Assembly (NCBI GenBank): GCA_026392825.1
Contig: JAPLBF010000022.1
Coordinates: 1-64,000 of the forward strand
Direction: 5' to 3'
DNA: 64,000 nt
Origin: Actinomycetota bacterium
GTDB lineage: Bacteria; Actinomycetota; Actinomycetes; Nanopelagicales; Nanopelagicaceae
Below are positions 1-64,000 of this stretch, one piece after another. The notes under the pieces are model-generated. The model was not told the DNA's origin and did not search any database. It saw nothing but the letters and a program-made list of their open reading frames with translations. The position numbers and the translations under genes were made by a program. Each line of letters starts with the position of its first letter. The stretch's first letter is position 1.

Positions 1-89
1 GGACGAGTTAGCAGTGAGTTTTTAAAGAGGAAAAGATCGGCCATAACTGCAATGGCAAAGGCGGTAATTGCGATATCGCTGTAATTCAT
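1..89 (-). CDS. Lycopene cyclase subunit (CrtYd-like), N-terminal fragment
   Basis: Partial: only the first 29 or so codons lie in the window and the gene runs off the left edge. The visible peptide starts MNYSDIAITAFAIAVMADLF and is one hydrophobic segment followed by a basic stretch, as in the second subunit of heterodimeric actinobacterial lycopene cyclases. Its ATG overlaps the TGA of the upstream cyclase subunit in an ATGA, so the two are co-transcribed and probably translationally coupled. The known role of such pairs is cyclisation of lycopene ends in the membrane, here presumably to beta-carotene that feeds the divergent blh gene. The assignment rests mostly on the partner gene; the fragment alone would not be enough. 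Confidence 0.6.
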   Translation of the reverse strand, partial: MNYSDIAITAFAIAVMADLFLFKNSLLTR

Positions 90-421
90 TTCCCGAACTC
101 ATCTTTGCGCCAGTGCGGTTTTACTGTTGTTACACCCTCAATTGTCATAATTGCAGCCATTGGAATGACGATAAAGAAGAGATATTCCTCGAGTGGAATA
201 TTTAGTGGACCATAAATTCCTAGTATCTGTTCACGATCAAAGAACCAGTGACCTTTAGATATTGCATAGGCATCCCAGATGAGAAAGAGCGTGCTGATTG
301 GGAGAACGCTGAGAGCAACTCTTTTAATTCGACGAAGCACTCCAACTTTTAAGGCGACCTCAAGCCAAAAAGAACCGCAAACCGTGAAGATCAGCATCGC
401 CATGTAATTCCACTTTTGCAC
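86..421 (-). CDS. crtYc: Lycopene cyclase domain protein (CrtYc-like subunit)
   Basis: A 111-residue membrane protein with three hydrophobic segments. The PLEEYLFF motif near residues 76-83 is the hallmark of the small bacterial lycopene cyclase domain, and the length fits one half of the heterodimeric actinobacterial enzyme (CrtYc/CrtYd, CrtYe/CrtYf). The start is a GTG at 421, supported by an AGAGGA Shine-Dalgarno seven bases upstream; a later ATG at residue 7 is possible but has no such site. It cyclises lycopene to beta- or related carotenes at the membrane. It is followed by the second subunit with a 4-base overlap and diverges from blh across about 90 bases, so carotene formation and cleavage share one control region. 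Confidence 0.85.
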   Translation of the reverse strand: MQKWNYMAMLIFTVCGSFWLEVALKVGVLRRIKRVALSVLPISTLFLIWDAYAISKGHWFFDREQILGIYGPLNIPLEEYLFFIVIPMAAIMTIEGVTTVKPHWRKDEFGK

Positions 422-513
422 GGGTAGATCCTCTCACGCAAGAACCCAGTTAGCGCCTTACGCTTTGGTAGTGTTACAGATATCGCTTTAATTTTTCATT
501 GCTGAGAAGGAAA

Positions 514-1476
514 ATGGGGGAGCTCGTGGCAGGAATTGAGTTAGCCCTATTCCAAAAAGTTAGAAAATTCTCAAGGTTGGCTGTGGCGGTGGCAATCCTC
601 GCCTCGCTGATATTTGCTCAGGTTATTGAAAGCAGCGATAACACCTGGCAGGTAGTGATCGCCGTAATCGCTCTTGCAGTCGGGATTCCGCACGGCGCAC
701 TCGATCACTTGGTTACCTTGCCCAAGAGCTCAGCGATAAAGATGGCTAGTTTTATTGCGGTCTATGTATCAGTGGCGATTATTGCGGTTATCGCACTTTT
801 AACTTGGAACGTTGCTGGCTTTATCTTCGTTGTGGCTATGAGCGCGGTGCACTTTGGTATTGGGGATGCGGCATTTATATCGGAAATCGATCGCAGATCT
901 TCTTACACAACTAGATTTCCGCGATTTTCATACGCCGCAGCCGGTGGCTCTTTACCAGTAGTGATTCCACTGGTCAGCGAGAAGAGTTCTGCCGCACTTG
1001 AGCGAGTCAACCCCGTACTAGTTAATTGGCATCAAGGGTTTAATGAAGAATTACTGCTTCTTACTTTGGTCATATTCGCCATTGCGCTTCTTCGCTTGTT
1101 GCAAAAGCGCAGAATCTCGGATGGAATTGATTTATCCCTTCTCTATTTATTGGCGTTAACTGCTCCGCCGCTTGTCGCTTTCGCTGTTTACTTTGGGTGC
1201 TGGCATGCCATGCGCCACACCGCGCGCTTAACTCTGGTACTTCCGAGATCACAAAAAGCATTTGCAGAAGGTCGTAGTACCGCTGCATTTTTAAGCGCGA
1301 TCTGGCCGGGATTACCTGCACTCATTGGAACCTTTGTAGTTGCAGGAATTGTTATCGCCTTACGTGGTGGCTCAGTCAGTGATCAATTCCTATGGATTAC
1401 TCTTGTAATTGTCTGGGCGTTAACCATTCCACATATGGCTGTCACAGCACGACTAGACCGAAAGGCTTTAAATTGA
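514..1476 (+). CDS. blh: Brp/Blh-family beta-carotene 15,15'-dioxygenase
   Basis: An integral membrane oxygenase that cleaves beta-carotene into two retinal molecules, the chromophore of microbial rhodopsins. The protein is almost wholly hydrophobic and carries the family's histidine motifs: PHGALDH (about residues 59-65), VHFGIGD (112-118) and CWHAMRH (229-235); these His residues are the expected iron ligands. The start is uncertain: ATG 514 follows AGAAGG by only three bases, while a TTG at 499 and a GTG at 526 are alternatives. It diverges from the lycopene cyclase genes, which make its substrate. No rhodopsin gene is in the window, so the link to actinorhodopsin is inference. The M23 peptidase starts inside its stop codon. 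Confidence 0.88.
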   Translation: MGELVAGIELALFQKVRKFSRLAVAVAILASLIFAQVIESSDNTWQVVIAVIALAVGIPHGALDHLVTLPKSSAIKMASFIAVYVSVAIIAVIALLTWNVAGFIFVVAMSAVHFGIGDAAFISEIDRRSSYTTRFPRFSYAAAGGSLPVVIPLVSEKSSAALERVNPVLVNWHQGFNEELLLLTLVIFAIALLRLLQKRRISDGIDLSLLYLLALTAPPLVAFAVYFGCWHAMRHTARLTLVLPRSQKAFAEGRSTAAFLSAIWPGLPALIGTFVVAGIVIALRGGSVSDQFLWITLVIVWALTIPHMAVTARLDRKALN

Positions 1477-2060
1477 GAGTTTTGCTAGTCGCGCTTTTAA
1501 CTTTATTGACGCTGCAACCCGCCAACGCTGCACCGAAGTACATATTTCCAGTGGCCGATTGCGCAGTTAATTATGCGCGCGCCCATCACGATTATGCAGC
1601 AACCGATATTTTGGCGAAGAAAGGTTGCAAATTCGTCTCTCCTATAAACGGGGTTGTAGATGAAGTGAATCGTAAAGATATTTGGAAGGGTAAAACCAAT
1701 TTAGGAATTGATCGCGGCGGCTTGTATGTTTCAGTAATTGGCGAAGATGGCGTTCGTTATTACGGTTCGCATCTAATTTCTGTAGCCGCTGATATTCAGC
1801 CAGGGGTTGCAGTTACTGCTGGACAGCTACTTGGAAAAATTGGTTCAACGGGAAGTGCGCGAGGAACCGCACCGCATCTTCACTTTGGAATTTCTTGGCC
1901 AACTCCATCACAACCAAATGTTTGGTGGGTGCGTCGCGGCGTTGTTCTGCCTTGGAAATATTTAGATGCCTGGAAGAGCGGAAAAGATTTATCGCCGGTA
2001 AACGCAGTGGCTGGGGCAAAGAAGAAGAGTGGTGAAATTCCACCGCTTCCAAAAAAGTAA
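1473..2060 (+). CDS. Secreted M23-family metallopeptidase
   Basis: A 195-residue protein with a Sec signal peptide (hydrophobic core after MRVLLVALL, cleavage expected after ANA) and one LytM/M23 domain. The zinc-site elements are visible: HHDYAATDI corresponds to the H-x(3)-D part and HLHFGI to the HxH part. Such enzymes cleave peptide cross-links of peptidoglycan outside the membrane. The start is chosen as TTG 1473, which overlaps the blh stop in a TTGA, has AAAGG seven bases upstream and puts the signal peptide at the very N-terminus. An ATG at 1392 is in frame but would add a non-signal-like leader and an 85-base overlap with blh. A strong terminator follows. Confidence 0.85.
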   Translation: MRVLLVALLTLLTLQPANAAPKYIFPVADCAVNYARAHHDYAATDILAKKGCKFVSPINGVVDEVNRKDIWKGKTNLGIDRGGLYVSVIGEDGVRYYGSHLISVAADIQPGVAVTAGQLLGKIGSTGSARGTAPHLHFGISWPTPSQPNVWWVRRGVVLPWKYLDAWKSGKDLSPVNAVAGAKKKSGEIPPLPKK

Positions 2061-2070
2061 GTTTTTGATA

Positions 2071-2107
2071 AAAAAATCCCCCACCGCTTTCGCGACGGGG
2101 GATTTTA
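2071..2107. terminator. Bidirectional hairpin terminator between M23 peptidase and cspA
   Basis: An A-tract followed by TCCCCC, a GC-rich loop and GGGGGA followed by a T-tract, a U-run on either strand. It lies between two convergent genes and suits both. Confidence 0.85.
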
Positions 2108-2122
2108 GTAAACTAAGTGTTA

Positions 2123-2326
2123 TTAGTTAGCGTTCACTGCATCGGCCTGAGGACCCTTTGGACCCTGTACGACCTCGAATGAAACTGACTGACCCTCTTC
2201 AAGGGACTTGTAACCGTTTCCTTGGATTGCTGAGTAGTGAACGAATACATCTTGTCCGCCACCATCAACTGCAATGAAACCGAAACCCTTTTCAGAGTTG
2301 AACCACTTAACTGTACCTGTTGCCAT
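2123..2326 (-). CDS. cspA: Cold-shock protein, CspA family
   Basis: A 67-residue single cold-shock domain (OB fold) that binds single-stranded RNA or DNA and melts mRNA structure. RNP1 (KGFGFI, residues 14-19) and RNP2 (DVFVHY, residues 27-32) are intact, and the length is typical of actinobacterial CspA. The ATG has an AAGGAAAA Shine-Dalgarno nine bases upstream. The upstream gap of about 280 bases leaves room for the long structured leader usual in this family, though I cannot place a promoter in it with confidence. It is convergent with the M23 peptidase gene across a shared terminator. Confidence 0.95.
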
Positions 2327-2610
2327 GTTTTACTTTTCCTTCGATATGTGGGTGTTTAAGAAATCCTCAAACACGGTCTTCCTCTTGCGCCAGCGATACC
2401 GAGCAAAGCATTACAGCCATGAAACGGGTCCTGATTAAGCGTCCGACTAAGGAAAAGGGTACTGCCTACGCACTCGTACACCTAACGCTGGTCTAGACAG
2501 TTACGCTTAAATGGAGCAAAATTGGTCTTACTAGATAGTAATTGCAAGCGGATATGGGCTGGGGAAGGTCGCATAGCGCGGTCTTGCTAGGTACTTTCTA
2601 GGAGCAGCAA

Positions 2611-3135
2611 ATGCAAGAGCTACACCCATTAGGCCAGAACAGAAATCGTCCTAAAGAATCTGTTACCGGTTTACTTGTCATACATAGCGCACCCAATGCG
2701 CTGCGCCCGCATATTGAATGGGGCTTGCAATCAATCCTGGGGACTTGGTTAACCATCAACTGGCAAGAACAACCTTGCATCGGTGGAACGTACCGAACAA
2801 CTCTTGAATTTCGAGATGTGCGAGGAAGCGCCGCGAAGATTGCATCTGCACTTCGTGGTTGGCACTACTTGAGATTTGAAGTTCGGGAAGAATCAGAACT
2901 CGGGGGAGAGTTTTATCGCGCAACTCCCGAGCTCGGTATTCATCGCGCAAGTATTGATGGCCTCGGCAACATTGTTGTCACAGAACATCAGATTATGGAT
3001 GCGCTCGCTAAGAGCTTTGATGAGATTTCGATACGCGAGGCAATTGAGCAAGTGCTGGGAAATAGATGGGAAGAAGAGTTAGCCCCATTCCGAAACGTTG
3101 AAATCGATAAAGTAATGCAATTGCGCGCCATTTAA
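2611..3135 (+). CDS. DUF3145 family protein (actinobacteria-specific)
   Basis: A 174-residue soluble protein of unknown function. It matches the actinobacterial DUF3145 pattern: SAPNALRPHIEWGLQSILG near residues 27-45, a central ALRGWHYLRFEV segment near 84-95 and a late ELGIHRASIDGLGNIVVTE stretch. The family is encoded almost only in Actinobacteria, which supports the taxonomic call. The ATG at 2611 follows AGGAGC with seven bases between, a good ribosome binding site. Its stop lies just upstream of the -10 box of the next gene. No enzyme motif is visible and I assign no function. Confidence 0.85.
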   Translation: MQELHPLGQNRNRPKESVTGLLVIHSAPNALRPHIEWGLQSILGTWLTINWQEQPCIGGTYRTTLEFRDVRGSAAKIASALRGWHYLRFEVREESELGGEFYRATPELGIHRASIDGLGNIVVTEHQIMDALAKSFDEISIREAIEQVLGNRWEEELAPFRNVEIDKVMQLRAI

Positions 3136-3140
3136 TACGT

Positions 3141-3146
3141 TAAGAT
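3141..3146 (+). promoter_or_regulatory. -10 box TAAGAT for leaderless SIMPL gene
   Basis: TAAGAT is followed by six bases and then the ATG at 3153, which puts the expected transcription start at or next to the start codon. The gene has no Shine-Dalgarno sequence. Confidence 0.5.
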
Positions 3147-3152
3147 ATAGAT

Positions 3153-3914
3153 ATGACAACACCTGAGAGCCCAAAGAGTTTTTCGCAAATTTCTAGATCA
3201 AACTCCCTTTTCATTCCTGCCTTAATCCTTGCTCTTGCAATAGGTGGCGGTCTTGTAAAAGTTGGAGCGGGCTTTGCCAGCCGTTCAGATAACGGAATTG
3301 TCGTTACTGGATCTGCGCGCACTGAAGCGGTTGCAGATAATGCTGTGTGGACTTTATCTGTCTCACTCTCTCGTCCAAGCGTCTCTGATGCGGTCACCAA
3401 AGTTGGAAATGATGTTGCAGCGGTAGCAAAATATCTAGCAGAGGGCGGAATTCCGGCTGAGGCGCTAACTCTTGGTCCAGTTTCTACTTACGGCCAAGAA
3501 GAATATCTAAACGGAAATTCAACTGGTCGCATTTTGAATTATCGCGCCAGTCGCGATGTCACAGTTCGCACCAAGGATGTTGAATTAGTTTCTAAACTTT
3601 CACAAGGTATTGGCTCAATTTTGCAATCGGGTGTTTCTGTAAATAACTATGGCCCTCAGTATTACATCTCCACTCTGGCAGAACTTCGCCCACAATTGCT
3701 CGAAGAAGCGATGAAAGATGCCAAGATCCGCGCAGAAGCAATCACCAAAGCAGTTGGCGGAAGCGTCGGAGCTGTAACAAGTGTCAAGAGCGGGGTTTTC
3801 CAAGTTACGACCCCTGATTCAACGATGACCTCGGATGGTGGCGCGTATGACACGACCACGATTAAGAAGACTGTTACCTCAACCGTTTCAGTTACCTTCA
3901 CCGTTAAGAACTAA
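3153..3914 (+). CDS. SIMPL domain-containing membrane-anchored protein
   Basis: A 253-residue protein with an N-terminal transmembrane anchor (about residues 18-40) and an exported SIMPL (DUF541) domain. The domain starts with the typical VVTGSAR strand and contains alternating strands, a conserved GIPAEALTLGPVSTY turn and the repeated 'IRAEAITKAVGG' helix near residues 190-203. The molecular role of SIMPL proteins is not settled; they are envelope proteins. The gene appears leaderless, with TAAGAT six bases before the ATG. It sits between DUF3145 and a cupin protein on the same strand. Confidence 0.8.
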   Translation: MTTPESPKSFSQISRSNSLFIPALILALAIGGGLVKVGAGFASRSDNGIVVTGSARTEAVADNAVWTLSVSLSRPSVSDAVTKVGNDVAAVAKYLAEGGIPAEALTLGPVSTYGQEEYLNGNSTGRILNYRASRDVTVRTKDVELVSKLSQGIGSILQSGVSVNNYGPQYYISTLAELRPQLLEEAMKDAKIRAEAITKAVGGSVGAVTSVKSGVFQVTTPDSTMTSDGGAYDTTTIKKTVTSTVSVTFTVKN

Positions 3915-3925
3915 CCATTTAAAAG

Positions 3926-4465
3926 ATGTCTCGCGCGCAGGAGTTAATCGCCTACTTTGGGATGAAACCCCTGCCGGTTGAAGGCACTTACTTTATTAAT
4001 ACTTATATATCTGAGGCTAAGACCACTGCTGGTGGACCGGCAGGAACTGCAGGGCTGGGGCTGTACCTAAATGAACCAATCAGCGTTTCCACCACTCACG
4101 TTCTGGAATTTGATGAAGTCTGGCATTACTACGAAGGTGATCCAATAGCTTTATATGAATTCCACAAAGATGGCACCGCTCGCACAATTATTTTAGGCAG
4201 GGATATCAATGCTGGCCAAGTTATGCAGCACACAATCAAAGCTGGAGTTATCCAAGCCGGTGAAGTTGCACCCGGTGGAGATTGGTCTTTTTACTCTTGC
4301 ACAATGTCACCGGGATTTATAGCATCATGTTTTCGCGGAGTTACGAAAAAAGAATTGCGCGGAAAGTATCAAGGCTATGAAGAAATCATTGAACGCATGG
4401 GTGTACCCGATGGGCATGAAACAGAGTTGCCCAGTGACTACGTAAATGAGCGATTTAAAGGTTAG
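3926..4465 (+). CDS. Cupin-5 (DUF985) family protein
   Basis: A 179-residue single-domain cupin. The pattern AQELIAYFGMKPLPVEGTYF at the start, FDEVWHYYEGDPIALYEF in the middle and SCTMSPGF late matches the DUF985/cupin-5 family, whose members bind small ligands or metals in a beta-barrel; the biochemical role is unknown for most of them. The EVWHYYEGDP segment holds the likely metal-site His and Glu. It starts 11 bases after the SIMPL gene. Its stop codon directly abuts the stop codon of the convergent carboxylase gene with no base between, leaving no space for a terminator. Confidence 0.8.
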   Translation: MSRAQELIAYFGMKPLPVEGTYFINTYISEAKTTAGGPAGTAGLGLYLNEPISVSTTHVLEFDEVWHYYEGDPIALYEFHKDGTARTIILGRDINAGQVMQHTIKAGVIQAGEVAPGGDWSFYSCTMSPGFIASCFRGVTKKELRGKYQGYEEIIERMGVPDGHETELPSDYVNERFKG

Positions 4466-5857
4466 TTAAAGCGGAATATTTCCGTGAGCGCCACGTCGAT
4501 TAGGTGCGGAAGCAAGTGCACGAGCAAGCGCACTGCGAGTATGCGTTGGGTCAACAATTTCATCGACTGCGCCAATCTCCACAGCTTTAATAACTCCACC
4601 AGATACTTTGTCGTGCTCCGCCGCAAGTTCTAGCTCCATACCTTCACGCAGTTCTGGCGCAAGATCAGCAAGTAACCTGCGATGCAAAACGCGAACCGCA
4701 GCAACAGCCCCCATCACTGAAACTTCGGCAGTTGGCCAAGCAAATACTCGTGTAGCGCCAAGTGATTTAGCATTCATAGCAACAAATGCACCACCGTATG
4801 CGCGTCGGGTAATCAAGGTAACGCGAGGAACAACTGCCTCACCGAAAGCGTGCAGCAACTTCGCACCACGTCTGACTGCACCTTCCCATTCTTGACCGGC
4901 ACCTGGCAAGAAACCGGTGACGTCGGCAATAACAATTAGTGGAATACCAAAGGCATCGCAGGTGCGCACAAAGCGCGCCGCTTTTTCGCCAGCCGCTGAA
5001 TCCAAGACCCCGCCGATGTGTGCCGGGTTGTTGGCAATGACACCAACTGTGCGACCTCCAAAACGTCCCAATACCGTTGTCATATTCTCGGCCCAGACAG
5101 GAAGCAGTTCTAATTTCTCACCATCTGCATCCAAAATTGCATCAATCAGCGGATGCACTTCATAACTTCGCTTCGTTGCTGCTGGAACAAAGACTGATAA
5201 ATCTGAATCTATTAGATCTGTATCCATATGTCCTTGATTGGCAAAGAGCGCGGTTACATCACGAATTTCGTCAAAGGCTTCTTGCTCGGTTGAGGCGATT
5301 ACATGCGCAACGCCGCTATTTTTACTGTGCGCTTCTGGGCCACCAAGGGATGCCATATCTACATCTTCACCAGTTACAGATTTAACAACATCTGGACCGG
5401 TAACAAAGATGCGTCCTTCAGGGGCAAGAACAACTATGTCGGTTAAAGCTGGACCGTAAGCGCCACCACCTGCTGTTGGGCCAAGAACAAGTGAGAGCTG
5501 CGGGATTCGTCCACTTGCCAGAATCATCGCTTGAAATACTTCACCAAAAGCATTTAAGGATGAAACGCCATCACTTAAACGCGCACCACCTGAATGCCAA
5601 ATACCAATAATTGGTAATTGTTTAGCCATAGCTTCTCTATAAGCGCTCACGATTACGTGTGAGCCATCTACACCAAGTGCGCCACTTTTAATTGTGGCAT
5701 CTGATGCAAAGACGACTACGCGATTTCCTTTTATTGCACCAGTTGCTGCAACCATTCCACAATCTGTGCGTTCAACTAAAAGAGAAACAGTGCCCGGATC
5801 AAGCAGGCGTTGGATTCTTAGCTCTGGATCGCTCGGGTCAACCTCTGTGTGGACCAT
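4466..5857 (-). CDS. accD: Acyl-CoA carboxylase carboxyltransferase beta subunit (AccD/PccB type)
   Basis: A 463-residue carboxyltransferase of the actinobacterial AccD/PccB type, which moves CO2 from carboxybiotin to acetyl- or propionyl-CoA. The N-terminal half has the SGGARLSDGV and GPTAGGGAYGPAL loops that bind CoA; the C-terminal half has DVTGFLPGAGQEW and RRAYGGAFVAMN for biotin. There is no zinc ribbon. It closes the fab operon, ten bases after fabF, matching accD6 at the end of the mycobacterial fabD-acpM-kasA-kasB operon, so malonyl-CoA supply for fatty-acid synthesis is the likely role. The start at 5857 gives MVHTEVDPSD; a longer reading into fabF would add an unrelated hydrophobic leader. 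TAAACT seven bases before the ATG suggests an additional leaderless transcript. Confidence 0.9.
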   Translation of the reverse strand: MVHTEVDPSDPELRIQRLLDPGTVSLLVERTDCGMVAATGAIKGNRVVVFASDATIKSGALGVDGSHVIVSAYREAMAKQLPIIGIWHSGGARLSDGVSSLNAFGEVFQAMILASGRIPQLSLVLGPTAGGGAYGPALTDIVVLAPEGRIFVTGPDVVKSVTGEDVDMASLGGPEAHSKNSGVAHVIASTEQEAFDEIRDVTALFANQGHMDTDLIDSDLSVFVPAATKRSYEVHPLIDAILDADGEKLELLPVWAENMTTVLGRFGGRTVGVIANNPAHIGGVLDSAAGEKAARFVRTCDAFGIPLIVIADVTGFLPGAGQEWEGAVRRGAKLLHAFGEAVVPRVTLITRRAYGGAFVAMNAKSLGATRVFAWPTAEVSVMGAVAAVRVLHRRLLADLAPELREGMELELAAEHDKVSGGVIKAVEIGAVDEIVDPTHTRSALARALASAPNRRGAHGNIPL

Positions 5858-5864
5858 AAAATTG

Positions 5865-5870
5865 AGTTTA
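5865..5870 (-). promoter_or_regulatory. -10 box TAAACT for accD, formed on the fabF stop codon
   Basis: On the minus strand TAAACT is followed by seven bases and the accD ATG. Its first three bases are the TAA stop of fabF, so the box would give accD its own leaderless transcript within the operon. Confidence 0.45.
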
Positions 5871-7103
5871 TAGAGTTGCGAAAGCCAATACAACGTTATG
5901 GCCGCCAAAACCAAAAGAATCATTGAGCGCGGCAATTTGTCCAGCAGGAAGCGTGCGAGGCGTGTCACGAACCACATCAATTGTCACAGCAGGATCTAAG
6001 TTTTCAATATTGATTGTCGGTGGTGCCAAACGCTCTTGTAGCGCTTTCACAACAAATACAGATTCAATCGCACCTGCGCCACCAAGTAAGTGACCAGTCA
6101 TTGATTTTGTAGCAGACACTGCAACGTGATCTGAATCTTTACCCAGTGCTAAACGAAGCGCATTTGCTTCAGCAACATCTCCAGCTGGAGTTGATGTGGC
6201 ATGCGCATTTAAATGAACAATATCTTTCGTTGAAAGTTTGGCATCAGCTAAGGCAAATTTAATTGCGCGCTGCACACCAGCGCCATCAGGATCGGGCGCG
6301 GCAATGTGATAACCATCGGATGAAAGTCCCTGCCCAACTAGTTCACAGTAAATCTTGGCACCGCGCGCTTTAGCGTGCTCATACTCTTCAAGAACTAATA
6401 TTCCGCCGCCTTCGCCAAGTACAAAACCATCGCGATCGGCATCGTAAGGACGTGATGCGCGCTCTGGCGCATCATTGCGAGTTGATAAAGCTTTCATTGC
6501 AGCAAAGCCCGCCATTGGTAATTGGTGAATCGCCGCTTCAACTCCGCCACTTACGATTACATCGGCGCGATTTGAGCGGATCATTTCCAGGGCGTAACCA
6601 ATTGCCTCGGCGCCAGATGCACATGCGCTCACTGGTGTGTGAACACCAGCCTTGGCTTGAAGTTCTAGCCCAACATTTGCGGCTGGACCATTTGGCATCA
6701 ACATTGGAACGGTGTGCGGGCTGACACCGCGCGCACCTTTCTCCTTTAAATTATCGAATTGATCAAGCAGAGTTATTACGCCACCAATGCCAGATGCGAT
6801 TACGACGCCAAGGCGTTCTTTATCAAGATCAGGTGAACCAGCATCTTTCCAAGCTTCGCGAGATGCAACCAGCGCAAATTGTTCAGAACGATCTAAGCGA
6901 CGCATTTCTACGCGCTCCATCTGATCTGCTGGTTCGGTCGCAACACGTGCGGCAAAGTGCACCGGCAATAGTTCGCGCCAATCTTCAGTTAAAAGACGCA
7001 CACCGCTTTTGCCGGCAATCAACGCAGCCCAAGTGCTGGCAACATCGCCACCAAGGGGAGTTGTTGCACCTAGCCCAGTAACGACTACTCGACGTTGTGA
7101 CAT
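5868..7103 (-). CDS. fabF: Beta-ketoacyl-ACP synthase II (FabF/KasA type)
   Basis: A 411-residue condensing enzyme that elongates acyl-ACP with malonyl-ACP in type II fatty-acid synthesis. The Cys-His-His triad is visible: Cys161 in VSACASGA, His301 in HATSTPAGD and His338 in SMTGHLLGGAGA; the GFGGHNVVLAF signature closes the protein. Length is normal. It begins eight bases after acpP, and its TAA contributes to the -10 box of accD. Only one such synthase is in the cluster, whereas mycobacteria have KasA and KasB. Confidence 0.96.
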   Translation of the reverse strand: MSQRRVVVTGLGATTPLGGDVASTWAALIAGKSGVRLLTEDWRELLPVHFAARVATEPADQMERVEMRRLDRSEQFALVASREAWKDAGSPDLDKERLGVVIASGIGGVITLLDQFDNLKEKGARGVSPHTVPMLMPNGPAANVGLELQAKAGVHTPVSACASGAEAIGYALEMIRSNRADVIVSGGVEAAIHQLPMAGFAAMKALSTRNDAPERASRPYDADRDGFVLGEGGGILVLEEYEHAKARGAKIYCELVGQGLSSDGYHIAAPDPDGAGVQRAIKFALADAKLSTKDIVHLNAHATSTPAGDVAEANALRLALGKDSDHVAVSATKSMTGHLLGGAGAIESVFVVKALQERLAPPTINIENLDPAVTIDVVRDTPRTLPAGQIAALNDSFGFGGHNVVLAFATL

Positions 7104-7111
7104 GAAATTAC

Positions 7112-7360
7112 TTATGCGGCAGCGTTAACAATGAAGTTAACTGCATCTCCTACTGTTGCGAGATCAGTTACTTTCTCATCGGGAATCTTTACACCGAAGC
7201 GCTCTTCGCAAGCAACAACAACTTCGACCATGCTTAATGAATCAACTTCTAGGTCATCAGTGAAGTTCTTATCAAGTTCGATTGAAGCCGCTGGAATACC
7301 TGCAACTTCTTCTACGATCTCTTTAATTCCTGCGAGTACATCTGCTGGTGAAAGTGCCAT
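7112..7360 (-). CDS. acpP: Acyl carrier protein
   Basis: An 82-residue acidic carrier protein. Ser41 in the DSLSMVEV motif is the site for 4'-phosphopantetheine, which carries the growing acyl chain between FabD, FabH and FabF. The start is ATG 7360: it gives MALSPADVL and has AAAAGGA upstream at a good distance, whereas an ATG at 7381 would add seven unusual residues. There is a gap of about 100 bases to fabH with no visible terminator, which may allow separate control of this abundant protein. Confidence 0.95.
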   Translation of the reverse strand: MALSPADVLAGIKEIVEEVAGIPAASIELDKNFTDDLEVDSLSMVEVVVACEERFGVKIPDEKVTDLATVGDAVNFIVNAAA

Positions 7361-7466
7361 TTTGATGGATCCTTTTCTCATTGCATTGTGAATAGTTGTG
7401 AATAGGAAGTAATTCTCCCCGATAAAGCCCTTACTTCCTAGTAATTCGGTGGTTAAGAGCGAAAAA

Positions 7467-8489
7467 TTATGGCTTTGGTGGCAATTTCACAACTTGGCCA
7501 GCATAAACGAGACCTGCGCCATATCCGATAAGCAGGGCTAACTTCCCGTGAAGTTCCGGATGTTTTTCTAATAGCGCATCCATTGCGAGCGGAATTGAAG
7601 CCGCCGATGTATTTCCATTTGTTCTAATGTCATCGGCAATGATCACGGACTCCGGTAATTTCATCTCTTTTGCCATGGTTTCAATAATCCGCACATTTGC
7701 TTGATGTGGAATAAAGGCATCGATCTCGTTAACGCTAAGCCCGGCTGAATCCAAAGCTTTCAGCGCTGCTTTACTCATTGAAAAAACTGCCCAGCGAAAT
7801 ACTTTCTGACCTTCTTGGGTGATGTTTGGCCACTTAACGTCGGCTTTAGTTAGCTGCGTTTCGGTATTGCGCACATCAATCCAAGATGGATTCATCAAAA
7901 TAGCATCGCGATTTTCTGAATCTGAACCCCATTCAACTGGACCGATGCCCGCATCTTGCGTTTCACCGATAACCACCGCGCCTGCGCCATCGGCGAAGAT
8001 GAAGGCGGTTGCGCGATCTGTTGGATCTGTAAAATCAGTAATCTTCTCAACGCCAATAACCAAAACTTTCTTGGCACTTCCAGCGCGAACGAAATCGTGG
8101 GCCATGGCAACTCCATAACAAAAACCAGCACAGGCTGCGCTAATGTCAAAAGCCGCGGCAGTTGGGTTACCCATTCTTTGAATAATCGCAGTTGCCGCCG
8201 ATGGTGCTTGATGGGGATAAGTAATAGTTGCAACGATTACTGAATCAATATCTTTGATAGTTAACTTAGCGCGCAGCAAAGCTTGTTCTGCCGCACCGAT
8301 AGCCATATCAACTACTGATTCATCAGGACCAGCAAAGCGGCGTGATTCAATTCCAGTGCGTTGCACAATCCATTCATCGCTGGAATCAATAGCATCAACA
8401 ATTTCAGAGTTCGGAACCAAGCGAGACGGACGGTATACGCCAACTGAGAGGATTGAGCTTTCGCTACCAGATTTAGACTTGATGACCAT
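7467..8489 (-). CDS. fabH: Beta-ketoacyl-ACP synthase III (FabH)
   Basis: A 340-residue enzyme that starts fatty-acid synthesis by condensing an acyl-CoA primer with malonyl-ACP. The catalytic triad is complete: Cys120 in SAACAGFCYG, His262 in PHQANVRI and Asn293 in NGNTSAAS. In actinobacteria this enzyme often prefers branched primers; the sequence does not settle the primer here. The ATG overlaps the fabD TAA by one base (TAATG), so translation is coupled. The fabD-fabH-acpP-fabF order equals that in Streptomyces. Confidence 0.95.
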   Translation of the reverse strand: MVIKSKSGSESSILSVGVYRPSRLVPNSEIVDAIDSSDEWIVQRTGIESRRFAGPDESVVDMAIGAAEQALLRAKLTIKDIDSVIVATITYPHQAPSAATAIIQRMGNPTAAAFDISAACAGFCYGVAMAHDFVRAGSAKKVLVIGVEKITDFTDPTDRATAFIFADGAGAVVIGETQDAGIGPVEWGSDSENRDAILMNPSWIDVRNTETQLTKADVKWPNITQEGQKVFRWAVFSMSKAALKALDSAGLSVNEIDAFIPHQANVRIIETMAKEMKLPESVIIADDIRTNGNTSAASIPLAMDALLEKHPELHGKLALLIGYGAGLVYAGQVVKLPPKP

Positions 8490-9418
8490 TACTTATCCTC
8501 ATCGTTCTGCTCGTCTTGATGGCGAACTATAAATTCCTTAGCAAGTGTGACATCTTCTTCGCTCTTTAAGGCGAAAGTTTCAATAATTGGTACCGCTCGC
8601 TTTAGTAAACCAACGAGAGTTCCGGCTGGTGGAATTTCAACTGCGCCAGAAACGTGGCTGGCCAGCGTTGTCATACAAAGATCCCAGCGCACTGGGTTAG
8701 AGATCTGCGCAACAATGCGATCTAAGATCTCGCGCCCATCGTGCAGCACCGCTCCATCTTTATTGGAAATCACTGGGCACTTGGCTGCGTGAACCGAAAT
8801 CTTCGCGGCGATCTCTTGCAGAGGCGCAACGGCCGGTTGCATATAAGAGGTATGAAATGCTCCGGCGACTGCCAGTGCACGAACTCGTGCACCCTCGGGT
8901 GCTAATTGCGCGAGCGCTTCTAAATCACCAGCGGCAACAATCTGTCCACCACCATTGTCATTTGCTGCAACTAACCCCAAATCTGAGATCGCACGAAGAA
9001 CAACTTCGCGATCGCCACCAAGTACAGCAGCCATTCCTGCGGGCTTAAGCGCTGCCGCCTTAGCCATTTCAATTCCGCGCGCACGTACCAATTTCATCGC
9101 ATCAACATCATCGATAACGCCAGCAATTGCGGCTGCAGTAATTTCACCAACAGAGTGGCCGGCAATAATTGCCAATCTGGCGCTACCAAGAGCGCGGGCA
9201 CCCAATAAACCAGCGGCAACAATTAACGGTTGGGCGTTGGCGGTATCTTTAATCTCATCGCTGTCTGCAGTGGTACCTAGCCTTACTAAATCTAAATCAA
9301 TTTCGTGCGACCACTGCGAGAGCAAAAGCTTGGCAGCGGGATCGGTTATCCACGGGGTCAGCATTCCGGGAGTTTGCGCGCCTTGACCAGGTGCGATGAA
9401 TGCGAGCATGGATCGCAT
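8489..9418 (-). CDS. fabD: Malonyl-CoA:ACP transacylase (FabD)
   Basis: A 309-residue transacylase that loads malonyl units onto ACP. The nucleophile Ser89 lies in GHSVGE, and His189 in AGAFHTSYM completes the dyad; the N-terminal APGQGAQTPGM motif is typical. The ATG at 9418 lies eight bases after a TAAATT box, which would suit a leaderless transcript of the fab genes; a second ATG at 9409 gives MLAFIAPGQ and matches related proteins exactly, so either start is possible. It follows the SGNH hydrolase gene by 11 bases. The PucR-like fatty-acid regulator gene found before fabD in Streptomyces is not present. Confidence 0.94.
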   Translation of the reverse strand: MRSMLAFIAPGQGAQTPGMLTPWITDPAAKLLLSQWSHEIDLDLVRLGTTADSDEIKDTANAQPLIVAAGLLGARALGSARLAIIAGHSVGEITAAAIAGVIDDVDAMKLVRARGIEMAKAAALKPAGMAAVLGGDREVVLRAISDLGLVAANDNGGGQIVAAGDLEALAQLAPEGARVRALAVAGAFHTSYMQPAVAPLQEIAAKISVHAAKCPVISNKDGAVLHDGREILDRIVAQISNPVRWDLCMTTLASHVSGAVEIPPAGTLVGLLKRAVPIIETFALKSEEDVTLAKEFIVRHQDEQNDEDK

Positions 9419-9429
9419 TTTAGGTTAAT

Positions 9430-10242
9430 TTAGCAATTACTACCTAGTACTACGCCTGTGCGATCTTGCGAAAGTTGTGAATACTTCGAACGCAAAATGT
9501 AAATCAACTCAGCGCCGCTTAGCCAAATTAGGCCAGGAAGGAGATCTACGCTGCGCTTTAGGAACCACGGGGTTCCATTGCGTAACATCCAAAGTATTGA
9601 ATCTTTACGACTTCTATTGTTGATTGGATCGATCTTAACCTCACCTATGAAGTAACCACGCTCTCGCAATAAAACTGCAAACTGTTGAGCAATAAATTGA
9701 TGTCCAGACTTGCTGGGATGCATTCGATCGACGTGCCACTTCTCGCGTTCATAAATGCCAGAGAGTGCTCGCGTTGGTAGGGTGACAGCACCAAATTCTT
9801 TGCTTAGTCGATGAGTTACTTCGTTAATGGCTTGTACTCTTCTCCTGCAAATGCGTCCAACAAGGTAAGGCATTGGGACAATTACTGTTGGATCGTGCAG
9901 CTCTAGCAACATAATTGTTGATCCATTAGAGACAAGATCGACCATAGTCTGTCGCAAATTTTTCTCGAATGTTTCTGGCGAAAAGTTGCTGCGCAGCAAA
10001 TCATTTCCGCCGACAATTACCGCAGCGAGTTCGGGTGAGTGATCAAGCACCTTTGGCAATTGCACATTTAATACTTCTCCAGAACGAGCGCCTGGTCGTG
10101 ATGCATTTATATAGACCAATGGCTCTTGAAATGCTTTTGCAAGATGGTAGGTCCAACCAAAGTAGTTACCTTGGTCATCTGAATCTCCAACCCCAGATGC
10201 TGCGCTATCGCCAACTACGGCAAAGGTGATTGGGTTATACAT
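9430..10242 (-). CDS. SGNH/GDSL-family hydrolase
   Basis: A 270-residue hydrolase with the blocks of the SGNH superfamily: block I GDSAASGVGDS near residue 11 with the nucleophile Ser, block III VIVGGNDLLR near 76-85 and block V DRMHPSKSGH near 181-190 with Asp and His. The block II Gly is probably in GARSGEV. Such enzymes are esterases, lipases or acetyl-esterases; the substrate cannot be read here. It sits between glycosyltransferase genes and fabD, starts right after the preceding TAA (TAAATG) and may deacylate a lipid or glycolipid. It has no signal peptide, so it is probably cytoplasmic. The C-terminus has a hydrophobic stretch near 235-250. Confidence 0.82.
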   Translation of the reverse strand: MYNPITFAVVGDSAASGVGDSDDQGNYFGWTYHLAKAFQEPLVYINASRPGARSGEVLNVQLPKVLDHSPELAAVIVGGNDLLRSNFSPETFEKNLRQTMVDLVSNGSTIMLLELHDPTVIVPMPYLVGRICRRRVQAINEVTHRLSKEFGAVTLPTRALSGIYEREKWHVDRMHPSKSGHQFIAQQFAVLLRERGYFIGEVKIDPINNRSRKDSILWMLRNGTPWFLKRSVDLLPGLIWLSGAELIYILRSKYSQLSQDRTGVVLGSNC

Positions 10243-11379
10243 TTAAGCCACCCGCAGTTGTCTCTGTGGAGAGAGTGAGAGCATCTGGGAAATTGTGGAA
10301 GACCAAGGGAAGTTTTCAGCCTGATGATGGCAACGAGATCGCAGAGTTGGTTCAGCGCTAAGGCGAGCCAGCAATACCTTAATTGCTTCAGCAAATGCCG
10401 CCCCATTATTTGCCGCCGCTAAACCGACTGATTCGTTGCTTTGCAGAAGCAAGAATTCACCAACTGCGCTGGTTTCGGAGCAGACAACCGGAGTGCCACT
10501 AGCGAGTGATTCCAGCGCCGCTAAACAGAAAGTTTCAATTGGGCCCGGTGCAATTGAGAGATCGGCCGAGGCAATAATGCGAGCGAGATACTTCTTATCG
10601 GATATATAGCCGAGGAATGTCACAGGGATATCTTTGGAACTCTCATATAACTTCTTATGAAGCGGGCCTGTACCAACATAGATAAGGCGAGCGTTAACTC
10701 CTTGCTTCAATAGTACGCGCAGCGCTTCTATTGATCTTTCTGGCTTCTTCTCTGGAGAAAGTCTTCCGCAATGAACAAGAAGAACATCACCATTCTTCAG
10801 AAGTTTTGTGCGCAGTTCTTCATCTCTGTTCTTCGGTGAGAAAGTTTGGAGATCCACTCCAAGGGGTACCTGAACTAGATTCTGCGTGTTAATTTCGCGG
10901 AACTCGGCTGCGGCAAAATTAGTTGTTGTAACAACGTGATCAAAGCTTGCCGCTAGGCGCGAATTATGCCAACGCACAAATTTGTTTAGTGAAAGCGGTT
11001 GATATGTTCTGATAAGCCCGCGGAGTGTTTCGTGGCTAAACACTAAAGTTGGTATTTTGTGAGAACGGGCCCATCTGCCCACACCAGATAGTGTAAATCG
11101 ATCTGATATCTCTAATCGATCTGGGGCCAGGGCTAGCAAAATACTTTTAATTTGACGATTAGATCTAATGATTCGGTAACCACCACTTAAAGGTATTGAC
11201 CAAGACGGAACCGTGATGCGATTTCCATGCGGTGTTTTCTCTTGGTAGAAGCCAACGCCAGGAACAATGTAAGTGAAATCGTGTCCACGGTTGGTGTAAC
11301 CAGAACCTAAATTATGAAGGGTCGTCTTTATTCCACCAGATTTTGGACCATAGAAATTGGCGATATGAATGATTTTCAT
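10243..11379 (-). CDS. GT4-family glycosyltransferase
   Basis: A 378-residue GT-B glycosyltransferase. The N-terminal domain starts with a GGIKTTLHNL acceptor loop; the C-terminal nucleotide-sugar domain has VHCGRLSPEKKPERSIEAL, a GTGPLHKKL turn and the E-x7-E motif in ETFCLAALE. The family uses GDP- or UDP-sugars with retention. The ATG overlaps the TGA of the upstream mannosyltransferase gene by four bases. The pair probably acts in sequence on one glycolipid or polysaccharide; its own acceptor and sugar are unknown. Confidence 0.82.
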   Translation of the reverse strand: MKIIHIANFYGPKSGGIKTTLHNLGSGYTNRGHDFTYIVPGVGFYQEKTPHGNRITVPSWSIPLSGGYRIIRSNRQIKSILLALAPDRLEISDRFTLSGVGRWARSHKIPTLVFSHETLRGLIRTYQPLSLNKFVRWHNSRLAASFDHVVTTTNFAAAEFREINTQNLVQVPLGVDLQTFSPKNRDEELRTKLLKNGDVLLVHCGRLSPEKKPERSIEALRVLLKQGVNARLIYVGTGPLHKKLYESSKDIPVTFLGYISDKKYLARIIASADLSIAPGPIETFCLAALESLASGTPVVCSETSAVGEFLLLQSNESVGLAAANNGAAFAEAIKVLLARLSAEPTLRSRCHHQAENFPWSSTISQMLSLSPQRQLRVA

Positions 11380-12530
11380 GCGACCAACTCTTTTCGCAGC
11401 GCGACAACTTCTATTACGTCACGGTAATGTTCAATGAGGCTTTCATTTATAAAGTCCCAGGTCCGGTGCTCAACCGATTTACGTGCCGCAATTTGCATTA
11501 GATCCAGCGTTGGATGCTCAAGTAGCGCATATATGGAGTGAAGAAGTAGGTGTGAGTCAGCGGTATCAATAAGCAATCCAGTCTTGCCGTGTTCGATTAG
11601 ATCAGTAGGTCCGCCAGAATCTGGGCCAACAACGACTGTTCCTGAAGCGAGTGATTCCTGAATTGCTTGGCAGAAAGTCTCGTGTTTTCCAGTGTGCACA
11701 AATGCATCAAAAGATGCGACGTGTTCGGCTAGTTCATGTCCGGATTTGTAACCAACGAATATGGCATTAGAAAGCTCTCTCTTTAATCGCGCTTCAGCTG
11801 GACCGTGTCCAACAATCACCAGCTGAATATCGGGCTGGCGATTTAAAATAGCTAGATCATCAATTCGTTTTTCATTAGCAAGTCGTCCAACATAGCCAAC
11901 AACATATTTTGCACCACGCTTGCTTAGGAAGTCATTTCTTAAAAATTCATTTCTCTTCTCTGGCGTAAAGTTGACTAGATCCACGCCGCGCTGCCAGAGT
12001 TTCACGTTGGTCACACCAGAATTTTCTAGATCTCGACAAGCCCAACCAGACGGTGCCAGAGTTAGATCAGTCGTAGAATGAATTCGCGCTACCCATCGCT
12101 TCAAGGTGTTGTGAGCGACAGTCAAACCATAATGTCGAGCAAATCCTGCAATATCTGTTTGATATACCGAAACAGTTGGAATATTTGCTTTACGGGCCAG
12201 TCGAGCTACGTAGTGGCCTAAGAAAATTGGTGACGCGAGGTGAATAACATCTGGATTAAAACCTTCAATGAATGGCTCCAGGTACTTCTTAGGAAGACCC
12301 ATCGGAATTAATCTCTTCATTGCAATGCTAGGAACATATTTAATTTTGAAACCTAAATAATCTTTGGGAGCGTTCTCACTCTCTGGAGCAATTACCAAGA
12401 CTTCGTGTCCAGAACGTTTGCAAAATTCAAGTAAGCGAAGAACTGAATTGGTAACGCCGTTTACTTGCGGCAAGAACGCCTCGGTGACTATGAGGATGCG
12501 CATTGGCGAAGGGCTCTGGTTTGCGATCAT
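11376..12530 (-). CDS. mgtA: MgtA-like GDP-mannose-dependent alpha-mannosyltransferase
   Basis: A GT4 enzyme of about 384 residues. It follows the pattern of the corynebacterial and mycobacterial MgtA proteins closely: FLPQVNGVTNSVLRLLE at the start, DVIHLASPIFLGH, SVYQTDIAGFARHYGL, the LAPSGWA segment and the E-x7-E site in ETFCQAIQESLASG. Known members add mannose to a glycosylated diacylglycerol at the inner face of the membrane. The ATG at 12530 is preferred because TATTCT stands six bases before it, the leaderless pattern seen elsewhere here; an ATG at 12503 (MRILIVTEAFL) is a plausible shorter start. It is the first gene of the lipid block that ends with accD and diverges from etfB. Confidence 0.85.
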   Translation of the reverse strand: MIANQSPSPMRILIVTEAFLPQVNGVTNSVLRLLEFCKRSGHEVLVIAPESENAPKDYLGFKIKYVPSIAMKRLIPMGLPKKYLEPFIEGFNPDVIHLASPIFLGHYVARLARKANIPTVSVYQTDIAGFARHYGLTVAHNTLKRWVARIHSTTDLTLAPSGWACRDLENSGVTNVKLWQRGVDLVNFTPEKRNEFLRNDFLSKRGAKYVVGYVGRLANEKRIDDLAILNRQPDIQLVIVGHGPAEARLKRELSNAIFVGYKSGHELAEHVASFDAFVHTGKHETFCQAIQESLASGTVVVGPDSGGPTDLIEHGKTGLLIDTADSHLLLHSIYALLEHPTLDLMQIAARKSVEHRTWDFINESLIEHYRDVIEVVALRKELVA

Positions 12531-12536
12531 AGGTAG

Positions 12537-12542
12537 AGAATA
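12537..12542 (-). promoter_or_regulatory. -10 box TATTCT for leaderless mgtA
   Basis: On the minus strand TATTCT, six bases, then ATG at 12530. It supports this start and marks the promoter of the glycosyltransferase-fab operon. Confidence 0.5.
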
Positions 12543-12647
12543 AAGGGGGATTCTTAATCGTTCACCGGTAGAAAGGTGAAGTGTTGGCAAAGGTAAGGTG
12601 AAGTGTTGGTTTAGGGTTTTCCGCTAGCGCAAACTCCTACTCATCAG

Positions 12648-12653
12648 TAACAT
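12648..12653 (+). promoter_or_regulatory. -10 box TAACAT for leaderless etfB
   Basis: TAACAT, seven bases, then the ATG at 12661. No Shine-Dalgarno is present. It lies in the 130-base divergent region shared with mgtA. Confidence 0.5.
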
Positions 12654-12660
12654 CTGCCAT

Positions 12661-13443
12661 ATGAAGATCGCCGTTTGCGTAAAGCAGGTTCCGGATTCGT
12701 GGGCCGAGAAGAAGATGGTCAATGGACTTCTCGATCGCGAAAACGTTGATGCCGTATTAAATGATTTAGATGAGTACGCCGTAGAAGAAGCGCTGCGAAT
12801 AGCAGAAGCACACGGTGGAAATGAAGAAGGTGGCGCCAATACCGTCACCGTTATTTCAATGGGCCCAGAACGCGCAACCGAAGCGGTACGTAAAGCGCTT
12901 TCAATGGGTGCAAATGGTGCGATCTTGATTACCGATAGCGCACTTGCTGGCGCAGATGCGCTCGCAACTTCTGCATTGCTTGCCAAAGTAATTAGCGATG
13001 GCGGATATGACATTGTTATTTGCGGAACAGAATCAACAGATGCACGAATGAGCGTTGTCCCAGCGATGATCAGCGCTCGCTTAGGTTGGGGCCAGTTAAC
13101 TTTCGCCTCTAAAGTCACAGTTGATCCTGCTGGCAAAGTTTCAATAACACGAGTTACTGAAGCTGGCGTTGATGAGATTTCTGCAGCGTTTCCTTGTGTG
13201 ATCAGCGTGGTTGAGAAAATCAATGAGCCGCGTTACCCATCATTTAAGGGAATTATGGCGGCGAAGAAAAAGACGATTGAACAAAAGGATTTAGCAGCAG
13301 TCGGAGTTTCATCACAAAGCGCTTGGTCGCAAGTAAATGATGCAACTCCGCGACCAGCGCGTGCGGCAGGTATCAAAGTTACAGATGAAGGTAGCGGCGG
13401 AGAAGCCCTCGTTAACTACTTAGCAGAGAAGAAGTTGATATGA
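12661..13443 (+). CDS. etfB: Electron transfer flavoprotein beta subunit
   Basis: A 260-residue subunit of the soluble heterodimer that carries electrons from acyl-CoA and related dehydrogenases to the respiratory chain. It starts with the typical KIAVCVKQVPDS strand and has the YAVEEALRIAE helix, the DIVICGTESTD AMP-binding region and the late EPRYPSFKGIMAAKKK signature of EtfB. The ATG follows a TAACAT box by seven bases and no ribosome site is seen, so the transcript is probably leaderless. Its TGA overlaps the etfA ATG (ATGA). Confidence 0.94.
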   Translation: MKIAVCVKQVPDSWAEKKMVNGLLDRENVDAVLNDLDEYAVEEALRIAEAHGGNEEGGANTVTVISMGPERATEAVRKALSMGANGAILITDSALAGADALATSALLAKVISDGGYDIVICGTESTDARMSVVPAMISARLGWGQLTFASKVTVDPAGKVSITRVTEAGVDEISAAFPCVISVVEKINEPRYPSFKGIMAAKKKTIEQKDLAAVGVSSQSAWSQVNDATPRPARAAGIKVTDEGSGGEALVNYLAEKKLI

Positions 13444-14393
13444 GCAACGTATTTATCTTGGCTGATTTCGCAGGAGATAAGGCCACTAAAACCACCGCAG
13501 AACTTGCAACAGTTGCTGCACGAATTGGCGCAGTTACAGCAGTAGTCATGGCTGATGCCGGCAAAGGCGCAGCACTTGCCGCAACAGTTAACCAAGGACC
13601 AATTACAAATGTTTTAGTAGTTGAATCCGCAGACTTTACAAAGCACGGAGTGCCAGCAATTGCAGATGCACTTGCCAATTTAGTTAAAGGTAAGTCACCA
13701 GCTGCCCTGTTAATCGCATCCCACGCCTTCGGCAAAGAAGTTGCGGCACGCGTTGCAGTTTTAACCGAATCTGGAATTATCACCGATGCCGTAGATGTTG
13801 CTGCAGATATCACGGCAACTCAATTAGTATTCGGCGGATCAACAACGGTCCACTCAAAAGTTTCAAAGGGAACTCCGATTATCACTGTGCGCCCGAACAG
13901 CATCGAAGCGGATTTAACTAGCGCATCACCTGCGGTTGAAAATGCGAGTGCAGAAATAAGTGATGCCGCAAGACTTTCTGCTATTTCTTCATCACAACCA
14001 CCTGTTAAGGGCGGACGACCAGAGTTAACTGAGGCAAATATCGTTGTCTCCGGCGGTCGCGGCACCAATGGTGATTTTGCAGCCGTTGAAAGTTTTGCTG
14101 ATTCACTTGGAGCAGCTGTTGGTGCATCACGCGCTGCAACCGATGCTGGCTGGTATCCACACTCACATCAAGTCGGCCAAACTGGAAAGACAGTGAGCCC
14201 ACAACTTTATGTAGCTTGCGGAATTTCAGGTGCGATTCAACACCGCGCCGGTATGCAGACTTCAAAGACAATCGTTGTTGTAAATAAAGATCCGGAAGCC
14301 CCGCTCTTTGATATCGCAGACTTTGGCGTAATCGGTGATCTCTTCAACGTTCTGCCGCAGGCAACAACGGGCATCAGCGCAAAAAAGAGTTAA
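13440..14393 (+). CDS. etfA: Electron transfer flavoprotein alpha subunit
   Basis: A 317-residue FAD-binding partner of EtfB. The C-terminal FAD domain is clear: VVSGGRG near residue 202, [11 protein letters not shown] near 231-241, [19 protein letters not shown] near 249-267 and [19 protein letters not shown] near 283-301. Length is normal. No ETF:quinone oxidoreductase gene is adjacent; the next gene is a cysteine desulfurase 26 bases downstream, an order also seen in other Actinobacteria. Confidence 0.95.
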
Positions 14394-14407
14394 TTCTGCG
14401 GGTGAAC

Positions 14408-14413
14408 TAGACT
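14408..14413 (+). promoter_or_regulatory. -10 box TAGACT for leaderless cysteine desulfurase gene
   Basis: TAGACT, six bases, then ATG at 14420, within the 26-base gap after etfA. No Shine-Dalgarno sequence lies before the ATG. Confidence 0.5.
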
Positions 14414-14419
14414 GCTCCA

Positions 14420-15549
14420 ATGAGCGTCTATCTAGATCATGCGGCAACTACGCCGATCTTTGACGTCGCTCTAGATGCCATGCAGATCGCTTTACGTAAA
14501 GTTGGCAATCCATCATCGCTTCATACTGAAGGGCGATCTACTCGCAAAGATGTAGAAGATGCCCGCGAGATAATCGCTAAAGCAGTTGGTTGCTTGCCAT
14601 CAGAAGTTATCTTTACAGGATCCGGTACAGAAGCCGATAACGCGGCGATCAAAGGACTCTTTTGGAAATCTGGCAAGAAAGTAATTGTCATAAGTTCAAT
14701 TGAGCATCACGCCGTTCTTGATCCTGCACGTTGGTTGGTAGAACACGAAGGCGCAGAGTTAATTGAAATACCCGTCAATAAATCTGGCGTAATTGATTTA
14801 GATTTCTTAAAGGAATTGATCAGTAAGCGCGGCAGTGAGATCGCTTTGATTTCAGTAATGCATTCCAACAATGAAACTGGTGTGATTCAACCCATTGGCG
14901 ACGTTGTTAAATTAGCTGGCGATATTCCAGTTCACACCGATGCGGTGCAATCTTTTACAAAAGCGCCGCTCTCGTATAAAGAGCTAGGTCTAACTTCCAT
15001 GGCGCTAAGCGGCCATAAGGTTGGGGGACCACACGGAATCGGTGCCTTGATTCTGCGCCGTGCTTATGAAATCCCGGCTTTGTTACACGGTGGCGGACAA
15101 GAGCGCGAAATTCGCAGTGGCACTTTAAATGCGCCCTCAATAGTTGCCTTTGCCGCCGCAGTTGCCAGCCATCAATATCGCGCAGAAGAAGTTGAAAAGT
15201 TGCGTGAAAGATTTGAAACAGGGCTTGCGGCGTCAGTACCTGATGCTTATATAAATGGTGTGAGCGCCGATCGTTTACCTGGAATCGTTAACGTCACCTT
15301 TCCGGGCACCCAGTCTGATTCGCTTCTGTTGCTAATGGATTCTGAAAACGTCTCTTGCTCAACAGGTGCTGCGTGCAGCGCTGGAGTACATCGCCCTTCG
15401 CACGTTTTGCTTGCGATGGGTCACACTGAAATTACCGCGCAATCATCGCTACGTTTCTCCTTAGGCGCTAATTCCACCGAAGCAGATGTAGATTTTGCGC
15501 TATCGGTACTTCCTACAGTTATTGCGCGGGGACGGGCGGCTAATCAGAA

Positions 15550-15553
<4 letters not shown>
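14420..15553 (+). CDS. Cysteine desulfurase (NifS/IscS family)
   Basis: A 377-residue PLP enzyme that takes sulfur from L-cysteine as a persulfide. Visible are the N-terminal LDHAATTP motif, HSNNETG near 148-154, the PLP-binding Lys200 in SGHK and the catalytic Cys319 in STGAACSAG on the mobile loop. The gene overlaps mnmA by four bases, which strongly suggests the sulfur goes to tRNA 2-thiouridine, although it may also serve Fe-S clusters. A TAGACT box six bases before the ATG indicates a leaderless transcript covering nifS-like-mnmA-ligA. Confidence 0.93.
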
Positions 15554-18644
<3,091 letters not shown>

Positions 18645-18653
18645 TCTGTACCC

Positions 18654-18776
18654 ATGCTTATCGCCTCAGCCGAAACTCTTCGTGAACTTCCTGCTCCACC
18701 ATATGCATTTGGAGTCGGAACTTTCATCCTCTTTTCTTTATTTCTCTATCTTGTACTCCGCCTAGATAACGATTAA
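18654..18776 (+). CDS. Small single-span membrane protein, 40 residues
   Basis: A 40-codon frame with ATG at 18654 and TAA at 18774-18776. The peptide has a short polar N-terminus with LRELPAPPYAFG, one hydrophobic helix (about residues 19-36) and an RLDND tail. Small one-helix proteins with a proline-rich ELPxPP start are common in Actinobacteria beside housekeeping genes; I do not know a function. It lies between ligA and nadD on the same strand. No clear ribosome site is visible. Coding status is supported by the membrane-protein design rather than by any known motif. Confidence 0.55.
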   Translation: MLIASAETLRELPAPPYAFGVGTFILFSLFLYLVLRLDND

Positions 18777-18811
18777 AAAGCGCCAGGTCTCTGGGCTTTC
18801 ACAATTTTGAT

Positions 18812-19366
18812 ATGGCAAAGATTGCAATCTACGGCGGGACCTTCGACCCAATCCATAAAGGCCACCTGCACGTAATTACCGAAATTATTTCTCGCAAATT
18901 AGCGGATCGCATTCTCTTAATTCCTGCAGGTCAACCACAACTTCGCGATACACAGCCAGTTGCAGCAGCGAGTGATCGGCGCGCAATGTGCCAAATAGCC
19001 CTTAAAGATTTACCTGCGGAAGTCTCTAGCAAAGTAGAAGTGAACCCGATTGAGATTTTGCGCCAGGGGTCAAGTTTTACAATTGATACCGTTGAGGCGG
19101 TCGCGCAGAGTTATCCCGGTGATCAGATTGCGCTCATAATCGGCACGGATGCCTTCACCAAAATCGAACAGTGGCATCGCAGCAGCGAATTAAAGGATAT
19201 GGTCGAGTTTATAGTTATTGACCGTCCAGAATTTCCAGGTGAAGCAAACCTCGATATCGGAGCGCTCAACATTTCTGCAACGCAAGTACGCGCTGGAGAT
19301 TTAGCATCAGTGTCACCACACGTAGCAACCTATATAAAGGAGCACCACCTCTATGCCAGCAAGTAA
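18812..19366 (+). CDS. nadD: Nicotinate-nucleotide adenylyltransferase NadD
   Basis: A 184-residue nucleotidyltransferase that converts nicotinate mononucleotide and ATP to deamido-NAD. The GGTFDPIHKGHL motif (residues 8-19) holds the T/HxGH nucleotide site and ISATQVRAG near 160-168 is the ISSTxxR-like motif. Its end overlaps the rsfS start by 14 bases. The nadD-rsfS-phosphatase order equals that of mycobacteria. Confidence 0.94.
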   Translation: MAKIAIYGGTFDPIHKGHLHVITEIISRKLADRILLIPAGQPQLRDTQPVAAASDRRAMCQIALKDLPAEVSSKVEVNPIEILRQGSSFTIDTVEAVAQSYPGDQIALIIGTDAFTKIEQWHRSSELKDMVEFIVIDRPEFPGEANLDIGALNISATQVRAGDLASVSPHVATYIKEHHLYASK

Positions 19367-19730
19367 GAGCGTTACCGAGTTGACCCAGGTTGCAGCTCGC
19401 GCAATCGCCGATAAATTTGGCACAGAGATGATCGCCATTGATCTCTCTGATCAAATGGTTTTATCTGAAGTCTTTTTAATTGCAACGGGTGCGAATATTC
19501 GCCAAGTTGATGCGATTGCTGATGAAGTAGAAGAGAAGTTGCGATTGATTGGCGAAAAGCCAGCGCGCCGCGAAGGAACCGATGAATGGATCCTGCTTGA
19601 TTACTCAGATTTAGTTGTACACATTCAAAGTGCTGAACTGCGCCGTTATTACATGCTCGATCGCCTCTGGAATGATTGTCCGACCATTGAACTAGATGTA
19701 GTAAAGGAAAATGTGGCAAATGGCAGGTAA
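19353..19730 (+). CDS. rsfS: Ribosome silencing factor RsfS
   Basis: A 125-residue factor that binds ribosomal protein L14 and blocks joining of the 30S and 50S subunits when nutrients run low. The core VFLIATGANIRQVDAIADEV and the DEWILLDYSDLVVHIQ segment (about residues 68-83) are typical of the Iojap/RsfS family. The ATG at 19353 has AAGGAG ten bases upstream, inside the end of nadD. Confidence 0.94.
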   Translation: MPASKSVTELTQVAARAIADKFGTEMIAIDLSDQMVLSEVFLIATGANIRQVDAIADEVEEKLRLIGEKPARREGTDEWILLDYSDLVVHIQSAELRRYYMLDRLWNDCPTIELDVVKENVANGR

Positions 19731-20388
19731 GAACAATCGCATACTTTTATGGCGCCACGGTCAGACTGATTGGAACGTTGTAAATCGCTTTCAAGGACAT
19801 TCTGATATCGATCTAAATAGCGTTGGTGTTTATCAAGCCGAAATTGCCGCTCCAATAATTGCCGGAATGGAACCGACGGCGATTTTATCTAGCGATCTTT
19901 CGCGGGCTCGAGTCACTGCTTCAAAGCTCGGTGAGATTGTAAATATGGAAGTTTTGATTGATGAGCGTTTACGCGAAACCGATGGTGGACACTGGGAAGG
20001 AAAGACCGGTGCAGAAAATCGCGCCGAAGATTTAGAGAACTTCATTCGCTGGATAGATGGAAACGATAATCCGGCGGGAACTATTGGTGAGCGCCGTAGC
20101 GAAGTTGCCGCGCGTGCCAGCGCTGCAATCGATGAATTCTTAGGTGATAAAGAGAATCAATTAGTAGTTGTTGCAACCCACGGCGGAACTGCGCGCTGCT
20201 TAATCGGGCACTATTTGCATTTGCCGATGGCGCATTGGGGAAAGATTGGCGGGCTATCTAATGCACGTTGGTCAATTTTGCAGACCAGCCCAAAGGGTTG
20301 GCACTTGGCTGAACATAACGCTGGTTCAATTCTTGAACCAGTAATGGGCGAAGAATCTGGTGCTGATGTGCCAGATCACGTGCGCTAG
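19720..20388 (+). CDS. Histidine phosphatase family protein (GpgP-like)
   Basis: A 222-residue phosphatase of the phosphoglycerate mutase superfamily. The catalytic RHG lies in LLWRHGQTDWN, the second His in VVATHGGTARC; RLRETDGGHWEGK supplies the acid. In mycobacteria the gene in this position after rsfS encodes glucosyl-3-phosphoglycerate phosphatase, so that activity is a reasonable guess, not a demonstrated one. ATG 19720 is chosen because AAAGGA is 11 bases upstream; an ATG at 19711 lies only two bases from that site. Confidence 0.82.
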   Translation: MAGKNNRILLWRHGQTDWNVVNRFQGHSDIDLNSVGVYQAEIAAPIIAGMEPTAILSSDLSRARVTASKLGEIVNMEVLIDERLRETDGGHWEGKTGAENRAEDLENFIRWIDGNDNPAGTIGERRSEVAARASAAIDEFLGDKENQLVVVATHGGTARCLIGHYLHLPMAHWGKIGGLSNARWSILQTSPKGWHLAEHNAGSILEPVMGEESGADVPDHVR

Positions 20389-20420
20389 AGTTACCTTCTC
20401 GTTAAAGGCGGGAAATAAAA

Positions 20421-20493
20421 GGGGATATGGCGCAGTTGGTAGCGCGCTTCCATGGCATGGAAGAGGTCAGGGGTTCGAATCCCCTTATCTCCA
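20421..20493 (+). tRNA. tRNA-Ala (anticodon GGC)
   Basis: A 73-base cloverleaf: acceptor GGGGATA with TATCTCC, D-stem GCGC/GCGC, anticodon stem CTTCC/GGAAG around loop ATGGCAT, T-stem AGGGG/CCCCT with TTCGAAT, discriminator A. The anticodon GGC reads GCC and GCU. CCA is not encoded. Confidence 0.96.
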
Positions 20494-20537
20494 CTTACAA
20501 GTTAAATAGAAAAGTAGCCATTAAGTAAGGAATAGAA

Positions 20538-21452
20538 ATGTCTAGCGTCACCACAATTCCAAGAGGCTGGGATGCAACTGATATTCCGGATCTAACTGGG
20601 AAGCACTTTTTAATCACCGGCGGAACCAGTGGTATCGGAAAAGAAACGGCGCGTGAATTGGCCCGTGCGGGAGCTCACGTAACTATTACCGCTCGTAATG
20701 CAGCCAAGGGCGCTGCTACTGTCGCAGAAATCGCCCGCGATCGAGTTGATTTTAAATTACTTGATCTAGCCGATCTTTCCTCAGTGCGCGCCTTCGCAAA
20801 AGAATTTACTTACCCAATTGATGTTTTGATTTTAAATGCTGGCGTAATGGCCACACCATTTTCACTCACTAAAGATAAATTTGAAATGCAGATTGGCACC
20901 AATCATCTTGGACACTTTGCTCTCACTGGATTAATACAAAAGCAAATCAAGTATCGAGTAGTTGCCGTCACCTCTCAAATGCATCGCACTGCTCGCATCG
21001 GTAATTTCACGGCTGATGATCTGCGCAATAAAGCCAAGGGAATTGGCGCGTACAACCCTTGGTCGGCATATGCCTACAGCAAATTAGCAAACCTACTTTT
21101 TATCCACGAGTTAGAACGCCGCCAGATGCGCAACAACTGGAACCTTGAAGCAGTTGCGGCACACCCTGGATATGCCGACACAAATTTAGTTGCAGGTGCT
21201 TCAGTGCAAGATCGCGCCGGGGCGCTGGCAAATGCATTATTCGCGCAGAGCGCAGAGCGTGGGGCGCTACCGACTTTATGTGCTGCAACATATCCAGGAC
21301 TTTACGGTGCCTCATACATTGGCCCAGACGGATTTATGGAGATGCGCGGATTTCCTAAACTCACACGCGCCGCAGCGATTGCATACGATCAACGATTAGC
21401 AAAGGATTTATGGAGCGTTAGCGAAGAATTGACTGGCGTTACTTGGGGCTAA
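20538..21452 (+). CDS. Short-chain dehydrogenase/reductase (retinol dehydrogenase-like group)
   Basis: A 304-residue NAD(P)-dependent oxidoreductase. The TGGTSGIGKETA nucleotide loop is at residues 28-39, NAGVMA near 99-104 and the catalytic YAYSKLAN near 181-188. The overall plan matches the long SDR group often annotated as protochlorophyllide or retinol dehydrogenase-like; substrate cannot be assigned. AAGGAA six or seven bases before the ATG is a fair ribosome site. It stands between tRNA-Ala and leuS. Confidence 0.85.
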   Translation: MSSVTTIPRGWDATDIPDLTGKHFLITGGTSGIGKETARELARAGAHVTITARNAAKGAATVAEIARDRVDFKLLDLADLSSVRAFAKEFTYPIDVLILNAGVMATPFSLTKDKFEMQIGTNHLGHFALTGLIQKQIKYRVVAVTSQMHRTARIGNFTADDLRNKAKGIGAYNPWSAYAYSKLANLLFIHELERRQMRNNWNLEAVAAHPGYADTNLVAGASVQDRAGALANALFAQSAERGALPTLCAATYPGLYGASYIGPDGFMEMRGFPKLTRAAAIAYDQRLAKDLWSVSEELTGVTWG

Positions 21453-21459
21453 AGCCCGA

Positions 21460-21465
21460 TAAACT
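21460..21465 (+). promoter_or_regulatory. -10 box TAAACT for leaderless leuS
   Basis: TAAACT, six bases, then ATG at 21472, in the 19-base gap after the SDR gene. Confidence 0.5.
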
Positions 21466-21471
21466 AAGTAG

Positions 21472-23943
21472 ATGAGTACTTCACAAGAACATCAGGCATA
21501 TGACTTTGCCTATGTCCAAGAGAAGTGGCTCCCAATTTGGGATGCGATAGAACCATTTAAATCTGGTCGCGCCGATGATAAAAGACCGAAGAAATATGTT
21601 TTGGATATGTTTCCGTATCCATCAGGGGATCTACACATGGGCCACGCTGAGGCATATGCACTAGGCGATGTAATTGCACGTTATTGGATTCAAAAAGGAT
21701 TTAACGTAATGCACCCAATTGGATGGGATGCCTTCGGACTGCCAGCAGAAAATGCCGCAATTAAGCGCAATGAAGATCCTCGTATTTGGACTTACGAAAA
21801 CATCGCAACGCAGAAAGCATCAATGCGACGCTATGCGTGTTCTTTCGACTGGGATCGAGTTTTCAATACTTGCGATCCTGAGTATTACAAATGGAATCAA
21901 TGGCTATTCATCGAACTTCATAAGCGCGGCCTTGCGTATCGTAAAGATAGCGCCGTTAACTGGTGCCCGGGTTGCCAGACAGTTCTTGCCAACGAGCAGG
22001 TAGTAGCGGGCCTTTGCGAGCGTTGCGATACTGCGGTAACGAAGAAGAAATTGAACCAGTGGTATTTCAAGATCACTGATTACGCCGACCGCTTACTTGA
22101 TGACATGGAACAACTTGAAGGCAAGTGGCCCGAAAAAGTTCTAATGATGCAGCGAAATTGGATCGGTCGCTCACAAGGTGCAAACGTTAACTTTTTGATC
22201 GAAGGGCGCTCCACACCCGTTACTATTTACACCACGCGCCCCGACACCTTATTTGGTGCAACCTTTATGGTTGTCGCTGTTGATTCTGAGTTAGCTGCAG
22301 AACTTGCCGCCGGAACAGCTGCCGAAGATAAATTTAAGCAGTACCGAGAATCGGTTAAGGCAGCATCAGATATCGATCGCTTAGCAACAGATCGACCAAA
22401 ATCTGGTGTATTCCTAGAACGTTATGCGATTAATCCGGTTAATGGCGAGAAGTTGCAGATCTGGGCTTCAGACTATGTCTTAGCGGATTACGGAACCGGC
22501 GCGATCATGGCGGTGCCAGCTCACGATCAACGAGATTTAGATTTCGCGCGCGCCATGAAGTTACCAGTGCGCGTTGTTGTGGAAACCGGCGAAGAAAATC
22601 CTGCAGAAACAGGGATCGCAACAACTGGAGATGGAAAGATAGTAAATTCAGGTGCGCTAAATGGTTTGAGCAAAGCCGATGCAATCGCTGCAATAAACAA
22701 GCAGTTAGAGGCTGATGGTTTAGGTAAATCAGCTCGAAATTATCGCCTGCGCGATTGGTTGGTCTCTCGCCAACGTTATTGGGGAACACCAATTCCGATT
22801 GTTCATTGCGAAAAGTGTGGTGAAGTTGCAGTGCCTGCCGATCAACTCCCACTACTACTTCCTGATGCTAAAGGTTTAGATTTAAAGCCAAAGGGACAAT
22901 CTCCTCTTGCGGCAGCAACCGATTGGGTAAATACCAAGTGCCCAACTTGCGGGGGAGCAGCAACTCGCGACTCGGACACTATGGACACTTTCGTAGATTC
23001 ATCTTGGTACTTCTTGCGCTATCCATCTTCAACAAATCACAATGAGCCTTTCTCGCGCGCCGACATTGATACTTGGTTGCCAGTTGATCAATATGTTGGT
23101 GGCGTAACACATGCAATTTTGCACCTGCTTTACTCTCGCTTCTTTACAAAAGTTCTGCACGATATTGGAATGTTGGGATTTAACGAACCATTTACTCGCC
23201 TGCTAAACCAAGGCATGGTTGTGATGGATGGTTCTGCAATGTCTAAATCTCGCGGAAACTTGGTTCGCTTATCTGATGAGTTAGAGAACCACGGCGTTGA
23301 TGCGATTCGCCTTTCGATGGTTTTTTCTGGTCCGCCTGAAGATGATGTTGATTGGTCTGATGTTTCTCCATCTGGTTCCGTTAAATTCTTAAGTCGCGCA
23401 TGGCGCTTATCTGGTGATGTAACCTCAAAACCAGGTGTTGATTTTGCAACTGGCGAGATTTCACTTCGCAAAGCAACGCATAAAGCGTTAAACGATGCTG
23501 CATTTGCGGTGGAATCTTTCCGTTTTAACGTCGCAGTTGCGCGCGTCATGGAGTTGGTAAATGCCACTCGCAAGGCGATTGATTCAGGTCCAGGTGCAGC
23601 AGATCCAGCGGTGCGCGAAGCAACAGAAGCGATTGCAATTATGTTATCCCTGGTTGCTCCATTTACCGCAGAGGAAATGTGGGAGCGCTTAGGCCATAAA
23701 CCAGCAATTGCAACCGCAGGTTGGCCAGTTGTGGATGAAAAGTTACTTGTGGCAGATGCGATCGAAGCGGTGATTCAGATAAACGGCAAGATAAAAGAGC
23801 GAATTGAAGTATCTCCAACGATTACTGATTCTGAAATTGAGGCTTTGGCGCTGGCTCATCCCACAATCGCAGCTGAGTTAAATGGGGCAACTCCTAAGAA
23901 AGTTATTGCGCGCGCGCCAAAGCTTGTAAATATCGTTCTTTAA
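21472..23943 (+). CDS. leuS: Leucyl-tRNA synthetase
   Basis: An 823-residue class I synthetase of bacterial LeuRS type that charges tRNA-Leu and edits mischarged products. The HIGH-like motif is HMGHAEAY near residues 56-63, preceded by DMFPYPSG; the CP1 editing domain has TTRPDTLFG near 255-263; the KMSKS motif appears as AMSKSRGN near 591-598. Zinc-type Cys pairs (CPGC, CERC, CPTCGG) are present. It appears leaderless, with TAAACT six bases before the ATG. Confidence 0.97.
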
Positions 23944-23981
23944 CCACAGACACCCACTTTCTTAGATTTCTCTGACCGTCA

Positions 23982-24614
23982 ATGTCAGATGATCTGGCCA
24001 TGCAAATATCTACTGAAAAAATGCGCGACTGGTGGAGCAATATCACCTTCTCAATATCGCAAAAGCGATCACTACTTTCTATCTCAGCGCTGGTTATTGC
24101 GCTCTCTTTCTTTCTCGTGATGCGCGGTTCAACGCAGGAGATCCCACTGGCACCCGAAGGCTTATCCGTAACCGAAGCGGTCGCTCAAGTTACTGTCGAT
24201 GTAGCGGGTGCAGTTAAGAACCCAGGGGTTTACACCTTGCCAGCAAATTCGCGAGTTATGGATGCGATCAAGATGGCTGGAGATAAGTTAAAAGGCGCTG
24301 ATTTATCTGATGTGAATTTGGCGCGCATCATTAAAGATGGTGAACAAATCTATATTTATCCGCCAGGTAAAGCCGGTAGCACTAGTCGAATATCGCCACA
24401 ACGAGCCAAAGCCAAATCTTCTGGCCCGATCGCGCTAAATCGTGCGAGCGCAAAAGATTTGGAATCACTCGATGGAATCGGCCCAGTGTTGGCTGCGCGA
24501 ATAGTTGCTTATCGCAATCAGAATGGCCCCTTTCTTACCGTGGATGATCTGATGAAAGTTTCCGGAATCGGATCAATCAAATTTGCGCAATTTAAAGAGA
24601 AGCTACGCGTTTAA
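23982..24614 (+). CDS. comEA: ComEA-like DNA-binding competence protein
   Basis: A 210-residue membrane-anchored protein that in competent bacteria binds incoming double-stranded DNA. It has one transmembrane helix (about residues 26-44), an SLBB domain (VTVDVAGAVKNPGVYTL near 69-83), a basic linker and two C-terminal helix-hairpin-helix units (LNRASAKDLESLDGIGP and FLTVDDLMKVSGIG). The ATG at 23982 is the first in frame; an ATG at 24000 is possible. Its TAA overlaps the proposed ATT start of comEC. Confidence 0.92.
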   Translation: MSDDLAMQISTEKMRDWWSNITFSISQKRSLLSISALVIALSFFLVMRGSTQEIPLAPEGLSVTEAVAQVTVDVAGAVKNPGVYTLPANSRVMDAIKMAGDKLKGADLSDVNLARIIKDGEQIYIYPPGKAGSTSRISPQRAKAKSSGPIALNRASAKDLESLDGIGPVLAARIVAYRNQNGPFLTVDDLMKVSGIGSIKFAQFKEKLRV

Positions 24615-26776
24615 TTGATTACCGCGCACTTGCCTTAGGCGGTGCGCTTTGGTGTGGTGCGTTACTGCAGAGTTATGTAGCGCCGTGGCGAACCTCCCTC
24701 GCCGCGGCGCTACTTGTTCTTTTTGCCCTGTCGCAAAGACGTAACCGCTTTATCGTGCTCGCTTTTGCGCTGGCTCTTGGCTCATCGGTTATGTCCTTGC
24801 GCCAGCACAGTTTGCAATCAAGCATCGTTGCTCAACACTTTGATGAGAGCGCTATTGCCACACTCCAATTGAGTACCGATCCTCATCTGAGCGCAAAGCG
24901 GGTGAGTGGACGCAATTTTCTGCCTCCGAGTTACAGCGCGTTAGCCAGCTTGCGTGAGATCAGAATCGGGCAAAGTAGTTACAAACTACATATTCCGATC
25001 CGGTTCATCACGACAGATATCAAAGTTGCAGAATTACTACCCGGCCAGAAAATAAGAGCTGAGGTGCGCATTTTGCGCAGTAAAGAACCACGTGTTGCCG
25101 CGCTCTTGATTGCTAACCAGAAAGTGGAAGTTAAGAGCAAACCATCACGGTGGGCAAAGTCTCTCGGCAAAGTGCGCCTTGGCCTCCGAGCTGCAAGTGG
25201 TACTGGTGATGCTGGTTCGTTGATTCCCGGAATGGTTTTAGGTGACACATCCTTGCAAAGCGAGAACTTTCGCAGCGATATGCGTCGCTCTGGTCTAACT
25301 CATTTAGTTGCAGTAAGTGGGGCAAACTTTGCAATAGTTTCCGCCTTTATTTTATGGTGTGCACAATTTCTATTTAAAACTATGCGCATTCGCATCTTGG
25401 CCACAGCAATTGCACTAGTTGCATTTATCGCGCTAGTTCGCCCATCGCCATCAGTTCTGCGCGCTGCCGCAATGGCTGCAGTATTACTGATTGCCTATGC
25501 AACCAAGCGCGGAGCTGATTCTCTGCCAGCGCTAGGTTTTGCAATTGCCGCAGTCGTCATCGGTGATCCTTGGCAAGGTCGGGATCCAGGTTTTGCACTC
25601 TCTGTTTTGGCAACTGCGGGACTGCTTCTCTTTGCCCCGCGAGTAATCACTTATCTGGAACGTTATTTGCCGAAGATAATTGCTCAGGCAATTGCGCCAC
25701 CAATCGCAGCGATAGTTTTTTGCGCACCTATTATTGTTGCGATCGCAGGATATTTATCGCCGATGAGCATTCTTGCAAATCTCTTTGCTGCACCTGCCGT
25801 TGCGCCAATCACCATTGTTGGATTCATAGCCGCACTTTTATCCCCGTTTGCACCATCTTTGTCTGCGCTCTTAGTAACTCTGGTTAAACCGCTGGCTTGG
25901 TGGATTGCCAACGTTGCCGATTGGACGGCCGGATTTCGCGTACTGACAATAAGTAAAGGTCTATTGGGTTTTGTGGCTGTAATTGTCACGATCGCACTTA
26001 TCGTGCTTTTGCCGCGCAAAATTGTTATCGCCACCGTTCTGATCGCACTCTCTTTGAGTTACTTGCAACGATTTCCGGGAGGTGATTGGCAAGTAGCAAA
26101 CTGCGACATTGGGCAGGGCGATGGTGCTGCAATTAATCTAGGAAGCCATCGCGCAATTGTGATTGATACCGGCCCAGATCCAGAGTTAATTGATCGTTGC
26201 TTAAAACAGTTATCTATCCGTGAGATTCCGTTATTGATTTTGACGCACGGCCACGCAGACCACATTGCAGGATTATCCGGCGCAATAAGAAATCGCAAAG
26301 TGGGAGCCACTTGGTTTGGCAATGTTAAGCGCGGAGCTAGAGCGCAGTTTGGGAATACCAAAATCAAAGTTTTGTGGCCCGATAACGGGGAATACGATCC
26401 AAATAATTCAAGTATCGCAGTGCGCATTGATACTCCAGATTTCTCGCTCTTTGCTGGTGGGGATATGGAGCCGCAGACTCAAGCGGTTATCGCATCAGAA
26501 TTAACCAACGTTGATATTTATAAAGTCTGTCATCACGGGTCTGCATATCAAGATGAGAGTTTTACGCGCGCCTTGGATCCGCAAGTGGCGGTGATAAGCG
26601 TTGGCGCAGGCAATAGTTATGGCCATCCCGCCGCCAAGACCTTGACGCTATTGGCGCAGGTAGGCGCTAAAGTACTGCGTACAGACGTTGATGGGGCGAT
26701 TGCGATCGCAGCTCGCAGACATCGCCTAAAAATTAAGACCAGTAAAGGCAGTTTTAACTTTATTAGATGGGAGTAA
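24614..26776 (+). CDS. comEC: ComEC/Rec2-family DNA uptake channel
   Basis: A membrane channel with a competence domain and a C-terminal metallo-beta-lactamase-like domain that moves single-stranded DNA across the membrane. Seen: hydrophobic helices at the start, the ComEC core with LTHLVAVSGANFAIVSAF, many spans, then THGHADHIAG, GGDMEPQTQ and CHHGSAYQDES in the hydrolase part. The frame is open from 24596 but has no ATG, GTG or TTG before GTG 24755; starting there would remove 47 residues that form the usual first helices beginning D-Y-R. The ATT at 24614, overlapping the comEA stop (TAATT) and following AAAGAGAAG, would give a 720-residue protein with the expected N-terminus. GTG 24755 remains the conventional choice. 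Confidence 0.85.
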   Translation: MDYRALALGGALWCGALLQSYVAPWRTSLAAALLVLFALSQRRNRFIVLAFALALGSSVMSLRQHSLQSSIVAQHFDESAIATLQLSTDPHLSAKRVSGRNFLPPSYSALASLREIRIGQSSYKLHIPIRFITTDIKVAELLPGQKIRAEVRILRSKEPRVAALLIANQKVEVKSKPSRWAKSLGKVRLGLRAASGTGDAGSLIPGMVLGDTSLQSENFRSDMRRSGLTHLVAVSGANFAIVSAFILWCAQFLFKTMRIRILATAIALVAFIALVRPSPSVLRAAAMAAVLLIAYATKRGADSLPALGFAIAAVVIGDPWQGRDPGFALSVLATAGLLLFAPRVITYLERYLPKIIAQAIAPPIAAIVFCAPIIVAIAGYLSPMSILANLFAAPAVAPITIVGFIAALLSPFAPSLSALLVTLVKPLAWWIANVADWTAGFRVLTISKGLLGFVAVIVTIALIVLLPRKIVIATVLIALSLSYLQRFPGGDWQVANCDIGQGDGAAINLGSHRAIVIDTGPDPELIDRCLKQLSIREIPLLILTHGHADHIAGLSGAIRNRKVGATWFGNVKRGARAQFGNTKIKVLWPDNGEYDPNNSSIAVRIDTPDFSLFAGGDMEPQTQAVIASELTNVDIYKVCHHGSAYQDESFTRALDPQVAVISVGAGNSYGHPAAKTLTLLAQVGAKVLRTDVDGAIAIAARRHRLKIKTSKGSFNFIRWE

Positions 26777-26779
26777 GAC

Positions 26780-27730
26780 ATTAATCCGTTTTATCTCATC
26801 CTGGGTTCAGAGGCGGCACTTGCTGATCGAGCCTTAGCCAAGTTATCTGCGCAGTTAAAAGATGAGAGCGCTGAAATCACAACCATCTTCGCCGGCGATG
26901 CCTTACTTGGCGATATCTCTGATGCGCTGGCCCCTTCGCTATTTTCTGAACGTCGCGCGCTAATAATTAAAGATCTGCAAGATCTTCCGGAAGATTCCAA
27001 AGAAGAAGTCACCAGATATTTGAGTGAGCCAGATGGGCTAACGACCGTTGTTTTCATCCATAAAGGCGGCGTAAAAGGAAAAGCGTTGCTGGATGCAATC
27101 AAGAAAGTTAAACCAGAGATAATTGCCTGCGAGCCTCTGAAGAAAGAGGCGGAGAAAGAAGCATTTGTAAAAGAGTTGTTTTTAGATAGCGGGCGCAAGG
27201 CATCTCCTGGCGCAGTTGCTGCACTGGTCGGTGCACTCGGTGGAGATATGCGCGAATTGCAGCAAGCGGTTTCACAGATCGCACTTGATTCACCTGCTGG
27301 TGTAATTGATGAAGCAATGGTTGATAAATTCCACCAAGGCCGCGTTGAAACAACTGGCTTTGATGTTGCAGATGCAACAGTCGATGGAAATTTACCGGTC
27401 GCACTAATTTCTTTACGCAGTGCGATTGAAACGGGCACAGATCCCGTGATGGTTACTTCCGCCATTGCATCAGCGCTCCGTAGCCTTGCAAAAGTTTCTG
27501 GCTCTGCCAGTGGTGCAAAATCTTTCGAACTCGCCGGACAACTCGGAATGGCGCCGTGGCAAATAGATAAAGCCCGTCGCCAATTACAGGGCTGGACTCC
27601 GCGCGCACTTTCCAAGGCGGTGCAAGCGATTGCCCTTGCAGATGCGCAAGTAAAAGGTGCCGCCACAGATCCGATCTATGCCCTAGAAAAAGCCCTCGCC
27701 ACGATTACCGCTGCTCGCGCTGCCAGATAG
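26780..27730 (+). CDS. holA: DNA polymerase III delta subunit (HolA)
   Basis: The clamp-loader subunit that opens the beta sliding clamp. The frame encodes the expected N-terminal ATPase-like domain (FYLILGSEAALADRAL), RRALIIKDLQDLP, a TTVVFIHKGG strand and the C-terminal helical collar ending in AIALADAQVKGA. No ATG, GTG or TTG occurs in frame between the comEC stop and TTG 27020, which would delete 80 conserved residues. ATT at 26780 gives MNPFYLIL and has GGGAG six bases upstream, so it is the likely start of a normal 316-residue protein. comEA-comEC-holA is the standard actinobacterial order. Confidence 0.88.
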   Translation: MNPFYLILGSEAALADRALAKLSAQLKDESAEITTIFAGDALLGDISDALAPSLFSERRALIIKDLQDLPEDSKEEVTRYLSEPDGLTTVVFIHKGGVKGKALLDAIKKVKPEIIACEPLKKEAEKEAFVKELFLDSGRKASPGAVAALVGALGGDMRELQQAVSQIALDSPAGVIDEAMVDKFHQGRVETTGFDVADATVDGNLPVALISLRSAIETGTDPVMVTSAIASALRSLAKVSGSASGAKSFELAGQLGMAPWQIDKARRQLQGWTPRALSKAVQAIALADAQVKGAATDPIYALEKALATITAARAAR

Positions 27731-27771
27731 GCGGGGATTTCACCTCAATTTGAGCCTGAACCCCTTGCGCT

Positions 27772-27810
27772 GATAACCTACGCATCTGCTTGGCAACCAA
27801 AAGGGTTATC
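27772..27810 (+). repeat. Dyad in the rpsT leader/promoter region
   Basis: GATAACC at 27772-27778 is repeated inverted as GGTTATC at 27804-27810; between them TTGG and CCAA form a second small stem. A weak promoter (TTGAGC at 27750 and TAACCT at 27774) overlaps the left arm. It may be an operator or part of a leader fold; I cannot choose. Confidence 0.35.
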
Positions 27811-27838
27811 ACAGCCTTAGACATTCGGAGTAATACAC

Positions 27839-28108
27839 GTGGCAAATATCAAGTCTCAGATCAAGCGCGTTAAGACAAATAACAAGGCTCAGGCCCGTAA
27901 CAAGTCTGTTTCATCATCTATCAAGACCGCTGTTCGCAAATTCCGCGAAGCAGCAGCCAAGGGTGATGCAACAACAACTACGGCTGAACTTCGCGCAGCT
28001 TCTAAGGCTCTAGATATTGCTGTTTCAAAGGGTGTAATTCACCGCAACACAGCAGCAAATAAGAAGTCATCAATGGCTAAGGCTGCTGCCAAAGCCGGCG
28101 CTCGTTAA
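27839..28108 (+). CDS. rpsT: Small ribosomal subunit protein bS20
   Basis: An 89-residue basic protein that binds 16S rRNA in the 30S body. The sequence is typical: [20 protein letters not shown] at the N-terminus and [18 protein letters not shown] near the C-terminus. The start is GTG 27839, with CGGAG eight bases upstream. In many Actinobacteria rpsT is divergent from holA; here it follows on the same strand. Confidence 0.97.
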
Positions 28109-28142
28109 TTTCAGCTCCAGACTTTAATAGAGGCGGACAATA

Positions 28143-30020
28143 GTGCCTGCAATTTCCCTTGCTAAGGCCCCGCAACCTGCAGCAACCAATCCCGCGCAGA
28201 TCCGTAACTTCTGCATCATTGCCCACATCGATCACGGTAAATCAACTCTTGCCGATCGCATGCTCGGTATCACTGAAGTTGTAGAAGCCCGCAATATGCG
28301 TGCTCAGTATTTAGATCGTATGGATATTGAACGCGAACGCGGAATCACAATTAAATCCCAAGCAGTTCGCTTGCCTTGGCGCAGCAGTATTGATGGCCAG
28401 GAATACATCCTAAATATGATCGATACACCTGGACACGTTGACTTTACTTACGAAGTATCGCGCTCGCTCGCAGCCTGCGAAGGCGCAGTGCTGTTGGTTG
28501 ATTGCGCACAAGGTATCGAAGCGCAAACACTGGCTAACTTGTATCTAGCAATGGAAAACAATTTAACGATCATCCCAGTGCTAAATAAAATCGACCTTCC
28601 AAACGCGCAACCCGATAAGTTTGCAGCAGAACTTGCCCGCTTAATCGGTTGCCAACCTGAAGATTGTTTACGTGTTTCAGGCAAGACCGGTGACGGTGTC
28701 GCCGAACTTCTTGATCAGATCGTTGCTCAGATTCCCGCGCCAGTCGGCGATGCCAACGCACCTGCCCGCGCACTTATCTTTGACTCGGTATATGACTCTT
28801 ATCGCGGCGTTGTTACTTACATCCGCGTAATCGATGGACGAATCAATCCACGCGAACAGATTCAAATGTTCTCTACTGGCGTTCGCCACGAAGCGCTCGA
28901 AGTCGGTGTTATCTCTCCAGAACCAGTACCAAGTAAAGGTTTAGGCGTTGGTGAAGTAGGTTATTTAATTACGGGCGTAAAAGATGTTCGCCAATCTCGA
29001 GTGGGCGACACCGTCACGAATTATCAAAACCCAACTAAGGCGCCGTTGGCCGGATATAAAGATCCCAAGCCAATGGTTTTCTCAGGTCTCTTCCCACTAG
29101 ACGGCGCCGACTTCCCACTATTGCGTGATGCGCTAGATAAGTTGCAGTTAAATGATGCCGCCCTTGTTTACGAACCAGAAAGTTCAGCAGCCCTCGGTTT
29201 CGGTTTCCGCTGTGGTTTCTTAGGCTTGCTACATATGGAAATCGTGCGCGAACGTTTAGAGCGCGAATCTGGAATTAGCTTGATCTCAACAGCGCCGAAC
29301 GTGGTCTATCGCGTAACCCTTGAAGATGGCAAAGAATTTGTTGTTACCAATCCTTCAGAATTTCCCGATGGCAAAATTAACAACGTTAAAGAGCCGATCG
29401 TAAAGTGCACCATCCTGGCTCCATCTGAATACATCGGCACCATCATGGAACTCTGCCAAGAACGTCGCGGAACTATGCAAGGCATGGATTACATTTCAGA
29501 AGATCGTGTGGAAATTCGGTATACATTGCCTCTTGCTGAAATCGTCTTCGATTTCTTTGATCAATTAAAGAGTCGCACTAAAGGTTATGCCTCACTTGAT
29601 TATGAAGAACTCGGTGATGAAGAAGGCAACCTAGTTAAGGTTGATATCTTGCTACAGGGCGAAGCCGTTGATGCCTTTAGCGCAATCGTTCACCGTGACA
29701 AGGCTTATTCATATGGCGTGATGATGACTGGCAAGCTACGTGAGTTGATTCCGCGCCAACAATTCGAAGTTCCAATTCAGGCAGCAATCGGTTCGCGCAT
29801 CATCGCCCGCGAGAGCATTCGCGCTATCCGTAAAGATGTTTTGGCTAAATGTTATGGCGGAGACATTTCCCGTAAGCGCAAACTTCTTGAAAAGCAGAAA
29901 GAAGGAAAGAAGCGCATGAAGATGGTTGGTCGCGTGGAAGTTCCGCAAGAAGCTTTCGTCGCCGCCCTTGCCACAGATGCTGATATCGAAAAGATTAAAG
30001 CCGCGCGTAAGCAAGACTGA
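28143..30020 (+). CDS. lepA: Elongation factor 4 (LepA), back-translocating GTPase
   Basis: A 625-residue ribosome-binding GTPase. G1 AHIDHGKST (about residues 27-35), G3 DTPGHVDF near 96-103 and G4 NKID near 147-150 are intact. The C-terminal LepA-specific domain ends with the lysine-rich [17 protein letters not shown] stretch. The start is GTG 28143 with GAGG ten bases upstream. It lies 34 bases after rpsT. Confidence 0.97.
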
Positions 30021-30089
30021 TTCAGAATTGGTTACCTTTTTTGGAATTATACGCTTACAAATTATTGATCTGCCCGTTACCCTTTTGAA

Positions 30090-30266
30090 ATGAAGATTAA
30101 GCGAACTCTTTCTATAGCGATTGTAGCTTCAATCACTCTTTCCTTGACCCCAGGAGTCGCTTTTTCTGCACAAACCGTTACAGCAGGGGCCACTTGTAAA
30201 ACCTTAAATCAAAAAATTTCAATCCAAAGTAAAGTTTATACCTGCATCAAATCTGGTAAAAAATGA
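30090..30266 (+). CDS. Secreted-protein N-terminal part (signal peptide plus short Cys domain), split from the next ORF
   Basis: A 58-codon frame with an N-terminal Sec signal peptide (basic MKIKR, hydrophobic core, cleavage expected after AFSA) and a short domain GATCKTLNQKISIQSKVYTC ending IKSGKK. Domains of this kind, with two cysteines and a GKKLxW close, are frequent in secreted actinobacterial proteins and normally run on into a tryptophan-containing strand. Here a TGA follows a run of six A (30258-30263) and the continuation IWNKG is in the next frame. The two frames overlap as ATGA. The most likely reading is one gene interrupted by a one-base indel in the A run, or joined by slippage or re-initiation. 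Confidence 0.6.
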   Translation: MKIKRTLSIAIVASITLSLTPGVAFSAQTVTAGATCKTLNQKISIQSKVYTCIKSGKK

Positions 30267-31714
30267 TTTGGAATAAAGGAATTGCAGTCACGAAGCCAAC
30301 TCCTATCTCGACCACTCCAAAGAAGTCGATTGATGCTTCGAAATCGGTAGAGGGCGGTTCCTGTTCACCATCTCTTGTGATTGATCAAGTTGGCTACTCA
30401 AGAGATTTGAAAAAATTAGTTCTTCTGCATTGCCTCAAAGAGGGGCGATGGTTTGACTTGGGTAATCTATACAAAATCGTTGTCAACCAAATTACGGGCG
30501 AAATCGAAGCTGGTGCGGCGTATGCTAATTTTCCTTTTCGCTATAAAAACCATACAGAATCAAGAATTTTACCCACAAGCAGTAATGTATTCACCGAAGG
30601 AAACATTCCCATAGGTGAGTGCAAGATTTCGCAGAATGACCCGAACGGATTTCATAAGGGCTTCAACTGGACAGGCTCGATTAGGGTTAAACAAAATATG
30701 ATTTTGCAAGTTTTACCCGTTCAAGCAAGTGACTACTCGAGCACAGGGAATCCGGGGGTCGATTACAAAAATTTTATTGATGGAATCAAGGAAATTATTC
30801 ATAATCTAAGTGATGGAACCTGGGATTTACAAGTAAGAGTGCCTGCGACATATTTGAAGCTTCCTGCAACTTTAGCGAGCTATAAAGTCGGCACTGACAA
30901 TAGTCAAGGCGAAGCCCGCACGCCAGGGCAGGAATTACTAACAAGAGATGCACTCGCCGCCGGCAATAGCCTAGATCTGCAAGGGGCTAGTCTCTTTATG
31001 ATTGTGGCACCTCCGACTACACCTCAAAAAGTTTTCACACGTTTTTCAAACTCGTGGTCGATAAATTTAGGACCTTTCCCATCCTTAGGATCATTTTCTA
31101 TAACTCCAATCGATCCAGCGTGGGGAACGATCCATCACGATTTCTTCCATCTCGGTTTGGGTATCCCAGATCATCTTGGAGATGAGATTCATAGCGCTAA
31201 GGATTTCACACAATTTATTGGAAGAACGGGTGAAATTCTAGGTACTGATCGTTGGGGCAACATGTCAGGAACACAGATGTATTGGTTTGCTTGGGATAAG
31301 TGGCTTTCAGGGTTAATGCAGGACTCCCAAGTCATATGTGCGAAGGTGACAACTAGCGCAAATTTCTGGATCAAACCGTCGGCAACTTATCGAGCTTCTA
31401 AAAAGTTTTTGGTGATTCCAACTGGTCCATATACTGCAATATCTGTTGAATCAATTCGAAACGTTGGCTATAACGCAAACCTTTCGACAAACATTTTGGG
31501 AGCCCTCGTTTATTCGGTTGACCTAACAAAGAATGAATATGGTTACGGCTTTAATGTAATTCGACCACTGAATAGGCTCAAGGACGCAAGCATTTTCCCC
31601 AGCCCAGGTAATAACACGCTACGGGTAGGTGACTCCTTAATTTTTGGAGGTTATAAGATAAGCGTTATTGAGGCTGGGGACTTTGGAGATGTTGTGAAAG
31701 TGGAGAAGCTCTAG
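30263..31714 (+). CDS. M6-peptidase-like secreted protein, main part of a split gene
   Basis: A 483-residue frame beginning MIWNKGIAVTKPTP, which continues the Cys domain of the preceding short frame, so the signal peptide lies in that frame. The middle resembles M6/immune-inhibitor-like metallopeptidases: HHDFFHLGLGIPDHLGD at residues 291-307, then WGNMSG at 331-336 and WFAWDKWLSGL. In M6 enzymes the pattern is HExxHxLGxPD followed by a DLMS turn and AWxKxxLGW. Here the catalytic Glu position is Asp (HDFFH) and the spacing after the second His differs by one, so activity is doubtful. Substrate and role are unknown. If translated alone it would lack export signals. Confidence 0.6.
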   Translation: MIWNKGIAVTKPTPISTTPKKSIDASKSVEGGSCSPSLVIDQVGYSRDLKKLVLLHCLKEGRWFDLGNLYKIVVNQITGEIEAGAAYANFPFRYKNHTESRILPTSSNVFTEGNIPIGECKISQNDPNGFHKGFNWTGSIRVKQNMILQVLPVQASDYSSTGNPGVDYKNFIDGIKEIIHNLSDGTWDLQVRVPATYLKLPATLASYKVGTDNSQGEARTPGQELLTRDALAAGNSLDLQGASLFMIVAPPTTPQKVFTRFSNSWSINLGPFPSLGSFSITPIDPAWGTIHHDFFHLGLGIPDHLGDEIHSAKDFTQFIGRTGEILGTDRWGNMSGTQMYWFAWDKWLSGLMQDSQVICAKVTTSANFWIKPSATYRASKKFLVIPTGPYTAISVESIRNVGYNANLSTNILGALVYSVDLTKNEYGYGFNVIRPLNRLKDASIFPSPGNNTLRVGDSLIFGGYKISVIEAGDFGDVVKVEKL

Positions 31715-31722
31715 TAGCCAAA

Positions 31723-32844
31723 ATGTCTCTCTCCTTTTATGTACATATCCCATATTGCATAAAGCGATGTGGGTATTGTGACTTCAATACTTACACACCC
31801 AATGAGCTGCAAGATGGCGCATCTCTTGAAATAGTCTCAAATGATTACATTGATGCAGTTCTGCTGGAGTTAGATGCTGCGCCTTTGGATGAAGTGCCCA
31901 CAATATTCTTCGGGGGAGGAACACCATCTCTGTTACCCGCAAAGGATCTGGGTAGAGTCATTGCCGCGATTAAAGCACGTAACGGGCTAACTGCAGATTG
32001 TGAAATAACGCTTGAGGCAAACCCTGATTCAGTAACGGAAGATAAGTTACAAGGGTATTTAGCGGCAGGTTTTAATCGAATTTCATTTGGAATGCAATCT
32101 GCGCAGCCACATGTTTTGGCGGTTCTTGATCGCACGCATAACCCGGCAAATGTTAAGCGTGCGGTTGATATGGCACGTGCGGCTGGGTTTAAAAGCATCA
32201 GCGTTGATTTAATTTATGGAACACCCGGTGAATCACTAGATGATTGGCGTGCCACGGTTACCGAGGCGCTCTCACTCGATATTGATCACATCAGCGCATA
32301 TGCATTGATCGTTGAAACTGGTACAAAACTTGCCGCACAGATTAAACGCGGTGATTTGACGATGCCGATTGATGATTTGATGGCTGATATGTATTTGCTG
32401 GTTGATCAGATGTGTAATGACGCAGGTCATGCTTGGTATGAACTATCTAATTGGTCTAAGCCAGGACATGAATGCCAACACAATATTGCTTATTGGAAGA
32501 GCGCGAATTGGTGGGGACTTGGCCCAGGTGCTCATTCGCACGTAGATAAGAAACGTTTTTGGAATGTGAAACATCCAACTGCTTACAAGCAGAAGTTATT
32601 TGCTAAAGAATCGCCAGTTGCTGAGTCTGAACTGTTGACGAATGAACAATTGCGAGACGAAGCAATAATGCTCGCAATACGAATGCGAACTGGTTTAGCG
32701 CTATCTACATTAAATAAGCAAGGGCGAGATAATTTGCAGGCCTATGTTTCAACCGGACACATCGTGATTTTGGATGAACATATTAAATTGACGGCGCAAG
32801 GTCGATTGATCGCAGATCGATTGGTCCGAGAGGCGCTGGGCTAG
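31723..32844 (+). CDS. hemW: HemW-like radical SAM heme chaperone
   Basis: A 373-residue radical SAM protein. The 4Fe-4S motif C-x3-C-x2-C is in HIPYCIKRCGYCDFNTY (residues 8-24), followed by FFGGGTPSLL and the GxGAHS motif LGPGAHSH near 267-274 seen in HemW. HemW proteins bind and transfer heme; they were long annotated as oxygen-independent coproporphyrinogen oxidase. The gene lies between lepA and hrcA, as in mycobacteria. Confidence 0.9.
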   Translation: MSLSFYVHIPYCIKRCGYCDFNTYTPNELQDGASLEIVSNDYIDAVLLELDAAPLDEVPTIFFGGGTPSLLPAKDLGRVIAAIKARNGLTADCEITLEANPDSVTEDKLQGYLAAGFNRISFGMQSAQPHVLAVLDRTHNPANVKRAVDMARAAGFKSISVDLIYGTPGESLDDWRATVTEALSLDIDHISAYALIVETGTKLAAQIKRGDLTMPIDDLMADMYLLVDQMCNDAGHAWYELSNWSKPGHECQHNIAYWKSANWWGLGPGAHSHVDKKRFWNVKHPTAYKQKLFAKESPVAESELLTNEQLRDEAIMLAIRMRTGLALSTLNKQGRDNLQAYVSTGHIVILDEHIKLTAQGRLIADRLVREALG

Positions 32845-32854
32845 CGCCCTGTAG

Positions 32855-32860
32855 TACCTT
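32855..32860 (+). promoter_or_regulatory. -10 box TACCTT for leaderless DoxX-family gene
   Basis: TACCTT, six bases, then ATG at 32867, in the 22-base gap after hemW. Confidence 0.4.
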
Positions 32861-32866
32861 TAGCCC

Positions 32867-33205
32867 ATGACTACTAACGCAACCATCCTTTTAGCTTTTC
32901 TCGCTGTCGTATTTGTTGTATCTGGCTTAAGCAAGGCGAGTGGAAACGAAAAGGGACTATCTGGCACACGCGATGTAAATGTCAAAGATGGAATAGCTAG
33001 AGTAATTGGTCTCTTTGAGGCCCTCTTTGCTCTTGGATTAATTCTTGGCCTTAAATGGACCTGGATGGCTTACTTCCCGCTTTTGGGACTTTGGTTCTTT
33101 ATGGCCGGTGCCATTTTTGTTCATTTTAAAGCGGGCAAAGCCAAGACTGCCTTTCCAGCATTCTTTTTGTTAACGCTAATCTCTATCGCACTTGTTTTGA
33201 TCTAA
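32867..33205 (+). CDS. DoxX-family small membrane protein
   Basis: A 112-residue integral membrane protein with four hydrophobic helices and the DoxX-like ARVIGLFEALFALGLILG and MAGAIFVHFKAGKAK segments. Members are linked to thiosulfate oxidation or oxidative stress, but most have no proven function. It lies between hemW and hrcA and seems to have its own leaderless promoter. Confidence 0.72.
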   Translation: MTTNATILLAFLAVVFVVSGLSKASGNEKGLSGTRDVNVKDGIARVIGLFEALFALGLILGLKWTWMAYFPLLGLWFFMAGAIFVHFKAGKAKTAFPAFFLLTLISIALVLI

Positions 33206-33225
33206 GGGAAGCGCTCCAAATAACT

Positions 33226-33963
33226 ATGCAATCTCAACGTCGCCTGGAAATCTTGCGCGCTATCGTCGATGAGTACGTGGCGACGCAAGAACCTGTCGGC
33301 TCAAAATCGATCGCCGATAAGACTTCCTTAGGTTTATCACCTGCAACGATTCGTAATGAGATGGCTGTCTTGGAAGATGAAGGTTTAATTGCCCATCCGC
33401 ACACTTCTGCTGGACGTATTCCAACTGATCTGGGTTACCGTGTATTCGTAGATAAGTTAGCAACTGTAAAACCTTTATCTGGCCCTGAACGTCGCGCCAT
33501 TGAAACCTTTTTAGATGAAGCAAATAACCTAGAACAGTTAATGAAGAGATCTGCAAAGTTGTTAGCAGATTTAACTAAGCAGGTTGCCGTGATCACCCAC
33601 CCTATGATTGGTGAAAGCTCCAGCTCTGGAAAGATGACGATTTCAGGAACCGCCAACTTGGCGCGTTCGGGAGAAGATTTAGGAACATCGCTATCACCGA
33701 TTCTGGAAGCGCTGGAAGAACAAGTTGTCTTGCTTCGCCTGATGGGTGATGCCAACGAGAATGTCCAGGTAAGAATTGGTGGCGAACAGAGCGAGACCAA
33801 TCTGCGCCAAACTTCGCTAGTAACTGTTGGATACGGCGCGGATAATTCTCCAATTGGAGCACTTGGTGTTTTAGGGCCAACCCGAATGGATTATGCAGGT
33901 TCCATGGCCGCGGTTACCGCTGTGGCTCGTTACGTTGGTCGCTATATATCGGAGAGTAATTAA
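33226..33963 (+). CDS. hrcA: Heat-inducible transcription repressor HrcA, short form
   Basis: A repressor of heat-shock genes that binds CIRCE palindromes. The N-terminal winged helix is complete (QRRLEILRAIVDEYVATQEP, then SPATIRNEMAVLEDEGLI and HTSAGRIPTDLGYR). The C-terminal end is also typical (ETNLRQTSLVTVGY, GALGVLGPTRMDYAGSM). But the protein has 245 residues against about 340 in the family: after KQVAVITHPM it jumps almost directly to SGTANLARSGED, losing about 100 residues of the central GAF-like/dimerisation region. No CIRCE element is seen upstream. It is followed four bases later by dnaJ, as in Actinobacteria generally. Confidence 0.9.
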   Translation: MQSQRRLEILRAIVDEYVATQEPVGSKSIADKTSLGLSPATIRNEMAVLEDEGLIAHPHTSAGRIPTDLGYRVFVDKLATVKPLSGPERRAIETFLDEANNLEQLMKRSAKLLADLTKQVAVITHPMIGESSSSGKMTISGTANLARSGEDLGTSLSPILEALEEQVVLLRLMGDANENVQVRIGGEQSETNLRQTSLVTVGYGADNSPIGALGVLGPTRMDYAGSMAAVTAVARYVGRYISESN

Positions 33964-33966
33964 TTT

Positions 33967-35076
33967 ATGTCTGATCTATATCAAACGCTCGGCGTTGATC
34001 GCGGAGCTAGCGCCGATGAAATAAAAAAGGCATATCGCAAAATTGCCCGTGAATTGCATCCCGATGTGAATCCTGATCCTGCAGTGCAAGATAAATTCAA
34101 AGAAGTAACTGCGGCATATGAAGTATTAAGTGATCCACAAAAGCGCCAGTCATATGACATGGGTGGCTCTGGCTTCGGTGGCTTTGGTGGAGGATTTGGC
34201 GGCGGCGGTTTCAGCGACATTATGGATGCATTCTTTGGGGGCGGACAAAATCGCGGACCACGTCCACGTATGCGCCAAGGACAAGATGCGCTAATTCGCG
34301 TTGAAGTAGATTTAAATGAAGCTTGCTTTGGCACTGAGCGCGATATTTCAGTTGAGAACGCGGTTACTTGTACCAAGTGCAGTGGGCAAGGATCTGCTGA
34401 TTCTTCGGCACCTGCGATGTGTCAGGTATGTAAGGGACGCGGTGAAACGCAACAAGTGCAACGTTCATTCTTAGGCCAAGTTATGACTTCCCGTCCCTGC
34501 GGATCTTGTCAGGGATATGGCAGCGTAATTCAAAACCCTTGCCGCGAATGTGCAGGTGATGGACGAGTGCGTGCCCGCCAAAATATTTCAGTAAAGATTC
34601 CAGCGGGTGTTGAAACTGGAAATCGCATACAACTTGCCGGGCGCGGTGAAGTTGGCGCAGGTGGTGGACCAGCTGGTGATTTATATGTTGAAATTGTTGA
34701 GGCCGAACACCCATTCTTAATTCGCGATGGCCACAATTTGCACGTTGCGATCGAAATTTCTTTTGCTGCGGCATCACTTGGTACCAAGGTAATGGTTGAA
34801 TCTTTAGACGGTCCGATCGAAGTTGAAGTTCGCCCCGGAACGCAAAGCGGTGCAACTATTGCAGTGCGCAGTAAAGGTATGACGCGACTTCGTGCGGCAA
34901 CTCGTGGAGATTTAATCGTGCACGTGGAAGTTCAGACCCCACATAAGTTGAGCCGTGATCAAGAAGAGTTGCTCCGTAAATTTGCTTCATCTCGTGGGGA
35001 AAAGCCGGGGGATGTAAAGATAAAGGGTCATGAACAAGGTTTCTTCAGCAAATTTAGAGATGCCTTCGGTCGCTGA
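33967..35076 (+). CDS. dnaJ: Chaperone DnaJ (DnaJ2 type)
   Basis: A 369-residue Hsp40 co-chaperone that stimulates DnaK. Order: J domain with the HPD motif (ELHPDVNPDP near residues 29-38), Gly/Phe-rich linker, four CxxCxGxG-type zinc motifs (CTKCSGQG, CQVCKGRG, CGSCQGYG, CRECAGDG), then the substrate-binding domains. All zinc cysteines are present. It is the second gene of the hrcA-dnaJ-rsmE group and its stop overlaps the rsmE start. Confidence 0.96.
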   Translation: MSDLYQTLGVDRGASADEIKKAYRKIARELHPDVNPDPAVQDKFKEVTAAYEVLSDPQKRQSYDMGGSGFGGFGGGFGGGGFSDIMDAFFGGGQNRGPRPRMRQGQDALIRVEVDLNEACFGTERDISVENAVTCTKCSGQGSADSSAPAMCQVCKGRGETQQVQRSFLGQVMTSRPCGSCQGYGSVIQNPCRECAGDGRVRARQNISVKIPAGVETGNRIQLAGRGEVGAGGGPAGDLYVEIVEAEHPFLIRDGHNLHVAIEISFAAASLGTKVMVESLDGPIEVEVRPGTQSGATIAVRSKGMTRLRAATRGDLIVHVEVQTPHKLSRDQEELLRKFASSRGEKPGDVKIKGHEQGFFSKFRDAFGR

Positions 35077-35795
35077 TGCTTACTCTCTTCTTTGTTCCTG
35101 ACCTTCCGACCGCGGTTGGAAGTACCTACGAATTCGGTGGGGAAGATGCGGGGCACGCTATCCGCGTATTGCGTACTCAAATCGGTGATGGCCTAGCGCT
35201 TTCCAGCGGGCAAGGTGCGTGGTCAATAGTTGAAGTGATCGCTATTGCCAAGAAATCTATGACCGTGCGAGTTGTCTCAACCGGTTTCGAAGAAGCGCTC
35301 CCTGTTGAATTTACCGTTGCACAAGCGCTGACTAAAGGCGATCGCATTAAAGAGTCGATTGAGTTAAACACGGCAGGCGGAGCCGATGTAATTTTATTGT
35401 GGGCGGCCACTAGATCTATCGGCAAAGCCACCCCAGATTTAATGCAGAAGTTAGCAACGACTGCGCGCGAGGCCAGTAAGCAAACACGCCGCAATCGCAT
35501 TCCGTTTGTGATGGGTGTGTTAGATGCCAAGAAGATTGCAGCCGAAATTCCAAACTATGATCTAGCAATTCTCTTTCACGAAGGTGCTTCGCAGAAGTTA
35601 ACCGATGTTGTAAAGCCAGGAGCGAAGAAAGTACTTCTCATCGTTGGTCCAGAAGGCGGAATTTCCGATGAAGAATTAGCGCTCTTTAAATCTGCTGGCG
35701 CGCAGGTTGCGCTAATGGGACGCCCTATTTTCCGTTCGGCGCATGCGGGTATGGCGGCGCTTTCTGGCGTAAACGCTGCACTTAAAATCTGGTAA
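35076..35795 (+). CDS. rsmE: 16S rRNA (uracil-1498-N3)-methyltransferase RsmE
   Basis: A 239-residue SPOUT-class methyltransferase that modifies U1498 of 16S rRNA. The SAM-binding knot is seen in LLIVGPEGGISDEEL near residues 189-203 and in LMGRPIFRSAHAGMAAL near 214-230; the N-terminal PUA-like RNA-binding region is present. The ATG shares a base with the dnaJ stop (TGATG), so translation is coupled. Confidence 0.93.
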   Translation: MLTLFFVPDLPTAVGSTYEFGGEDAGHAIRVLRTQIGDGLALSSGQGAWSIVEVIAIAKKSMTVRVVSTGFEEALPVEFTVAQALTKGDRIKESIELNTAGGADVILLWAATRSIGKATPDLMQKLATTAREASKQTRRNRIPFVMGVLDAKKIAAEIPNYDLAILFHEGASQKLTDVVKPGAKKVLLIVGPEGGISDEELALFKSAGAQVALMGRPIFRSAHAGMAALSGVNAALKIW

Positions 35796-35798
35796 AGG

Positions 35799-35804
35799 TA
35801 TAGT
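35799..35804 (+). promoter_or_regulatory. -10 box TATAGT for leaderless HIT gene
   Basis: TATAGT, six bases, then ATG at 35811, in the 15-base gap after rsmE. Confidence 0.5.
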
Positions 35805-35810
35805 CAACTT

Positions 35811-36158
35811 ATGGAGCTAGATCCAGATTGCATCTTCTGCAAAATTATTGACGGTGTAATTCCCGCCGATATTGTCTTTCGCAATGAGAATGTAGTCGCC
35901 TTTAACGATTTAAATCCGCAAGCTCCTACTCACGTTTTGATTATTCCTACAATTCATACTGAAAATGCGGCAGGCCTTGCGAAAATGTCAGCGACTATTA
36001 CCGCCGCACTTTTTACCGCAGCAGATCAGATTGCCATCGATCGCGAATTAACTGGCTATCGCACCGTCTTTAACACTGGCGCTGATGCCGGGCAGAGCGT
36101 ATTTCACGCTCACCTGCATCTCTTGGGTGGGCGTGGGCTCGCTTGGCCGCCCGGTTAA
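35811..36158 (+). CDS. HIT-family nucleotide-binding protein
   Basis: A 115-residue histidine-triad protein (HINT type) that hydrolyses nucleoside phosphoramidates. The active site HAHLHLLGG (about residues 99-107) keeps the three histidines, and CIFCKIIDG at 7-15 is the usual N-terminal zinc-type start. It follows rsmE and precedes phoH, a position common in Actinobacteria. Confidence 0.93.
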   Translation: MELDPDCIFCKIIDGVIPADIVFRNENVVAFNDLNPQAPTHVLIIPTIHTENAAGLAKMSATITAALFTAADQIAIDRELTGYRTVFNTGADAGQSVFHAHLHLLGGRGLAWPPG

Positions 36159-36177
36159 AAGTAGTATCTCTGACTAT

Positions 36178-37161
36178 ATGGAGCGAACTCTGATCACCAT
36201 CCCGCCTGCAATTGCGATGGTTTCACTCATCGGCCCCGGCGATGCCAATTTAAGAGTTATTGAAGCTGCCTTTCCAAGTGTAAATATCACCGTACGCAGC
36301 AATGAGATAACTCTGCGCGGACCGCATATTGATTGCCTCGCGCTAGAAAAATTGTTTGCTGAAATGGTTGTCGTGATTCGTTCCGGACAAGCGCTCACTG
36401 TCGATGCGGTCACTCGCAGTATTGCTATGTTGGGGGAAAAACCAGCGGAGAGCCCAGCAGAAGTACTTTCGTTAAATATTGTTTCAAATCGCGGGCGTAC
36501 TATTCGTCCAAAGACGGCAAATCAGAAACGCTACGTTGATGCAATTGAAGATAACACCATTACTTTTGGTATTGGTCCTGCAGGTACTGGAAAAACATAT
36601 TTAGCAATGGCGAAAGCGGTTGCTGCGCTGCAGACAAAGAAGATTAATCGCATTATCTTGACCCGCCCGGCGGTAGAAGCTGGTGAGCACTTAGGTTTCT
36701 TGCCAGGAACTTTAAGCGAGAAGATCGACCCTTACTTGCGCCCGCTCTTTGATGCACTGCACGACATGATCGATGTGGATTCGATTCCGCGCTTGATTCA
36801 AACGGGCGTAATCGAAGTAGCGCCACTGGCATTTATGCGCGGTCGCACCTTAAATGATGCATTCATAATCTTGGATGAAGCACAGAACACAACGCCTGAA
36901 CAGATGAAGATGTTCTTAACCCGTCTAGGATTTGGCTCAAAGATGGTCATCACGGGAGATGTAACGCAAGTGGACCTTCCGAATGGAGCCCACTCAGGAC
37001 TTCGCGTAATCAGAAATATTTTAAATGACATTGATGATATTGCTTTCTTGGAATTAACTGCCGAAGACGTTGTGCGCCATCGTTTGATCGGCGACATTGT
37101 GAAGGCATATGCAAGCTATGACGAAGCAAAATCTGCTCCTCGCAATATACGTAACTCGTAA
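36178..37161 (+). CDS. phoH: PhoH-family ATPase
   Basis: A 327-residue RNA-associated P-loop ATPase. Walker A is GPAGTGKTYLAMAKA and Walker B FIILDEAQNTTPEQMK; a KH-like N-terminal part precedes them. The start at ATG 36178 gives MERTLITIPPAI and is preferred to an in-frame ATG at 36085 that would overlap the HIT gene by 74 bases. A TAGTAT sequence ten bases before the ATG may be its -10 box. Followed by ybeY nine bases later; PhoH and YbeY are usually paired and are thought to act in rRNA maturation or quality control. Confidence 0.94.
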   Translation: MERTLITIPPAIAMVSLIGPGDANLRVIEAAFPSVNITVRSNEITLRGPHIDCLALEKLFAEMVVVIRSGQALTVDAVTRSIAMLGEKPAESPAEVLSLNIVSNRGRTIRPKTANQKRYVDAIEDNTITFGIGPAGTGKTYLAMAKAVAALQTKKINRIILTRPAVEAGEHLGFLPGTLSEKIDPYLRPLFDALHDMIDVDSIPRLIQTGVIEVAPLAFMRGRTLNDAFIILDEAQNTTPEQMKMFLTRLGFGSKMVITGDVTQVDLPNGAHSGLRVIRNILNDIDDIAFLELTAEDVVRHRLIGDIVKAYASYDEAKSAPRNIRNS

Positions 37162-37170
37162 AGATATAAA

Positions 37171-37602
37171 ATGACTATTGAAATAACCAACAAATCTGGC
37201 GAACTCGTGCCCACCGAAAGTGTGCGTGACTTACTTCAGAACGCGCTAGTCGAATTGAAGTTACACCCAGATTGCGAACTCAATTTAGTCTTTGTCGATA
37301 TTGAGGAAATGACCGAGCTGCACATCAAATGGATGGATGAAGGCGGCCCAACGGATGTTCTTTCATTTCCAATGGATATGCCCGAACCAGGAAATGAAGC
37401 GGTGACGCTCGGCGATATCGTTATTGCACCAGTTGTGGCTGCGCAGCAAGCAGCGACTGCTGGGCACTCTATTGATCACGAGATCTTTATTTTGGCAGCG
37501 CACGGCTTGCTCCATATATTGGGTTATGACCATGCAAATCCGGATGAAGAGAAGGCGATGTTTACCTTGCAAGAGAGCCTAGTTAAGAAATTTACAGCAT
37601 GA
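37171..37602 (+). CDS. ybeY: Endoribonuclease YbeY
   Basis: A 143-residue metal-dependent RNase involved in 16S rRNA 3'-end maturation and ribosome quality control. The zinc motif H-x3-H-x5-H is in AAHGLLHILGYDHANPDEEKAM near residues 110-131. TDVLSFPMD and LGDIVIAP are typical. It overlaps the next gene by four bases (ATGA). Confidence 0.95.
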   Translation: MTIEITNKSGELVPTESVRDLLQNALVELKLHPDCELNLVFVDIEEMTELHIKWMDEGGPTDVLSFPMDMPEPGNEAVTLGDIVIAPVVAAQQAATAGHSIDHEIFILAAHGLLHILGYDHANPDEEKAMFTLQESLVKKFTA

Positions 37603-38879
37603 ACGCCTTTAACATCAGCACAATAATCGTTCTTATCGCCTTTGCTGGTTTTCTTGCAGCATCTGAATCAGCGCTCACTTCTATCTCACGTATTCTGATT
37701 GAAGAGTTAGAAAGCAAGCGTGGTGGTCACTTACTCAAGAAGTACTCACAACAACCCTCACGTTATTTAAATGTACTTCTCTTGGTAAGAAAGATCTGCG
37801 AATTTACCGCTGCTGCTCTTCTTGCCGTTGCGCTCTTGCGTCAATATTCATCAGCACAAGCAATGGCAATGACAGTGGCGATAATGGTTGTTCTTTCTTA
37901 TGTAGTAATCGGTGTGGGTCCGCGAACGCTGGGCCGCCAACAACCACATAAATGGGCACGTGCTGGAATATCGGTTGCTTACTTCTTAGCCTTTATCCTG
38001 GGCCCGGTTACCAACTTGTTGATTGCGATCGGTAATGCCCTGACCCCAGGTAAAGGATTTCGCAGTGGTCCATTTACAAATGAGGCCGAACTTCGCGACC
38101 TAGTAGATCAAGCCCACGAACGTGGACTCGTTGAATCTGATGAACACGAGATGATCCACTCGGTATTCGAACTAGGAGATACCTTGGTTCGCGAGTTGAT
38201 GGTGCACCGAACAGATATGGTTTGGATCGAACGCGATAAATCATTGCGTCAGGCGCTCTCTTTAGCGCTGCGTTCAGGATATTCCCGAATTCCTGTCGCA
38301 GGAGAAAATCTCGATAACATCATTGGTCTTGCCTATGTAAAAGATTTAGCTAAGCGCGCTCTCGATCATCACGATTCAGAAACGACTGAAAAAGTTGAGC
38401 AACATATGCGACCGGCCGTCTTTGTGCCCGAGATAAAGATAGCCGCAGAACTTTTGAAGGAGATGCAGCGCGATCAGATCCACTTGGCGATAGTGGTTGA
38501 TGAATACGGTGGAACCGCTGGAATCATCACTATTGAAGATATTATTGAAGAAATCGTTGGCGAGATCGCTGATGAGTTTGACGATGGCATCGAAGCATTC
38601 ACTTGGTTAACTGAAGATAAAGCCCGCGCCAAGGCGACGCTTCATATTGAAGATTTAGCAGATGAGTTAAAGATCGAGATAGATAAAGCTGACTTTGAAG
38701 ATGTTGATACCATCGGCGGTTTAATGGCTCAGAAACTTGGCCGCGTACCGATCGCAGGAAGTACGATTTCTCTTGCGGGTTGGTCGATTACATCTGAGCG
38801 TCCAATCGGTCGTCGGCGTAAAATAAGTAGTGTAATTATTGAACGGTTAAAGGATGAGACGTTAGAAGATCATGAGTAA
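37599..38879 (+). CDS. CorC/HlyC-family CBS-domain membrane protein
   Basis: A 426-residue protein with an N-terminal DUF21/CNNM transmembrane domain (helices in about residues 5-145), two CBS domains ([20 protein letters not shown] and the [20 protein letters not shown] segment) and a C-terminal CorC_HlyC domain. Relatives take part in magnesium or cobalt transport; 'hemolysin' is a historical name. In Actinobacteria it follows phoH-ybeY, as here. ATGA overlap with ybeY. Confidence 0.9.
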
Positions 38880-39195
38880 TTCTTTTTCAAACCCAGAAGA
38901 TCAAAAGCTAGCCACTTTGGCCACTTCAACGCTGGTGCGCACTGGCGCTAAACAAGCGGCGGCGCTGCGCGACACAACAGGGCGAACATATGTTGCTATT
39001 AATATTTCTGCACCACAACTAACGCTAGATGCAGTTCAAGCAGTTTTTACAGTTGCTGCTGCATCGCAAATCGCCGGTATCGAAAGCGTAGTCATTGCGG
39101 GGGAGAAGGCAGCGATGACTGCAGTGATTACCGACAATTCACCACAGGCAGCTATCTTTCATATCGATGCAAATGGGAGCGTTACGAGGGCGTAA
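38872..39195 (+). CDS. Cytidine deaminase-fold protein without zinc motif
   Basis: A 107-residue protein that matches the actinobacterial gene between the CBS protein and era (Rv2365c position in M. tuberculosis). It shows the deaminase-like pattern DTTGRTYVAINISAPQLTLDAVQA, but no H/C-A-E or PCxxC zinc residues, so it is probably not a deaminase. Function unknown. It overlaps the CBS gene by eight bases; its TAA stop is the start of the -10 box of the FAH gene. era does not follow. Confidence 0.7.
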   Translation: MSNSFSNPEDQKLATLATSTLVRTGAKQAAALRDTTGRTYVAINISAPQLTLDAVQAVFTVAAASQIAGIESVVIAGEKAAMTAVITDNSPQAAIFHIDANGSVTRA

Positions 39196-39198
39196 GAT
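39193..39198 (+). promoter_or_regulatory. -10 box TAAGAT for FAH gene, formed on the preceding stop codon
   Basis: TAAGAT, six bases, then ATG at 39205. Its TAA is the stop codon of the deaminase-like gene. Confidence 0.5.
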
Positions 39199-39204
39199 AG
39201 CCCA

Positions 39205-39993
39205 ATGCGTATCGTTCGATTCACTCCAGGTCCTGAATCTGGTCTTGGTTCCGATCCGCTCTTTGGAGTTTTAGAAGACGATAACTCAATCACCGTTATC
39301 TCAGGAGACCCGATTTACCACGGTGTCACCAAGACCGCGGCAAAGGTAGAGCTGTCAAAGGTGCGCTTATTGGCGCCGGTGATTCCCCGCAGCAAGATTG
39401 TTGCTGTTGGCAAGAATTATGCCGACCATGCAAAAGAGATGGGATCGGAAGTTCCAAAAGAGCCAATCATCTTTATAAAGCCAAATACATCTGTGATTGG
39501 CCCAGGAGACACAATTGTTTGGCCGGCGATGGCTCCGACGATTGATTATGAAGCAGAGTTGGCTGTAGTGATCGGTCGCGTCTGTAAAGATGTTCCGATC
39601 GAGCGAGTAAACGAAGTTATTTTTGGCTACACCTTGGCAAATGATGTGACTTGCCGAGAGATACAGAAGAGCGATGGTCAATGGTCTCGCGCCAAGGGCT
39701 TCGATACTTTCTGTCCAATTGGTCCTTGGATTGAAACTGATTTCGTACCTGGAACTCAACGCATTTTCTCAAAGGTAAATGATGAGATTCGCCAAGATGC
39801 AACACTTGATCAGATGATCTTTAGCGTTCCGCAAATTATTGTGTTCATTTCTCAGGTTATGACTTTATTGCCAGGAGATGTAATCATCACCGGCACGCCA
39901 GCGGGAATTGGTCCCCTCATAGCCCGCGGCAGCGTCGTAATCGGCGTCGAAGGACTTGGTCAACTAACTAATAAGGTGAGTGCAAAACCGTGA
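39205..39993 (+). CDS. Fumarylacetoacetate hydrolase family protein
   Basis: A 262-residue metal-dependent hydrolase/isomerase/decarboxylase. Family motifs are clear: GKNYADHAKEM, FIKPNTSVIGPGD, the metal ligands in IDYEAELAVVIG (two Glu) and TLANDVTCREIQ (Asp), and DVIITGTPAGIG. Members split or decarboxylate acylpyruvates and related diketo acids; substrate unknown here. It sits directly before gltX, an arrangement conserved in mycobacteria. It seems to be leaderless. Confidence 0.9.
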   Translation: MRIVRFTPGPESGLGSDPLFGVLEDDNSITVISGDPIYHGVTKTAAKVELSKVRLLAPVIPRSKIVAVGKNYADHAKEMGSEVPKEPIIFIKPNTSVIGPGDTIVWPAMAPTIDYEAELAVVIGRVCKDVPIERVNEVIFGYTLANDVTCREIQKSDGQWSRAKGFDTFCPIGPWIETDFVPGTQRIFSKVNDEIRQDATLDQMIFSVPQIIVFISQVMTLLPGDVIITGTPAGIGPLIARGSVVIGVEGLGQLTNKVSAKP

Positions 39994-41450
39994 GTGAGAA
40001 AAAAGTAAAGGTACGTTTTGCGCCATCTCCTACAGGTGACCTACACGTCGGAAATATTCGCACCGCACTCTTTGATTGGGCATATGCCCGCCACACAGGT
40101 GGAACATTCTTATTTCGCATTGAAGATACCGACACAACCCGCGTCACGGATGAATATATCCAAGCGGCAATAGACACTTTAAAATGGCTCGGACTTAATT
40201 GGGATGAGGGCCCAGAAGTTGGTGGCGAAAACGGTCCTTACTTGCAATCACAGCGTTTAGATATCTATGCGCATTGGGCACAAAAGTTCTTAGATCAGAA
40301 CGATGCTTATCACTGCTATTGCTCACCAGATGAGCTCGAAGCCGTGCGCGAAGCACAACGTGCGGCAAATGTTGCACCTGGATATAACGGTCACTGCCGT
40401 GAGTTAACTGCAGATCAAATTGCAGCGTATAAAGCGCAGGGCCGCGAAGCAGTTGTGCGTATGCGTATGCCAGATGGCAGCACAACATTTACTGATGAGA
40501 TTCGTGGCGATGTAACTTTTGATCATAAATTCGTACCTGACTTTGTCTTGGTACGCGCAGATGGTTCACCGCTATACACCTTGGCTGTTGCAGTCGATGA
40601 TATTTTGATGAAGGTAACTCACGTTTTACGCGGAGAAGATCTCCTTTCATCAACACCACGCCAGATTCGGGTCTATCAAGCAATGGGTGTAGCAATTGCT
40701 GATTACCCAGTATTTGCCCACCTGCCATTTGTTATGGGTCAAGATAACGCCAAACTTTCTAAGCGCAACGGCGAAGTATCGATCGCTTGGTATCGCGAAC
40801 AAGGTTATTTACCTGAGGCGATCTGTAACTATTTAGCGCTCCTTGGTTGGTCACCAGGTGATGATCGTGAAAATGTCACAATGGCTGAACTTTGTGAGTT
40901 ATTTACCGTTGATAAAGTTCATTCCTCGCCAGCACGCTTTGATATGAAGAAGTTAGAAGCGATCAATGGTGACAAGATCCGCGCCCTGACCTTAGATGAA
41001 TTTCTTAAGTGGTCACTTCCATTCTTAACCAAAGCTGGCGTAATTTCTGGAAGCGATTCTGAAATTGCACTGGTTAAGCAAGCGCTACCGCTAATTCAAG
41101 AGCGCATAGTTAAGCTCGATGAAGTACCAGCGATGCTCCGCTTCTTGTTTGTAAAGAACTTTGCAGTAGAAGAAGCATCTCTATCTAAGGTCACAGACAG
41201 CGCTTCCAAAGAAGTTTTAAAGCGCACCTTGGCCGAGTTGACTCCGCTCGCAACCTGGAACCACGATTCCATTGAAGCCGCACTTCGCGCATCATTGATT
41301 GAAGAGATGGGCTTAAAGCCACGTATTGCTTTCGGCGCGGTACGTATCGCAACAACTGGAAGCACTATTTCACCGCCGCTCTTTGAGTCAATGGAGTTAC
41401 TCGGTAAAGAAGCCTCATTGGCCCGAATTACTGCGGCGATAGACCTATAA
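39990..41450 (+). CDS. gltX: Glutamyl-tRNA synthetase
   Basis: A 486-residue class I synthetase. The HIGH motif appears as PSPTGDLHVGN (residues 11-21) and KMSKS as KLSKRNGEVS near 252-261. Start GTG 39990 overlaps the FAH stop (GTGA). It charges tRNA-Glu; two tRNA genes, for Gln and Glu, lie immediately downstream. Whether it also charges tRNA-Gln, as in bacteria using GatCAB, cannot be seen here. Confidence 0.97.
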   Translation: MSEKKVKVRFAPSPTGDLHVGNIRTALFDWAYARHTGGTFLFRIEDTDTTRVTDEYIQAAIDTLKWLGLNWDEGPEVGGENGPYLQSQRLDIYAHWAQKFLDQNDAYHCYCSPDELEAVREAQRAANVAPGYNGHCRELTADQIAAYKAQGREAVVRMRMPDGSTTFTDEIRGDVTFDHKFVPDFVLVRADGSPLYTLAVAVDDILMKVTHVLRGEDLLSSTPRQIRVYQAMGVAIADYPVFAHLPFVMGQDNAKLSKRNGEVSIAWYREQGYLPEAICNYLALLGWSPGDDRENVTMAELCELFTVDKVHSSPARFDMKKLEAINGDKIRALTLDEFLKWSLPFLTKAGVISGSDSEIALVKQALPLIQERIVKLDEVPAMLRFLFVKNFAVEEASLSKVTDSASKEVLKRTLAELTPLATWNHDSIEAALRASLIEEMGLKPRIAFGAVRIATTGSTISPPLFESMELLGKEASLARITAAIDL

Positions 41451-41490
41451 ATCTTCTGTAAAAATTGCGGTATTCTTGCCCCTGTTCTAA

Positions 41491-41562
41491 TGGGGTATGG
41501 GGTAATTGGCAGCCCTGCTGATTCTGGTTCAGTAAGTCTAGGTTCGAGTCCTGGTACCCCAG
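41491..41562 (+). tRNA. tRNA-Gln (anticodon CTG)
   Basis: A 72-base cloverleaf: acceptor TGGGGTA/TACCCCA, D-stem GGG/CCC, anticodon stem GCTGA/TCAGT with loop TTCTGGT, T-arm CTAGG-TTCGAGT-CCTGG, discriminator G. CCA is not encoded. It lies 40 bases after gltX. Confidence 0.95.
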
Positions 41563-41608
41563 CGCAGTACCCAGCAATACAAGCAATAAACGTTTAAAAA
41601 TGTACTAG

Positions 41609-41684
41609 GGCCCCGTCGTCTAGCGGCCTAGGACTCTGGCTTCTCAAGTCAGCTACGAGGGTTCGAATCCCTTCGGGGCTACCA
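41609..41684 (+). tRNA. tRNA-Glu (anticodon CTC)
   Basis: A 76-base cloverleaf with encoded CCA: acceptor GGCCCCG/CGGGGCT, anticodon stem CTGGC/GTCAG with loop TTCTCAA, T-arm GAGGG-TTCGAAT-CCCTT, discriminator A. Its 3' end overlaps the stop codon of the convergent SDR gene. Confidence 0.95.
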
Positions 41685-42383
41685 ACTGTTATTGCCTAGG
41701 CCACCATCGAAGTCGTAAGTACTTCCGGTGGCCCAGGCATTAGCATCTGAAAACAAAAATTCTGTAACTCCAACAACTTCTTCCGCACTTGCATAACGCT
41801 TTAGTGGTGTTGCAGCTTTCCAGGCAGATACTCCTTCAGGCCAAGCTTGATCAATTCCGGGTCGACCAATCAATCCAAGGCGCAATCCAAGTACGCGCAT
41901 TGGTGCGTGAGAGCGAGATGCCGAGCGAGTTAAGACATCAAGTGCTGCCTTACTTGCACCATAAATTTCGTGACCAGGGCGAGGATTTAGCGCCTCAACG
42001 GATGAAATGTTTAAAACGACGCTCACCCCAGATTTAGCAGATTCATCAATAATCTCTTTTGGGGCATCTACATTGATACGCATCATCAATTCAATTTCAG
42101 CACGTGTTGCGTGTGCCGGATCCAGAATTGCTTGATTGGCAGCGTTGTTGATTACGAAATCTAATTTACCTGCCCGGGATAGAGCTTCCTGCACCAGCGA
42201 ATTTCCAGATTTGGCCACAGATAAATCAGCGGCTATGACATGCAAGTTGTGGTGGGCCGCAATCTCTCCAGTGTTTACTTGTGCACAAACAGTTGCGCCA
42301 AGTTGGAGAAATCGCGAGACATATGCTTGGCCAATAAAGCCTGATGCACCTGTAATTAAAATGCTCTTGCCGGAAAAGCTCAT
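41679..42383 (-). CDS. Short-chain dehydrogenase/reductase
   Basis: A 234-residue NAD(P)-dependent SDR: ITGASGFIGQAYV loop at residues 8-20, NNAAN near 82-86, catalytic Ser in NISSVEA and Tyr-x3-Lys in YGASKAALD near 142-150. Substrate unknown. It overlaps the preceding amidohydrolase gene by four bases, so it belongs to the nucleoside/MTA salvage operon, perhaps acting on a sugar or a side product. Its TAG stop lies within the tRNA-Glu gene on the other strand. Confidence 0.82.
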   Translation of the reverse strand: MSFSGKSILITGASGFIGQAYVSRFLQLGATVCAQVNTGEIAAHHNLHVIAADLSVAKSGNSLVQEALSRAGKLDFVINNAANQAILDPAHATRAEIELMMRINVDAPKEIIDESAKSGVSVVLNISSVEALNPRPGHEIYGASKAALDVLTRSASRSHAPMRVLGLRLGLIGRPGIDQAWPEGVSAWKAATPLKRYASAEEVVGVTEFLFSDANAWATGSTYDFDGGLGNNSW

Positions 42384-43681
42384 TTGAGAGGTTCCAGCGC
42401 CTTTACCCGCAGGTTCACTCGTTTGATTAAATCAGTTAAATCAATCTTGGTGCTCTGTCGTTTAGCAACGACTTGATCACCTGCCACCCAAACATCGGTT
42501 ACATCACCGCGCCCAGCAGCAAAGACCAGCAGCGCATTTACATCGTGGACTGGAGTTAAATGTGCGGCGTGAAGATCGAGGGCAATTAAATCTGCTTCCT
42601 TGCCGATTTCGATGCTACCGACGCGATCACCCAAACCGACTGCCTTCGCTGCTTCAATAGTTGCGGCGCGGACTATGGAAGTTAGATCAACATCTGCAGG
42701 GGATTGGCGAAGGGCAACGACGTGCGCTGCCATCCGCATTACTGAGAACATATCTAAGTCATTGGATGAAGAACAAGAATCAGTGCCAAGGCCTACTGTG
42801 ATGCCGGCTTTACGCATTTCGTTAAAGCGCGCTAAACCTGAACCAAGTTTTAAATTACTTCCGGGGCAATGGCCAACTGAAGTCCCTTTACTTGCAGCAA
42901 TCTTCATATCAGAATCTGATAAATGAACGCCGTGTCCAAAGATGGTTGGCACATCTAATATTCCAGTATCGCGGCAGACTTCAGTGGGGGATTTAGAGTA
43001 ACGAGTTTGCACATCAGCATTCTCTGCTTCAGTCTCAGATACGTGTAAATGAATTCGTGCACCAAGTGCTTTGGCGATCGCGGCAACTTCAGTTAAATTC
43101 TCTGGTGAATCTGTATAAGTCGAATGCGGCATAAAGTAGGTAGGAATGAATGGCCCACCGATCTTTGCCAACTCTGCTGGCCATTGATGAGCTCGTTCAA
43201 TTCTCTGGCTCCATTGCAGTCCATCTAAACCAGGGAAGTCAAAGAAAATTGGACCGGCTATATGGCGAAGGCCAACACGAACTGCTCCGCGATGGGTAGC
43301 AACCGGATTTAAATACATATCCATTGTCGTGGTTGTGCCAGAAAGCAAAGCTTCAAGTGCGCCAAGTTCTGTCCCGAGTTCGCAAGTTGCCTCGTCCATA
43401 ATCGCACCTTCTGCAGCCCAGACGCGCTCTAGAAAACCTTGCAAGTTAACGCCTTCTGCCCAGCCACGAAGTAAAGACATTCCTAAGTGAGTGTGGCTAT
43501 TGATTAGCCCTGGAGAAATTAACTTATCTGTTGCATCAAAAATTGTTTTAGCATCTGGTGCTTCGGTTCCGATGTAGGCAATTTTTCCATCTTTGATACC
43601 GATAGAAACTCCTTCGAGAATTTCATTCTTTTTATTTGAGGTAACGGCGTAACGCGCGTTCTTGATAAGTAAATCAAGCAT
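42380..43681 (-). CDS. Amidohydrolase, MTA/SAH (or related purine) deaminase family
   Basis: A 433-residue metal-dependent deaminase of the AtzA/TrzN/MtaD group. Metal ligands: HTHLG near residues 62-66, HLHVSETEAE with a His-Glu pair, GHGVHLSD and the Asp in GLGTDSCSSSND. The family includes 5'-methylthioadenosine/S-adenosylhomocysteine deaminase, 8-oxoguanine deaminase and guanine deaminase relatives. The neighbouring phosphorylase gene (one-base overlap) makes MTA or adenosine the likely substrate, which is inference. Cytoplasmic. Confidence 0.83.
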   Translation of the reverse strand: MLDLLIKNARYAVTSNKKNEILEGVSIGIKDGKIAYIGTEAPDAKTIFDATDKLISPGLINSHTHLGMSLLRGWAEGVNLQGFLERVWAAEGAIMDEATCELGTELGALEALLSGTTTTMDMYLNPVATHRGAVRVGLRHIAGPIFFDFPGLDGLQWSQRIERAHQWPAELAKIGGPFIPTYFMPHSTYTDSPENLTEVAAIAKALGARIHLHVSETEAENADVQTRYSKSPTEVCRDTGILDVPTIFGHGVHLSDSDMKIAASKGTSVGHCPGSNLKLGSGLARFNEMRKAGITVGLGTDSCSSSNDLDMFSVMRMAAHVVALRQSPADVDLTSIVRAATIEAAKAVGLGDRVGSIEIGKEADLIALDLHAAHLTPVHDVNALLVFAAGRGDVTDVWVAGDQVVAKRQSTKIDLTDLIKRVNLRVKALEPLK

Positions 43682-44418
43682 TAGGAAAAAGCCTTGATGG
43701 TTCCATCAATAATGGTGATTACCTTTTCGCTAGCCGCTTTTAGCGCTGCGTTTATATCTTCCATTGTGATCGGCGCATCGCTTACTCCAGCTGCGGGATT
43801 AACCACAAGTGCGATTGCGGCGTAACGCAGCCCAGCCTCTTTCGCCAGCGAAACTTCAGGCACTCCGGTCATACCTACGACAGTTGCACCAGATAGCGCC
43901 GCAAGACGAATTTCTGCTGGTGTTTCAAAGCGCGGACCGTTAAAGCCGGCGTAGATACCACCTGTGTTAAGTGCGATTCCAGCGCCTTTCGCTGACTTTG
44001 CCATTGCAGATTTAACTTCAGCATCGTAGAGATGCGACATATCTATATGTTGTACACCGCCAGGTTGCACGCCATCAAAGAAAGTATCGGCGCGACCGTG
44101 TGTGAAATCTACGAAATCATCAAGTAACTGCAGAGATCCGGCCGGCAACTTTGGATCTATTCCGCCAACAACGTTTACGGCGATGACAAAATCAACGCCT
44201 GCGTTCTTTAGCGCTGTGATGTTGGCTCGATAGTTAACCGCACTCGGTGGGACGCTGTGATCAACGCCGTGGCGCGTTAGAAATGCAATCTCGACGTCGT
44301 GCCAAGAACCCGATGTAATTAAAGCTTTTCCATAAACAGTATCAACTGCTTGCGGTGTTGATCCTGTCAACGCCGGTAAATTGTAGAAACCGGTGCCCGC
44401 AATGATGCCTATCTTCAT
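43681..44418 (-). CDS. MTAP/PNP-family phosphorylase (methylthioadenosine/purine nucleoside)
   Basis: A 245-residue phosphorylase that releases a purine base from MTA or nucleosides using phosphate. Motifs: GIIAGTGFYNLPAL with the phosphate-binding region, LTRHGVDHSVPPSAVNYRAN near 47-66, NGPRFETPAEIR and VVGMTGVPEVSLAKEAGLRYA. The SVPPS segment matches MTAP. Base preference cannot be fixed. TAAGTT six bases before the ATG suggests an internal leaderless promoter inside the transporter operon. Confidence 0.87.
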   Translation of the reverse strand: MKIGIIAGTGFYNLPALTGSTPQAVDTVYGKALITSGSWHDVEIAFLTRHGVDHSVPPSAVNYRANITALKNAGVDFVIAVNVVGGIDPKLPAGSLQLLDDFVDFTHGRADTFFDGVQPGGVQHIDMSHLYDAEVKSAMAKSAKGAGIALNTGGIYAGFNGPRFETPAEIRLAALSGATVVGMTGVPEVSLAKEAGLRYAAIALVVNPAAGVSDAPITMEDINAALKAASEKVITIIDGTIKAFS

Positions 44419-44424
44419 GCAGCT

Positions 44425-44430
44425 AACTTA
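44425..44430 (-). promoter_or_regulatory. -10 box TAAGTT for the phosphorylase gene, formed on the ATPase stop codon
   Basis: On the minus strand TAAGTT, six bases, then ATG at 44418. The TAA of the box is the stop codon of the ABC ATPase gene. Confidence 0.5.
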
Positions 44431-45936
44431 CTTATCTAGGCCGGCCATAAGGCGGCCGATGTAGTCACGATCTGCGCCCTTGGAGTCAATGATTGCCACG
44501 ATTTTTCCAGCAGACATAACCGCGATTCGATCAGAGAGTGAAATAATTTCATCTAGTTCGGCAGAAACCAGAAGGACTCCGGCTCCGTTATCACGGGCTG
44601 AAATCAGCTGCTTGTGGATGAACTCAATAGATCCAACATCAACACCACGGGTTGGTTGAGCGGCAATCAATACTTGCAGATCCTGACTTAACTCACGAGC
44701 GATTACTACTTTCTGCTTGTTACCACCAGATAGCGATGAGGCAAGTGCAGCAGGTGAAGTAGTTCGAATATCGAATTTCTTTACAAGCAGATCTGCATTC
44801 TTACGAATTTCACCCATATTTCTAAACCAACCTCTAGCAAAAGGCGCTTGATCAAATTGGTTGAGAATTAGGTTATCTGAAATTGAATAAGAAGAGACTA
44901 AACCGTGTTTTTCGCGATCTTCAGGAATATGGGACACGCCAGCCTCGTGAACGGCATGTGGGTGCATATCTTTTGTTGCTGCGCCGCTGACCAGCACTTC
45001 ACCCTTTGCTCGCAGACGCATCCCGCAAATTGCTTCTACCAGCTCTCGTTGACCATTTCCCTCAACACCAGCGATACCGAAAATTTCACCAGATCTAACC
45101 TCGAGGTCAACCCCTTTTACTGCGCGCAAATTTCTATCGTCAAAAACTTCTAAACCTTTGACGGTTAATACCGGCTTTCCTGGGTTTGCTACACCCTTTT
45201 CTACTTCTAACACAACGCTTCGGCCAACCATCATTTGTGCCAAGCCAGCTTCATTAGTCTCTTTCGGAGTGGTGGTGCCAACCACTTTGCCATCGCGCAA
45301 TACAACAACGCGATCAGCAAGGGCCATAACTTCACGAAGTTTATGGGTAATCACAATTACTCCAACGCCTAAGTGCGCTAGGTTTTTAATGACAAGTATC
45401 AACTCATCGGTCTCTTGTGGAGTTAACACTGCTGTCGGTTCATCAAAAATTAGAAGCCGAACATCTTTACTGAGCGCCTTTAAGATCTCAACTCGCTGTT
45501 GTGTGCCAACTGGAAGATCTTCAATATTGGCAGTTGGATCAACTTCTAACCCAAACTTTTCGGATAACTCACGGACCTTTTGCTCGGCTTTCTTTACATT
45601 AACAAATAGGCCATTTTTTGGCTCATCGCCCAAGATGATGTTTTCGGTAACGCTCATAACCGGAACTAATTTAAAATGCTGGTGCACCATTCCGACACCA
45701 CTTGCAATCACTGCCGCAGTATCACCAGGAGCCATCTGGTTGCCATCGATAAAAATTTCTCCCTGATCAGGGCGCACTAGTCCAAAAACAGATTTAACGA
45801 GAGTTGATTTTCCTGCACCATTTTCACCCAAGAGCGCCACAATTTCTCCTTCAGCAACTTCAAAAGAAATATCATTATTGGCGATAACTGAACCGAAGCT
45901 CTTCGTTACGTTTTTTACCTGCAATAAAGTCGCCAC
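44428..45936 (-). CDS. Nucleoside-type ABC transporter ATPase (two ATP-binding domains)
   Basis: A 502-residue fused ATPase of the YufO/RbsA type. The N-terminal half has Walker A GENGAGKST (residues 37-45), signature-like LPVGTQQRVEILKAL and Walker B LLIFDEPTAVLT; the C-terminal half has a degenerate P-loop (VEGNGQREL) and LSGGNKQKVVIARELS. This half-degenerate plan is normal in the family. Start GTG 45936, three bases after the permease stop. It powers uptake with the two permeases upstream and probably the BMP lipoprotein at 49-50 kb. Confidence 0.93.
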   Translation of the reverse strand: MATLLQVKNVTKSFGSVIANNDISFEVAEGEIVALLGENGAGKSTLVKSVFGLVRPDQGEIFIDGNQMAPGDTAAVIASGVGMVHQHFKLVPVMSVTENIILGDEPKNGLFVNVKKAEQKVRELSEKFGLEVDPTANIEDLPVGTQQRVEILKALSKDVRLLIFDEPTAVLTPQETDELILVIKNLAHLGVGVIVITHKLREVMALADRVVVLRDGKVVGTTTPKETNEAGLAQMMVGRSVVLEVEKGVANPGKPVLTVKGLEVFDDRNLRAVKGVDLEVRSGEIFGIAGVEGNGQRELVEAICGMRLRAKGEVLVSGAATKDMHPHAVHEAGVSHIPEDREKHGLVSSYSISDNLILNQFDQAPFARGWFRNMGEIRKNADLLVKKFDIRTTSPAALASSLSGGNKQKVVIARELSQDLQVLIAAQPTRGVDVGSIEFIHKQLISARDNGAGVLLVSAELDEIISLSDRIAVMSAGKIVAIIDSKGADRDYIGRLMAGLDK

Positions 45937-45939
45937 CGT

Positions 45940-46932
45940 TTACGCCTGCTCTCGCTCGTATGGTTGACCAGCTGCAGCAGGGCCGCGAACTTTGCCAGCA
46001 GAAAACGCTAAAACCACAATCGTTAAAACGTAGGGGAGCATATTTATAAATGGCCCAGGAATAGCGACTAAACCATCGATCATTAATTGGTTGGCGAGTG
46101 CTTGCGCAAAACCAAAGAAAATCGCCGCCAGCAGCGCCCCAATTGGATTCCATCTACCGAAGATCATGATGGCCAGAGCGGTAAAGCCCTTACCGGCTGA
46201 GAAGCCGCGATCGAAAGATCCAACGAGCTCTAGCGTTAGATATGCACCGGTAAGTCCACCAAATGCGCCAGCGATGACCACGTTTATGTATTTAAATTTC
46301 TTTACCGAAATTCCCGAGGTCTCAGCGCTACTTGGATACTCACCAATCGCTCTTGTACGTAGCCCCCAAGCGGTGTGATACATCGCAACGTAGAGAACAA
46401 AGATAAGGATTAAACCAAAGTAAGTTATTGGACCACTTTGAAAGAAAACTCGTCCTAAGAATGGAATATCAGAGAGCCCTGGAATAGACCAACGAGGAAA
46501 AATGGCAGGTAGTGAATACCCTTGCTTATAGAAAAATGATGTCAGACCAGTGGCCAGAATATTTACAATTGTTCCCGCAATAATTTGATCCATTTTCCAA
46601 GAGACCGTTAACAAAGCGAGCAATAGTCCGGTAACCGCGCCACTGGCAATTGCAGCGAGAAGCCCCCAGATTAGGTTTTGAGATAGCGCCGCTACAAAGA
46701 ACCCGAAAAATGCTGAAGTTAAGAGCGTTCCTTCAATTCCAATGTTTACTACGCCAGTTCGCTCGCACATAATTCCGACCATTGCAGCCATTGCGAGCGG
46801 TAAGCCAAAAGTGATTGATGATGCAGCCACCGCGACAGTTGAAACTGAATTAACAGAATAGGCAAAAGCGATAGCAATGACGACAATATAGAAGTAGAGC
46901 GATTTTCTTGAGCGAAGCGCTGTAGTCATCAT
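45940..46932 (-). CDS. BMP-type nucleoside ABC transporter permease (YufQ-like)
   Basis: A 330-residue integral membrane permease of the BPD_transp_2 family, about nine helices. It has the family segment GLPLAMAAMVGIMCERTGVVNIGIEG and GFTALAIMIFGRWNPIGALLAA. The start at ATG 46932, one base after the upstream permease's TAA, is preferred over a longer TTG-type reading that would overlap that gene by 35 bases. It pairs with the next permease to form the channel. Confidence 0.9.
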   Translation of the reverse strand: MMTTALRSRKSLYFYIVVIAIAFAYSVNSVSTVAVAASSITFGLPLAMAAMVGIMCERTGVVNIGIEGTLLTSAFFGFFVAALSQNLIWGLLAAIASGAVTGLLLALLTVSWKMDQIIAGTIVNILATGLTSFFYKQGYSLPAIFPRWSIPGLSDIPFLGRVFFQSGPITYFGLILIFVLYVAMYHTAWGLRTRAIGEYPSSAETSGISVKKFKYINVVIAGAFGGLTGAYLTLELVGSFDRGFSAGKGFTALAIMIFGRWNPIGALLAAIFFGFAQALANQLMIDGLVAIPGPFINMLPYVLTIVVLAFSAGKVRGPAAAGQPYEREQA

Positions 46933-46933
46933 A

Positions 46934-47983
46934 TTAATTACTGCCCCAACCGCTTGTAACCTGAGCATTTGAATCGCTCTTTAGCCTAAAGATGCGACTA
47001 ATTATTGGAGCGGTCACGAAAAATAGAACAATCGCAAGAATTAGATCAATGATTTCAGGGCTAACACCTGCGGTAAATTGCATAGTCGGACCAGCGCCAC
47101 GCATTCCACCAAAAAGAATTGCCCCTGGAATAACAGCCAATGGATTTGCGCGGGCTAGCAACGCAATTGTGATGCCATCAAAGCCAAGACCTTGGTTGAA
47201 GGCAGGTTCAAATTTACCAACCACGCCCAAGGTTTCAACTGCGCCACCAAATCCGGCAAGCGCGCCACAAGCCACCATTGCAAAAACTGTATTTCGCTTA
47301 ACCGCAATTCCGGCATACCAAGCGGCATTCTTATTCTTACCAACTGTTTCAAATCTAAATCCAGTTGTAGTCTTCTTAAAGATCCACCAAACACCAACTG
47401 CCAGAAGCCCACTGAGAAGAAAGCCGATCGGCAAGCCTGCGATACTGCCAATCTTGGCAGAGTCTGCGATTGGTGGAGTTTTGGCAATGATTGAACCTTC
47501 TTCTTTTAATGGTCCATTAGAAAGATATTCGGCAAACTGCAGAACGATACTGTTCAACATAATTGTTGTAATGACCTCGTGAATACCGCGGTATGCCTTG
47601 AGTGCACCGGCAATGTAACCAACGAGTGATCCAAATATGGCACCAATGATTAGGCAGAGTGGAACGTGGGCAATCATTGGCAGCCCTGTGATTGCATACC
47701 CAGCCCACGCCGCGGCAAGTGCACCAGAAATTAGTTGACCTTGTGCGCCAATGTTAAATAGTCCAGCTCGCAGACCGATTACTACCGCCAACCCACTGAT
47801 TGCAAGCGGTGTTGCCTTACCAAAAGTTTTGGCAAGACCTTCTTGAGTAGAAAATGCAGTGGTGAATAAACTTTCATAAGCCCTAAGCGGATCTGAACCT
47901 TGGGTGATCATTAAGATCGCACCAATTCCAAATGCAATAACTAGTGCAATCAGCGGAGTGATCCAAGCACGAACTAACTTCAC
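46934..47983 (-). CDS. BMP-type nucleoside ABC transporter permease (YufP-like)
   Basis: A 349-residue permease with the ATPLAISGLAVVIGLRAGLFNIGAQGQ pattern of this family and GFDGITIALLARANPLAVIPGAILFG late. The start is placed at GTG 47983, which has AGGGG eight bases upstream and gives MKLVRAWITPLI; a GTG nine bases earlier is possible. It is the first gene of the minus-strand transport and salvage operon. Confidence 0.9.
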   Translation of the reverse strand: MKLVRAWITPLIALVIAFGIGAILMITQGSDPLRAYESLFTTAFSTQEGLAKTFGKATPLAISGLAVVIGLRAGLFNIGAQGQLISGALAAAWAGYAITGLPMIAHVPLCLIIGAIFGSLVGYIAGALKAYRGIHEVITTIMLNSIVLQFAEYLSNGPLKEEGSIIAKTPPIADSAKIGSIAGLPIGFLLSGLLAVGVWWIFKKTTTGFRFETVGKNKNAAWYAGIAVKRNTVFAMVACGALAGFGGAVETLGVVGKFEPAFNQGLGFDGITIALLARANPLAVIPGAILFGGMRGAGPTMQFTAGVSPEIIDLILAIVLFFVTAPIISRIFRLKSDSNAQVTSGWGSN

Positions 47984-48040
47984 GATATACACCCCTGGCT
48001 TTTCAAGTAAGACCCAAATCTACCCGCCAAAATTTCGCTG

Positions 48041-49042
48041 TCAACCACGGTTGAAAGCACCAGAAATTGCATCGAATCGTCGCTGCCAGAGAGTCTTAGA
48101 GATCGTCGCATCTGGATTAAAAAGTTCTCCAGCATGAAACATCCCTGGCACTAAGTGAAATTCCACATCATTACCGGCCTCCTGCAATCGCTTGACAAAA
48201 TCAATAACATCATCTCGAAAGAGGTCCACGTCACCAACGTCGGTATATATCGGAGATAGATTTGTTAAATCTTCGGCACGAGCAGGCGCTGCATACGCGC
48301 TAACCTGAGAAAAATCTGGATCGATTTCGGAGGAAGCCTCTTGGGCGAGATACCAGCTCCAAGATTCGATATTTGCTTTTCGATCCCAAACCCCGAGATC
48401 GATGATTTCAAAAGTGGCGGGAGTTTGATTTCTATCATCAATCATTGGATAAGGCGCACAGATCAAAGCAAATTGCTGCAATGCTTCATCTCTCATTCGC
48501 AGGCCTAGCGCAATAGCAAGTCCTCCACCAGCGCTACCTCCATAGAGCACAATTTTCTCTGGTGAAATCTTTAACTCTGAGGTGTGGGCAAATACCCAAG
48601 CGCTCAAATCTGAACAATCATCCAACGCAGCTGGGAATGGATGTTCTGGGGCAAGCCGATAATCAATGCTAATAACCAAGCAATCTAGGGCCAGGGATAA
48701 AAAGGCAGCGTTAGCATCATCTGTATCTAGGTCTCCCATAACCATGCCACCGCCATGGATTATTACTACCGCGCAATCAACGTGTTTAGCCGTAGTTGAA
48801 TGAAGCGGGCGATAGAGGCGAATCGGTATGTGCTGGCCACCGTGTGTAGATTCAATTTTCATGTCGGTTCGACTGACCGACTCTATCCGTGGAAACTGAG
48901 ATAGATAATTCGAGATTAGATTTCGTCGTTCTTCAATTGTGTCAGGAGCGTTTAAGCCACCAGGAAAAGTAGTTAGTAGCAAATCCAAACTTTCCTGTAA
49001 CTGCGGATCAATTAGATATTTTCTATCGTGAGCATTGGCCAT
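48041..49042 (-). CDS. Alpha/beta hydrolase (HSL family) esterase
   Basis: A 333-residue hydrolase of the hormone-sensitive-lipase group: oxyanion motif HGGG in VVIIHGGGMVMGDL, SIDYRLAPEHPFPAALDD, the nucleophile Ser in YGGSAGGGLA and the late Asp and His (DVGDVDLFRDDV; GMFHAGELF). No signal peptide. It lies between the BMP lipoprotein and the permeases on the same strand, separated from the lipoprotein by a strong hairpin. AGGAAAA stands upstream of the ATG. Substrate unknown; esters of short acyl groups are usual. Confidence 0.88.
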   Translation of the reverse strand: MANAHDRKYLIDPQLQESLDLLLTTFPGGLNAPDTIEERRNLISNYLSQFPRIESVSRTDMKIESTHGGQHIPIRLYRPLHSTTAKHVDCAVVIIHGGGMVMGDLDTDDANAAFLSLALDCLVISIDYRLAPEHPFPAALDDCSDLSAWVFAHTSELKISPEKIVLYGGSAGGGLAIALGLRMRDEALQQFALICAPYPMIDDRNQTPATFEIIDLGVWDRKANIESWSWYLAQEASSEIDPDFSQVSAYAAPARAEDLTNLSPIYTDVGDVDLFRDDVIDFVKRLQEAGNDVEFHLVPGMFHAGELFNPDATISKTLWQRRFDAISGAFNRG

Positions 49043-49093
49043 TAATTAGTTTTCCTCGCCATATCGGTACAAAAAGCGCTCAATAAACTAAAT

Positions 49094-49138
49094 AAAGCAG
49101 GGCAAGGGTTCAATTGATATAAACCCTTGCCCTGCTTT
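49094..49138. terminator. 17-bp perfect hairpin after the BMP lipoprotein gene
   Basis: AAAGCAGGGCAAGGGTT is followed by a 11-base spacer and its exact inverse complement, with T-rich flanks on both strands. It lies 11 bases past the stop of the lipoprotein gene and just before the esterase gene, so it should end or weaken transcription of the downstream genes. Confidence 0.9.
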
Positions 49139-49149
49139 AATTTATTAGA

Positions 49150-50202
49150 TTATTGCTTAACGCCAGTTGCAACTTCGCCGCTAATGATCTTTGCGGTTAG
49201 TGCTGCAACTTTATCCTTAACGTCAGCTGGGATTGTGGCATCAAAGTCGTGATAAGGAGCTGCTCCTACATCGCCAACAAAGTTTCCACCAGCAAATGTT
49301 CCTGCTTTAACTTGGCCAATGAGGGCAACCACTCCCTGAGGAATGAGCTTCATAGCTGAAGTTACTAGACAGGCCTGAGCCTCTGGAACTGTGCCCCATT
49401 GATCAGTATCTACACCGATGCAATATGCGCCAGCCTTCTGCGCTGTACGAGCTAATCCACCGTTACCGGTTTTTCCACCAGCAGAGAAGATCACATCGAC
49501 ATCTTGATCCAAGTACTGCTGGGCTGTTGATGCTCCCCAAGCAGGATCATTGAATGCATTTGCTCCTGTGTAGTAAACAGATGAAGCCTTAGGGTAAGAC
49601 TTTCCTTGCTCTTGTGATGCGTATTCAACGCCAGCAACGAAGCCTTCAATGAACTTACGAACAGGTGGAATTGAATCTGGACCACCAGCAATCGCTGCAG
49701 TCTTTCCTGTCTTAGTTAGGTATCCACCGAGGTAACCGACGATGAAGCCAGCCTTATCTTCAGGGAAAATCAATCCGCTGTAGTTTGCTGAAGCTCCACC
49801 ATTGAACTGATCAACACCGATGAACTTAACATCAGGATACTTTTCAGCTGCAATTGTTGTTGCTTCGGCCATTAGGAATCCAACTGTGACGATCGCGTTG
49901 TAGCCAGCATCAGCGAACAATGCGATGTTAGCTGCGTAATCCTTTGGATCCTGAGTTTCTACATACTTAGCGAAACCATTGTTCTCGGTCGCTGCTTGCT
50001 GTGCGCCTTCCCAAGCTGATTGGTTAAATGACTTGTCGTCAACTTTTCCAATATCTGTTACAAGACCAATACAAAATGCTTTTTCAGTACCGCAATCGGC
50101 TTCTGTAGTTGCCTTTTCTGCTGATGAACATGCACTTAGTGCGAGTCCGAGTAGACCGGCTGCAGCAGTTACGGCAGCAATCTTCTTAAATTTCTTAAAC
50201 AA
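49150..50202 (-). CDS. BMP-family nucleoside-binding lipoprotein
   Basis: A 350-residue substrate-binding lipoprotein. The N-terminus is a lipoprotein signal with lipobox LALSAC; the mature part begins with the classic VTDIGKVDDKSFNQSAWEGA and has GVDQFNGG and GVDTDQWG strands of the BMP/PnrA family. Start TTG 50202 is chosen because GAGAGGAG precedes it and the signal peptide then starts directly with MFKKFKK; upstream in-frame ATG at 50304 would add 34 unrelated residues. It is the likely receptor for the permeases and ATPase at 44-48 kb, though an esterase gene lies between. Confidence 0.92.
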   Translation of the reverse strand: MFKKFKKIAAVTAAAGLLGLALSACSSAEKATTEADCGTEKAFCIGLVTDIGKVDDKSFNQSAWEGAQQAATENNGFAKYVETQDPKDYAANIALFADAGYNAIVTVGFLMAEATTIAAEKYPDVKFIGVDQFNGGASANYSGLIFPEDKAGFIVGYLGGYLTKTGKTAAIAGGPDSIPPVRKFIEGFVAGVEYASQEQGKSYPKASSVYYTGANAFNDPAWGASTAQQYLDQDVDVIFSAGGKTGNGGLARTAQKAGAYCIGVDTDQWGTVPEAQACLVTSAMKLIPQGVVALIGQVKAGTFAGGNFVGDVGAAPYHDFDATIPADVKDKVAALTAKIISGEVATGVKQ

Positions 50203-50352
50203 TTGTGCTCCTCTCGAGAGATTAGTCGAATAACTATCTGGGTGAGACAAAGAGTAGTCCAGAGCAGTTCCAACACAACCGCTCCGATAGATTAAATCAG
50301 TCACTCGTGTCGCATACTAGAAATACAAAGGTAAGGTTGAGGGTTAGGTCAT

Positions 50353-50715
50353 ATGATTGCGCCCGTGCCTTCATTCTTACAGTCTCCGATTAATACATTG
50401 GGGCGCTACTTTGACTACCAAGGGACTGCTAGCCGTTCAGAATTCTGGCTATTTGTTCTATTTTCTTGGCTCAGCTCCTTCGCGGTTGGGTTGGTAGATG
50501 CGCTGGTACCGGGGGAAGTCTTGGGATCGATCTGGAATCTGCTTTTATTTATCCCAACCGTAACTTGTGCGATTCGCCGCATGCATGATGTCGACCACCG
50601 CGGCTGGTATTTACTAATTCCTTTCTACAACATCATTATGTTGGTCTTCCCTTCGCGTCCAAATAGGTGGCAAAGTTCTAATCCTGAAGAATTTAATTGG
50701 AGCGGCAAAGCTTAG
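50353..50715 (+). CDS. DUF805 family membrane protein
   Basis: A 120-residue protein with the DUF805 hallmark FDYQGTASRSEFWLFVLF near residues 18-35, CAIRRMHDVDHRGWYLLIPF near 71-90 and a PSRPNRW tail, around three or four membrane helices. Function of the family is unknown. It is followed three bases later by a Septum_form protein and diverges from the BMP lipoprotein gene. Confidence 0.85.
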   Translation: MIAPVPSFLQSPINTLGRYFDYQGTASRSEFWLFVLFSWLSSFAVGLVDALVPGEVLGSIWNLLLFIPTVTCAIRRMHDVDHRGWYLLIPFYNIIMLVFPSRPNRWQSSNPEEFNWSGKA

Positions 50716-50717
50716 AT

Positions 50718-51200
50718 ATGAAAAAGTTTGTTGCGGTTATTTTGGCTTTCACTTTTTCGGTAGGCGTGCTTCCGGCGCAAGCGTTAGGTAAAGGCACTTT
50801 CTATCTGGAGTTGAAACTAGGTTGTTACTCGGCCAACAAGTCACCTAATAAGGCAAGTAAATGGAGCGATACAAATTACAAGACTCTTTATATGACTAGC
50901 TGCACTTCTGCTCACCATTACGAAGTTTTCTATACCGGAAAACTGAAGACGAAGGATTTGAGTTCTGAGGCTGCAAAGAAGGAAGCCGGATCGGCTTGTG
51001 ACAAGTCAGCGATTAGCACGCTAATGGGTCAGAAAGATTTGCCACCTACTCTGACATATGGCTACTTCTATCCAGATCCAGGAGCCGAAGAAAAGAAGTA
51101 CGGCAAGAGAATCGTTTGCTTCTTTCGCGTAGCCGATCCCAAAGATGACAAGTTCACGCTGTCAATCAATCGAACATTTCGCGAAGTCACCTACATTTAA
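50718..51200 (+). CDS. Secreted Septum_form-domain protein
   Basis: A 160-residue protein with a Sec signal peptide (MKKFVAVILAFTF core, cleavage expected after AQA) and a domain that resembles the actinobacterial septum formation family: GCYSA, CTSAHHYEVFYTGKL, ACDKSAIS and YGYFYPDPGAEEKKYGKRIVCFF, with four cysteines that could form two disulfides. The name comes from a family member; no role in division is shown here. The start at ATG 50718 places the signal first. Its TAA overlaps the stop of convergent iolD on the palindrome TTAA. Confidence 0.7.
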   Translation: MKKFVAVILAFTFSVGVLPAQALGKGTFYLELKLGCYSANKSPNKASKWSDTNYKTLYMTSCTSAHHYEVFYTGKLKTKDLSSEAAKKEAGSACDKSAISTLMGQKDLPPTLTYGYFYPDPGAEEKKYGKRIVCFFRVADPKDDKFTLSINRTFREVTYI

Positions 51201-53116
51201 TTACGTTCGACCGAGCCTTTTCCTAGGTACTTCTTCTGCACTTTGCGCGCTTCCTTGTAATTAGCAAAAGCCTTTTGAGTTGATTCAAGGGTTGAGACTT
51301 CAGGAATCGGAACTTCCCACCAAGCCTCGCCACCTGGGGCATATAACAATGGATCGCTATTTATATGGATCAATGTTGCAGCTGGATGCGCTTTCGCAAC
51401 CTTCATTGCCGCAGACAGATCTGCAATTGCATTTGGGCTTTCGGCGATACGAATCACGCTCATTCCTAGGCTTTCGGCATTCGTAGCAAGATCAACTGGT
51501 AGGACATCGCCAGATTCGTGGTTATTTGATTTGGCATCACGGAAGCGATATTTGGTTCCGTATCTTTGTGAGCCGATATCTTCAGATAAATGGCCGATAG
51601 ATGCGAAGCCGTGATTTTGCACCAGCACCACGATGAATTTCAAACCCTCGGCAACTGCAGTAACCAGCTCGGTATGCATCATTAAATATGAGCCATCGCC
51701 CATCATTACAATTGGAGTGCGTGAAGAATCTGCGCGTGCCACACCAAGTCCGGCGGCTATTTCATAACCCATACAGGAGAAGGCATATTCCATGTGATAA
51801 CCCAACGGATCGCGAACGCGCCATAATTTGTGAAGATCTCCTGGAAGTGAACCAGCTGCGCCAACTAATACATCGCGTGGATCGGTCGCTGCCTGGACTG
51901 CGCCAATTATTTCGCTCTGGCTAGGTTTAGCTAATTTTTGATCGATAAATGCGGCATCAACGATGGCATCCCAAACTTTGTTTTCATCTGCAATCTTCTT
52001 TGCATAATCTGCAGAGACTTTAAATGCTGATAATTCTTGGGTTAACTCCTCGAGGGCAGTTCGGGCATCGGCAACAACTGGAATTGCGCTTCCGTGTTTA
52101 AAGGCATCGAATGCGGTGACATTTATATTTATAAACTTCACATCCGGATTCTGAAAAATACTGCGTGAGGCGGTTGTGAAATCGCTGTAACGAGTTCCGA
52201 TTCCAATAACTAAATCAGCATCTTTAGCCAATCGGTTAGCCGCGGTTGTGCCAGTTGCACCGACCGAACCACACATTTGTGGATGATCCCAAGGAAGTGA
52301 ACCCATTCCCGCTTGTGATACTCCAACCGGAATTCCAGTTGCTTCTACAAATTTAGCCAGAGCAGCATGGGCATCTGAGTAAATGATTCCGCCGCCAGCA
52401 ACGATAAAGGGCTTCTTGGAATTTTCAATCGCACGCGCAGCAACTGCAGAAAGGCCAATATCTGGACGAGGTCTGCGGATATGCCATTCACGATCTGCTA
52501 AGAATTCTTCAGGTACTTCAATTGTTTCTGCCTGCACATCTTCGGGAAGACAGATCGTGACCGCGCCGGTTTCTGCAGGATCTGTAAGCACGCGCATCGC
52601 CCCAAGGAGTGAAGTAAAGATTTGTTCTGGACGATTGATGCGATCAAAGAATTTAGAGAGTGGCTTAAAGGCATCATTTACCGAGATAGATAGGTCATAC
52701 GGTTGTTCAAGTTGTTGCAGCACGGGATCAGATACACGAGTTGCAAAGGTATCGGCTGGGAATAATAAAACTGGCAAGCGATTTGTCGTCGCAACTGCAG
52801 CGCCGGTTAACATATTTGTTGCACCAGGGCCGACAGATGAGGCGCAAGCAAATGTTGAACGGCGACGCGTCATTCGGGCATAAGCAGATGATTCGTGCAC
52901 CATCGCTTGTTCATTTCGCGCTTGGTGATATGGCATTAGACCAGGATCGGAAATAGAGAGTTGCTTTAGCGCTTGACCAATTCCTGCCACATTGCCGTGA
53001 CCAAAGATTCCGAAGACTCCAGCGACAGTGCGTTCGCGGTGATCGCCATCGACGGTGTATTGATGAGAAAGGAATTCAATAATCGCCTGTCCAACGCTCA
53101 TTTTGCGAGTGGCCAT
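51197..53116 (-). CDS. iolD: 3D-(3,5/4)-trihydroxycyclohexane-1,2-dione hydrolase (IolD)
   Basis: A 639-residue ThDP-dependent enzyme that opens the ring in myo-inositol breakdown. Order: PYR domain with the GNVAGIGQALKQL region, central domain and PP domain with the ThDP-metal motif MGDGSYLMM and QNHGFASIG. The match to IolD is clear from GSLPGDLHKLWR and DPLGYHMEYAFSCMGYEIA. The next gene (upstream) is mmsA. The other inositol genes (iolG, iolE, iolB, iolC, iolJ) are not in the window. Confidence 0.92.
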   Translation of the reverse strand: MATRKMSVGQAIIEFLSHQYTVDGDHRERTVAGVFGIFGHGNVAGIGQALKQLSISDPGLMPYHQARNEQAMVHESSAYARMTRRRSTFACASSVGPGATNMLTGAAVATTNRLPVLLFPADTFATRVSDPVLQQLEQPYDLSISVNDAFKPLSKFFDRINRPEQIFTSLLGAMRVLTDPAETGAVTICLPEDVQAETIEVPEEFLADREWHIRRPRPDIGLSAVAARAIENSKKPFIVAGGGIIYSDAHAALAKFVEATGIPVGVSQAGMGSLPWDHPQMCGSVGATGTTAANRLAKDADLVIGIGTRYSDFTTASRSIFQNPDVKFININVTAFDAFKHGSAIPVVADARTALEELTQELSAFKVSADYAKKIADENKVWDAIVDAAFIDQKLAKPSQSEIIGAVQAATDPRDVLVGAAGSLPGDLHKLWRVRDPLGYHMEYAFSCMGYEIAAGLGVARADSSRTPIVMMGDGSYLMMHTELVTAVAEGLKFIVVLVQNHGFASIGHLSEDIGSQRYGTKYRFRDAKSNNHESGDVLPVDLATNAESLGMSVIRIAESPNAIADLSAAMKVAKAHPAATLIHINSDPLLYAPGGEAWWEVPIPEVSTLESTQKAFANYKEARKVQKKYLGKGSVERN

Positions 53117-53150
53117 AATTAGTTTCGCTTTCTCTTCTATCGTATTCGAA

Positions 53151-54641
53151 TTAGTTCTGTGGGAATCCTAGATTGATGCCACCGTGGCTTGGATCAAGCC
53201 AGCGGCTAGTGATCGCCTTGCCACGAGTAAAGAAGTGAACGCCTTCTTCGCCGTGCGCTTTGGTATCGCCAAAGAGTGATTGCTTCCAACCACCGAATGA
53301 GTAGTAGGCAACTGGTACAGGAATTGGCACGTTGATTCCGACCATTCCCACTTGAATTTCATTCTGGAAGCGACGGGCTGCGCCACCATCGTTTGTGAAA
53401 ATCGCTGTTCCGTTACCGAAAGCACCGCTGTTGATTAGCGAAACACCTTCGTCATATGACTTCACGCGCACAATAGATAGGACAGGTCCGAAGATTTCAT
53501 CCTTATAAACGTTAGAAGTAGTTGGGACGTTATCGATCAAGGTTGGTCCAAGCCAGAAACCGGCTGACTCTCCATCAGCCTTTACGTTACGGCCATCAAC
53601 AACAACTGTTGCACCATCTTTTGCCGCAACTTCGATGTAACCAGCGACCTTGTCACGGTGTTCTTTGGTAACAAGTGGGCCCATATCGCAGCCGCGGCGA
53701 CCATCACCGGTGCGCAATTTATCCATACGAGAAACAATCTTTTCGATCAGCGCATCCGCAACTGGTTCAACTGCAACTACAACCGAAATCGCCATGCAAC
53801 GTTCGCCCGCAGAGCCAAATCCAGCGTTGATTGCAGAATCCGCAACCAGTTCCAGATCAGCATCAGGCAAGACCAACATATGGTTCTTGGCTCCGCCGAG
53901 TGATTGCACGCGCTTGCCAGCTTTTGCGCACTCTTCATAGATATAGCGCGCAATAGGAGTGGAACCAACGAATGAAATAGCCTCAACATCAGGGGAGTGG
54001 AGCAATCCATCTACAGATTCTTTATCGCCGTTTAACACATTAAATACGCCATCTGGCAGACCCGCTTCTTTCCAAAGCTTGGCGATCCAAATTGATGCTG
54101 ATGGATCTTTTTCAGATGGCTTTAAGACAACTGTATTTCCGGCAGCGATTGCGATTGGGAAGAACCACATTGGCACCATCGCGGGAAAGTTAAAGGGAGA
54201 GATGATTCCGACAACGCCGAGTGCTTGGCGAGTTGAGTAAACATCGACACCAGTTGAAACGTTTTCAGAGTAGTAACCCTTAATAAGTTGTGGCATACCA
54301 ACTGCAAATTCGACTACTTCTTGACCACGTGTAATTTCGCCAAGGGCATCGGATAAAACTTTGCCGTGCTCGCTGGTGATTATTTCTGCGAGTTCGCTCT
54401 TTTTTGCATTTAACAATTCACGGAATTTGAAGATAACTTGTTGACGTGCTGCAAGTGAAGTCTTTGACCAACCCGGAAACGCCTTCTTCGCAGAGGCAAT
54501 AGCTGCGTTAATTTCCGCGCCATTAGCCAGAGCAACGCGCTTTGTTTCGACACCGAGTGCTGGGTCATAAACAGGTGCGGTGCGACCTGAGGTACTTACA
54601 AATTCTTTATTATCAATCCAGTGATTTACGGTGGTAGTCAT
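53151..54641 (-). CDS. mmsA: Methylmalonate-semialdehyde dehydrogenase (acylating)
   Basis: A 496-residue CoA-dependent aldehyde dehydrogenase that converts malonic or methylmalonic semialdehyde to acetyl- or propionyl-CoA, the last step of inositol and valine breakdown. The catalytic Cys is in GSAGERCMAISV, NAD-binding region in ISFVGSTPIA, and the MMSDH-specific VGINVPIPVPVAYYSFGGWK near the C-terminus is present. TAGGAT six bases before the ATG indicates a leaderless transcript that reads on into iolD. Confidence 0.94.
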   Translation of the reverse strand: MTTTVNHWIDNKEFVSTSGRTAPVYDPALGVETKRVALANGAEINAAIASAKKAFPGWSKTSLAARQQVIFKFRELLNAKKSELAEIITSEHGKVLSDALGEITRGQEVVEFAVGMPQLIKGYYSENVSTGVDVYSTRQALGVVGIISPFNFPAMVPMWFFPIAIAAGNTVVLKPSEKDPSASIWIAKLWKEAGLPDGVFNVLNGDKESVDGLLHSPDVEAISFVGSTPIARYIYEECAKAGKRVQSLGGAKNHMLVLPDADLELVADSAINAGFGSAGERCMAISVVVAVEPVADALIEKIVSRMDKLRTGDGRRGCDMGPLVTKEHRDKVAGYIEVAAKDGATVVVDGRNVKADGESAGFWLGPTLIDNVPTTSNVYKDEIFGPVLSIVRVKSYDEGVSLINSGAFGNGTAIFTNDGGAARRFQNEIQVGMVGINVPIPVPVAYYSFGGWKQSLFGDTKAHGEEGVHFFTRGKAITSRWLDPSHGGINLGFPQN

Positions 54642-54647
54642 AGGCCC

Positions 54648-54653
54648 ATCCTA
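54648..54653 (-). promoter_or_regulatory. -10 box TAGGAT for leaderless mmsA
   Basis: On the minus strand TAGGAT, six bases, then ATG at 54641. A weak TTAAAT lies 17 bases upstream as a possible -35. Confidence 0.5.
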
Positions 54654-54714
54654 TGACGGCAGCCCCAAAGATTTAAACGCCTAAATAATCGAACGGCACG
54701 CCTCGAGGCTAGAT

Positions 54715-55947
54715 TTATTGCAGGCGGTTTAAGAACCCGACGTGCTTGGGAGTTAGCTCTCCAAGGTCTTTAGCGCCAAGTAATTTCATGGTTTTAATTA
54801 TTTGAGATTCAATGATCGACAGGCAACGTTCGACGCCCTCTTGCCCGCCGGCCATTAACCCGTATAGGTAGGCCTTGCCGATGTAGGTGAAGTCAGCGCC
54901 GAGTGCGATGGCCGCGACTATGTCTGCACCACTCATAATTCCTGAGTCAAGATGAACTTCCACATCTTTCTTGAGTTCCTTTGATACTTGTTCTACCAGC
55001 ATCAGCGGAACGGGAGCCCGGTCTAGTTGTCGCCCGCCGTGATTGGAGAGAATCACCGCATCGGCACCGTACTTGGCTGCTTTCTTGGCATCATCAAGGG
55101 TTTGAATTCCCTTTACGGTCAAAGTGCCATCCCAATTTTTGCGTAGCCACTTCAAATCGTCGAAAGTCATTGTCGGATCAAACATATAGTCGAGGAGCTC
55201 TGCGACCGTTCCATTCCAGTTAGACATTGAGGCAAATTCCAAGGGTTTTGTCGTTAGAAAATTCCACCACCATTCGCGGCGCGGGATTGCATCAATGATT
55301 GTGCTTAAAGACAAAGTTGGTGGAACGGTTAGTCCATTACGAACATCGCGCAAACGCGCACCTGCTACTGGTACATCGACGGTGAGAATCAGATTGGTTA
55401 CACCGGATTGTTTGGCTCGCTCAACCAATTGCATTGATGCATCGCGATCTTTCCACATGTACAACTGAAACCAATTAACGCCATTTGGTGTAGCCGAGAC
55501 AATATCTTCAATCGAAGTTGTTCCTACAGTTGAAAGGGAATATGGAATTCCAAATTTTGCAGCCGCCTTGGCTACTGCTAACTCACCTTCGGCATGCATC
55601 ATCCGGGTGAAACCGGTTGGAGCCATTCCAAAAGGTAGGGCGAATGTATTACCGAGTACTTTCGCCTGCGTTGAAACATTTGAAACATCTTGCAAAATTT
55701 TCGGTGCAAATTCAATGTTGCAAAATACTTCTCGCGATCGATTAAGCGAAATTTCTAATTCTGCGCCACCATCGGTGTAATCAAATGGACCTTTAGGAGT
55801 TCGTGCTTTTGCGATATCGCGCAAATCCCAAATTGTGTGCGCTGCGGCAAGCCTTCGCTTTCTGGCATTGAATTCAAATTTCTTAAATTTAAGTAACTCG
55901 CTTAGCGCGCTAGGGCTCGGAAGAGTTCTCTTAATGTTTTGGTTCAC
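54715..55947 (-). CDS. FMN-dependent alpha-hydroxy-acid dehydrogenase (LldD-like)
   Basis: A 410-residue enzyme of the L-lactate dehydrogenase/glycolate oxidase family. FMN- and substrate-site motifs: PFGMAPTGFTRMMH, FQLYMWKDRD, LTVDVPVAGARLRD, the catalytic His in LSNHGGRQLD and DSGIMSGADIVAAIALGAD. It likely oxidises L-lactate or another 2-hydroxy acid at the membrane face. Start GTG 55947. It is divergent from the ABC-type binding-protein gene across a 306-base region. Confidence 0.88.
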   Translation of the reverse strand: MNQNIKRTLPSPSALSELLKFKKFEFNARKRRLAAAHTIWDLRDIAKARTPKGPFDYTDGGAELEISLNRSREVFCNIEFAPKILQDVSNVSTQAKVLGNTFALPFGMAPTGFTRMMHAEGELAVAKAAAKFGIPYSLSTVGTTSIEDIVSATPNGVNWFQLYMWKDRDASMQLVERAKQSGVTNLILTVDVPVAGARLRDVRNGLTVPPTLSLSTIIDAIPRREWWWNFLTTKPLEFASMSNWNGTVAELLDYMFDPTMTFDDLKWLRKNWDGTLTVKGIQTLDDAKKAAKYGADAVILSNHGGRQLDRAPVPLMLVEQVSKELKKDVEVHLDSGIMSGADIVAAIALGADFTYIGKAYLYGLMAGGQEGVERCLSIIESQIIKTMKLLGAKDLGELTPKHVGFLNRLQ

Positions 55948-56132
55948 GAGAGCTGCCTTGCCATAGCCCCACTTTACCTACATAAATTTTCTGGGCATTT
56001 ACCCGCGAGTAAGGATCGTTTTCTACCTTCATGGGGCCACAAGCCCTGGAACGGAGATCCGTTTCCAGCAAATACCGTGGCCAGCGGGAAAGTCTTTATA
56101 AAATCTTAATCAAAACGTTGCACCAAAAACCA

Positions 56133-56161
56133 TTGTCTGGCCCCTTTCTGCGGAGTACTGT
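56133..56161 (+). promoter_or_regulatory. Sigma-70-type promoter for the binding-protein gene
   Basis: TTGTCT, 17 bases, TACTGT. The predicted start near 56168 gives an 85-base leader that carries the palindrome at 56201 and the GGAAAGGA ribosome site. Confidence 0.55.
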
Positions 56162-56200
56162 TCCTCAAAGGTGTTAACCCCAGAGGCCTTTCCTCGCCAT

Positions 56201-56214
56201 TGGAAACGTTGCCA
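56201..56214. promoter_or_regulatory. LacI-family operator-like palindrome
   Basis: TGGAAACGTTGCCA pairs with itself at six of seven positions about a central CG, the design of LacI/GalR-family operators. It lies in the predicted leader, about 33 bases past the transcription start. Confidence 0.5.
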
Positions 56215-56253
56215 CCGCCAACTCGACAATGTTTGTGCTCCGGAAAGGACACT

Positions 56254-64000: not shown

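Follow-up and report, generated by a model that had tools for sequence, protein, structure and literature searches.

A non-canonical start for comEC next to the comEA stop codon

In a 64,000-nucleotide stretch of a 1.38-Mb genome of the Candidatus Planktophila type (the window), sequence comparison indicates that comEC begins at a non-canonical codon beside the stop codon of comEA. Translation is probably achieved by rare termination-reinitiation at or beside an NUA codon that overlaps this stop, and output of ComEC would then be low. The gene order in this region is leuS, comEA, comEC, holA, rpsT, and lepA, where leuS, rpsT, and lepA were read from the open reading frame (ORF) list and comEA, comEC, and holA were confirmed with Pfam. 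Identification of comEC was based on its Competence and metallo-beta-lactamase-like domains and its location 3′ of comEA. The features referred to below are as follows.

23982..24614, forward strand: comEA, with SLBB and helix-hairpin-helix domains (ORF list; Pfam SLBB, HHH_3)
24594..24602, forward strand: AAAGAGAAG, a weak Shine-Dalgarno-like stretch within comEA codons, not conserved (pairing energy; junction comparison)
24611..26776, forward strand: comEC, intact (Pfam PF03772, Competence; PF00753, metallo-beta-lactamase-like)
24611..24613, forward strand: TTA, proposed start position of comEC, forming a TTAA overlap with the comEA stop in place of an ancestral NTGA (NTA in 115 of 140 family junctions; NTG(A) in outgroups)
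24612..24614, forward strand: TAA, stop codon of comEA (ORF list)
24614..24616, forward strand: ATT, codon 0, an earlier candidate for the comEC start, variable in relatives (junction comparison)
24617..24754, forward strand: conserved ComEC N-terminus (D-Y-R, hydrophobic segments), 5′ of the first canonical start (protein-level constraint; homologous D-[YFL]-R...W.G segment in outgroups)
24755..24757, forward strand: GTG, the earliest canonical start codon in the comEC frame, not conserved as a start (ORF list; junction comparison)
26780..27730, forward strand: holA (DNA polymerase III delta), with an apparent ATT start at 26780-26782 (Pfam; comparison with relatives; gap survey)

The comEC frame is open from position 24596 and contains no ATG, GTG, or TTG until GTG 24755. 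The 47 codons preceding this GTG read I-D-Y-R-A-L-A-L-G-G-A-L-W..., and AAAGAGAAG lies eleven bases 5′ of ATT 24614; the facts given in an earlier note made from the window sequence all hold.

The ComEC N-terminus is conserved as protein

A total of 65 distinct Planktophila-type junctions, complete genomes included, were compared. None carried ATG, GTG, or TTG at the site of ATT 24614, where ATG in relatives would have suggested a base error in the window. A base or sequencing error was rejected as the cause of the missing start, as the state is shared by many independent genomes, complete ones among them. After codon 0, the junctions read D-[YFSH]-R-A-...-W.GA.... Divergence across codons 1 to 24 was 0.28, 0.15, and 0.61 at the first, second, and third positions, respectively, which is the pattern of a constrained protein and suggests that these codons of comEC are translated. 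The corresponding values for codon 0 were 0.45, 0.43, and 0.46, about equal at the three positions. Since constraint is seen from codon 1 and none is visible on codon 0, translation of comEC appears to begin at or before codon 0. The earlier proposal of a genuine N-terminus upstream of GTG 24755 was thus confirmed by strong amino acid constraint across the 65 junctions.

The same alignment bears on whether comEC could instead start downstream, at the canonical GTG 24755 or at the well-conserved ATG 24791, leaving the upstream reading unused. An ATG is found at codon 59 (or aligned codon 57) in nearly all rows of the genus; however, Met 59 lies within a conserved motif, and the amino acid alone accounts for conservation of the codon. 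GTG 24755 is not conserved as a start, with the first in-frame canonical codon of relatives ranging from codon 3 to beyond codon 68. Codons 1 to 24 are also among the most constrained of the N-terminus and match the N-termini of outgroup ComEC proteins, making a downstream start very improbable. Even less credible is that comEC is decaying under relaxed constraint, with loss of the start being neutral. A weak start would reduce ComEC output, and a comEC match is missing from 14 of 151 family genomes, many of them incomplete. Against this, the comEC frame is intact in nearly all genomes, the ComEC domains are recognizable, and amino acid constraint persists across the genus.

ATT 24614 is probably not the start codon

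Codon 0 was ATT in 25 of the 65 junctions, GTT in 13, ACT in 6, ATC in 5, and ACC in 3, with GGC, GTC, AGG, and GTA found twice each and ACG, GGT, GCC, AAA, and AGT once each. Most members of genus g25 have no codon 0, and D-Y-R directly follows the NTA codon (ATA-GAT-TAT-CGA). The conserved ATT or near-cognate codon expected of ATT-start genes of the infC and pcnB type was not found at this site. Start at ATT 24614 through coupled initiation, with TAATT standing in for TAATG in this genome, would draw on AUU being a known weak start codon, the seventh best at ∼0.3% of AUG (Hecht et al. 2017, as cited in PMC10666635), and on ATT being the most frequent codon 0 and nearly constant within the subclade of the window. 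However, the wide variation of codon 0 at all three positions, its absence from most of g25, and the start of outgroup comEC one codon upstream of the ATT position make this route unlikely, and the naming of ATT 24614 as the comEC start is probably wrong. Of the earlier proposal, the non-canonical start next to the comEA stop stands, but conservation of ATT as the start codon is not supported. The Shine-Dalgarno-like AAAGAGAAG gave only weak pairing (−2.9 kcal/mol), and pairing of this kind was not conserved.

An NTA codon overlaps the comEA stop in most Nanopelagicaceae

The comparison was extended to 171 distinct comEA-comEC junctions, 142 of them from Nanopelagicaceae and the other 29 from families elsewhere in the class. 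Most outgroup comEA genes end in TGA, and comEC starts at an overlapping GTG or ATG (GTGA or ATGA); a canonical NTG lies within the overlap in 20 of the 29 rows, and in another 4 rows a canonical start follows one to four codons later. The comEA stop in Nanopelagicaceae is TAA or TAG in 125 of 142 junctions. Among the 140 family rows that entered a tree built on comEA and comEC, the overlap codon was NTA in 115, NTG in 11, and CTG in 4, and 10 were in another register. The comEC frame therefore enters at the stop-overlapping codon, in the −1 register, in 130 of 140 family junctions, as it does in NTGA-type overlaps, but the canonical ATG, GTG, or TTG of such overlaps has given way to NTA. With the stop changed to TAA or TAG and the register kept, what was an NTG codon now reads NTA. 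All four forms occur (GTA, CTA, ATA, and the TTA of the window at 24611-24613), distributed over 12 genera (g1, g25, g26, g27, g28, g30, g31, g32, g34, g38, g39, and g40), and GTG or TTG is retained in g33, g36, and a few members of g31 and g40.

On the comEA and comEC tree, which was made by a fast method and has long branches and a root that is not fixed, the NTA label required 6 changes compared with 45.8 when labels were shuffled, and a canonical codon at the overlap site required only 2 changes within the family clade. The comEA stop switched between TAA and TAG 22 times, and the first base of NTA changed 42 times. Most simply, the NTA state would have had a single early origin followed by few departures, two of them to GTG or TTG. 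Between NTA and D-[YFL]-R there may be nothing (g25), one free codon (g1), or several codons (e.g., VDQRVRSDYR in L115), and the sequences are unrelated. As both the length and sequence of the spacer are free, the position of NTA is the only feature in common. The comparative evidence thus points to TTA 24611, a likely remnant of an NTGA overlap, over ATT 24614. Given that TAA or TAG with a fixed register forces NTA, conservation of NTA alone is not proof of use, and the proposed start is placed at or immediately beside the overlapping NUA. A few NTA rows also carry a chance TTG or GTG within 14 codons, which counts against reinitiation at NUA. TGA stops were found in 1 of 63 comEA, 1 of 53 leuS, 12 of 69 comEC, and 12 of 54 holA genes; as leuS is equally poor in TGA, selection against reversion to TGA at comEA is unproven.

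Other arrangements were also seen at this junction. The comEA TGA stop of L117, L118, L144, and L232 is preceded by C, giving CTGA, and comEC would begin at a non-canonical CTG. In five g31 rows (L121, L122, L123, L216, and L217), comEC runs on in the +1 frame and has a new ATG within what used to be the first helix (MARRSK... and similar), and the old helix can still be read in the −1 frame (LALL..GLAIWLGAA) until a stop; this apparent re-founding of the comEC start would have cost the first helix. In L096 and L097 (g29) the overlap is solved differently: comEC occupies the +1 frame relative to comEA, and its ATG lies ∼38 bases ahead of the comEA stop.

The −1 register of comEC relative to comEA in nearly all family junctions could also reflect programmed −1 frameshifting or hopping near the comEA stop, which would yield a ComEA-ComEC fusion and remove the need for a comEC start. 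In L009 (G007:C1) the two genes are joined in one frame; however, this is due to an extra base, and the same comEC is split between frames elsewhere, making an assembly error likely in this indel-prone sequence. The slippery heptamer and stimulatory structure that define programmed −1 frameshift sites were not found at the family junctions: in-phase XXXYYYZ heptamers were present in just 3 of the 115 windows allowed, and folding gave no conserved structure (alifold energy of 0.00). In the subclade of the window, the −1 frame is open for just 3 to 5 codons before NTA, and sister lineages use separate canonical comEC starts. Frameshifting is accordingly given little credence.

Start codons elsewhere in the genome

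Start codons were surveyed in 460 kb, about one third of the genome, containing 371 predicted genes and 331 adjacent same-strand pairs. Pairs were sought in which the open frame of the second gene reached or crossed the upstream stop with no canonical start within 45 bases; this gap criterion was chosen because a version based on codon usage was too insensitive, with comEC itself ranking low. Seven of the 331 pairs were recovered, of which only comEC and holA look like genuine genes so placed. Ordinary overlaps in the sample were ATGA (35), GTGA (7), and TTGA (2), and a genome-wide loss of start fidelity was not seen in the 460 kb. An altered initiator tRNA was also considered and rejected, since three tRNAs with a CAU anticodon are present, one of them initiator-like.

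From ATT 26780, holA reads I-N-P-F-Y-L-I-L-G-S-E, in a frame that is open only from 26777, after the comEC stop. ATT is also found at this position in L032, whose comEC is ∼92% identical; the remaining close relatives carry GTG or TTG, and most of the more distant ones carry ATG at the same place. GGGAG lies upstream of the holA start in close relatives. On this comparison, holA appears to be a natural case of an ATT start in a core replication gene and would fit the idea of a rare ATT start, raised in the earlier note for comEC, better than comEC itself.

In L146 (G000:C30), infC on the minus strand appears to start at ATC (ATC ACA ACT GAA CCG CGC), as reported for Streptomyces, and gene finders limited to ATG, GTG, and TTG would cut ∼36 residues from IF3. 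Two further genes appeared split. A phosphoenolpyruvate carboxylase-like gene in L184 (G000:C11; 1332-4047) is divided by a frameshift near 3256-3284, through assembly error or decay, and a flavin oxidoreductase-like gene on the minus strand of L186 (G000:C18), near 15813-15891, lies in two overlapping frames.

Proposed reinitiation at a stop-overlapping NUA codon and its relation to known systems

The explanation that we consider probable is rare termination-reinitiation. After terminating at the comEA stop, ribosomes would on rare occasions reinitiate at the overlapping codon in the −1 frame. The change of the comEA stop from TGA to TAA or TAG in Nanopelagicaceae would have turned the start into NUA (UUA in the window), on which fMet-tRNA would pair at the middle base only (at the first and middle bases for AUA), or initiation would occur beside NUA, in either case without Shine-Dalgarno help. 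No Shine-Dalgarno-like pairing was found 5′ of the NTA starts (mean duplex energy of −0.71 compared with −1.97 kcal/mol in controls; none at or below −5), which speaks for a supply of ribosomes from comEA and against initiation independent of it. The level of ComEC would be far below that of ComEA, as might suit a DNA channel needed in few copies; the low output proposed in the earlier note would follow naturally, and initiation may be sensitive to IF3. NUA codons are, as far as is known, very poor start codons in E. coli, which weighs against this explanation. More tentatively, and with some doubt, post-termination ribosomes may reinitiate by position at an NUA whose first base is free to differ, with little regard to which codon it is. 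This state would have persisted from close to the base of the family, even though in many lineages TTG or GTG could be regained by a single A-to-G substitution in the comEA stop.

If reinitiation at NUA is correct, a conserved NUA start in at least 12 freshwater genera would mean that no recognized start codon is needed for reinitiation at an overlapping stop. It would also offer evolution an easy way of turning down the expression of a coupled gene, and gene finders restricted to ATG, GTG, and TTG would mis-start comEC across Nanopelagicaceae. Literature searches identified no paper combining Planktophila and comEC, and the phrase "UUA start codon" was not found for bacteria.

Several known systems share features with this junction. 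The AUU start of pcnB is non-canonical and thought to limit output, but it is one base from AUG and is used in stand-alone initiation. The same applies to the AUU and AUC starts of infC, which is also autoregulated (PMC5472188). One paper states that the non-AUG starts known from nature are all one base away from AUG, with GUA shown only for a recJ mutant (PMC6200909); the GTC start of Streptomyces sigR is an exception to this rule (PMC5472188). In NTGA overlaps with termination-reinitiation (PMC10666635), of which the outgroup comEA-comEC pairs are ordinary examples, position and register are the same as here, with the start formed by the last base of a sense codon and two bases of the stop. 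They differ in that the second base of the comEA stop is A in Nanopelagicaceae, so the overlap codon is NTA instead of ATG, GTG, or TTG. Like comEC, sigR is an actinobacterial gene with a phylogenetically conserved non-canonical start, in its case repressed through IF3 and holding output down, but sigR has a strong ribosome-binding site, its start does not overlap an upstream stop, and its codon is GTC rather than NTA (PMC5472188). Published work shows inefficient, IF3-sensitive reinitiation in the absence of a Shine-Dalgarno sequence (PMC2268962). A similar case is the E. coli recJ mutant with GUA in place of GUG (Haggerty and Lovett 1997, cited by PMC2268962 and PMC6200909), described there as a coupled gene with no Shine-Dalgarno sequence that can start weakly at GUA under IF3 control; that codon was a laboratory mutation, whereas the state of comEC is natural and conserved.
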